The translations under genes were made by a program, and so were the position numbers. From Oscillospiraceae bacterium (GTDB lineage: Bacteria > Bacillota > Clostridia > Oscillospirales > Oscillospiraceae), in the NCBI GenBank assembly GCA_017436785.1, contig JAFSCK010000009.1, positions 1 through 34,381 on the forward strand: DNA of 34,381 bases, written 5' to 3'. The notes under the pieces are model-generated. The model was not told the DNA's origin, searched no databases, and saw only the letters and a program-made list of their open reading frames with translations. Below, piece by piece: positions 1 through 34,381 of this stretch (within the stretch, counting starts at the first letter, position 1; the number at the start of each line of letters is the position of its first letter).

Positions 1-2
1 CT

Positions 3-473
3 GACGCAGGCTCCCGTATCGGCTACATCGATCTGGCTGCAGCCAACGATGCTATCTGTATCGCCCTGTGCTCTGCCGACGGCATTGCAAAGGACAACGA
101 AGAGCGCGAAATGCACTGCGACAACATGCTGGAGCGCGGTATGGCTCTGGGCATGGATGCCACCGACCTGTGGTTCGACCCCCTGTTCCTGGTCGTCAAG
201 GGCATGCAGGACAAGCAGATGGAGGTTCTGGAGGCTATCAAGATGTTCTCCGACAAGGGTCTGAAGTCCACCGGCGGTCTGTCCAACAACTCCAACGGCG
301 CACCCAAGGAAGTCCGTCCCATCATGGACGCTACTCTGGTTGCCATGTGCATGATGCAGGGTCTGACCTCCGCAATCGTCAACCCCAACGACCGTCGCCT
401 GATGGAGACCATCAAGTCCTGCGACATCTTCAAGAACCACGTCCTGTACTCCGACTCCTACCTGGATCTGTAA
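3..473 (+). CDS. acsE: 5-methyltetrahydrofolate:corrinoid/iron-sulfur protein methyltransferase, 3' part
   Basis: The window opens inside this gene; 156 C-terminal residues are visible in frame from base 3, against about 260 for the family. AcsE moves the methyl group of methyl-tetrahydrofolate to the cobalt of the corrinoid iron-sulfur protein in the methyl branch of the cytoplasmic Wood-Ljungdahl pathway. The visible part is the second half of a pterin-binding TIM barrel: a WFDPL segment, then a GLSNNSNG segment that matches the family's GLSN-type motif contributing to folate binding, and a terminal helix with IVNPND. The assignment is supported by acsB and acsV a few kilobases downstream. 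Codon use is strongly biased to C/G-ending codons as in acsB, suggesting high expression. A strong terminator follows at 606, so this part of the operon may end here rather than run into acsB. Confidence 0.85.
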   Translation, partial: DAGSRIGYIDLAAANDAICIALCSADGIAKDNEEREMHCDNMLERGMALGMDATDLWFDPLFLVVKGMQDKQMEVLEAIKMFSDKGLKSTGGLSNNSNGAPKEVRPIMDATLVAMCMMQGLTSAIVNPNDRRLMETIKSCDIFKNHVLYSDSYLDL

Positions 474-499
474 GTCTCGGACCGGTTGCTTGAAATAGA

Positions 500-590
500 T
501 GTCATTGCGAGGAGGGCGTAGCCCGACGTGGCAATCCCCATGAATCTTAGGAGATTCCCACACCAGTGTGTGCACTGGTTCGGAATGACA
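500..590. repeat. Palindromic dispersed element, TGTCATTGCGA family, copy 1
   Basis: Terminal inverted repeat TGTCATTGCGA (500) against TCGGAATGACA (580, one mismatch). The left arm carries a GGGC-GTA-GCCC hairpin and the right arm a CCAGTG-TGTG-CACTGG hairpin. Inner stem GTGGCAATC pairs imperfectly with GATTCCCAC. No coding capacity. Confidence 0.85.
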
Positions 591-605
591 GAATAGAAAT
601 ACCCG

Positions 606-643
606 TGACCGGGAGGAATTTTCCTCCCGGTCATTTATTTTTA
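606..643 (+). terminator. Rho-independent terminator after acsE
   Basis: A near-perfect inverted repeat, TGACCGGGAGGAA against TTCCTCCCGGTCA (606-633), with almost no loop, is followed by TTTATTTTT. It should stop transcripts arriving from acsE, so the genes after it need their own promoter. Confidence 0.85.
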
Positions 644-652
644 CAAAATGGA

Positions 653-681
653 TTGCCAATGAGAGGAATCTTTTGTATAAT
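653..681 (+). promoter_or_regulatory. Sigma-A type promoter for the inserted three-gene block
   Basis: TTGCCA at 653-658, a 17-base spacer and a perfect TATAAT at 676-681, placed just after the acsE terminator and about 90 bases before the gene at 772. The spacing is ideal; only the match is seen, not activity. Confidence 0.6.
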
Positions 682-709
682 TACGTTGACGCATCATGTC
701 CACGATCCA

Positions 710-742
710 TGTCATTGCGAGGAGCGCAGCGACGTGGCAATC
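710..742. repeat. Half copy of the TGTCATTGCGA element
   Basis: Only the left arm is present: TGTCATTGCGAGGAGCGCAG through GTGGCAATC. It lies in the 5' leader of the gene at 772. No matching right arm follows, so this is a truncated or solo arm. Confidence 0.75.
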
Positions 743-771
743 TCTATTTCATAATCGAAAGGAATTCATAT

Positions 772-1206
772 ATGAACCCATGGCAGGAAATACTGACCGC
801 TGCCATTTTGATCGCTATATTTGTATCTATTCGAACTGCGCTGCACAGGCGGCGGGACCGGAAATACCGGGATGCCCTGCGGAAGCTGGAGCTGGTTTTG
901 CAGCCCCGGGAAAGCATCAAGGTCATTCTGCCCCAGAAAAAGGGGCGCATCATCCTGACCTCTAAGCGGGTGCTGTTTGAAACATCTCAGGGCTTCACCG
1001 CCGTACCCATCAAGACCATTAAGCGTGTGCAGGGCAATAACGAAAAGGGAAACCGTACCACCTCCATCCCCAAAATGGTGTCCCTCACCATCAAGGCGGA
1101 GCAGGAGCATACCATAAAAAACGATTGCCCCGAGTTTGAAGCCTTTGCAAAGCAGCTCATCAAAAAAACTACAAAGAAAAAGCCTGATCGTAAGGCGGGG
1201 TCATGA
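772..1206 (+). CDS. Small membrane-anchored protein with PH/GRAM-like domain, function unknown
   Basis: A 144-residue protein starting at ATG 772 after a GAAAGG ribosome binding site; the frame is open further upstream but that part runs through the repeat arm at 710 and has no better start. Residues 6-22 form one hydrophobic segment, followed by a very basic stretch (HRRRDRKYR), so the body should face the cytoplasm. Residues about 40-125 look like a bacterial PH/GRAM-type domain, with the typical ILTSKRVLFE strand pair and VPIKTIKRV strand. The C-terminus is lysine rich. The last three sense codons and the stop lie inside a GC palindrome (1195-1214), so the repeat supplies the stop codon. 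The role is unknown; first gene of the block between acsE and acsB. Confidence 0.7.
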   Translation: MNPWQEILTAAILIAIFVSIRTALHRRRDRKYRDALRKLELVLQPRESIKVILPQKKGRIILTSKRVLFETSQGFTAVPIKTIKRVQGNNEKGNRTTSIPKMVSLTIKAEQEHTIKNDCPEFEAFAKQLIKKTTKKKPDRKAGS

Positions 1207-1219
1207 CCCCGCCCTACAG
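1195..1219. repeat. Solo arm of the TGTAGGG palindromic family overlapping a gene end
   Basis: The 20-base perfect palindrome GGCGGGGTCATGACCCCGCC (1195-1214) followed by CTACA. It is identical to the arms of the full elements at 7896 and 15169. Here it forms the 3' end of the gene at 772 and overlaps spurious upstream ATGs of the next frame. Confidence 0.85.
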
Positions 1220-1241
1220 AAGCACTATGGGAGGGATGGAT

Positions 1242-1679
1242 ATGTCATGGAAAAAGAAGCTGTTAGCCATCCTTGCGGTTCTGCTTCTCCTTGGGTGTGA
1301 TTATCTGTACTGGACGGTGGAATTGCCGCTGGCGGATAAGCTGCCGGAGGCGGTTCAGAATACCATGGGTGTCCAGCTGTTTTATTATGACGACTTTTTT
1401 ACTTCCAGAGAGGTCACGGTGGAGCAGGAAGCTGTGGCGGACATCCTGAATGCACTGGAGGGGACTGCAGTCACCCGCTGTCCAAAGTTCGGCACTATGA
1501 GCCAGCCCTTTTTCTATCTGTACCTGCATTATCCCAACGGCTATACAAGGTTGCTCGTGGTGGAAAATGGGGATATTTCCGCAGACCCGGATATGGATAG
1601 TGACCGCCGTATCTATTTTGACGGCGGAGAGGAACTGTTTCAGGCGTTGCTGCCATTGACAGAGCAAGATATGCCATGA
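1242..1679 (+). CDS. Small putative lipoprotein, function unknown
   Basis: A 145-residue product. The frame contains ATGs at 1203, 1227, 1236 and 1242; 1242 is preferred because GGGAGGG ends seven bases before it, and because 1203 lies in a repeat palindrome. The N-terminus MSWKKKLLAILAVLLLLGC is a signal peptide with a plausible lipobox (LLGC, Cys19), so the mature protein would be a lipid-anchored extracytoplasmic protein of about 127 residues. The remainder is acidic and aromatic-rich (for example FFYLYLHYPNGYTRLLVV and a YFDGGEELFQALL end) and resembles small, secreted beta-rich domains, but I recognise no family. It is closely spaced between the PH-like gene and the DUF6056 gene and is probably co-transcribed with them. 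Confidence 0.65.
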   Translation: MSWKKKLLAILAVLLLLGCDYLYWTVELPLADKLPEAVQNTMGVQLFYYDDFFTSREVTVEQEAVADILNALEGTAVTRCPKFGTMSQPFFYLYLHYPNGYTRLLVVENGDISADPDMDSDRRIYFDGGEELFQALLPLTEQDMP

Positions 1680-1715
1680 TCTGACATGGCAATGAAATCA
1701 AAAAGGATGGGACAC

Positions 1716-3047
1716 ATGTTGAAAAAGTGGGATACCAATAGAAAAATTACGGCATTGGTATATGGTGCGATTTTCCTGATTATATTTTTATGCAATTTTT
1801 TAACACCTTATCTGGTGGATGACTTTAACTATCGGTTGAGTTTTGCAACGAAGGAACCTCTGGAAAGTGTGTGGGAAATCATTCCGTCCATGGCTGCGCA
1901 TGCACAGAGCATGAACGGACGTTTGACGGCACATTCCTTAGTGCAATTATTTATGTTGATGCCGAGAATTGTGTTCGACTTGGTCAATTCCGGAATGTTC
2001 TGCCTGCTGATCTGGCTGATTACAGGATATGCATCCAAAGAACGCAGTAATTTACTTGCGATTGCTGCTTTCTGTGCAATTTGGCTGTATGAGCCTGCCT
2101 TTGGCGAAGTAAACCTGTGGCAGGATGGCGCGATCAACTACATGTGGAGCACAGTTGTGATGCTGATCTATCTAAAGCCCTTTGTTCGGCTTTATCTGGA
2201 TGGAAACAGTGGATTGGATAATGCGGCTGCTAAGCTGGGGTTCCTAATCTTTTCTGCACTGGCAGGCAGTTATTCGGAAACGAGCTCTGCAGCGGCGGTG
2301 TTTATCGCGTTCCTGCTGGTAGGAATATCTGCGTGGGATGCTGGCTGGAAGATAAATTGGTATGCAGCGATATCTGTGGCCGTGGCAGCAGTGGGATATC
2401 TGACGATTTACATGGCACCGGCCCAATGGGTAAATAAAAGTACGGAATTATCCTTCAAGACATTACTAAATCATTTTGAAACTGCGACGCAAATGTATAC
2501 CACCTTTGGGATTTTGGCAGCTGCCGCCGTGGTTTTCCTTGTTGTAAATCTGTCTGAACTTGCAGAAAAAAAGACGATCCTCTTGGGGATGGTATTTGCG
2601 GCAGGATCGCTGGCAGCAAACTATATTATGATTTTTGCAGGCTATTATCCCGAACGGTCTGCGGCAGGTGCCTTTGTTCTGCTGCTGACGGTGTTGGCGA
2701 TTTGGGTATCACCGATATTGAAGGCTGGTTCGTGGCGAACAGCAGTTGTGAGCGCAATGGCGGTAATGATGCTGGCAACATTTCCTGCACTGGTCTCGGG
2801 TGTGAAAGATGTGGCAACTACGTATTTGCGTATTACCGAGAATGAACGCCTGATTTATGCGTGCAGGGATCAGGGGATTGTCCATGTGGAAGTGCCGATG
2901 ATCAGTCCAAATACAAAATACAGTGCGTTGTATGGTGCAAAGTATTTAGATATGGAAGATAGATATTCATGGCCGAATGATTCCATGTCGGTATATTATG
3001 GCGTAGAATCCATTCTGGGTGTGCCAAGAGTTGCAGAAGAACCGTAA
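1716..3047 (+). CDS. Multi-pass membrane protein, DUF6056-like
   Basis: About 443 residues. ATGs at 1686, 1692, 1707 and 1716 are in frame; 1716 is chosen because AAGGATGGG precedes it at a suitable distance. At least nine to ten hydrophobic segments are visible across the length. The first loop carries VDDFNYRLSF and, further on, SMNGRLTAHSLVQLF, the DD-F-Y and NGR pattern of DUF6056-type proteins, which look like GT-C-fold glycosyltransferases acting from the outer face of the membrane. This function is inference. The gene is clearly more AT-rich, with different codon choice (TTA, TTG, ATA, AAT), than acsE and acsB on either side, which suggests recent horizontal acquisition. It interrupts the acs genes and has no evident role in acetogenesis. 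Confidence 0.72.
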   Translation: MLKKWDTNRKITALVYGAIFLIIFLCNFLTPYLVDDFNYRLSFATKEPLESVWEIIPSMAAHAQSMNGRLTAHSLVQLFMLMPRIVFDLVNSGMFCLLIWLITGYASKERSNLLAIAAFCAIWLYEPAFGEVNLWQDGAINYMWSTVVMLIYLKPFVRLYLDGNSGLDNAAAKLGFLIFSALAGSYSETSSAAAVFIAFLLVGISAWDAGWKINWYAAISVAVAAVGYLTIYMAPAQWVNKSTELSFKTLLNHFETATQMYTTFGILAAAAVVFLVVNLSELAEKKTILLGMVFAAGSLAANYIMIFAGYYPERSAAGAFVLLLTVLAIWVSPILKAGSWRTAVVSAMAVMMLATFPALVSGVKDVATTYLRITENERLIYACRDQGIVHVEVPMISPNTKYSALYGAKYLDMEDRYSWPNDSMSVYYGVESILGVPRVAEEP

Positions 3048-3118
3048 AAGAATGCGTATATTCAGCCAAATGGCTCTATATAAATTATGTTAACTAGAAA
3101 ATTTGGGAGGAATTACAC

Positions 3119-5245
3119 ATGAGCGTATTAACTGACCTGATTTATGGCGGCTCCAATGCCGTTGCCGGCCTGACCGAAGGCGCTGTCAATGATGCCATTG
3201 CAAAGTATGGCGCAGACAAGGAAATCAGCTTCCCCGATACTGCCTATTATTTCCCCACGATTTACGCTGCCACCGGCGTGAAGGTGAAGACACTGGGTGA
3301 TCTGACCGCCTGTGTGGGCGTGCTGAAGAGCCTCATCACCAATCAGGAGGACTTGGGTCAGGCATTGAATGCCGGTCTTGCTACCGCTGTGGGCGCTGAG
3401 ATCATCGAGGGCCTGAAGTACGTGGAGGGCGGCAATCCCTATGAAAATGAGTCCGGCATCGGCTTTGTTCCCGATCCCATCATCCGCTCTCTGGGTGTGC
3501 CGCTGGTCACTGGCGATATCCCTGGCGTTGCTGTTGTGCTGGGCAAGGCAGAGAATGCAGCGGATGTTGTGAATGTGGTGAAGGATTACCAGTCCAAGGG
3601 CATCATGACCTTCATGGTGGGTGATGTCATCGAGCAGTGCATGGACGGCGGCGTGAAGATGGGTCTGGAATTCCGTGTCATCCCTCTGGGCCATGATGTA
3701 ACCAGCGTCATCCATGTCGTCACCGTGGCCATCCGTGCGGCCCTGATCTTCGGCAATGTGAAGCCCGGCGATCTGGCAGGCCTGCTGACTTACACCAAGG
3801 AGCGCGTTCCCGCCTTTGTCAACACCTTCGGCGCCATCGATGCTGTTGTGGTTTCCGCCGGTGCCGGCGCCATCGCACTGGGCTTCCCTGTTGTGGTGGA
3901 CATCGATCTGGGCGAGAATCAGGTTCCCGGTGCGCTGGAATCCGTCTGTGACCATGCCGAGACCGTGAAGAAGTCTCTGGAGCTGCGCTCCATCAAGATC
4001 AAGGTGAAGGAACTGCCCATCCCTGTGGCTTTCGCTGCCGCCTTCGAGGGTGAGATTATCCGCAAGTCCGACATGCACAACGAGTTCTGGTCCTCCAAGA
4101 ATCCCACCGCTGAGCTGGTGGTTATGCGGGATATGAACGAGATCGAGGATCACAAGATCACCATCGTCGGCCCCGATCTGGCAGATGCCAAGGAACTGGC
4201 TCTGGCTACTTACGTGGAAGTCGCCGGCAAGAAGATGCAGGTGGACTTCGAGTCTGTTATCGAAAGAAAGTTCCACGCATGGTTTAACTATATGGAAGGT
4301 GTCATGCACACCGGCCAGCGCAATCAGGTCCGTGTCCGTGTTTCCAATGCCGCCTTTGAGGCCGGTCTGAACCTCAAGCATTTTGCTGAGGTCCTTTATG
4401 TCATGATCATGGACGAGTTCGACGCAGTCGTGGACAAGTGCCAGATCACCCTGATCACCGACGCTGCCGAGGCAGGCAAATTCCGGGATGAGATGGCAAT
4501 GCCCCGCTATGCTGCCCGTGACGAGCGTCTGGATTCCATGACCGACGAGTCTGTGGACCGCTACTATACCTGCATTCTGTGCCAGTCCTTCGCCCCCGCC
4601 CACTGCTGCGTGGTTACTCCCGAGCGTCTGGGCCTGTGCGGTGCCGTTTCTTGGCTGGATGCCAAGGCTACCAATGAGCTGGATCCCAATGGTCCCTGCC
4701 AGCCCATCTTCAAGGAAGGCTGCACCGACGAGCGCACCGGCCGCTATGCAAGTGTTGACAAGGCAGTATTTGATTCCACCCACGGCGCAGTTGAGAGCGT
4801 GACTTTGTACTCCATTCTGGAGGATCCCATGACCTCCTGCGGCTGCTTTGAGTGTATCTGCGGCATCGAGCCTATGTCCAACGGCTTCATCGTGGTCAAC
4901 CGGGAATTTAAGGGCATGACCCCTGCCGGCATGACCTTCGGCGAGCTGGCCTCCTGCACCGGCGGCGGTGTTCAGACCCCCGGCTACATGGGCCATGGCC
5001 GTCACTTCATCTCCTCCAAGAAGTTCATCTCCGCCGAGGGCGGCATCGAGCGTATCGTCTGGATGCCCAAGGAGCTGAAGGACGATGTGGGCGAGCGGCT
5101 GAACAAGACTGCCAAGGAGCTCTATGGCATCGACAACTTCACCGATTTCGTTGCCGATGAGACCATCACCACCGACTGCGAAGAGCTGCTGAACTGGCTG
5201 ACGGAGAAGAACCACCCCGTTCTGGGCATGGAGCCTCTGATGTAA
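3119..5245 (+). CDS. acsB: Acetyl-CoA synthase beta subunit of CODH/ACS
   Basis: A 708-residue protein starting at ATG 3119 behind GGGAGG. It joins CO, the corrinoid-bound methyl group and CoA into acetyl-CoA at the nickel-iron A-cluster in the cytoplasm. All A-cluster ligands are present with the same spacing as in the Moorella enzyme: Cys485, Cys488, Cys497 and Cys507 for the Fe4S4 cube, and the Cys574-Gly575-Cys576 motif for the distal nickel, with Cys488 in the bridging position. The N-terminal domain that contacts CO dehydrogenase, the middle domain and the C-terminal A-cluster domain are all there; the length is close to the 729 residues of Moorella. Codon use is highly biased, suggesting abundant expression. 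The CODH and CFeSP subunits are not in the window. A structured element follows the stop codon directly. Confidence 0.97.
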   Translation: MSVLTDLIYGGSNAVAGLTEGAVNDAIAKYGADKEISFPDTAYYFPTIYAATGVKVKTLGDLTACVGVLKSLITNQEDLGQALNAGLATAVGAEIIEGLKYVEGGNPYENESGIGFVPDPIIRSLGVPLVTGDIPGVAVVLGKAENAADVVNVVKDYQSKGIMTFMVGDVIEQCMDGGVKMGLEFRVIPLGHDVTSVIHVVTVAIRAALIFGNVKPGDLAGLLTYTKERVPAFVNTFGAIDAVVVSAGAGAIALGFPVVVDIDLGENQVPGALESVCDHAETVKKSLELRSIKIKVKELPIPVAFAAAFEGEIIRKSDMHNEFWSSKNPTAELVVMRDMNEIEDHKITIVGPDLADAKELALATYVEVAGKKMQVDFESVIERKFHAWFNYMEGVMHTGQRNQVRVRVSNAAFEAGLNLKHFAEVLYVMIMDEFDAVVDKCQITLITDAAEAGKFRDEMAMPRYAARDERLDSMTDESVDRYYTCILCQSFAPAHCCVVTPERLGLCGAVSWLDAKATNELDPNGPCQPIFKEGCTDERTGRYASVDKAVFDSTHGAVESVTLYSILEDPMTSCGCFECICGIEPMSNGFIVVNREFKGMTPAGMTFGELASCTGGGVQTPGYMGHGRHFISSKKFISAEGGIERIVWMPKELKDDVGERLNKTAKELYGIDNFTDFVADETITTDCEELLNWLTEKNHPVLGMEPLM

Positions 5246-5329
5246 GCGGCGAGCAGCCGCTGGCAATGCGAGCCTTCGGTGCGGCAATTGCCGTAACACC
5301 ACTGGGTGGTCAGCCCGGTTCGTTATTGC
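5246..5329 (+). other. Putative structured RNA element, copy A, after acsB
   Basis: Starts on the first base after the acsB stop. Hairpin GCGGC/GCCGC (5246-5260), then an outer stem GCAAT (5263-5267) with ATTGC (5325-5329) and CGAGCC (5269-5274) with GGTTCG (5317-5322). Inside are a 20-base variable part, with its own CGGC-AATT-GCCG hairpin, and AACACC-3 nt-GGGTGG. Copy B at 8441 has the same lengths and stems with compensating changes. Not recognised as a known riboswitch. Confidence 0.6.
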
Positions 5330-5350
5330 AATCATAGAAAGGAAAAAACG

Positions 5351-5377
5351 GTAGGGGAGGGGCATTGCCCCTCCCGC
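5351..5377. repeat. GTAGGGG-type palindrome in the acsB-acsV gap
   Basis: GTAGGGG followed by a hairpin GGGAGGGGCA/TGCCCCTCCC. It looks like a solo arm of the TGTAGGG palindrome family; no partner arm is seen nearby. Confidence 0.55.
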
Positions 5378-5426
5378 GCAGAGCGTCATTGCGTACTGAT
5401 TGCAATCTGCTGTGCACCAAACGCTT

Positions 5427-5538
5427 GTCATTCTGAGCGGCGCGCGGCAGAGTCGAAGAATCTTCGTACTACCATAACTGCTGTGCAGATACGATGGTGC
5501 GAAGATCCTTCGACTCGTTTCACTCGCTCAGGATGACA
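5427..5538. repeat. Palindromic dispersed element, TGTCATTCTGAGC family
   Basis: Outer inverted repeat TGTCATTCTGAGC (5427) against GCTCAGGATGACA (ends 5538) and an inner stem GAGTCGAAGAATCTTCG against CGAAGATCCTTCGACTC, with short arm sequences between the two stems. Together with copy A and the palindrome at 5351 this fills most of the 326-base gap before acsV; bases 5378-5426 show nothing I can assign. Confidence 0.8.
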
Positions 5539-5571
5539 AATCTGTACATAGACTGAAAGGAACTTCCACAA

Positions 5572-7497
5572 ATGAAAGTAACCTTCCAAATCGAGGGTGC
5601 TGCCCCTGTAATCATCGAATGCAACCTTGGCGACAACCTGCTGGAGCTGGCACGGCGGGGCAATGTGGCCATCGATGCCCCCTGCTCCGGTAACGGCTCC
5701 TGCGGCAAGTGCCGGGTAAAGCTCATCGAAGGGGAACTGGACTCTCTGAAAAGCCGCCATGTTTCCGAGGAAGAATGGGAAGCAGGCTGGCGCTTGAGCT
5801 GCAACTCCAAGGTGCTCTCCGACTGCACCGTGTTCGTGCCGGACATTGCCAGCGCTTACCAGAGCCGCATGAAGACGGCAGACCTGTCTTCTCCTAAGGA
5901 GATCGCCATTTTTGAGGATTGCCAGAATCACTTAAGAGAAAGCGGCATCCATTTTGTCAACAATTTCCGTTCCGTTGTCATCACCATGGCAGAGCCTACG
6001 CTGGATGACACCATGCCCGATAATGAGCGCTTTACTTGGGCCGTTCAGGAGGCGCTGGGGGTGGAGAAGGTCCACATCCCTTACACCGTCATGGTACGGC
6101 TGGCCTCGACCCTGCGGGAGCATGGCTTTACCGTCTGCGTCAAGGGTGAATTGGACGGAGATACCTTCCGCTGCATGGAAATCTGCGGACCGGAGGATAC
6201 CGCCATTGTGGGCTGCGCCATCGATATCGGCACCACCACGGTCACCATGGTCTTTACCGACCTGACCTCCGGAAAGCTGTTGGCCAAGGGCTCCTCCGGC
6301 AATGGCCAGATCCGCTACGGTGCCGACGTTATCAACCGCATCATTGAGCAGGGCCGCAGCGGCGGCAAGGCCAAGCTGCAAAACGCCATTATCAAGGAGA
6401 CCTTGAATCCCATCATTGCCAGCCTCTGCAAGTCTGCCGGGATCTCTGCCCGGAGCATCCTGCGGCTGAGCGTGGGCTCCAACACCACCATGAACCACCT
6501 GCTGCTGGGTGTGGATGCAGAGCCTGTCCGAATGGAGCCCTATATTCCCAGCTTCTTTGCGTGGGAAGGCTTGCTGGCAGGAGATCTGAAGCTGCCCGCC
6601 AATCCGCTGGCCCCTGTTCTCATTGCGCCCAATATCGGCTCCTATGTGGGCGGCGATATCACCGCCGGTACGCTGGCCTCCGGGATCTGGGACAAGGACG
6701 AGATGAGCCTGTTTATCGACCTTGGCACCAACGGCGAGCTGGTCTTCGGCAACCGTGACTTCCTCATGTCCTGTGCCTGCTCCGCCGGTCCTGCCTTTGA
6801 GGGCGGCGATATTTCCAGCGGTATGCGCGCCACCGACGGCGCTGTGGAAGCCTGCGTCATTGATAAGGACACCATGGAGCCCACGCTGGAGATCATTGGC
6901 GACCCGGGCCAGAAGGTGGTAGGCATCTGCGGCAGCGGTATCATTGACATGATCTCCGAGCTGTTCCGCTGCGGCATCATCAATGCCAAGGGCCTGTTCG
7001 TCCGGGAGGGCAGACGGATTCTCCGGGATGAGCATGGCATGGGCCGCTATGTGGTGGCGTTCCCTGAGGAATCCGAGACGGCACGGGAAGTCAGCCTCAA
7101 CGAGGTAGACATCGATAACTTCATCCGTGCAAAGGGTGCCATCTTCTCTGCTATTGATACGCTGCTGCAAAGTGTAGATATGACGCCGGATTGCATTGAC
7201 AAGGTCTATGTTGCCGGCGGCATCGGTTCCGGCATCAACATGCACAATGCAGTGAATATCGGTATGTTCCCCGATGTGGAGCTGGAAAAGTTCCAGTACA
7301 TCGGCAACTCTTCCCTGACCGGTGCTTATGCCATGGTGGTCAGTGACGAGGCAAATGCCAAGTGCGCCGAGGTGGCGGCCAATATGACCTATCTGGAGCT
7401 GAGTACCTATCCCGGTTATATGGACTCCTTCGTGGCAGCCTGCTTCCTGCCCCATACGGACCGCAGCCTGTTCCCCCACAGTGTGCAGGAGATGTGA
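5572..7497 (+). CDS. acsV: Reductive activator of the corrinoid iron-sulfur protein (RACo)
   Basis: A 641-residue protein that uses ATP to bring oxidised Co(II) corrinoid iron-sulfur protein back to Co(I), keeping the methyl branch active. The N-terminal ferredoxin-like domain has a [2Fe-2S] pattern: Cys38, Cys44 and Cys47 in CSGNGSCGKC, plus Cys77. A linker follows, then a large ASKHA-type ATPase domain with DIGTTTVTMVF, GGDITAGTLASG, FIDLGTNGELVFGN, EGGDISSGM and a late VAGGIGSGINMHNAVNIG motif, as expected of the DUF4445/RACo family. The length fits the family. It starts at ATG 5572 with AAAGGAA upstream. It lies after acsB across a repeat-filled gap and runs directly into the VOC gene at 7499, so these are co-transcribed. 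Membership in the acs operon supports RACo over the related methyltransferase activators (RamA type). Confidence 0.92.
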   Translation: MKVTFQIEGAAPVIIECNLGDNLLELARRGNVAIDAPCSGNGSCGKCRVKLIEGELDSLKSRHVSEEEWEAGWRLSCNSKVLSDCTVFVPDIASAYQSRMKTADLSSPKEIAIFEDCQNHLRESGIHFVNNFRSVVITMAEPTLDDTMPDNERFTWAVQEALGVEKVHIPYTVMVRLASTLREHGFTVCVKGELDGDTFRCMEICGPEDTAIVGCAIDIGTTTVTMVFTDLTSGKLLAKGSSGNGQIRYGADVINRIIEQGRSGGKAKLQNAIIKETLNPIIASLCKSAGISARSILRLSVGSNTTMNHLLLGVDAEPVRMEPYIPSFFAWEGLLAGDLKLPANPLAPVLIAPNIGSYVGGDITAGTLASGIWDKDEMSLFIDLGTNGELVFGNRDFLMSCACSAGPAFEGGDISSGMRATDGAVEACVIDKDTMEPTLEIIGDPGQKVVGICGSGIIDMISELFRCGIINAKGLFVREGRRILRDEHGMGRYVVAFPEESETAREVSLNEVDIDNFIRAKGAIFSAIDTLLQSVDMTPDCIDKVYVAGGIGSGINMHNAVNIGMFPDVELEKFQYIGNSSLTGAYAMVVSDEANAKCAEVAANMTYLELSTYPGYMDSFVAACFLPHTDRSLFPHSVQEM

Positions 7498-7498
7498 T

Positions 7499-7879
7499 AT
7501 GCTTAGCGGAAAACAGCACCATATTGCCATTATCTGCTCCGATTACGAAAAAGCCCGGGAATTTTATATCGAAAAGCTGGGCTTTGAACTGTACCGGGAA
7601 GTTTACCGTCCGGCACAGAAGGACTACTTACGGATGCTCCGCTTAGGAGACACCGTCATTGAGCTGTTTATCCGGCCCGATGCTCCCCAGCGGGTCAACA
7701 ACCCGGAGGCACAGGGCCTGCGGCACCTTGCCTTCCATGTGGAGGACATCGAACCCGTGGCAGCGTGGCTGAACAGCCGCGGCATCGAAACGGAGCCCAT
7801 CCGGGAGGACCCCTATAACGGAGGCCGCTTTACCTTCTTCAAGGACCCGGACGGGCTGCCGCTGGAATTGCACGAATGA
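7499..7879 (+). CDS. VOC family metalloprotein (glyoxalase I fold), first of a tandem pair
   Basis: 126 residues, start ATG 7499 with AGGAG in the end of acsV; it begins one base after the acsV stop, indicating tight translational coupling. Two beta-alpha-beta-beta-beta modules of the vicinal-oxygen-chelate fold are visible. Likely metal ligands sit at the family positions: His8 in HHIAI, the Glu of VIELF, a His in LRHLAFHV and the Glu of LPLELHE. The substrate cannot be read from the sequence; glyoxalase, epimerase and lyase functions all use this fold. The next VOC gene at 8060 is a paralogue with the same length and the same DPDGLPLELHE ending. Their place in an acs operon suggests a role connected with corrinoid or one-carbon chemistry, which is inference. 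Confidence 0.85.
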   Translation: MLSGKQHHIAIICSDYEKAREFYIEKLGFELYREVYRPAQKDYLRMLRLGDTVIELFIRPDAPQRVNNPEAQGLRHLAFHVEDIEPVAAWLNSRGIETEPIREDPYNGGRFTFFKDPDGLPLELHE

Positions 7880-7895
7880 TTCGTACAGAGCATAT

Positions 7896-8035
7896 TGTAG
7901 GGCGGGGTCATGACCCCGCCGAGCAGCCTCTGTTTATTACCTAGGTGTAGGCGATGAAGGGGGCCGGCATTCTGCACAGAATCAAGCTGGCAGAAAAATG
8001 TAGTGTGGTCGGCGGGGTCATGACCCCGCCCTACA
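7896..8035. repeat. Palindromic element, TGTAGGG family, 140 bp
   Basis: Both ends carry the 20-base palindrome GGCGGGGTCATGACCCCGCC, flanked outward by TGTA/TACA and inward by GA/TC, giving about 27-base perfect terminal inverted repeats. The core (about 86 bases) has no ORF. It separates the two VOC genes. Confidence 0.88.
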
Positions 8036-8059
8036 GTAATAAATAAAGGAGAAAAACGT

Positions 8060-8440
8060 ATGATTCTGGAAAACCTGCATCATCTGGCCATCGTGGTCTC
8101 TGACTACGAGAAGTCCAAGGATTTTTATGTAAATAAGCTGGGCTTTGAAGTGATCCGGGAGGAGCACCGTCAGCCTCAGAACGATATCAAGCTGGAGGTC
8201 CAGCTGGGCAACTGCATGATCGAGATCTTCGGCAAGAAGGAGCCGGAGCCTAATCATGGCAAGCCCACCCGCTGCGGTGTGTGGCATGTCTGCTTCCATG
8301 CTCCCGAGCTGGAGAAGACCATTGCGGAGCTGAACGCCGTGGGCATCCCCACCGACCCCATTATGGTCAATGCCTCCAACGGCAAGCGGATCTGCTTCTT
8401 CTATGATCCTGACGGCCTGCCTCTGGAGCTCCACGAGTAA
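8060..8440 (+). CDS. VOC family metalloprotein, second of a tandem pair
   Basis: 126 residues, ATG 8060 behind AAAGGAG. It is clearly a paralogue of the gene at 7499: both share HHLAI/HHIAI, SDYEKxxxFYxxKLGFE, an xIE(I/L)F strand and DPDGLPLELHE. Ligand candidates are His8, Glu55 (MIEIF), the His of VWHVCFH and the terminal Glu. Divergence in the middle (residues 38-75) suggests different substrates. The gap to the first copy contains the 140-base palindromic element, and the stop codon is followed at once by structured element copy B. The specific reaction is not assignable. Confidence 0.85.
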   Translation: MILENLHHLAIVVSDYEKSKDFYVNKLGFEVIREEHRQPQNDIKLEVQLGNCMIEIFGKKEPEPNHGKPTRCGVWHVCFHAPELEKTIAELNAVGIPTDPIMVNASNGKRICFFYDPDGLPLELHE

Positions 8441-8525
8441 GCAGGTATGCACCTGCAGGCAGTACGAGCCTGGGGCCTGACCGGATGACCAACACCTATG
8501 GGTGGGCAGCCCGGTTCGGCACTGC
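8441..8525 (+). other. Putative structured RNA element, copy B, after the second VOC gene
   Basis: Starts directly after the stop codon. Hairpin GCAGGT/ACCTGC (8441-8456), outer stem GCAGT (8459-8463) with ACTGC (8521-8525), CGAGCC (8465-8470) with GGTTCG (8513-8518), a 20-base variable part and AACACC-3 nt-GGGTGG-1 nt-CAGCCC. Its spacings match copy A at 5246 base for base except one base in the first hairpin. Confidence 0.6.
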
Positions 8526-8561
8526 TGTGAAAATTAGATAGTAAAAGGAAACAGAAAACAA

Positions 8562-9173
8562 ATGCAAATCGAAAACCACAAGGAAGAAGTACCCTTTGCC
8601 CATTATGAGGAAAAGTTCCGCGCTTTGGATCCTGCTGAGGTTATGGCGCGGCTGCAGGCTGTGACTTGGGATGGCGCAGAATTTACGGTGGCGCTGCTGG
8701 GCCGCAGTTTTGCCATTACCCATCCTGATTACGCCATCCGGGCCTTGGACGGCGGGAAGCTGCCGCCTCTGCCTACCCAGACCTTCCTGCTGCGCTACCT
8801 GCTGGAAAGCCGGGATGTTGCTTGGACGGGGGAGTGGAAGACCTTCCGGGAAATGCCCTGGGGCGAAATGTACATCAAGCCCTACACCGGCCGTTGTCTG
8901 ACCCGGGCAGCCTTCACCTTCGGTACCCGGGTGGCGGCATTCAAGGCGGCCGCGGAAAAAATGGGTGCAGAGCCGGTAAAGCACGGTGATGCAGGCTACC
9001 GGTTCGACCTGATCGGCGGCTATCAGATGCAGATCCTTGTCTGGGAGGGCGACGACGAATTTCCGCCCAATGCCCAGATCCTGTACTCCGACAATTTCGC
9101 CGACGGCTTCGCTGCCGAAGACCGGGTGGTGGCAGGCGATATCCTGATCTCCACCATTAAGAGCTATATGTGA
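8562..9173 (+). CDS. DUF3786 domain protein
   Basis: 203 residues starting at ATG 8562; AAAGGA lies about 12 bases upstream, a somewhat long spacing. The sequence fits the DUF3786 family: an N-terminal helical part, a (V/L)LGRSFAITHPDY strand, a LPTQTFLLRYLLES helix, a Trp-rich middle (WTGEWKTFREMPWGEMY) and a C-terminal QMQILVWEGDDEFPPNAQILY segment ending in a predicted beta-helix fold. From what I know of the family, it often lies beside corrinoid and CODH/ACS genes, and the location here agrees; the biochemical role is unknown. It is the last gene of the acs unit, followed by a terminator at 9178. No cysteine motif is present, so a metal-cluster role for this version is unlikely. Confidence 0.8.
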   Translation: MQIENHKEEVPFAHYEEKFRALDPAEVMARLQAVTWDGAEFTVALLGRSFAITHPDYAIRALDGGKLPPLPTQTFLLRYLLESRDVAWTGEWKTFREMPWGEMYIKPYTGRCLTRAAFTFGTRVAAFKAAAEKMGAEPVKHGDAGYRFDLIGGYQMQILVWEGDDEFPPNAQILYSDNFADGFAAEDRVVAGDILISTIKSYM

Positions 9174-9177
9174 AAGG

Positions 9178-9209
9178 ATACCCTCCCCGATGCCGGGGAG
9201 GGTATTTTG
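9178..9209 (+). terminator. Rho-independent terminator ending the acs unit
   Basis: Stem ATACCCTCCCC/GGGGAGGGTAT with a six-base loop, then TTTT, five bases after the DUF3786 stop codon. Confidence 0.85.
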
Positions 9210-9248
9210 CGGTAAATCGTAATTTATCGCGCTGTATCGAACATTGCA

Positions 9249-9401
9249 TGTCATTGCGAGGAGGGCGAAGCCCGACGTGGGACCGAAGGGAATGCCTGTG
9301 GTGCAATCCCCTGCAAGTTTCCGGAATGTATTGTTTCAAGTTTCTGCGCGGATTTTTGAAGGGGATTGCCACACCAGTCTGCGGACTGGTTCGCAATGAC
9401 A
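9249..9401. repeat. Palindromic dispersed element, TGTCATTGCGA family, copy 3
   Basis: Outer stem TGTCATTGCGA/TCGCAATGACA. Left arm hairpin GGGC-GAA-GCCC, right arm hairpin CCAGTC-TGCG-GACTGG. An additional inverted pair AATTTATCG (about 9219) and CGATAAATG (about 9419) flanks it, also seen around the copy at 18900. The core shares TTTCCGGAATGTAT with that copy. Confidence 0.88.
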
Positions 9402-9448
9402 GCCATCTTTCGACAGACCGATAAATGCCCATTTGCGACTTTAGAAAA

Positions 9449-9462
9449 GTTCAAAATTGAAC
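9449..9462. promoter_or_regulatory. Operator-like palindrome O1 upstream of the marR promoter
   Basis: GTTCAAAATTGAAC is a perfect 14-base palindrome ending eleven bases before the -35 box. It matches the second site at 9508 in length and half-sites (GTTC...GAAC). Probable binding site for the MarR protein encoded at 9540. Confidence 0.65.
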
Positions 9463-9472
9463 AAAATAATTC

Positions 9473-9501
9473 TTGACAAATTTGCAATCTGATGCTATAC
9501 T
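9473..9501 (+). promoter_or_regulatory. Sigma-A promoter of the marR gene
   Basis: Perfect TTGACA at 9473-9478, 17-base spacer, TATACT at 9496-9501. The two operator-like palindromes lie on either side. Confidence 0.85.
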
Positions 9502-9507
9502 TTAATT

Positions 9508-9521
9508 GTTCAAAAACGAAC
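9508..9521. promoter_or_regulatory. Operator-like palindrome O2 at the marR transcription start
   Basis: GTTCAAAAACGAAC has the same GTTC/GAAC half-sites and 14-base length as O1 and covers the expected +1 region. Occupancy would block the promoter, so negative autoregulation is likely. Confidence 0.6.
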
Positions 9522-9539
9522 TATATGGAGGCAGAAGAG

Positions 9540-9995
9540 ATGAAGAAAATGCCGATTCAGGATTATAATTATTTTGACACCATGGCAAAGGCTCAAAAGG
9601 GCTATGCTCGGTTGATGGACCCGATTTGCAGAAAGTGGAATCTGACCCGCAATGAGCTGGATGTGATGCTGTTTCTGGCCAACAATCCGGAATATGACCG
9701 GGCGGTAGACATTGTTCAGAACCGGGGATTGTCCAAAAGCCATGTTTCCCTGTCCATCACCAATTTGGAGAGCCGGGGAATGCTGACCCGCACGGAGGAC
9801 ACCGCAGACCGTCGGACAGTGCATCTGAAGCTGACGGCAAAGGCAAATGAGGCTGTCCGGCAGGGACAGCTGGCGCAGAAACGCTTCTTTACCTATCTCC
9901 ATCAGGGGGTAACGCAGGAGCAGATCGACCTGATGATGGATTTCGCCCGAAAAGTCGGTGAAAACATCAAAAATATTGAGGAAGTTATTGAGTAA
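9540..9995 (+). CDS. MarR family transcriptional regulator
   Basis: 151 residues from ATG 9540, preferred over upstream ATGs at 9492 and 9525 because GGAGG lies at 9527-9531 and because the earlier ones overlap promoter and operator. The winged helix-turn-helix region (about residues 35-105) includes ELDVMLFLANNP, the recognition part VQNRGLSKSHVSLSITNLESRGML and the wing TRTEDTADRRTVHLKLT with the family's D-R-R signature. N- and C-terminal helices form the dimer interface. As in other MarR systems it should be a dimeric repressor released by a small ligand. Two palindromic sites bracket its own promoter, and the adjacent MATE exporter gene is the natural target, an arrangement like mepR-mepA. 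Confidence 0.9.
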   Translation: MKKMPIQDYNYFDTMAKAQKGYARLMDPICRKWNLTRNELDVMLFLANNPEYDRAVDIVQNRGLSKSHVSLSITNLESRGMLTRTEDTADRRTVHLKLTAKANEAVRQGQLAQKRFFTYLHQGVTQEQIDLMMDFARKVGENIKNIEEVIE

Positions 9996-10023
9996 CCTTG
10001 TGAAATAGTTCTAAATAAAACAG

Positions 10024-10052
10024 ATGACAATCTGATGATATAGACGTATAAT
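10024..10052 (+). promoter_or_regulatory. Probable promoter for the MATE gene
   Basis: ATGACA (10024-10029), 17-base spacer and perfect TATAAT (10047-10052), 34 bases ahead of the MATE start. No GTTC/GAAC palindrome overlaps it, so this promoter may be independent of the MarR sites. Confidence 0.55.
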
Positions 10053-10086
10053 GAATGTAAACACAAAACGAAAGGGGTCCATAATC

Positions 10087-11469
10087 ATGGCAAAAGCAGA
10101 AAAACCCAAGCAGGATATGGGTACCGGCTCCGTCAAAAAGCTGATGGTGCAGATGGCGGTTCCCGCACTGGTTGGTCAGGTGGTCAACCTCCTGTATAAC
10201 ATCGTTGACCGAATCTACATCGGCCACATTCCCGAAATCGGCGGTCTGGCGCTGACGGGCGTTGGCCTGTTCACCCCCATTCTGATGCTGATCACCGCCT
10301 TCTCCATGCTGGCCGGCGCCGGCGGTGCACCCCGGGCTGCCATTGCCATGGGTCAGGGCGACAAGGAACGGGCAGAGAAGATCGTTGGCAACTGCTTCAC
10401 AGTGCTGATGATTCTGGCTGTGATCCTGACCACGGTCTTCTACTTTACCTGCCCCACGCTGCTGCGGTGGTTCGGCGCTTCGGATGCTACCCTGCCTTAC
10501 GCCGTGGAATATGGCCGGATCTATGTTCTGGGCAGCGTCTTCGTGCTGATCACCATGGGTATGAATACCTTTATCACCACCCAGGGCTTTGCTAAGATCA
10601 GCATGCTGACCACTGTCATCGGTGCCGGTATCAACATCATTCTGGATCCCATCTTGATCTTCGGTCTGAACATGGGTGTTAAGGGTGCTGCCATTGCTAC
10701 CGTGTGCTCTCAGGCAGTCAGCGCCATCTGGATCCTGATGTTCCTTACCGGTAAGAAGACCTTCCTGAAGCTGCAGCCCAAGAATCTGATGCTGGTCCCC
10801 TCTGTGATTCTGCCTTGCTTGGGCTTGGGTATTTCCAGCTTCATCATGGTTTCTACCGAGTCCATCCTGTCCATCTCCTTCACCACCTCCCTGTCCCGCT
10901 ACGGCGGTGACGTGGCCGTCGGTGCTATGACGGTCCTGACCTCCATCAACCAGCTGATCACCATGCCCCTGTCCGGTGTCTGTCAGGGCGGCCAGCCTCT
11001 GATCAGCTACAACTACGGTGCTAAGAAGTTTGACCGTGTTAAGGAAGCCTTCTTCTGCCAGTTTGGTGTCTGTGTTGCCTATACCACCGTGTTCTGGCTG
11101 CTCATCATGCTGATGCCCAATACCTTTGCAGGTATCTTTACCAGCGATATGGCACTGGTGGATTACACCGCTTGGGCACTGCGGATCTTCCTGGCCTGCG
11201 GCTTCTCCGTTGGCTTCCAGATTAGCTGCCAGCAGGCCTTCATGGCACTGGGTCAGGCCAAGATCAGCCTTATCATGGCGCTGCTGCGTAAGGTGTTCCT
11301 GCTGATCCCCCTGATTTTCATCCTGCCCAACTTCTTTGCAGACAAGGCCTTTGCCGTGTTCCTTGCAGAGCCTGTTTCCGATATCATCGCCGCTGCCGTC
11401 ACCACCTTCATGTTCTTCCGCTTCTTCATCAAGATGCTGAAGGAAGGCAAGGCTGCCCAGCAGCAGTAA
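10087..11469 (+). CDS. MATE family multidrug/cation antiporter
   Basis: 460 residues from ATG 10087 behind GAAAGGGG; an upstream in-frame ATG at 10051 overlaps the -10 box and is rejected. Twelve hydrophobic segments in two bundles of six are visible, with the family features: PALVGQVVNLLYNIVDRIYIG in the first helix, a GAGGAPRAAIAMGQGD loop after the second, and the repeat of this layout in the second half (GVCQGGQPLISYNYGAKKFDRV). MATE proteins export cationic drugs or metabolites in exchange for Na+ or H+ across the cytoplasmic membrane. The length is typical. It follows a MarR regulator and is closed by a strong terminator, so the pair is a self-contained efflux module. Confidence 0.93.
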   Translation: MAKAEKPKQDMGTGSVKKLMVQMAVPALVGQVVNLLYNIVDRIYIGHIPEIGGLALTGVGLFTPILMLITAFSMLAGAGGAPRAAIAMGQGDKERAEKIVGNCFTVLMILAVILTTVFYFTCPTLLRWFGASDATLPYAVEYGRIYVLGSVFVLITMGMNTFITTQGFAKISMLTTVIGAGINIILDPILIFGLNMGVKGAAIATVCSQAVSAIWILMFLTGKKTFLKLQPKNLMLVPSVILPCLGLGISSFIMVSTESILSISFTTSLSRYGGDVAVGAMTVLTSINQLITMPLSGVCQGGQPLISYNYGAKKFDRVKEAFFCQFGVCVAYTTVFWLLIMLMPNTFAGIFTSDMALVDYTAWALRIFLACGFSVGFQISCQQAFMALGQAKISLIMALLRKVFLLIPLIFILPNFFADKAFAVFLAEPVSDIIAAAVTTFMFFRFFIKMLKEGKAAQQQ

Positions 11470-11483
11470 GAACTACTGTGAAC

Positions 11484-11513
11484 GCCGCACCCACAAGGGT
11501 GCGGTGTTTTTTT
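11484..11513 (+). terminator. Rho-independent terminator after the MATE gene
   Basis: Stem CGCCGCACCC/GGGTGCGGTG with an ACAA loop and seven T residues. Confidence 0.9.
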
Positions 11514-11520
11514 AAAAGAA

Positions 11521-11640
11521 TGTCATTGCGAGGAGCGAAGCGACGTGGCAATCCCCTCCAGAGGTCCTGTAGGACCATAAAATGATACCGTCCGGAAATA
11601 TAGTGGGGATTGCCACGTCGCTTCGCTCCTCGCAATGACA
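11521..11640. repeat. Palindromic dispersed element, TGTCATTGCGA family, copy 4 (symmetrical)
   Basis: A 120-base element whose two ends are perfect inverted repeats of about 36 bases, both of the GGAGCGAAGCGACG arm type. The core around 11556-11605 is close to the reverse complement of the core in the copy at 18900. Confidence 0.92.
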
Positions 11641-11680
11641 GTTGTGTCTGAAAATAAATTCGTAAACTTCACCAAATATA

Positions 11681-11709
11681 TTGCATTCTTTTTGTCGAAG
11701 TGCTATAAT
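11681..11709 (+). promoter_or_regulatory. Promoter of typA
   Basis: TTGCAT (11681-11686), 17-base spacer, TGC-TATAAT extended -10 box (11701-11709). Located 50 bases before the typA start. Confidence 0.75.
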
Positions 11710-11759
11710 ATTTAGTTGAGGGTTTATGTTATTTCACGTCACAAAAGGAGACTTTTTAT

Positions 11760-13598
11760 ATGGTATCTCAGGAGAATATCCGCAATATTGCCATTATTGC
11801 CCACGTTGACCACGGCAAGACCACGCTGGTGGACGAGCTGCTGAAGCAGGGCGGCATTTACCGGGAAAATCAGGCAACGCAGGACCGGGTCATGGACTCC
11901 GGCGATCTGGAACGGGAGCGCGGCATCACCATTCTGGCCAAGAACACCTCCGTCCACTATAAGGACTACAAGATCAACATTGTCGATACCCCGGGCCACG
12001 CCGACTTCGGCGGCGAGGTGGAGCGTATTTTAAAGATGGTCAACGGCGTCATCCTGCTGGTGGATGCTGCTGAGGGTCCCATGCCCCAGACCCGCTTCGT
12101 GCTGCAGAAGGCACTGGAGCTGGGTCACAAGGTCATCGTTGCTGTCAACAAGATCGATAAGCCCGATGCCCGCATCGAGGAGGTCATGGACGAGGTTCTG
12201 GAGCTGCTGCTGGATCTGGACGCCACCGACGAGCAGTTCAACAGCCCCACTGTCTTCTGCTCCGGCCGTCAGGGCACTGCCGCCTACTCTCCCGACGAGG
12301 TAGGCAAGGATCTGACCCCTCTGTTCGAGACCATCATCAATTATATCCCTGCCCCTGCCGGCAATCGGGAAGAGCCCCTGCAGCTGCTGGTTTCCTCCAT
12401 CGACTACAATGAATATGTGGGCCGTATCGCTGTGGGCCGTGTGGAGCGGGGCACCATCAAAGTCAATCAGGAGGTCACCATCTGCGACTTCCATGATCCC
12501 GAGATCAAGCAGAAGGGCAAGGTGGTTGCCCTGTATGAGTTTGACGGTCTGGGCAAGAATCCCATTCCCGAGGCCAGCGCAGGTGAGATTGTGGCCCTTT
12601 CCGGTATGGCGGATATCACCATCGGCCGTACCCTCTGCGCCACCGACTGCATCGAGCCCCTGCCCTTCGTGAAGATCAGCGATCCCACCATCGAAATGAC
12701 CTTTGCCGTCAACGATTCTCCCTTCGCCGGCAAGGAGGGCAAGTATGTCACCTCCCGGAACCTGCGGGACCGTCTGGAGAAGGAGCTGATGAAGGACGTT
12801 TCCCTCCATGTCACCGAGCAGGACAACACCGATGCCTTCAATGTGGCAGGCCGCGGCGAAATGCACCTTAGCATCCTCATGGAGACCATGCGCCGGGAAG
12901 GCTATGAGTTCTCTGTCTCCACCCCCCGCGTGCTGACCAAGGTCATCGACGGCAAGCTCTGCGAGCCCATTGAACGGATGGTTGCCGACGTTCCCGAGGA
13001 GTGCATGGGCGCTGTCATTGAGAAGATGGGCCGCCGGAAGGCCGACCTGCTGGGCATGACCCCCATGGGCAGCCGCTACCGCTTGGAGTTTTTGGTTCCT
13101 TCCCGTGGCCTCTTCGGTTATCGCAGCGAGTTCCTGACGGATACCAAGGGCGAGGGCATCATGTCCTCTGTGCTGGATTCCTACGCTCCCATGAAGGGTG
13201 AGATCGAGCGCCGTCTGGTGGGCTCCCTCATTGCCCATGAGTCCGGCGAAGCTGTCACCTACGGTCTGGGCGCCGCACAGGAGCGCGGCGCTATGCTGAT
13301 CGGCCCCGGTACTCCTGTCTATGCCGGTATGGTGGTGGGCATTTGCAGCCGTAATGAGGATATGACGGTTAACGTCTGCAAGCGTAAGCAGCTGACCAAT
13401 ATGCGCGCATCCGGCTCCGACGAAGCCATCCGTCTGGTGCCGCCCAGAGTCATGTCTCTGGAGCAGTGTCTGGAGTTTTTGGCCGATGACGAGCTGCTGG
13501 AATGCACTCCCAAGAGCCTGCGCATCCGCAAGCGGGAGCTGGATCACGGAATCCGCATGCGCAACCTGATGAAGAAGCGGGCACAGGAGAACGGCTAA
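11760..13598 (+). CDS. typA: Ribosome-associated translational GTPase TypA/BipA
   Basis: 612 residues, the usual length, from ATG 11760 behind AAAGGAG. TypA binds the 70S ribosome at the elongation-factor site and supports ribosome assembly and growth under stress. GTPase motifs are intact: P-loop AHVDHGKT (residues 14-21), switch I RGITI, DTPGH (76-80) and NKID (130-133). Domains II, III, V and the BipA-specific C-terminal domain follow (for example [21 protein letters not shown] and [20 protein letters not shown]). It has its own promoter and a terminator-like inverted repeat after the stop. Codon bias suggests high expression. Confidence 0.97.
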
Positions 13599-13603
13599 AC
13601 GAA

Positions 13604-13664
13604 ATGCAAAATGCAAAATGCAGAATGCAAAATGAGATTTCTCTGAGCATTCTGCATTTTTTAT
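13604..13664 (+). terminator. Terminator-like inverted repeat built from an AAATGCA repeat
   Basis: Short direct repeats of AAAATGCA/GAATGCA run from 13604; AAAATGCAGAATGC (13615-13628) pairs with GCATTCTGCATTTT (13647-13660), followed by TTAT. It probably ends typA transcripts. The same AATGCAGAATGC repeat recurs at 15671. Confidence 0.65.
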
Positions 13665-13678
13665 AAAGAGGATCGCCT

Positions 13679-14755
13679 ATGAAAAAACTTGTCTTGATTT
13701 TTACACTGATCCTTCTGCTGAGCGGCTGCGGGCCTGCGGCAGAGGAACCGGAAACGATGGAAGCGACAGCCGCTTCTACAGAAGCTGTCTTAGCGGAAAC
13801 GGAGGAAGTGACGTTGCCTGCGGAAACAGCGCCAAGGGAAGAACGGTTCCTGCTGACCTTTGTAGGAGACTGTACCCTTGGCAGCAATCCCATCAATTAC
13901 TATGCGCCCTTCGGCTTCATCAAGACCGTGGGAGAGGACTGGTCGTATCCCTTCCGGAATATTGGGGGATACTTTCTGGAGGATGAATGCTCCTTTGCCA
14001 ATTTGGAGGGTGCCCTGTGCGATACGGGCAATCCCATGCAGAAGAAGCATACCTTCCGGGGTCCGGAGGCCTTTGTCCATATCCTGACGGAAAACTCTGT
14101 GGAAGCGGTAACGCTGGCCAATAACCACACGCTGGATTATGGCAGCGATGCCTATGACACCACCAGAGAAACGCTGGATGCTGCGGGCATTCCCTATGCG
14201 GAGCGGGACAGCGCAGTGTTCATCTCCACCAAAAACGGTCTGACAATCGGTCTTTACGGCATGGTGTACTACAAGCTGGATGTGGAGGACATGACCCGGG
14301 AGATCGCCGCTTTGCGGGAAAATGGCTGCGAGCTGGTGATCGTGGCACCCCACTGGGGGGCCGAGGGCAGTTATCAGCCCACCCAGGAGCAGATCGATGT
14401 GGGCCATGCCGCCATTGATGCCGGTGCGGATATCGTCTGGGGCTCCCATCCCCATGTTCTGCAGCCCATTGAGGAATACAATGGCGGAGTCATCTACTAT
14501 TCGCTGGGAAATTTTGTTTTTGGCGGCAATCTGTATCCCAAGGATCTGGATAGCGCCCTGCTGCAGCAGGAAGTGATCCGGGACGAAACCGGGATCCGGC
14601 TGGGAGAATTGACCATTGTGCCAGTCAGTGTCAGCTCCATAGAAAAACGGAATAATTTTCAGCCAACTCCCTACGAATCCGGTACGGAAGGCTATGACCG
14701 GGTCCTGTCCAAACTGGACGGCAGTTTCTCCGGCCCTAACCTGACCATCGGATAA
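13679..14755 (+). CDS. CapA family lipoprotein (poly-gamma-glutamate capsule protein-like phosphoesterase)
   Basis: 358 residues from ATG 13679 behind AAGAGGA. Residues 1-19 form a lipoprotein signal with lipobox LSGC; a Glu/Thr-rich linker (about 20-50) leads to a CapA domain of the calcineurin-like metallophosphatase superfamily. Core motifs are present in order: FVGDCTLG, ANLEGALCD, LANNHTLDYG, VAPHWGAE, GSHPHVLQPIE and YSLGNFVFGG. These contain the expected metal-binding Asp, Asn and His residues. In capsule operons CapA takes part in polyglutamate export or anchoring, but no capB, capC or other capsule genes are here, so the substrate of this solitary copy is unknown. It lies on the cell surface facing outward if the lipobox is used. 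Confidence 0.88.
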   Translation: MKKLVLIFTLILLLSGCGPAAEEPETMEATAASTEAVLAETEEVTLPAETAPREERFLLTFVGDCTLGSNPINYYAPFGFIKTVGEDWSYPFRNIGGYFLEDECSFANLEGALCDTGNPMQKKHTFRGPEAFVHILTENSVEAVTLANNHTLDYGSDAYDTTRETLDAAGIPYAERDSAVFISTKNGLTIGLYGMVYYKLDVEDMTREIAALRENGCELVIVAPHWGAEGSYQPTQEQIDVGHAAIDAGADIVWGSHPHVLQPIEEYNGGVIYYSLGNFVFGGNLYPKDLDSALLQQEVIRDETGIRLGELTIVPVSVSSIEKRNNFQPTPYESGTEGYDRVLSKLDGSFSGPNLTIG

Positions 14756-14781
14756 TTCCCCAGAAAAAATAGAAAAAAAGA

Positions 14782-14810
14782 TTGACCAAACCATTTTTTT
14801 AGGTTATAAT
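14782..14810 (+). promoter_or_regulatory. Promoter of rpmH
   Basis: TTGACC (14782-14787), 17-base spacer, perfect TATAAT (14805-14810), about 97 bases before rpmH. Confidence 0.85.
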
Positions 14811-14906
14811 GGTCGGGCATGACTGTGAAAGTCATTTACAATGTGTTGCTGCGGCCTTTTGGCTGTCGAGCATATGAAAAAGAAAAATATAGGAGGTGTA
14901 AGTGTT

Positions 14907-15041
14907 ATGAAGCGTACCTACCAGCCCAGCCGTCGTCATTGTTCCAAGGTTCACGGTTTCCGTCAGAGAATGGCTACTTCCAACGGCCGTAAGGTTCTGG
15001 CCCGCCGTCGTGCAAAGGGCCGCAAGGTTCTGTCCGCCTGA
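14907..15041 (+). CDS. rpmH: 50S ribosomal protein L34
   Basis: 44 residues, exactly the usual bacterial size, from ATG 14907 behind AGGAGGTG. The sequence [18 protein letters not shown] and the ending [12 protein letters not shown] are diagnostic for L34, a small basic protein in the large ribosomal subunit near the exit tunnel. An in-frame upstream extension to 14841 is not used, as it has no ribosome binding site. In most bacteria rpmH is next to dnaA and oriC; here capA and typA precede it. A terminator-like hairpin follows, so rnpA and the later genes may get only part of the rpmH transcripts. Confidence 0.98.
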
Positions 15042-15093
15042 TGCGTTTGCACTGTGGGTCAACACAAGTGAAATAAGCGCCAACAAGCGAAAC

Positions 15094-15139
15094 GGGAGCT
15101 ACAGCGGGGTGAATGAAACATTCGCCCCGCTCCCTTTTT
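15094..15139 (+). terminator. Terminator or attenuator between rpmH and rnpA
   Basis: GCGGGGTGAATG (15104-15115) pairs with CATTCGCCCCGC (15119-15130) over an AAA loop; outer GGGA pairs with TCCC, then TTTTTA. It would lower expression of rnpA-jag relative to rpmH. Confidence 0.8.
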
Positions 15140-15168
15140 AGGATGCAATTTTAGCCTCGCAGTAATAC

Positions 15169-15307
15169 TGTAGGGCGGGGTCATGACCCCGCCGATCAGG
15201 TATGGACTACAGCTCAGGTATCAAACGACTGTAGACGAGGATTTTTGGGGAATACTGACAGCTCAATGAATTTGAGTGGGTCGGCGGGATCATGACCCCG
15301 CCCTACA
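15169..15307. repeat. Palindromic element, TGTAGGG family, 139 bp
   Basis: Ends carry the same GGCGGGGTCATGACCCCGCC arms as the element at 7896 (right arm has GGGAT instead of GGGGT) inside TGTA/TACA ends. Size is nearly equal to the 7896 copy but the core is unrelated. It sits in the leader of rnpA. Confidence 0.88.
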
Positions 15308-15338
15308 TTGCTTCCACAAAAATTGGGGGGAGAATATC

Positions 15339-15704
15339 ATGAAATTTTCTACCAGCTTAAAGCTCAATCACATATTCCGCCGGCTTTACCACACCAACGG
15401 TTATGCAGACGGCTATCTGGTGCTTTACGCCCGGAAGAACCGGACCGAGACGAACCGGGTGGGTATTACCGTCAGCAAGAAGCTGGGGAAAGCCCATGTG
15501 CGCAACCGGACCCGGCGGCGCCTGCGGGAGGTCTACCGGCTCAACGAGGATAAGTTCCAGTCTGGCTGGGATATCGTGGTGGTAGCCCGGACCAAGTCCG
15601 TGGATGCGGAATTTGGGAAGCTTACCAAGAGCTATCTGGCCCTCGCCAAAAAGGCGGGACTGCTTAAGGAAATGCAGAATGCAGAATGCAAAATGCAAGA
15701 TTGA
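15339..15704 (+). CDS. rnpA: Ribonuclease P protein component
   Basis: 121 residues from ATG 15339 behind GGGGGGAG; an earlier in-frame ATG at 15276 lies in the repeat and is rejected. RnpA binds the catalytic RNA and the 5' leader of pre-tRNA. The RNR signature is clear in [15 protein letters not shown], with conserved aromatic and basic residues in [14 protein letters not shown]. The C-terminal [11 protein letters not shown] lies beyond the normal end of the family fold and is encoded by a copy of the AATGCAGAATGC repeat, so a repeat insertion has supplied the tail and stop. Order rpmH-rnpA-yidD-yidC-jag is the standard one. Confidence 0.97.
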
Positions 15705-15718
15705 AATACATTGCGCAT
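15670..15718. repeat. AATGCAGAATGC repeat spanning the rnpA end
   Basis: Direct units AAATGCAGAATGCAGAATGC and AAAATGCA at 15670-15698, with a partial reverse partner GCGCATTTTG near 15712. The same unit type occurs at 13604. It codes for the last residues of rnpA. Confidence 0.7.
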
Positions 15719-15738
15719 TTTGTATGAAGGATTTTACC

Positions 15739-15951
15739 ATGAAAAAAGTGCTCCTTTCTATCATCCGTTTCTATCAGCGAAATATTTCTCCTTACTTTCC
15801 GGCCCGGTGCCGGTTTCGTCCCACCTGCAGTGCCTATGCCATCGAAGCAATCAGCAAATACGGGGCCGTCAAGGGCGGCTGGCTCGCTCTGAAGCGATTC
15901 CTGCGCTGCCATCCCTTTTATAAGGGTGATGTTTATGATCCCGTACCGTGA
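15739..15951 (+). CDS. yidD: Membrane protein insertion efficiency factor YidD
   Basis: 70 residues from ATG 15739 behind GAAGGA; a longer open frame back to 15604 overlaps rnpA and has no ribosome binding site. The family signature is complete: [43 protein letters not shown] and the final DPVP, with three conserved cysteines. YidD is a small inner-face membrane-associated protein that helps YidC insert proteins. It is placed between rnpA and yidC as usual. Confidence 0.96.
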
Positions 15952-15987
15952 CTTCCGCGTTTTCCAAAATTCTAAGGAGGAAAGTCA

Positions 15988-17232
15988 ATGTTTCTCGCAT
16001 TCCAGTTATCCGATCTGGTCACCGTGCCCTTCGGCTGGCTGCTGGGTCAGCTGTATAATCTGACCAGCAACTACGGTGTTGCCATGATCCTCTTCGCGCT
16101 GGTGGTTCAGGCCGTTCTGACCCCCATCAACGCCAAGTCCAAGAAGAATATGATGAAGATGTCCCGTGTCCAGCCCCGGATTCAGGACATTCAGGCCCGT
16201 TACAGCGATCCCCAGAAGCAGAATGAGATGCTGCAGAAGCTGTATCAGGAGGAAGGCATCTCCATGGGCGGCGGCTGTCTGTGGAGCTTTGTTCCTCTGC
16301 TCATCCTGTTCCCCCTGTTTACCGTTATCCGGGAACCCATGCGCTACATCCTGATGGAATCTGAGGAAATGATCCCCCAGATCATCAACGTCATCAAGGG
16401 CTTGGATCCCGACATGTTCTCCAGCAACAACTACTACGATCAGGTTATTGCCGCACAGGCGATTTCTCAGTATGCCACCGAGCTGAAGGCTGCCATCCCC
16501 ACCATCAGCGAGGCAACTCTGGAGGGCATCAACTTCAACTTCCTTGGCATCAATTTGGGTGCGATTCCCCAGTTCAACGTCTTTGCCCCCACTTGGGCAT
16601 GGGACTGGGCACACATCGGTGCCTTCCTGATCCCCGTGGTCTCCACTGCTTCCCAGTTCCTGCAGATGTGGATCACCCAGAAGACCAACGATTCCGTTGT
16701 CACCAATGAAAAGGGCATTCAGGATCAGGAAACTGCCAGCAAGTCCCAGCAGGCACAGTCCACCCAGATGATGCTGTGGATGATGCCTCTGATGACCCTG
16801 TGGATCGGCTTCACCGTTTCTGCCGGCCTTTCCCTGTACTGGTTCATCGGCGGTCTGTTCCGCATGATCACCGACCCCATCATGACCAATCACTACCGCA
16901 AGATCTACGATGCTGAGGACGCTGTGCGCCTGCAGAAGCATCTGGAGGAGGAGCGGATCGAGGCTGAGAAGGAGCGCATCCGCGCCGAGCGCCGGGCTGC
17001 CAGCCCTGACGGCATCACCACCAACACCAGCAAGAAGAAACTCCAGAAGCAGCAGCGGGATCAGGAGAGCGCCGCTAAGGCTGCCGCTGCCAAGGAGTAC
17101 GCTGCCAAGAAGGGCATCGTTGTGGAAGAGGACGAAGGAAGCACCTGCATGTCCGGCATTCCCAGCCGTCCCTACTGCAAGGGCCGTAACTACGATCCCA
17201 ACCGTTATGCTTCCAACGCTACGGAGGACTAA
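15988..17232 (+). CDS. yidC: Membrane protein insertase YidC/Oxa1 family
   Basis: 414 residues from ATG 15988 behind AAGGAGG. It inserts membrane proteins alone or with SecYEG. The first membrane segment (about 30-47) is followed by the basic cytoplasmic hairpin KSKKNMMKMSRVQPRIQDIQARY, a second hydrophobic pair (about 95-125), and three more segments (about 200-310). There is no lipoprotein signal, unlike SpoIIIJ of Bacillus. The groove arginine found in SpoIIIJ within NYG...IRLLILP is here glutamine (Gln41, in LVVQAVLTP). The C-terminal tail is charged and helical, then ends with CMSGIPSRPYCKGRNYDP. It overlaps the ribosome binding site of jag. Confidence 0.96.
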   Translation: MFLAFQLSDLVTVPFGWLLGQLYNLTSNYGVAMILFALVVQAVLTPINAKSKKNMMKMSRVQPRIQDIQARYSDPQKQNEMLQKLYQEEGISMGGGCLWSFVPLLILFPLFTVIREPMRYILMESEEMIPQIINVIKGLDPDMFSSNNYYDQVIAAQAISQYATELKAAIPTISEATLEGINFNFLGINLGAIPQFNVFAPTWAWDWAHIGAFLIPVVSTASQFLQMWITQKTNDSVVTNEKGIQDQETASKSQQAQSTQMMLWMMPLMTLWIGFTVSAGLSLYWFIGGLFRMITDPIMTNHYRKIYDAEDAVRLQKHLEEERIEAEKERIRAERRAASPDGITTNTSKKKLQKQQRDQESAAKAAAAKEYAAKKGIVVEEDEGSTCMSGIPSRPYCKGRNYDPNRYASNATED

Positions 17233-17235
17233 GCT

Positions 17236-18171
17236 ATGGAAAAGACCATTATCACCAGCGGCAAGACCATTGATCTTGCCATTGAATCCGCACTGACCCA
17301 GCTGGGTCTGGACCGGGACAGCGTGTCTGTCATGGTCCTCCAGCAGGCCAAGACAGGCTTTCTGGGCTTCGGTGCCCAGCCTGCCAAGGTTCAGGTGACC
17401 TACGAAGCCCCCGATCCCATTGTGGAAAAGGTGCCTGAGAAGCCCAAGAGCGCTCTGGGCAGTGCTTCTCGGAGCAAGCCTAAGGCTGCCGCTCCTGTGA
17501 AGAAGCCCGAGCCTAAGCCCGAAATGCCCAAGGCGGAGCCTGTGAAGGCAGAAGCTCCCAAGGCCGCGCCTGCCCCAAAGGCTGAGAAGAAGCCTGAGGC
17601 TCCTAAGCCTCCCAAGGCCCCCAAGCCCGAAAAGAAGGCAGAAGCCCCCAAGCCCCCCAAGGTCCCCAAGCCTGAAAAGAAGGTGGAGGCTCCCAAGGAG
17701 TATACTCCCGCTGAGGCTGGCTCCGTGGAGGAGAAGATCGAAGTCTTCATCAAGGGTCTGTTGGAGCATATGGACTCCAAGGCTGTGCCCCACTGCTGGA
17801 AGGCAGACGGCAGCACCTATAAGGTGGATTTGGTTGGCGACGATCTGGGCTACCTGATCGGCCGCCGGGGCGATACGCTGGATGCCATCCAGCATCTGGC
17901 CAACTACGCCGTTAACCGGGATGTGGAGGGCCACATCCGTATCAATGTGGATGCCGAGAGCTACCGGGAAAAGCGGGAGGACAGCCTCCGCCGCTATGCC
18001 CGCAAGAAGGCACAGCAGGTGCTGAAGGCCCGCCGCCGCACCACGCTGGAGCCCATGAACGCCTATGAGCGCCATGTGATCCACGCTGCCCTGCAGGATA
18101 TGGAAAACATCACCACCCACTCCACCGGCGTGGAACCCAACCGCCGCGTCGTTATCGAGTACGTCAGATAA
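17236..18171 (+). CDS. jag: RNA-binding protein Jag/KhpB (Jag_N, KH, R3H)
   Basis: 311 residues from ATG 17236; GGAGG sits inside the end of yidC, so the two are coupled. The Jag_N domain (about 1-57) has the QQAKTGFLGFGAQPAKV motif. A long Lys/Pro/Ala linker (about 70-160) follows, including a 15-residue unit (EAPKPPKxPKPEKKx) repeated in tandem. The KH domain (about 170-250) has GYLIGRRGDTLDAIQHLANY, with the GxxG-type loop at 205-212. The R3H domain (about 252-311) has PMNAYERHVIH. This type of protein binds RNA and affects cell division and envelope growth in Firmicutes. The linker is longer than in Bacillus, where the protein is about 208 residues. Confidence 0.95.
   Translation: MEKTIITSGKTIDLAIESALTQLGLDRDSVSVMVLQQAKTGFLGFGAQPAKVQVTYEAPDPIVEKVPEKPKSALGSASRSKPKAAAPVKKPEPKPEMPKAEPVKAEAPKAAPAPKAEKKPEAPKPPKAPKPEKKAEAPKPPKVPKPEKKVEAPKEYTPAEAGSVEEKIEVFIKGLLEHMDSKAVPHCWKADGSTYKVDLVGDDLGYLIGRRGDTLDAIQHLANYAVNRDVEGHIRINVDAESYREKREDSLRRYARKKAQQVLKARRRTTLEPMNAYERHVIHAALQDMENITTHSTGVEPNRRVVIEYVR
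17596..17700 (+). repeat. In-frame 45-bp tandem repeat in the jag linker
   Basis: Two 45-base units coding EAPKPPKAPKPEKKA and EAPKPPKVPKPEKKV, then a partial third (EAPK). Differences are mostly synonymous, so the duplication is not very recent or is kept at protein level. Confidence 0.75.
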
Positions 18172-18175
18172 GCAA

Positions 18176-18207
18176 AACTCCCCAACCGTAAGGTTGGGGA
18201 GTTTTTT
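18176..18207. terminator. Bidirectional terminator between jag and the phosphoribosyltransferase
   Basis: AACTCCCCAACC/GGTTGGGGAGTT with a GTAA loop, then TTTT on the + strand; on the - strand the loop is followed by TTTT-poor but A-tract flanked sequence (GCAAAACTC on +), so it can serve both convergent genes. Confidence 0.88.
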
Positions 18208-18217
18208 GCAAGTGGGA

Positions 18218-18772
18218 TCAACCCATGATGGTGCCGTCGGGGTTAAAGAGGGGCAGCTTTTCCAGATAGATCAGGTCGGCTCTGTCCTGTGCGTCGCCCT
18301 CGGCCAGAATGGCCATGCGGCCACAGATCTCGCCGCCAGCCTTCTCTACAAGGGCTTCCAGCGCCTTCAGGCTCTCACCGGTGGAGATGACATCATCCAC
18401 CACGAGAATCTTCTTGCCCTTCATCAGAGCAGCGTCAGCGCCGTCTAAGTACAGCTTCTGCTCCTTGGCGGTGGTGATGGAGTTGACGGTGACGCTGAAG
18501 ATATCCCGCATGTACAGCTTGGGACCCTTCCGGGCCAGAATGTACTTGGCATCGCCAGCCTGACGGGCCATTTCGTGGGCCAGAGGGATGCCCTTGGCCT
18601 CGGCGGTGATGATGTAGTCGTATTCGGGGGCACGGGCCAGCAGTTCCCGGGCGCAGGCGACGGTGAGCTCCTGGTCGCCGAAGATGACGAATCCGGCGAT
18701 ATACAGCTTGTCATTGACAGGGCAGATGGGCAGGTCCCGCTCAAGGCCTGCAACCTTCATTCTATAATACAT
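18218..18772 (-). CDS. Adenine phosphoribosyltransferase-like protein
   Basis: 184 residues, start at 18772 with AGGAGA upstream on the - strand. The PRPP-binding motif is KKILVVDDVISTGESLKAL, and the upstream EAKGIPLAHEMARQ corresponds to the EARG loop of APRT; the hood region differs from Bacillus Apt, and the protein is slightly longer. It probably transfers phosphoribose from PRPP to a purine base, in the cytoplasm. The order in many Clostridia is recJ-apt-rel, and that position is empty at 29222 here, so this gene may serve as the cell's apt; the base specificity is not provable from sequence. It is monocistronic, with its own promoter and terminator, and convergent with jag. Confidence 0.8.
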   Translation of the reverse strand: MYYRMKVAGLERDLPICPVNDKLYIAGFVIFGDQELTVACARELLARAPEYDYIITAEAKGIPLAHEMARQAGDAKYILARKGPKLYMRDIFSVTVNSITTAKEQKLYLDGADAALMKGKKILVVDDVISTGESLKALEALVEKAGGEICGRMAILAEGDAQDRADLIYLEKLPLFNPDGTIMG

Positions 18773-18808
18773 GGGAAATCTCTCCTATTCTGTTTGGAAT
18801 CTACTATC

Positions 18809-18836
18809 ATTATACCGCCGGACCGGGAAATGTCAA
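18809..18836 (-). promoter_or_regulatory. Promoter of the phosphoribosyltransferase gene
   Basis: On the - strand: perfect TTGACA (18836-18831), 16-base spacer, perfect TATAAT (18814-18809), 36 bases before the start codon. Confidence 0.85.
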
Positions 18837-18899
18837 GAAAAGGACATGGGGATAAGGCGTAATTTATCGATATGGTTACCCATGCTGCAAAAAAACGCA

Positions 18900-19031
18900 T
18901 GTCATTGCGAGGAGCCCCAAAGGGGCGACGTGGCAATCCCCTGCAAGTTTCCGGAATGTATCATTTTACGGTCCTGTGGGAACCTTTGGAGGGGATTGCC
19001 ACGCCAGTGCGAGCACTGGCTCGCAATGACA
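18900..19031. repeat. Palindromic dispersed element, TGTCATTGCGA family, copy 5
   Basis: Outer stem TGTCATTGCGA/TCGCAATGACA. The left arm hairpin is changed to GCCCC-AAA-GGGGC, the right arm to CCAGTGC-GA-GCACTGG. An outer pair ATTTATCGA (about 18862) / TCGATAAAT (about 19040) flanks it, as for copy 3. Confidence 0.9.
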
Positions 19032-19063
19032 TCTATCTTTCGATAAATGCCCGTTTTCCATCC

Positions 19064-19092
19064 TTGACAGCGCGGCAGCAGCGTGCTACAAT
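19064..19092 (+). promoter_or_regulatory. Promoter of the cobalamin riboswitch transcript
   Basis: Perfect TTGACA (19064-19069), 17-base spacer, TGC-TACAAT extended -10 (19084-19092). The start would be near 19099, just before the riboswitch P1 stem. Confidence 0.85.
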
Positions 19093-19112
19093 ATTTTTGA
19101 CAATTTGATAAC

Positions 19113-19305
19113 CCAATGCGTGGCGGCTTCCGCGAGGAACGGGGGCTGCTGAACAAGATAACCGGGTGGGAATCCCGGACGGTACCGCCGCTGTATATGC
19201 TGAGGGAGAGGCCAATGGTGAAAACCAGTCACTGGGGAGACCCGGGAAGGCAAGGCTTCTTTGTGCGAACGCACTAAGGCATGAGTCAGAAGACCTACGC
19301 ATTGG
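19113..19305 (+). promoter_or_regulatory. Cobalamin (B12) riboswitch
   Basis: The closing P1 stem is CCAATGCGT (19113-19121) with ACGCATTGG (19297-19305), nine pairs. Inside are the conserved blocks of the class: GGGAATCCCGGACGGTACCG then CCGCTGTA, the GAGGGAGAGGCCAATGG region, CCAGTCACTGGGGAGACCCG followed by GGGAAGGC, and the B12 box AGTCAGAAGACCTAC near the 3' end. When adenosylcobalamin or a related corrinoid binds, the downstream genes are switched off. It controls the DUF4430 and ECF S-component genes. Confidence 0.95.
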
Positions 19306-19356
19306 TGTCTCCTCACTCCTGCGCGTTTATGGGGGTGTGCGTTGTCGCAGAAAAAC

Positions 19357-19400
19357 GGCTGCGGTGCTCTTCTTCAGGCACCGCAGCCTATTGCATTTTA
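19357..19400 (+). terminator. Expression-platform hairpin of the cobalamin riboswitch
   Basis: GGCTGCGGTGC (19357-19367) pairs with GCACCGCAGCC (19378-19388), followed by TATTGCATTTT. The T tract is weak, and the AAGGAGG of the next gene is only twelve bases beyond the stem, so the switch could act on transcription end or on translation. Confidence 0.7.
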
Positions 19401-19413
19401 AGGAGGAAATGTT

Positions 19414-19809
19414 ATGAAGAACAAGAAGATCGTATTGGCAGTGCTGGCCCTGTTTATGGTCATCGGCATCATGGCCGGTGTCTACATGGGCACCCGTCCG
19501 GAGGCTGTGGAGGGCGCAAAGACCGTCACCATCCAGATCATCCACAAAGACGGCACGGAAAAGAATCTGGAATACCACACCGATGCCGAATTTCTGGCAG
19601 ACCTGCTGCTGGAAAAGGAGCTGGTCACTGGCTATTCTTCTGAGGAGTACGGCTTTACCATCGAGTCTGTGGACGGTGTGACCGCAGATTGGAACGTGGA
19701 CGGCGCTTACTGGGCCTTGTATGAGGGCGAGGAATATGCCACCACCAGTGCGGCAGGCATTGCGCTGATCGACGGCGGGGTGTACAAGCTGGTCTATGAA
19801 ACGTTCTGA
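19414..19809 (+). CDS. DUF4430 (transcobalamin-like C-terminal) domain protein, likely corrinoid uptake accessory
   Basis: 131 residues from ATG 19414 behind AAGGAGG. Residues 5-25 are one hydrophobic signal-anchor segment; the remainder, residues 38-131, forms a DUF4430-like beta-grasp domain (KTVTIQIIHKDGTEKNLEYHT, then WNVDGAYWALYEGEEYATTSAAGIALIDGGVYKLVY), so it is tethered outside the membrane. The domain is related to the C-terminal domain of cobalamin carriers. Control by the B12 riboswitch and the 14-base overlap with the ECF S-component gene suggest it captures corrinoid for the transporter; this is inference from context and family. Confidence 0.88.
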   Translation: MKNKKIVLAVLALFMVIGIMAGVYMGTRPEAVEGAKTVTIQIIHKDGTEKNLEYHTDAEFLADLLLEKELVTGYSSEEYGFTIESVDGVTADWNVDGAYWALYEGEEYATTSAAGIALIDGGVYKLVYETF

Positions 19810-20311
19810 GTTTACCCTCTCCGTCCGGGAGATGGTGCTCTTTGCCGTCTTGGGTGCCATGACCTTTGGGGCAAAGTATGTAATGAGCTTTCTGCCCAAC
19901 ATTGAGCCCGTCAGTCTCATGGTGATGCTGTTTGCGGTGGTGTTTGGGAAAAAATGGGTCTATCCTGTGTATCTGTATGTTGCCATGGAGATCCTGTTCT
20001 ACGGCATCAGCCTGTGGAATCTGAATTATTTGTATATCTGGGCAGTGCTGGCGGTTTTTGCCTCCTGCCTGAAAACTATGGAGTCCCCACTGGGCTGGGC
20101 CATGCTGTCCGGAGTCTTCGGACTGGCCTTCGGCGCCCTATGCGGCATCGTGGATGTGTTTATCGGCGGCTTCGGCTATGCCGCGGCGAAATGGGTCTCC
20201 GGCATCCCTTTTGATATTTCCCATTGCGTTGGCAATTTCTTCATTGCCCTTGTGCTGTTTCAACCCATGCGCAAGCTGCTGGAGCAGCAGTATGCCAAAA
20301 TGAAGCGGTAA
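19796..20311 (+). CDS. ECF transporter S component, probably corrinoid-specific
   Basis: 171 residues from ATG 19796, which overlaps the end of the DUF4430 gene in another frame. About six hydrophobic helices fill the protein, the size and layout of energy-coupling-factor S components (MVLFAVLGAMTFGAKYVMSFLPNIEP at the start, matching the family's helix-1 small-residue surface for EcfT contact). No EcfA or EcfT genes are here, so it would use a shared energising module from elsewhere. Regulation by a cobalamin riboswitch makes a corrinoid the likely substrate, comparable in idea to CbrT. Terminator and palindrome follow. Confidence 0.87.
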   Translation: MKRSEFTLSVREMVLFAVLGAMTFGAKYVMSFLPNIEPVSLMVMLFAVVFGKKWVYPVYLYVAMEILFYGISLWNLNYLYIWAVLAVFASCLKTMESPLGWAMLSGVFGLAFGALCGIVDVFIGGFGYAAAKWVSGIPFDISHCVGNFFIALVLFQPMRKLLEQQYAKMKR

Positions 20312-20323
20312 CGTAAGAGAAAT

Positions 20324-20352
20324 TGTAGGGGCGATTCATGAATCGCCCCTAC
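20324..20352. repeat. Solo arm of the TGTAGGG palindromic family
   Basis: TGTA followed by the perfect palindrome GGGGCGATTCATGAATCGCCCC and TAC. It lacks an inner core. Confidence 0.8.
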
Positions 20353-20374
20353 GTTCAGAAATGGAAAAACAAGG

Positions 20375-20410
20375 AGCTCCCGGCCTGCCTTTGGCAAGCC
20401 GGGAGCTTTT
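20375..20410. terminator. Terminator between ECF S component and rqcP
   Basis: AGCTCCCGGC pairs with GCCGGGAGCT, with an internal TGCC/GGCA extension and a short loop, followed on + by TTTT. It separates the two convergent genes. Confidence 0.82.
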
Positions 20411-20649
20411 CAAATTTCCTTATACATTCCGGCGGCATCGTCCTTGCGGACATTGTCTGCCACCTCCAGCACCTCCACTGCGACGGTGCGGGTACCCATG
20501 GTGATCTCGATCTTGTCACCCACCTTGACATCATAGCTGGCCTTCACCACGCGGCCGTTGACGCTGATGCGGCCGTTATCGCAGGCCTCGTTGGCCACGG
20601 TGCGGCGCTTGATCAGGCGGGAAACCTTTAAAAATTTGTCTAATCTCAT
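20410..20649 (-). CDS. rqcP: Ribosome quality-control S4 protein RqcP (YabO)
   Basis: 79 residues, starting at 20649. An S4 RNA-binding fold fills the protein: MRLDKFLKVSRLIKRRTVAN, then GRISVNGRVVKASYDVKVGD. RqcP works with RqcH on obstructed large ribosomal subunits during alanine tailing of stalled chains. It follows hup by six bases, the usual Firmicute pairing, so it is co-transcribed with it. An Hsp15-type assignment is the alternative but the size and neighbours favour RqcP. Confidence 0.9.
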   Translation of the reverse strand: MRLDKFLKVSRLIKRRTVANEACDNGRISVNGRVVKASYDVKVGDKIEITMGTRTVAVEVLEVADNVRKDDAAGMYKEI

Positions 20650-20655
20650 AAATCC

Positions 20656-20931
20656 TTACTTTGCAACGATGTCTTTCAGGGCCTTGCTGGCCTTAAAGGC
20701 AGGTACACGGGTGGCGGGGATCTCCACAGCCTCCTTGGTGTGGGGGTTGCGGCCCACGCGGGCTTCCCGGTCTTTGACTTCAAAGGTGCCAAAGCCGCTG
20801 AGCTGAACCTTTTCGCCCTTAGAAAGTGCCTCCGTGATGGCATCGATGGCGGCATTCAGCATCCGTTCGGTATCTTTTTTCGTCATGCCGGCATTTTCTG
20901 CGGTGATGGCGATAAGTTCGGTTTTGTTCAT
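20656..20931 (-). CDS. hup: HU family DNA-binding protein
   Basis: 91 residues, starting at 20931 with GAGGAG upstream. The HU fold is fully recognisable: MNKTELI start, LSGFGTFEVKDREARVGRNPHTKEAVEIPATRVPAFKASK arm and terminal helix. HU bends DNA and shapes the nucleoid as a dimer. First gene of a short hup-rqcP unit. Confidence 0.97.
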   Translation of the reverse strand: MNKTELIAITAENAGMTKKDTERMLNAAIDAITEALSKGEKVQLSGFGTFEVKDREARVGRNPHTKEAVEIPATRVPAFKASKALKDIVAK

Positions 20932-21016
20932 GATTTCTGCTCCTCTTTCCTAGCTCGTGAATCCTATTTAGATTAACATAACTTCGGGAAAAAGGCAAGT
21001 TATTTTTCAGAAAATA

Positions 21017-22612
21017 TCACAATTTCAGCAGTTTTGCGATTTTTTCACCTTTCGGCAGAAGCAGGCAGTCGGCTCGGGTCACGACCTTGATCTTCACAGC
21101 GGCAAGGGCATAGGCGACCACGCCCACGGCAATGGGCGCACCGCAGAGGATCAGACGGCTGGTGATGCCAAGGGTCTTCAGACCAAGGAAGGCACCCATG
21201 ACGAACACGCCCATGATACAGGCGGCGAGGAAGGGCCGCAGCAGGTTTTTCACAATGGCGGGGGGATTTTCCAGCAGGCTGCGAATAGAGAAGATATTCA
21301 GGGCAGAGATGGCCAGATAGCACAGAAGGGTGCCGATGGGGGTGCCCACGATGCCAATGTTGGGGTTTCCGGTGAGGACAAACACCGCTGCCAGCTTTAA
21401 AAGACCACCGATCAGCATGTTGATGACGGGGCGGCCTGCATGGCCATGGGCCTGCATCAGAGCATTCGTCACCAGAACCAGTGCGTTGAACATAATGGAA
21501 AAGCCGAGGATCGTCATCAGCCGGGTAGCCAGTACCAGATTGTCTCCGGTGTAGCCGCCCAGCAGGGCTGTGACCGGCTCCGCCAGCAATCCCAAACCAA
21601 AGGCGCAGGGCATGGAGATCAGGCCGGTGATGCGGATGGCGGATTCCTCCGTCTCCTTGGCCTCGGCATCGTTGCACAATGTCAGCTGGGCAGTGATGGC
21701 GGGGATGATGGAGATGGTGATGGGGGTGATAAAGGCGCAGGGCATGTTGAAAATGGTCTGGGTCATGCCGTAGATGCCTCGCATGGTGTCGGCGGCGGCT
21801 TGAGAATAGCCCAGCGCCAGCAGGCGTCCCATGTAGATCTTGGTTTCCAGCATGGTCAGCAGCTGCAGTCCTGCGGAGCCAAGGGTAATGGGAATGGCGA
21901 TGATCATCAGCCCCTTGGCGGTATCGGCGTAGCTGTGGGGCTCCTCAGCCGTTTCCGGCAGCAGAGCATAGCTCTTGCGGAAGCAGCCGAAGAGATAGAC
22001 GGAGGATACCAAGCAACTGGCAGTGACGCCTAAGATAGCACCGCCGGCAGCAAGGGGGACGCTGCCCGTGGCCTTCAGCAGCACCAGCGCAGCTACCATG
22101 CCCACGATCAGCTTCACTACGGCCTCCAGCACCTGAGAGATGGAGGTGGGGAGCATGTTGCTCTGGCCCTGGAAGAAGCCGCGGTAGGTAGACATAATGC
22201 AGATCAGCAGCACACAGGGGCCGAGGCAGCCGATGGCAGCCCAAGCATCCGGCTGGTTCTGAAATACTGCCAGCTGGCGGCAGAACAGGGTCATCAGCAG
22301 GGTGCCCGTGATGCCGAGGCCAAGGAAGATACCCCGAGCGGTATTATAAATGCGGCGCACCTGATTGTAGTGCTTTAAGGAGCTGGCCTGAGAGATCATC
22401 CGGCTCATAGCCACCGGCAGACCGGCGGTGGAGATCATCAGCAGGACATTGTAGATCTCGTAGGCGGTATTGAAATAGCCGAAGCCCTGCTCACCGATGA
22501 TGGCGTTGAGGGGGATCTTATACAGCGCACCGATGACCTTGACAATGGCGGTGGCCATGGCAAGCAGTGCCGTGCCCTGTAAGAAATTTTGCTTTTTCTG
22601 AGCGTCAGACAT
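21017..22612 (-). CDS. Lipid flippase-like polysaccharide biosynthesis protein (SpoVB/YabM/MurJ type)
   Basis: 531 residues from the ATG at 22612 (AAAGGAG upstream); an in-frame start further out at 22657 lies in a palindromic repeat. About fourteen membrane helices are visible, with the typical first-helix segment LLAMATAIVKVIGALYKIPLNAIIG and GEQGFGYFNTAYEIYNVLLMISTAGLPVAMSRMIS. This MOP-superfamily group flips lipid-linked wall or spore-cortex precursors. In Bacillus, yabM sits upstream of mazG(yabN)-yabO; here it is upstream of hup-rqcP without mazG, a clear trace of that synteny. YabM, SpoVB and MurJ cannot be told apart safely from the sequence. Confidence 0.9.
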   Translation of the reverse strand: MSDAQKKQNFLQGTALLAMATAIVKVIGALYKIPLNAIIGEQGFGYFNTAYEIYNVLLMISTAGLPVAMSRMISQASSLKHYNQVRRIYNTARGIFLGLGITGTLLMTLFCRQLAVFQNQPDAWAAIGCLGPCVLLICIMSTYRGFFQGQSNMLPTSISQVLEAVVKLIVGMVAALVLLKATGSVPLAAGGAILGVTASCLVSSVYLFGCFRKSYALLPETAEEPHSYADTAKGLMIIAIPITLGSAGLQLLTMLETKIYMGRLLALGYSQAAADTMRGIYGMTQTIFNMPCAFITPITISIIPAITAQLTLCNDAEAKETEESAIRITGLISMPCAFGLGLLAEPVTALLGGYTGDNLVLATRLMTILGFSIMFNALVLVTNALMQAHGHAGRPVINMLIGGLLKLAAVFVLTGNPNIGIVGTPIGTLLCYLAISALNIFSIRSLLENPPAIVKNLLRPFLAACIMGVFVMGAFLGLKTLGITSRLILCGAPIAVGVVAYALAAVKIKVVTRADCLLLPKGEKIAKLLKL

Positions 22613-22639
22613 AGTAGGACTCCTTTGGAAAACGACAAC

Positions 22640-22741
22640 GTAGGGGCCGATGCCCACATCGGCCCACAGTACCGACTTCCGTTTTTCGGAGGATGTGGGA
22701 TGGGGCCCGGAAAAAGGGGCGATGTGGGCATCGCCCCCTAC
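22640..22741. repeat. Palindromic element, TGTAGGG family, 102 bp
   Basis: The ends are GTAGGGG/CCCCTAC. The left arm hairpin is GGGCCGATG-CCCA-CATCGGCCC; the right arm has GGGGCGATG-TGGG-CATCGCCCC, differing by a compensated pair. No coding capacity. Confidence 0.85.
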
Positions 22742-22749
22742 GGGTGGAT

Positions 22750-24066
22750 TTATTTGTTATCTTCAAACAGCTTGGGGATGGCGTAGGTGGTCAGCTCTTC
22801 CACCACTTCCTTCAGGTCGATGGTAGGGAAGTGGCCATTCTGGTAGAGGATCTGGCCCCGGACCATGGTCATGGCAACATCGCCGCCCTTGGCGGACCAG
22901 ACGAGTCCGTTGAGGACATTGTGGCAGGGCATCAGATGGGGAGCGGAGAAGTCCACCAGCACAATGTCTGCATCCATGCCGGGCTGGAGCATGCCGCAGG
23001 TCTCACTGCGGCCCTGTGCCCGGGCGCCGGTGACGGTGGCCATCATCAGAGCTGCGGAGGAGGGCAGGGCGGCGGGATCGCCGCTTTCCTTCCGGGCATC
23101 CATGGCGGCAAAGCGCATGACCTCGAACAGATCCAGATTGCCGCACTCAATGGCACCGCCGGTGCCCAGAGCCACATTCATGCCCGCTTTCACGGACTCC
23201 AGAATGGGGGTAGAGGTCTGACCGGCCTTATAGGCAGCCACGGGGGTGGCAACGGCGGAAACCTTCTTCTTACCAAGGAGTTTACGCTCAAAGTCTTCCA
23301 AATATGTACAGCAGGCGGCGGTGGTAGGCACGGCAAAGAGGGCATGGCAGTTCAGAAGCTCGCCGGGACCCATGCCGGTGCGGTCCATGCAGGAATCCAC
23401 CTCGGATTTTGTCTCCGCCAGATGCAGCTGCATGCCGAGGCCCTGCTCGCTGGCGTAGGCGGCGAGGCCTTCCCAGAGCTTGTAGTTGCTGGTGTATTCG
23501 GCGTAGATGCCGGCATCAATCTTGATGCGGCCGTTGTCATAGCCGTGCCATTTGTTGACCACGCGGACCAGCTCCTGACACTGCTCGTCAGTCTCAAAAT
23601 CGAAATCCTCGTTCTGGTCGATGAAGCGGTAGGCGGACAGGGCCAGATTGGCCTTGATGCCGGACTGGGCCACGGCTTCGGCGGTGGCATTGGGATAGTA
23701 ATACAGGTCAGACACGGAGGTGATGCCAAAGCGCAGGCATTCCGCAATGGACAGCAGGGCTGCCGCCTTGGCACTGCGGGAGTCCATCTTGGCCTCCTTC
23801 TGCAGCAGGGCCTGCAGGGCCTCGGTATTGCCCAAATCGTCGGTATAGCTGCGCAGACCGGCGGTAGCCAGATGGGTATGGCAGTTGATGAGGCCGGGGA
23901 TGGCCACCATACCGGTGCCGTCGAGGATGGTGCTCGGAGTGCCCTCCGGAGCTTTTTTATCAATGGAGGCAATTTTTCCATCCTTGATGCCAATGTAGGC
24001 ACCAAACAGGACCTCCATTTTGGGGTTCATGGTCACAACAGTGACGTTGGAAATTAAGGTATCCAA
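22750..24066 (-). CDS. Amidohydrolase superfamily protein (SAH/MTA deaminase-like) lacking the metal-ligand Asp
   Basis: 438 residues. The start is TTG at 24066 with AAAGGAA upstream on the - strand. An N-terminal beta-sandwich leads into PGLINCHTHL (His63, His65), then a TIM barrel with MQLHLAETKSE (His215, Glu218) and NCH (His241), as in the SAH/MTA deaminase and chlorohydrolase group. The expected GTDGA motif, whose Asp completes the metal and catalytic site, reads GTGGA here (Gly303, codon at 23158-23160), and the usual HNPxSN segment is replaced by ATPVAAYK. The remainder (ECGNLDLFEVMRFAAM, PGMDADIVLVD) is well kept, so this is an intact frame but possibly a changed or inactive enzyme. 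Confidence 0.85.
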   Translation of the reverse strand: MDTLISNVTVVTMNPKMEVLFGAYIGIKDGKIASIDKKAPEGTPSTILDGTGMVAIPGLINCHTHLATAGLRSYTDDLGNTEALQALLQKEAKMDSRSAKAAALLSIAECLRFGITSVSDLYYYPNATAEAVAQSGIKANLALSAYRFIDQNEDFDFETDEQCQELVRVVNKWHGYDNGRIKIDAGIYAEYTSNYKLWEGLAAYASEQGLGMQLHLAETKSEVDSCMDRTGMGPGELLNCHALFAVPTTAACCTYLEDFERKLLGKKKVSAVATPVAAYKAGQTSTPILESVKAGMNVALGTGGAIECGNLDLFEVMRFAAMDARKESGDPAALPSSAALMMATVTGARAQGRSETCGMLQPGMDADIVLVDFSAPHLMPCHNVLNGLVWSAKGGDVAMTMVRGQILYQNGHFPTIDLKEVVEELTTYAIPKLFEDNK

Positions 24067-24082
24067 AGGGATCGTTCCTTTC

Positions 24083-24194
24083 TGTAGGGGACGGCGTCCT
24101 CAACGTCCCGGCAGTAGATGCTGCGGATTCGCATAAATTTTCGGCGCATACGGCTCGCATGCTGCACGGGGCGTCGAGGACGCCGCCCCCTACA
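24083..24194. repeat. Palindromic element, TGTAGGG family, 112 bp
   Basis: TGTAGGGG at the left, CCCCCTACA at the right. Left arm hairpin GGGACG/CGTCCC, right arm GGCGTC-GAG-GACGCC. It lies in the 5' leader of the amidohydrolase gene. Confidence 0.82.
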
Positions 24195-24201
24195 TTCTGA
24201 T

Positions 24202-25620
24202 TCACAGCAATGCAAACAATTCTTCCTTCTGTCGGCAGACATCTTCGATCATTTCAATATACTGCTCCGGAAATTTGGGGTTATGGAACCGTTTCAGGGA
24301 GCCGTCGGGGAAATTGACCTTGTTCATACCGCCGCCGCCCAGAGAGAGGATGGTGTGTACCTCCTCCATCATGTATATGTTGTACAGGCAGTCCAAATCG
24401 TCCCGGCTCCAGCCTACGTTTTCAAAGCTGCCGGACATGTATTTCTGCCGGTACAGGTAGTAGGGCTTGTAGCCAAGGGAGCGCAGGGTTGCGTTGGCAT
24501 AATCCACCATGGCAGTGACCTCCTCGGGGGTGGAGAGGCCCTCCCGCTTTTCAAAAAGGTCGGCACCTTTTTTCAGTGCCAAAGTGTGCACCGTAATATT
24601 GGCGGGGTTCAATGCAGAAACGCTGTCCAGCGAACGCCGGAAGCCGTCAAAATTATCCTGAGGAAGGCCCGCGATCAGATCCATGTTGATGGCCTTGAAG
24701 CCTGCATCCACCGCTTCACCGTAGGAGCGGACCACGTCGGCAGCCTTATGGGGCCGTCCGCAGGCCCGGAGGACATGATCCTCCATGGTTTGGGGGTTGA
24801 TGCTCATGCGGTCGGCACCGTGCTCCCGGATCGTCCGCAGCTTTTCGGCATCCAGTGTGTCAGGCCGTCCGCCCTCTACCGTAAATTCGATGCAGCGGGA
24901 AAGGTCGAATGCGTCCCGGATGGCGTCTAAGAGGTAGGCCATCTGGGCGGTGGACAGGGTGGTGGGGGTGCCGCCGCCAATATAGATGGTGCGAAGCTGC
25001 TTCCCGGAATCCGCCAGCAGCCGTCCGGTGATCTCCAGTTCCTTCAAGAGGGCGTTTAGGTAAGGGTCCAACAGCTCTGTCTTTTTGCCGATGGTGCGGC
25101 TGACGAAGCTGCAGTACGTACAGCGGGTGGGACAGAAGGGGATGCCCACATACAGGGAAAGATCGTTGGGCTGCAGCAGCTTTGCGGCGTTGACGGTGGA
25201 GATGGAGCAGTCCACGGCAAGCTTTCGACGCTCCGGGGTGACATAGTACACATCCCGCATCAGCTTGTCGGCAGAAGCAGGGGTGCCTCCCTCCAGCATG
25301 TGCTTGGTGGTGATCTTGGTGGGCCGGACTCCTGCCAACGCGCCCCATGCAGGCAGGGCGGGCAGCAGCTGGATGGCGGCTAAGTAATAGCTCTGCTGCA
25401 AGCAGCGGCGGCGCAGCCGCACCGTTTCGTCGGCGGACTTGATGCGCCGGGAGGCGGTGACGGTTTTGCCGTCCTTTGTAATTTTGGTGGAGGCAGTGAG
25501 CCAAGTTTGGCCCCGGTGGAGGGTGGAGGTGGCTTCTCCTTCGGTGCCCTCCGGGAACAGGGCCATCTGCAGCTGCTCCACAGCATAACGGTCGTCGTGA
25601 CCGATCAGTGTCAGTTTCAT
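24202..25620 (-). CDS. hemZ: Coproporphyrinogen dehydrogenase-like radical SAM protein HemZ
   Basis: 472 residues from the ATG at 25620 with GAGGAA upstream; the longer frame to 25737 crosses the repeat. The radical SAM core begins at LYVGIPFCPTRCTYCSF, with Cys163, Cys167 and Cys170 forming the CxxxCxxC cluster site, followed by the YIGGGTPTTLS motif and a MSINPQTMEDHVLRACGRPH strand-helix region. A long N-terminal domain of about 150 residues precedes it, as in Firmicute HemZ. The enzyme family oxidises coproporphyrinogen III without oxygen; in a strict anaerobe the true substrate is not certain, as other HemN-like proteins have different roles. The neighbours dtd, rel and MBL hydrolase match the standard clostridial order. 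Confidence 0.9.
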   Translation of the reverse strand: MKLTLIGHDDRYAVEQLQMALFPEGTEGEATSTLHRGQTWLTASTKITKDGKTVTASRRIKSADETVRLRRRCLQQSYYLAAIQLLPALPAWGALAGVRPTKITTKHMLEGGTPASADKLMRDVYYVTPERRKLAVDCSISTVNAAKLLQPNDLSLYVGIPFCPTRCTYCSFVSRTIGKKTELLDPYLNALLKELEITGRLLADSGKQLRTIYIGGGTPTTLSTAQMAYLLDAIRDAFDLSRCIEFTVEGGRPDTLDAEKLRTIREHGADRMSINPQTMEDHVLRACGRPHKAADVVRSYGEAVDAGFKAINMDLIAGLPQDNFDGFRRSLDSVSALNPANITVHTLALKKGADLFEKREGLSTPEEVTAMVDYANATLRSLGYKPYYLYRQKYMSGSFENVGWSRDDLDCLYNIYMMEEVHTILSLGGGGMNKVNFPDGSLKRFHNPKFPEQYIEMIEDVCRQKEELFALL

Positions 25621-25638
25621 AGAGTTCCTCGTGTTAAC

Positions 25639-25736
25639 TGTCATTGCGAGGAGCGAAGCGACGTGGCAACCCCCTTCGATGTTGCGGAGGTTTTGGGAGA
25701 TTGCCACACCAGTCTGCGGACTGGTTCGCAATGACA
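25639..25736. repeat. Palindromic dispersed element, TGTCATTGCGA family, copy 6
   Basis: Outer stem TGTCATTGCGA/TCGCAATGACA; left arm with GC-GAA-GC, right arm with CCAGTC-TGCG-GACTGG; short core. It separates hemZ from the MBL gene. Confidence 0.9.
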
Positions 25737-25745
25737 AATTCTGTT

Positions 25746-26336
25746 TTAGCGCATATAGGGATTATACTTCTTCTCGTCCCGTAAAGTGGTCGAACCGCCG
25801 TGGCCGGGGTAGACCCAGAAATTTCCTTCCATGGCGGCAAGGCGGCGCAGGGAGCGTGTAATGGTTGCCCAGTCACCACCGGGCAGATCGGTGCGGCCGC
25901 TGCTTCCCTGAAACAGGGTGTCGCCGGAGAACATGGTGTTTTCCACCAGCAGACAGACAGAACCGGGGGTATGACCGGGGGTGTGGAGCACGGCAATGTC
26001 CAGCCCTGCCAAATGAAGCTGGGTTCCCTCGGTGTAGGTTTTGGTATAGTACAGGGGGCCTGCGGTCATCATGGGAGGCATGGACAGGTCCTCCGGATGG
26101 AGGTAAACGGCGCAGCCCGTTTCCGAAGCCAGCTCCTTCACACCGCCCACATGGTCAAAATGGCCGTGGGTCAGCAAAATGGCTTCCAAGGTAAGGCCCA
26201 GCGCATCCAGCTTGTCCAGCACCAGATCAGGCTCATAGCCCGGATCGATGACACAGCAGGTCTTGGAATTTTCATCGTGGATGATGTAGCAGTTGGTCTG
26301 ATAGGCCCCGAGGGCCATGGCATATATTTTCAGCAT
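25746..26336 (-). CDS. Metallo-beta-lactamase fold hydrolase (glyoxalase II-like)
   Basis: 196 residues from the ATG at 26336. The HxHxDH signature THGHFDHVGG (His57, His59, Asp61, His62) and the later HTPGHTPGS, FSGDTLF and VYPGHGG motifs supply two metal sites. The small size, without the C-terminal glutathione-binding part of classic GloB, is the YcbL/YqgX-like type common in clostridia. It lies between dtd and hemZ as in many Clostridia. The ribosome binding site GGAGGAAA is placed directly against the right end of the palindromic element at 26349. Confidence 0.92.
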   Translation of the reverse strand: MLKIYAMALGAYQTNCYIIHDENSKTCCVIDPGYEPDLVLDKLDALGLTLEAILLTHGHFDHVGGVKELASETGCAVYLHPEDLSMPPMMTAGPLYYTKTYTEGTQLHLAGLDIAVLHTPGHTPGSVCLLVENTMFSGDTLFQGSSGRTDLPGGDWATITRSLRRLAAMEGNFWVYPGHGGSTTLRDEKKYNPYMR

Positions 26337-26348
26337 AGTGTTTCCTCC

Positions 26349-26428
26349 GTAGGGGCCGATGCCCACATCGGCCCTTTTTCCGGTGGTGTACCATGGTTTC
26401 CCGGGCCGATGTGGGCATCGGCCCCTAC
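26349..26428. repeat. Palindromic element, TGTAGGG family, 80 bp
   Basis: GTAGGGGCCGATGCCCACAT at the left and its near-exact reverse complement at the right (ends at 26428). Both arms are hairpins GGGCCGATG/CATCGGCCC; the core is only about 25 bases. Confidence 0.88.
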
Positions 26429-26436
26429 GGGCGGTA

Positions 26437-26904
26437 TTACTTTCTTCTGGGGCTGTCCATCAGCTGGTCCGTATCCAGGATCAGGGTCACGGGGCCATCG
26501 TTGATGGATTCCACTTTCATATCTGCGCCAAATTCGCCGTGCTGAGGAGGATAACCCAGCTCTTGGCAGATGGACAGGAATTTTTCATACAGGGCGTTGC
26601 CCAGTTCAGGACCGGCAGCATCAGTAAAGCTGGGCCGGCGGCCCTTGCGGCAGTTGCCGTAGAGGGTGAACTGGCTCACCACCAGCACCTCGCCTCCGAT
26701 GGCCTCAAGGCCTAAGTTCATTTTGCCGTTTTCGTCCTCAAAGACCCGAAGACCAAGGGCTTTTTCGGCTAAGTAACGGCACTCCTTTTCCGTGTCGTTG
26801 GGACCGACCCCCAGCAGGATCAGAAAGCCCTTGCCGATCTTTCCAACCACCTCGCCGTCAATGGTAACGGAGGCGGATTTGACTCGTGTTAATACAGCGC
26901 GCAT
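26437..26904 (-). CDS. dtd: D-aminoacyl-tRNA deacylase
   Basis: 155 residues from the ATG at 26904, GGAG upstream. Dtd removes D-amino acids (and glycine) wrongly attached to tRNA. Active-site motifs are present: SQFTLYG (conserved Ser-Gln-Phe-Thr) and the C-terminal NDGPVTLILDT, corresponding to the cross-subunit Gly-Pro loop. MRAVLTRVKSASVTIDGE is a typical beginning. It is located just after rel in the direction of transcription, separated by a palindromic element at 26922; usual gene order. Confidence 0.96.
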   Translation of the reverse strand: MRAVLTRVKSASVTIDGEVVGKIGKGFLILLGVGPNDTEKECRYLAEKALGLRVFEDENGKMNLGLEAIGGEVLVVSQFTLYGNCRKGRRPSFTDAAGPELGNALYEKFLSICQELGYPPQHGEFGADMKVESINDGPVTLILDTDQLMDSPRRK

Positions 26905-26921
26905 AGTTTACTCCTATAACA

Positions 26922-27019
26922 TGTCATTGCGAGGAGCGAAGCGACGTGGCAATCTTCTTTGCGTTTGCGGGAACCTCAGGAGATTGCCACGCCAGTGTGC
27001 GCACTGGCTCGCAATGACA
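26922..27019. repeat. Palindromic dispersed element, TGTCATTGCGA family, copy 7
   Basis: Outer stem TGTCATTGCGA/TCGCAATGACA; left arm GC-GAA-GC, right arm CCAGTG-TGCG-CACTGG. It lies between rel and dtd, where the two genes are usually adjacent. Confidence 0.9.
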
Positions 27020-27028
27020 GTTGTTTTC

Positions 27029-29221
27029 TTATACTTGACCTCTCCGGGAGCCGGTGACATCCCGGATATTCAGCAGCTTTTTGCGGATGGATTCCAGCTC
27101 GGCCACGTTTTTGACCTCGAAGCGGATGGTGAACATACTGCGGCCGCCGGGGAGATCCTTACCGGTCATTTCCTTGACACGGACTCGGGCAGTGGTCATG
27201 ACGGTGGCAACGTCCAAAAGCAAACCGTCACGGGTGATGCAGTCCAGCTCCAGCGTGGTCTCGAAGGGCTGCTCCTCCTGCGTGGCCCAGCGGACCCGGA
27301 CCCAGCGGGCGGCCTGCCGGGGGTCATCCCGGTTGGCGGCATTGGGACAGTCGGCCCGGTGGACGCTGACACCGAAGCCCTTGGTGATGAAGCCCACGAT
27401 GGCATCACCGGGGACAGGGGTGCAGCACTTGGCGAACTTGATCATGCAGGATTCGATATCCTCCACGATGACACCGTTGACAGCGTGGCGGTTGCGGAGC
27501 ACCGCTTCGGTATCCGGCTTCATCCGCAGGGGGTTGTAGGCTTCCTTTTCCACATTCTGGGCCTTCAGGGCCTTGGTGATATCATCCCGGATACGGCCTA
27601 CGGCCTTAGTGGCAGTCAGACCGCCGTAGCCGATGGCGGCGTACATATCGTCCCAGTTGGCAAAGGAAAGCTTTTTCAGAAGATGAGCCTCCAGCTCCGG
27701 CTCGGACAGGGCCGTCAGGGGCAGGGCCATCCGCTTCATTTCGGATTCAAAGGAGGCGCGGCCATGGATGATATTCTCCTCCCGCTTTTCCTTCTTAAAC
27801 CATTGCTTGATCTTGGTGCGGGCCTGATTGGACTTGCAGATGGTGAGCCAGTCACGGCTGGGGCCCTTGGCGGATTTGGAGGTGAGGATCTCCACGATAT
27901 CGCCGTTTTTCAGCTTGGCATCGATGTTGGCGATGCGGTTGTTTACCTTGGCACCGATCATGGCGTTGCCCACACCGGAGTGGATGGCATAGGCAAAGTC
28001 GATGGGAGTGGAGCCGTTGGGCAGGGAGACCACCCGACCCTTGGGGGTATAGACGAAGACCTCGTCGTCGAACATGTCGATCTTCATGGACTGGACGAAC
28101 TCTTCCGCGTCGGAATCCTGCTGGGTTTCCAGCAGCCGGCGGACCCACTCAAAGTCCTTTTCCGTTCCGCTGCCGGTGCCCTGCTTGTACTTCCAGTGGG
28201 CGGCAATGCCGTATTCCGCAGTCTCATGCATTTCCCAAGTCCGGATCTGGACCTCGAAGGGGATGCCCTGCTTGCCGATGACGGTGGTGTGCAGGGACTG
28301 GTACATGTTGGGCTTGGGGGTGGAGATATAGTCCTTGAACCGGCCGGGGACTAGATTGAACAGGTCGTGGATATGGCCCAGAACATTGTAGCAGTCGGGA
28401 ATGGTATCCACCACACAGCGGAAGGCATAGATATCATACAATTCATCGATGGTCTTGCCCTGATTCTGCATCTTGCGGTAGATGGAGTAGACGTGCTTGA
28501 TGCGGCCGTAGGTCTTGCTCTGGATGCCCATGCGGGTGAGCCGGTCGGTGATCTTATCCTGAATGGTGTTCATGAACTGCTCGTCCTGCTCCTTGTGGGC
28601 AGAGAGGTAGTTGGTGATCTCCTCATAGTCCGCAGGTGCCAGATAGCGCAGGGACAGGTCTTCCAGCTCCCATTTGATGCGCTGCATACCAAGACGGTGG
28701 GCCAGAGGGGCATAGATGTCCATGGTCTCCCGGCATTTCTTGATCTGCTTGGCGGGGGTCTGGTACTGCATGGTGCGCATGTTGTGGAGGCGGTCGGCGA
28801 TCTTGATCAGCACCACCCGGATGTCCTTGGACATGGCCATGAACATCTTGCGCAGACTTTCCATCTGGGCCTGCTCGGAGGTGGTGAAATCAGTGCGGGT
28901 CAGCTTGGTGACACCCTCCACCAGTTCAGCAACGGTGGCACCGAAGATCTTTTCAATCTCCTCGTGGGAGGCATCGGTATCCTCAATGCAGTCGTGGAGC
29001 AGGGCACCCAAAATGGCATCCATGTCCAGACCGATCTCGGCCACCACCTCGGCCACAGCCAGCGGGTGGATGATATAGGGGGAGCCATCCTTGCGCTTCT
29101 GGTATTGGTGCTTGGCATTGGCGTATTCCACAGCCCGGTCGATGAGGGTCATATCTGCGTTGGGCAGGTACTTGTGGATGGCCTTTTGCATAGACGCATA
29201 GTGATCTTCAAAGGTTTCCAT
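27029..29221 (-). CDS. relA: Bifunctional (p)ppGpp synthetase/hydrolase Rel
   Basis: 730 residues from the ATG at 29221. It makes and breaks the alarmone (p)ppGpp in response to uncharged tRNA on ribosomes. The N-terminal HD hydrolase domain has IIHP (His52), LLHDCIEDT (His76-Asp77) and IKIADRLHNMRT. The synthetase domain has the RFKD form of the RxKD motif that marks bifunctional Rel enzymes, then YQSLHTTV and EVQIRTWEMHETAEYGIAAHW. The TGS domain begins near FVYTPKGRVVSLPNGSTPIDFAYAIHSGVG; a conserved-cysteine/RIS region (MIKFAKCCTPVPGD, HRADCPN) and a C-terminal ACT domain complete it. The length and order are standard. Five bases separate it from the recJ stop, so both come from the recJ promoter. 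Confidence 0.96.
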   Translation of the reverse strand: METFEDHYASMQKAIHKYLPNADMTLIDRAVEYANAKHQYQKRKDGSPYIIHPLAVAEVVAEIGLDMDAILGALLHDCIEDTDASHEEIEKIFGATVAELVEGVTKLTRTDFTTSEQAQMESLRKMFMAMSKDIRVVLIKIADRLHNMRTMQYQTPAKQIKKCRETMDIYAPLAHRLGMQRIKWELEDLSLRYLAPADYEEITNYLSAHKEQDEQFMNTIQDKITDRLTRMGIQSKTYGRIKHVYSIYRKMQNQGKTIDELYDIYAFRCVVDTIPDCYNVLGHIHDLFNLVPGRFKDYISTPKPNMYQSLHTTVIGKQGIPFEVQIRTWEMHETAEYGIAAHWKYKQGTGSGTEKDFEWVRRLLETQQDSDAEEFVQSMKIDMFDDEVFVYTPKGRVVSLPNGSTPIDFAYAIHSGVGNAMIGAKVNNRIANIDAKLKNGDIVEILTSKSAKGPSRDWLTICKSNQARTKIKQWFKKEKREENIIHGRASFESEMKRMALPLTALSEPELEAHLLKKLSFANWDDMYAAIGYGGLTATKAVGRIRDDITKALKAQNVEKEAYNPLRMKPDTEAVLRNRHAVNGVIVEDIESCMIKFAKCCTPVPGDAIVGFITKGFGVSVHRADCPNAANRDDPRQAARWVRVRWATQEEQPFETTLELDCITRDGLLLDVATVMTTARVRVKEMTGKDLPGGRSMFTIRFEVKNVAELESIRKKLLNIRDVTGSRRGQV

Positions 29222-29226
29222 TTATT

Positions 29227-31287
29227 TCAGCTCTCTTTCGCCTGCAGCAGCCGCTGCATGGTCTGACTGGTATTGAGATCGGCTTTTTCGGAGCCGGGGG
29301 TCAGTCGAATTACGATATGCTTGTGGAGCCGCTGGACCTCCAGCAGTCCCACATCCCGGAAAATGTCCAGACAGGTCATCATTTGGCCCAAGCTCATGGG
29401 CTTGCCTGTCCAGCGGACGATCTTGCGGCACAGGCAGATGGGGGATTCCTGAATGGCGGCGGCGGGGGCGGCAGCCAGATACCGCCAGACCATGGCCAGC
29501 ATGGCCCGTTCCGGCAGCAGGGCTGCTGCGATCTCCCGGGTCAAAAGCCCGGACTGCAGAGCGTGGTAGCCGCCGTTTTCCGGAGAACATTCCGCAGCAC
29601 AGCTGGGACGGATGTCCAGAATGTTCATCTGGACACTGCGTTCGCCCCGAAATTCGTTGATCTGGGGCGTAAAGGCGATATCCACCACATCGCCGGTCTG
29701 GATGGAGGCAGTCTCCGGGCTGGCGGAGAAGTAAATGGCGTTGACGCCATGCCGCCCGCTGCGCAGCCGCAGCCGCATATGCCGTCCGCCGCCCACCATG
29801 GTGATGCGGTCGATGGTGAGGTTCTTCATCATCAGCACCGGCTTGGGGCAGCAATTTCCGCAGGGCTCCAGCACGGACAGGGATTCGATATTGGGGATGG
29901 TGAGAAGCTCCGCCGGAATGGCGCAGTCAATATCCAGAGCGGTTCTGGGGATGTCGTCGCAGTAGAAGCCGGCTGCCAGCTGGCAGATCTGTCGGCGGAA
30001 CTCGGGAATGTTAGCCCGGGTAATGGTGAAGCCGGCTGCCAGCTCATGACCGCCGTAGCTTTCCAGCAGAGGTGCCAGCGTGGTCAGGGAGGCAAACAGA
30101 TTAAAGCCGCCATGGCTGCGGGAGCTGGCCTTGCCGTGCTCACCGTCCAGACAGATCAGGAAGGTGGGACAGGCGTATTCCTCGGCAATGCGGCTGGCCA
30201 CGATGCCCACCACGCCCTGATGCCAGCTTTCGTCAGCCAGAACGATGGCCTCGGGAGGCTGTCCAAGGGGCAGCATGGACACGGCCTGATCGTAGATCTC
30301 GGATTCTACGGCCTGCCGCTGGCGGTTCAGGTCGCACAGTGCCTTGGCCACCTCTGCGGCCTGCACAGGGTCATCCGTGAGGAACAGATCCAGAGCCAGA
30401 TCAATCTGGCCCATGCGGCCAGCGGCGTTGATCCGGGGGGCCAGCATGAAGCCGATGGAAGAGGAACTGACAGTCTTGGGGTCGCAGCCGCTTTCTGCCA
30501 TCAGTGCGGCGATGCCGGGGCGCTTGGTATGGGACAGCAGCTCCAGACCCCGGGCTACGAAGACCCGGTTTTCCCCCTGCAGGGGCATGACATCGGCAAC
30601 GGTGCCGAGGCAGACCATGTCGGCGTATTCCTGAAGCACTTCCTCCTGATCCCCGGACAGGGCAGCAGCCAGCTTAAAGGCCACGCCTACGCCGGACAGG
30701 TTCTTGTGGGGATAGCCACCGTCGGGACGGTGAGGGTCCACCACCGCAGCGGCGGCAGGCAGGACCTCTTTGCATTCGTGGTGGTCGGTGATGACCAGAT
30801 CCATGCCCAGCTGGCGGCAAAGTGCTGCTTCTGCCACGGCGGTGATGCCGCAGTCCACGGTGATGATGAGCTTGACACCCTCGCCATGGAGCTGGTGGAT
30901 GGCGATGGGGTTCAGACCGTAGCCCTCCTCCAGCCGTCCGGGAATGTAGCTGACGACATCCGCACCGTGGCGGCGCAGAAAGTCCGTCAGCAGGCAGGTG
31001 GCAGTGATGCCGTCCACGTCATAGTCACCAAATACGGCAATTTTTTCACCCATGGCCATGGCAAGGCCCACCCGGCCTGCGGCTTTGTCCATATCGGTCA
31101 TCAGAAAGGGGTCCAGCAGAGGGGCAGAGCAGTCTAAGTACTTGTGGGCCTGAACACTGTCATCAATGCCGCGGGCAGCCAGAACCATGGCGGCGAGGGG
31201 GGCGTATCCGGATCTCAGCAGGGTATTTACGGCAGCAGCGTTGGGCTCACTCACATTCCAAATTCCATATTTCACGTCTATCCACAT
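29227..31287 (-). CDS. recJ: Single-stranded-DNA exonuclease RecJ
   Basis: 686 residues, starting at 31287. RecJ degrades single-stranded DNA 5' to 3' in recombination and mismatch repair. DHH phosphoesterase motifs are intact: VFGDYDVDGITATCLL, TVDCGITA, VITDHHECKEVLPAA with the DHH triad, and VDPHRPD; the DHHA1 domain has ASSRSHGGFNLFASL and SYGGHELAAGFTI. An OB-fold and an extra C-terminal domain of about 150 residues follow, as in longer Firmicute RecJ proteins. The ribosome binding site is weak. Order recJ-rel here lacks the apt gene that often lies between them in Clostridia. Confidence 0.95.
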   Translation of the reverse strand: MWIDVKYGIWNVSEPNAAAVNTLLRSGYAPLAAMVLAARGIDDSVQAHKYLDCSAPLLDPFLMTDMDKAAGRVGLAMAMGEKIAVFGDYDVDGITATCLLTDFLRRHGADVVSYIPGRLEEGYGLNPIAIHQLHGEGVKLIITVDCGITAVAEAALCRQLGMDLVITDHHECKEVLPAAAAVVDPHRPDGGYPHKNLSGVGVAFKLAAALSGDQEEVLQEYADMVCLGTVADVMPLQGENRVFVARGLELLSHTKRPGIAALMAESGCDPKTVSSSSIGFMLAPRINAAGRMGQIDLALDLFLTDDPVQAAEVAKALCDLNRQRQAVESEIYDQAVSMLPLGQPPEAIVLADESWHQGVVGIVASRIAEEYACPTFLICLDGEHGKASSRSHGGFNLFASLTTLAPLLESYGGHELAAGFTITRANIPEFRRQICQLAAGFYCDDIPRTALDIDCAIPAELLTIPNIESLSVLEPCGNCCPKPVLMMKNLTIDRITMVGGGRHMRLRLRSGRHGVNAIYFSASPETASIQTGDVVDIAFTPQINEFRGERSVQMNILDIRPSCAAECSPENGGYHALQSGLLTREIAAALLPERAMLAMVWRYLAAAPAAAIQESPICLCRKIVRWTGKPMSLGQMMTCLDIFRDVGLLEVQRLHKHIVIRLTPGSEKADLNTSQTMQRLLQAKES

Positions 31288-31309
31288 CCATCTATAACAT
31301 TTTCTCTAT

Positions 31310-31338
31310 ATTATAACAAAAATGAACGGGATGTACAA
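31310..31338 (-). promoter_or_regulatory. Promoter of the recJ-relA unit
   Basis: On the - strand: TTGTAC (31338-31333), 17-base spacer, perfect TATAAT (31315-31310), about 22 bases before the annotated start, leaving a very short leader. Confidence 0.78.
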
Positions 31339-31390
31339 TAGGGAGATGGCATTTTTGTGAGAATTGGCAAGCTGGGAAATGGGCAAGAGG

Positions 31391-31424
31391 TTCGCAGGGG
31401 AGGGGAAAGCCCCTCCCCTGCGAA
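31391..31424. repeat. Long perfect hairpin beside the end of the AI-2E family gene
   Basis: TTCGCAGGGGAGGGG pairs fully with CCCCTCCCCTGCGAA around AAAG. It begins three bases after the stop codon of the - strand gene at 31428. No T tract follows on the - strand, so it is not a standard terminator; it may stabilise the 3' end or be a solo repeat arm. Confidence 0.7.
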
Positions 31425-31427
31425 AGG

Positions 31428-32471
31428 CTACGTTTTCTCATTGGGAACCACCTGAATGGCGATGACGGTCAGAATGGGGGCGAAAAGCATACCGGAGATA
31501 CCCCAGAGCTTGAAACCGGCGTACATGGTCATCAGGGTTACCAGCGGATCCAGTCCCAGATGACGGCCCAGCAATTTTGGCTCCAGCGCCGAACGGGTCA
31601 AGCTGACCACGATGTAGAGGCTAAGGATGCCAATGGCCCGGGCAGTGTCTCCCTGCAAAAGACAGAGAAAGCTCCAAGGCAGCAGCACGGTACCGGTCCC
31701 CAACACTGGAAAGGCATCCACAAGGCACACCCCCAATGCCCACAGCAGGGCATAGGGAAGCCGCAGGATCACAAAACCCAGAGAAAGGATCACGAAGGTG
31801 ACGCCTGTCAGCTTGCACTGGGCCAGCAGCCAGCGGCCAAGAACGGTTTTGACCCGTTTTCCGGCTGCCAGCATGGCCCGCAGCCGTTCCTTCGGGATCC
31901 GCCGCAGGCACCATTTTTTGATCCGCGGCAGCTTTGCCGAGATGAGAAAGGCAGAGATTACGGCGGTGCCCAGAGAAAGGGCGCTGTCCGGCACATGGCT
32001 CAGCAGGCTTCCGGTGAGCCCTAACAGGTAGCCTGCGGCCTTGCCGATGAGGGAAGCGCCGTCGGAGAACAGGGCGTGGACATTTTCCTGTACCAGAGGC
32101 TGTACGCTCTGGGGCATGTGGTAGGACAGGTCCAGCAGCCAGCTGCGGACCAACGACAGTCCGCTGCCGGCTGCCTGCTCCAGATCAGGCAGCAGCCCGG
32201 CAAGTGTCCGTAATTCGCGCACAAGAAAGGCACACAGCACCAGCAGCACCATGGTCAGAAAGCAAAAGGTCATGCTGACCCCAATGCCGGTGCCCACACT
32301 GCGGGGCATGCGGAGCCGCCGCTGTAAAAACAGCACCATGGGCTCTGCGGCCAGTGCCAGCAGCAGCCCCACCGCAAAGGGAGATACCAACGGCAGCAGA
32401 TACCGGGCCCCCAGCCATAGGGCGGCAAAAATACCCAATGCGATCAGAGATTTTCTGGTTCCTTGTCGCAA
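31428..32471 (-). CDS. AI-2E transporter family/YtvI-like integral membrane protein
   Basis: 347 residues when started at the TTG at 32471, chosen because GAAAGGGG precedes it at the proper distance; the frame is open to 32588 but that part overlaps the pheB promoter and shows no start site. Seven to eight membrane segments are visible: two close to the N-terminus, a long amphipathic middle loop, and the family's C-terminal part LLWALGVCLVDAFPVLGTGTVLLPW and LEPKLLGRHLGLDPLVTLMTMYAGFKLWG, whose DxxPxxGxG and L-D-P motifs mark PF01594. Members export small molecules or act in sporulation (YtvI); the substrate is unknown. Divergent from pheB, with overlapping control regions. Confidence 0.88.
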   Translation of the reverse strand: MRQGTRKSLIALGIFAALWLGARYLLPLVSPFAVGLLLALAAEPMVLFLQRRLRMPRSVGTGIGVSMTFCFLTMVLLVLCAFLVRELRTLAGLLPDLEQAAGSGLSLVRSWLLDLSYHMPQSVQPLVQENVHALFSDGASLIGKAAGYLLGLTGSLLSHVPDSALSLGTAVISAFLISAKLPRIKKWCLRRIPKERLRAMLAAGKRVKTVLGRWLLAQCKLTGVTFVILSLGFVILRLPYALLWALGVCLVDAFPVLGTGTVLLPWSFLCLLQGDTARAIGILSLYIVVSLTRSALEPKLLGRHLGLDPLVTLMTMYAGFKLWGISGMLFAPILTVIAIQVVPNEKT

Positions 32472-32506
32472 AAAAAGACCCCTTTCGTAAATTCTGTAGA
32501 TAGGAC

Positions 32507-32534
32507 TTGCATTTTTAGAAAAGTGTGTTACAAT
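32507..32534 (+). promoter_or_regulatory. Promoter of the pheB-type gene
   Basis: TTGCAT (32507-32512), 16-base spacer, TGT-TACAAT extended -10 (32526-32534), about 75 bases before the start. Confidence 0.7.
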
Positions 32535-32609
32535 ACATAGTGGAAAAACAAATGTTGTTCTGTTGTACACAGATTGAATACGTTTCAAAGCAAAAGAAGG
32601 AGGCCGGAT

Positions 32610-33050
32610 ATGGCGACCAAACCTAAGTATTATCTCGTGGAAGCTTCTGCCTTGCCTGAGGTATTTTTAAAGGTGGCAGAGGCCAAGCGCCTGCTGTCCA
32701 CCGGAGAAGCATCCACCGTCAATGAAGCGACAAGAATGACCGATATCAGCCGCAGTGCGTTCTATAAGTACCGCGATGCTGTGCTGCCCTTCCAGAATAT
32801 GATGACCGGACGGGTCATCACATTGCAGCTGCTGCTCCACGATGAGGTGGGCCTGCTGTCTGAGCTGCTGGATGTGTTTGCCGATACCAATGTAAATATC
32901 CTGACCATTAACTCCATTGTACCCACCAATGGTACTGCTGTTGTGACCATTTCTGCGGACACCATGGAGATCAATACTACACTGGACGAGATGCTGCATA
33001 TGCTGCGCACCTTCAAGGGTGTGGTCAAGGCCGAGGTTCTGGCCGGTTAA
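32610..33050 (+). CDS. pheB: ACT domain protein, PheB/UPF0735 family
   Basis: 146 residues from ATG 32610 behind AAGGAGG. The N-terminal helical part (KYYLVEASALPEVFLKVAEAKRLLSTGEASTVNEATRMTDISRSAFYKYRDAVLPF) resembles a small DNA-binding helix-turn-helix; residues about 70-146 form an ACT domain (VITLQLLLHDEVGLLSELLDVFADTNVNILTINS). ACT domains bind amino acids; the family is annotated as PheB from its place near phenylalanine or threonine genes, but the function is not firmly known and it may act as an amino-acid-responsive regulator. It is followed by a terminator and then by an aspartate kinase gene. It has the full length for the family. Confidence 0.9.
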   Translation: MATKPKYYLVEASALPEVFLKVAEAKRLLSTGEASTVNEATRMTDISRSAFYKYRDAVLPFQNMMTGRVITLQLLLHDEVGLLSELLDVFADTNVNILTINSIVPTNGTAVVTISADTMEINTTLDEMLHMLRTFKGVVKAEVLAG

Positions 33051-33061
33051 CTCACCAAGCC

Positions 33062-33089
33062 ACCGCCGCCCAACCGGGCGGCGGTTTTT
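33062..33089 (+). terminator. Rho-independent terminator after pheB
   Basis: ACCGCCGCCC and GGGCGGCGGT around a short AACC loop, then TTTTT. Confidence 0.9.
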
Positions 33090-33097
33090 CGCATTGT

Positions 33098-33126
33098 TGT
33101 AGGGGCGATTCACGAATCGCCCTGCA
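33098..33126. repeat. Solo arm of the TGTAGGG palindromic family
   Basis: TGTAGGGGCGATTCACGAATCGCCCT: hairpin GGGCGATTC/GAATCGCCC. Close to the arm at 20324, with a changed centre. Confidence 0.78.
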
Positions 33127-33194
33127 GGATTATGCTGTTGATTTCGTCACCTTTCGTCCCTATGCGCCATACGATAGCGTGGGAGGGATCATAA

Positions 33195-33926
33195 ATGCTG
33201 ATCGTGCAAAAATACGGGGGAACGTCCCTTGGGGACAGCGCCCGGATCCGGGCGGCGGCCCGGCGGGGGGCAGAGCTTTTACAGCAGGGACATAAGGTAG
33301 TGATCGTGGTGTCCGCACAGGGGGATACCACCGACGAAATGATCGAAAAAGCGGCGCAGATCAACAAGCACCGGGCAGCCCGGGAGATGGATGCTTACCT
33401 TGCCGCCGGGGAACAGATGTCGGCTGCCCTGATGGCCATGGCCCTTGGGGCGCTGGGCTGCGGCGCTGTGAGCCTGACAGGCTGGCAGGCGGGGATCGCC
33501 ACCGATGGAGTCCACGGCAATGCCCGGATCCAAAGCATCGATACGGAGCGTATCCGGCGGGAGCTGGAAGCAGGGAAAGTGGTAGTGGTAGCGGGCTTTC
33601 AGGGCTGTGACCCTGATGGAGACATCACGACACTGGGCCGGGGCGGTTCCGACACCACAGCAGTGGCACTGGCGGCTTATCTGAAGGCGGACAAATGCCA
33701 GATCTTTACCGATGTGGATGGTGTCTACGACCGGGATCCCCGGATCTTCCCGGAGGCGGTGCGCTATGACCGGATCGGATATGAAAAAATGCTGGCCCTC
33801 ATCGAAAACGGCGCGCAGGTCCTCCATGACCGCAGCGTAGAATTTGCGAAGCAGTACCGCATCTCAGTGGAGGTCCTGTCCGCCTTCGCAGGAACCCCGG
33901 GCACCATTGTCGGGGATTTGGAATAA
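33195..33926 (+). CDS. Aspartate kinase, catalytic domain only
   Basis: 243 residues from ATG 33195 behind GGGAGGG. The amino-acid-kinase fold starts with VQKYGGTSLGDSARI and contains GFQGCDPDGDITTLGRGGSDTTAVALAAYL and IFTDVDGVYDRDPR, the aspartokinase signatures for the nucleotide and aspartate sites. Normal aspartate kinases have about 400 residues with two C-terminal ACT domains; this one ends at VSAFAGTPGTIVGDLE, just where the ACT part would begin, with an ordinary stop and no reading frame of ACT type beyond it. It phosphorylates aspartate as the first step to lysine, threonine and methionine. Without ACT domains it should be free of the usual feedback unless another protein supplies it; the ACT protein gene at 32610 is directly upstream. 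Confidence 0.88.
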   Translation: MLIVQKYGGTSLGDSARIRAAARRGAELLQQGHKVVIVVSAQGDTTDEMIEKAAQINKHRAAREMDAYLAAGEQMSAALMAMALGALGCGAVSLTGWQAGIATDGVHGNARIQSIDTERIRRELEAGKVVVVAGFQGCDPDGDITTLGRGGSDTTAVALAAYLKADKCQIFTDVDGVYDRDPRIFPEAVRYDRIGYEKMLALIENGAQVLHDRSVEFAKQYRISVEVLSAFAGTPGTIVGDLE

Positions 33927-33999
33927 TCCTACCCGGAAAGTGCATAAGATATTCCATGGAAAGTTAAATTATCGTTTAATGCACTGTTGAAAAAATACA

Positions 34000-34129
34000 T
34001 GTCATTGCGAACCAGCGCGCACGCTGGTGTGGCAATCCTCATCAGATGTCCGCGCAGAAACAGAAATTGGTGGCAAGTACAAATTTGCGGGAGATTGCCA
34101 CGTCGGCCTACGGCCTCCTCGCAATGACA
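34000..34129. repeat. Palindromic dispersed element, TGTCATTGCGA family, copy 8 (reversed arms)
   Basis: The left end carries the hairpin CCAGCG-CGCA-CGCTGG and the right end the GGCC-TAC-GGCC arm, so arm types are swapped relative to the other copies. The core, read in reverse, shares TTTCTGCGCGGA with copy 3. Confidence 0.88.
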
Positions 34130-34181
34130 TACGTTTTTCGGCAGCGATCAGATAAACTGCAATTTATTTCAAAAATACCCC

Positions 34182-34210
34182 TTGACATTTGCTTGGGGGT
34201 ATGGTAAAAT
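34182..34210 (+). promoter_or_regulatory. Promoter of the infC transcript
   Basis: Perfect TTGACA (34182-34187), 17-base spacer, TAAAAT (34205-34210). Confidence 0.83.
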
Positions 34211-34216
34211 GCTCGG

Positions 34217-34331
34217 GTAATAAAGAAGGCTGAACATCCGCCTCACCGTAAGCTAACGCGACACGGTCAATATTCCACTTCCCATTCGGGTAAGATTGCG
34301 AGTATGCGGATGCTTTGGCATCCGCTTTTTT
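34217..34331 (+). promoter_or_regulatory. infC leader with terminator/antiterminator (L20-leader type)
   Basis: A 115-base untranslated leader from the expected start of transcription. The terminator is GCGGATGC (34306-34313), TTTG, GCATCCGC (34318-34325) and TTTTTT. CATCCGC at 34235-34241 can pair with GCGGATG at 34306-34312, forming an exclusive antiterminator. The stem CCGT/ACGG near 34246-34266 is also visible. In Firmicutes the infC-rpmI-rplT operon is controlled by such a leader, with L20 protein as the effector; the assignment here rests on location and layout. Confidence 0.72.
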
Positions 34332-34355
34332 GTTGTTAATTTGGAGGTGCTTACC

Positions 34356-34381
34356 ATCGCAAAGTTAGATCATCAGCTCAA
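34356..34381 (+). CDS. infC: Translation initiation factor IF-3, first codons
   Basis: Only eight full codons are inside the window. GGAGG at 34343-34347 is followed, eight bases later, by ATC GCA AAG TTA GAT CAT CAG CTC AA, which reads (I/M)AKLDHQLN, matching the KxxxxLN start of many IF-3 proteins. No ATG lies at the expected distance, so the start seems to be AUC, in line with the rare start codons through which IF-3 limits its own synthesis. GTG at 34347 or TTG at 34341 in the same frame are alternatives but overlap the ribosome binding site. Confidence 0.6.

Follow-up and report, generated by a model that had tools for sequence, protein, structure and literature searches.

An interspersed hairpin repeat, probably mobile, that often abuts stop codons in one genus of Oscillospiraceae

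In integrons, the attC site, at which IntI carries out site-specific recombination between gene cassettes, follows the stop codon of its cassette. REP elements of Escherichia coli are found at varied distances behind stop codons, and those within 15 nt of the stop are reported (PMC12306157) to stall ribosomes. Superfamilies of REP elements bearing GTAG or CGTC tags are described in PMC3733652, the main text of which contains neither the word Firmicutes nor Clostridi-. Here we describe a repeat from an Oscillospiraceae bacterium that likewise follows stop codons, starting from two copies in a window of 34,381 nucleotides (contig JAFSCK010000009.1).

Two units in an acs locus

Both copies lie on the + strand. 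Unit 1 has a core at 5246..5322, running up to CCCGGTTCG, and a variable tail to about 5336; it follows the TAA stop codon (5243-5245) of acsB, the gene for the CODH/ACS beta subunit (3119..5245, +; Pfam PF19436, PF03598 and PF18537), and the next gene is RACo-like with 2Fe-2S and ASKHA domains (5572..7497, +; PF14574, PF17651 and PF00111). Unit 2 (8441..8518, variable tail to about 8532) follows the TAA stop codon (8438-8440) of the second VOC gene, which has a glyoxalase fold (8060..8440, +; PF00903), and precedes a DUF3786 gene (8562..9173, +) that in four relatives starts 9 nt past the VOC stop, at an empty site. As the original prediction had it, each copy begins with the base directly after the stop codon, and the two align nearly without gaps: 66 of 108 columns are identical, short flanks included, with few gaps inside the units and a mean column identity of 81%. 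This similarity is more than chance, since more copies elsewhere in the genome share it, as does a family that spans the genus. The covariance model R2 matched 5246-5336 and 8441-8532, although the scores of these copies under R1 and R2 are by construction, since both models were built with them. The folding z-scores of the two units are modest (-2.8 and -1.7). No known riboswitch class had been recognised at the outset, and indeed Rfam matched neither unit: at the gathering cut-off the sole match in the whole window was Cobalamin (19101-19316), and the five sub-threshold matches obtained at E<=10 over 5200-8600 all lay outside the two units. A phage or plasmid origin was rejected, unit 1 having no blastn match in either collection at 1e-5.

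A hairpin and a loop-to-flank pairing

Covariation across the family supports only the first hairpin (P0) and a pairing of its loop with downstream bases. The P0 arms are present in both units as originally written, GCGGC/GCCGC at 5246..5260 (+) and GCAGGT/ACCTGC at 8441..8456 (+; 6 bp, loop ATGC), on the evidence of sequence, folding and family-wide covariation at this hairpin. The second covarying helix of the family links two bases of the hairpin loop to two complementary bases beyond the stem; in unit 1 these are GC 5253-5254 and GC 5263-5264 (5253..5264, +), and in unit 2 GC 8449-8450 and GC 8459-8460 (8449..8460, +; sequence and family covariation). This loop-to-downstream link is the strongest covariation signal and was overlooked in the original prediction. 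The column-pair scan used 97 unique sequences from 104 matches, after removal of four that were short or misplaced and three that were identical. Taken together, P0 and the loop pairing had 94.0% of cells paired compared with 79.8% after shuffling, and a covariation score of 0.366 compared with 0.112. Loop complementarity reached 96.7% of cells on alignment A4, which holds 61 of 72 candidate sequences, 11 having been omitted as divergent or redundant. An AAT-anchored parse, which dropped 20 of 117 copies, gave 34 of 46 unique blocks and a lax parse 62 of 87, while a parse in which 7-bp stems threw the frame off gave 27 of 74 unique blocks. The conserved flank reads NG-N3N4-AAT on the sense strand. 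Mismatches in P0 comprised 9 G-T and 8 A-C, and there is therefore no sign of selection on the RNA strand. That the loop pairing forms a simple RNA pseudoknot of the H type looks sterically unlikely, as a 2-nt linker would have to cross a 6-bp stem.

The further stems fared less well. The outer stem (P1) does differ between the units as had been noted (GCAAT/ATTGC and GCAGT/ACTGC), but family-wide support for it is absent: the mean longest helix was 3.87 against 3.84 after shuffling in 31 of 34 stop-abutting units, with a small excess in other units (3.66 against 3.54 in 100 of 138, a value that 2.6% of shuffles reached). The proposed inner stem (P2), CGAGCC/GGTTCG, did not hold up across the wider family, with a covariation score of 0.102 against 0.096 when shuffled, although the paired percentage stood at 72.7 against 70.7 (6 of 500 shuffles as high).

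Copy number, placement and occupancy

Both units belong to a non-coding, interspersed repeat of about 76-90 bp, one end of which forms a 6-bp hairpin; within a single genus, some genomes contain it in abundance. With up to 150 candidates scored per genome, in eight same-genus genomes picked for carrying the unit at acsB, R2 counted 15 copies in the window's genome (G000), 41 in G099, 104 in G107, 132 in G074, 110 in G030, 75 in G028, 5 in G113 and 104 in G143. One named record of the unit-bearing genus is an Oscillospiraceae bacterium from roe deer colon. Three settings occur, namely single sense units abutting stops, head-out pairs within terminal inverted repeats and tandem arrays. The MITE-like head-out pairs are enclosed by 16-bp terminal inverted repeats, which were found in eight composites in G018 and in composites in G107, and were not seen at single stop-abutting units. 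Units from one genome resembled each other slightly more (0.757) than did units from different genomes at a shared gene (0.737) or units with neither in common (0.720).

Genes were called by codon usage, with nine genes of the window as the training set; a naive longest-ORF caller was dropped for its spurious antisense genes. Among 34 units found by regular expression in 783 kb of two genomes, 20 had a gene end upstream and 11 of these lay at offset -1 or 0, whereas not one of the 191 control copies, drawn from three other repeat motifs, did so. Out of 104 copies, 62 had an upstream same-strand gene, with 19 exactly at its stop and 43 away from offset 0. Units lay within 3 nt of the stop in 7 of 14 cases in G107 (389 kb covered) and in 9 of 22 in G143 (394 kb covered), and behind an acsB paralogue one was 5 nt and another 54 nt from the stop. 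The host stop codons are of all types, and the existence of TAG and TGA hosts led us to reject the TAA trinucleotide as the target.

Occupancy of gene ends differs between species. The unit is present at 10 of the 70 acsB loci read and absent from 60; an eleventh (G012), known as a match beforehand, stands outside the 10. The window's genome carries a further unit after an acsB paralogue (L113). Empty sites, whose polarity we infer, were found behind VOC in 4 of 5 relatives, behind fchA in 13 of 18 parsed loci, and also behind acsB2. Units follow the same genes in several species (acsB, acsB2, fchA, purF, rubrerythrin and KDPG aldolase). Occupied loci cluster on the acsB tree, requiring 4 steps against a shuffled mean of 7.2, and part of the distribution is therefore vertical.

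Explanations and comparison with known systems

We consider the unit most probably (about 0.68) a REP/MITE-like mobile repeat that is non-autonomous and is placed at stop codons with unusual precision. Among the options in the original prediction was a new mobile structured repeat, which fits the high copy number, the partly genome-specific sequences, the arrangement in tandem and in inverted pairs, and the empty sites. Matches behind unrelated genes fall on the repeat side of the distinction drawn there between repeat and regulator, but the flanking target duplication expected with them was not found, none being evident by eye in the G018 composites. An enzyme would copy the non-autonomous element at the DNA level, with the hairpin and the loop-to-flank pairing as its likely substrate features, and insertion, or survival after insertion, would be focused on the base behind the stop codon. 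In mRNA, a hairpin directly behind the stop might delay ribosomes as they terminate or protect the 3' end, by analogy with E. coli stop-proximal REPs. Several points weigh against this reading: no transposase, terminal junction or target duplication could be proved, no autonomous partner was found, the sole enzyme family searched, Y1 (PF01797), does not track copy number, the distribution is partly vertical, and many copies lie away from offset 0.

What calls for explanation is that, for a large proportion of copies, no base separates the repeat from the stop, that all three stop codons are involved, and that more than one lineage has the repeat at shared genes. A tentative idea, on which we remain doubtful, is that the element is steered on insertion to precisely where translation ends, at any stop type and in sense orientation, with the target read via the mRNA or terminating ribosome and not from DNA alone; insertion machinery sensing the end of translation would, if true, be a new targeting principle. 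If instead selection distinguishes position 0 from a few bases behind the stop, this would show the weight of structure after the stop. The loop-to-flank pairing offers a precise starting point in the search for the enzyme acting on the unit.

An RNA element of the 3' UTR, vertically kept for a host function (termination, stability or coupling) and held in place by selection and not by insertion, is unlikely on balance. The sharing of host genes between species, the clustering on the acsB tree and the sense orientation of units at stops argue for it; against it stand the 60 of 70 acsB loci without a unit, the slightly greater closeness of units to those of their own genome than to same-gene units elsewhere, the lack of G-U bias in P0, and the occurrence of the unit in MITE-like pairs and tandem arrays.

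It is improbable that the unit is a REP element and owes its mobility to a RAYT (REP-associated Y1 tyrosine transposase), even though its short hairpin, its many copies and their occurrence in pairs and clusters would suit such an element and, at 3 of 70 loci, genes that look RAYT-like by eye start at the acsB stop (two) or 1 nt after it (one). Those three genes (L142, L145 and L231) bear GTAG-type palindromes and not the unit, PF01797 occurs in 10 of 21 genomes and in none of the copy-rich G107 (98% complete), G028 and G099, and the unit has neither GTAG nor CGTC, the tags described in PMC3733652, at its hairpin foot.

Least credible is a cis-regulator or riboswitch that serves acetyl-CoA synthase or corrinoid genes. 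An acs-linked cis-regulator was originally suggested, and the two copies near acsB, the additional copy at L113 and units at acsC and fchA speak for this reading. Copies nevertheless follow many unrelated genes (fchA, purF, leuS, rubrerythrin, permeases), a list that refutes its exclusive form, and moreover the unit sits behind a stop and not at a start, occupies only 10 of 70 acsB loci and lacks family-wide support for the further stems; acs-adjacent copies should not be annotated as riboswitches.

Among described systems, the mobile repeat proposed here resembles the stop-proximal REPs of E. coli as portrayed in PMC12306157, being a short extragenic hairpin repeat in many copies of which a share lies just past stops. 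It differs from them in its length of 76-90 bp, its conserved sequence past the hairpin, the absence of a GTAG/CGTC tag and of a RAYT link, and a peak offset of exactly 0 compared with 1-20 nt. With the tagged superfamilies of PMC3733652 it shares palindromic repeats, dimers and clusters, although its tag differs. Like pneumococcal BOX, RUP and SPRITE (PMC3049150) and the small mobile sequences of PMC2229807, it is shorter than 250 bp, non-coding and interspersed; as in the MITE-like repeats treated there, some units lie inside terminal inverted repeats, and they are tolerated near gene 3' ends. Unlike these repeats, the unit combines loop-to-flank complementarity with single copies, free of terminal inverted repeats, that sit exactly at stop codons.

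The two units and the helices of the family

Both stretches, unit 1 (from position 5246) and unit 2 (from 8441), exist as originally described, as reading of the sequence and alignment confirmed. The TAA stop codons of acsB and of a VOC gene directly abut unit 1 and unit 2, respectively, with zero bases between, in a neighbourhood that by Pfam holds acsB, a RACo-like protein, two VOC proteins and DUF3786. RNA folds of both units were of only moderate stability compared to shuffles, and Rfam comparison gave no match over either unit. A Cobalamin riboswitch unrelated to the units lies at 19101-19316 (67.4 bits, above the Rfam gathering score).

The consensus of 61 copies (alignment A4) reads GCGGCGAGTCGCCGC - N - GACAATNCG - variable stretch - TCGTTACACCATTGGGTACCGCTCGGTTCG - variable tail. 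Of the stems proposed from the two window copies, the first hairpin (P0) covaries across the family, and neither the outer nor the inner stem found support there. A second covarying helix joins two loop bases to the two bases directly before AAT (GT with AC, GC with GC, AT with AT, GG with CC). In A4, pairs form in 96.7% of the cells of this helix; double-sided changes number 31, and one-sided changes zero. For P0 and this helix together the covariation score was 0.366 compared to 0.016-0.127 for slid controls, the shuffles keeping relatedness in. In one genome (G004), GAGTC...GAC copies stand alongside GGTGCC...GGC copies and, read by eye, match within each copy. Among 87 unique blocks under a lax parse, P0 mismatches comprised 9 G-T and 8 A-C; G-T was thus not commoner, which fits a constraint at the level of DNA and not of RNA.

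Copy number and settings

In the window's own genome, whose assembly has 174 contigs (91% complete, 7% contamination), further copies turned up by pattern search on contig C60 (in tandem) and contig C92, the latter copy again beginning at a TAA. Covariance model R1, built from six copies and run with strict filters (E<=1) on 41 genomes of the genus, matched in 21, with 51 matches as the highest count in a single genome. Model R2, built from 61 copies, gave at least 15 (the window's genome), 41, 104, 132, 110, 75, 5 and 104 matches among the best 150 candidates per genome in eight genomes, a non-random sample because they were picked for carrying a unit at acsB. An order-wide search of 295 genomes, few of them from the genus, matched four at 1e-6: the window's genome and G001, both of the genus, and one each from two other families, with at least one and at least two copies among the best 15 candidates per genome. 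A 26-position pattern found one record among named genomes, JAFTXW010000017.1 (Oscillospiraceae bacterium RGIG4249, roe deer colon), where the matching stretch has the same sequence as in G061:C56. No repeat of this kind was described for the group in the literature searched, which is weak evidence of novelty since only open-licence papers were covered.

Units occur in sense orientation exactly after a stop codon (setting A), as head-out pairs enclosed by a 16-bp terminal inverted repeat (setting B), or tandem or nested (setting C). Genome G018 has eight setting B composites of 211-214 bp, and G107 similar ones. The 2.3 Mb G018 genome holds 234 matches to the terminal repeat GATAAATTATCGTTTA (<=2 mismatches), which also encloses several other, unrelated inner palindromic modules; the ends are constant and the cargo between them interchangeable. 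A terminal inverted repeat of this type lies at 33963-34168 of the window, with GTTAAATTATCGTTTA at 33963-33978 and an imperfect partner at 34153-34168; between the two is a GTCATTGCGA...TCGCAATGAC module, which makes this a further element of MITE-like form.

Many units are placed precisely at stop codons

With gene ends from a codon-usage caller and end overlaps of <=30 nt allowed, none of 104 copies lay inside a called gene; three started 11-18 nt before a called gene's end. The offset from the stop was 0 in 19 of the 62 copies with a same-strand gene upstream, the remainder spanning -18 to 1393. In long stretches of G107 and G143, picked for R2 matches with context disregarded, 7/14 and 9/22 units, respectively, began <=3 nt from a stop; in G143, two of 37 matches, both weak, overlapped a called gene. 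In these stretches, 34 units matched a regex made from P0 forms known beforehand; 20 had a gene end <=300 nt upstream, and 11 of those were at -1 or 0. No copy of the control motifs (71 GTAG palindromes, 45 GTCATTGCGA, 75 CTTCCCC) was at -1 or 0, although a motif's start need not equal its element's end. Their distances were spread with no peak elsewhere, except for some CTTCCCC matches: these follow the stop at 3-7 nt and are hairpins resembling terminators. The window itself contains GTAG-type palindromes, of sequence GTAGGGCGGGGTCATGACCCCGCC or a variant of it and on either strand, at 1194-1217, 5351-5375, 7897-7920, 8011-8034 and 15170-15193.

Unit-bearing stops belong to acsB, VOC and what we take, by eye from protein ends, to be an acsB paralogue, yicC-like, uxaC-like, purF, rubrerythrin, KDPG aldolase, pyrF, asnS and thyA-like genes and, in a second set, fchA, acsC, leuS-like, response regulator and ABC permease genes. 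At acsB, 8/30 loci in one set and 2/40 in another were occupied, all ten within 0-2 nt, three of them (L132, L150, L223) by units judged by eye as divergent or shortened; G012, known beforehand, is an eleventh outside these counts. At locus L227 (G121:C20) the acsB reading frame has a single in-frame TAG near its 3' end. Of 20 paralogue loci retrieved, 19 were usable and 5 of these carried units, at offset 0 in four cases and at 5 nt in one; at another, L274, a stretch resembling a unit begins 54 nt past the stop. The window's genome and G143 also have a unit at 0 there. At fchA, 5/18 parsed loci carried units (12/30 were unparsed). Empty sites are TAA-GAGGTGGCT-ATG at VOC (G065, G007, G093, G015), where G018 has a different unit in place, and 16-50 nt spacers with a ribosome site at fchA. 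At the paralogue of G061 (L280), GCGGCGAATTGC between stop and terminator looks like a unit's deletion remnant.

Probable mobility and likeness to known repeats

The units are probably a non-autonomous mobile repeat acting at the DNA level; that they move is inferred from their copy number, from sites that are empty and from copies nested in one another. The original suggestion of a mobile structured repeat fits as to the repeat, and not as to its outer and inner stems. When the eight genomes with an occupied acsB locus are placed on a tree of this gene from 30 genomes, 4 changes account for them, whereas shuffles average 7.2 and are as low in 0.25% of cases. For 38 stop-abutting units picked by hand, identity averaged 0.757 between units of one genome, 0.737 between units at the same gene and 0.720 otherwise. 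These differences are small and point to inheritance as well as to spread specific to lineages. If insertion were random and selection mild, exact-zero placement at many genes would hardly result, hence a further, less likely reading in which insertion is guided by the end of translation.

A RAYT would be the natural candidate for the mobiliser, and its candidacy is strengthened by genes, named by eye and presumably RAYT-like, whose start abuts the acsB stop or lies 1 nt beyond it at three loci (L142 in G092, L145 in G079, L231 in G108); however, copy-rich G107 gave no Y1 match, and the candidate is not supported. GTAG-type palindromes lie inside the RAYT-like reading frame at these loci. REPs less than 16 nt from a stop are cited as stalling ribosomes in PMC12306157, and by analogy the units may possibly affect translation of the genes they follow.
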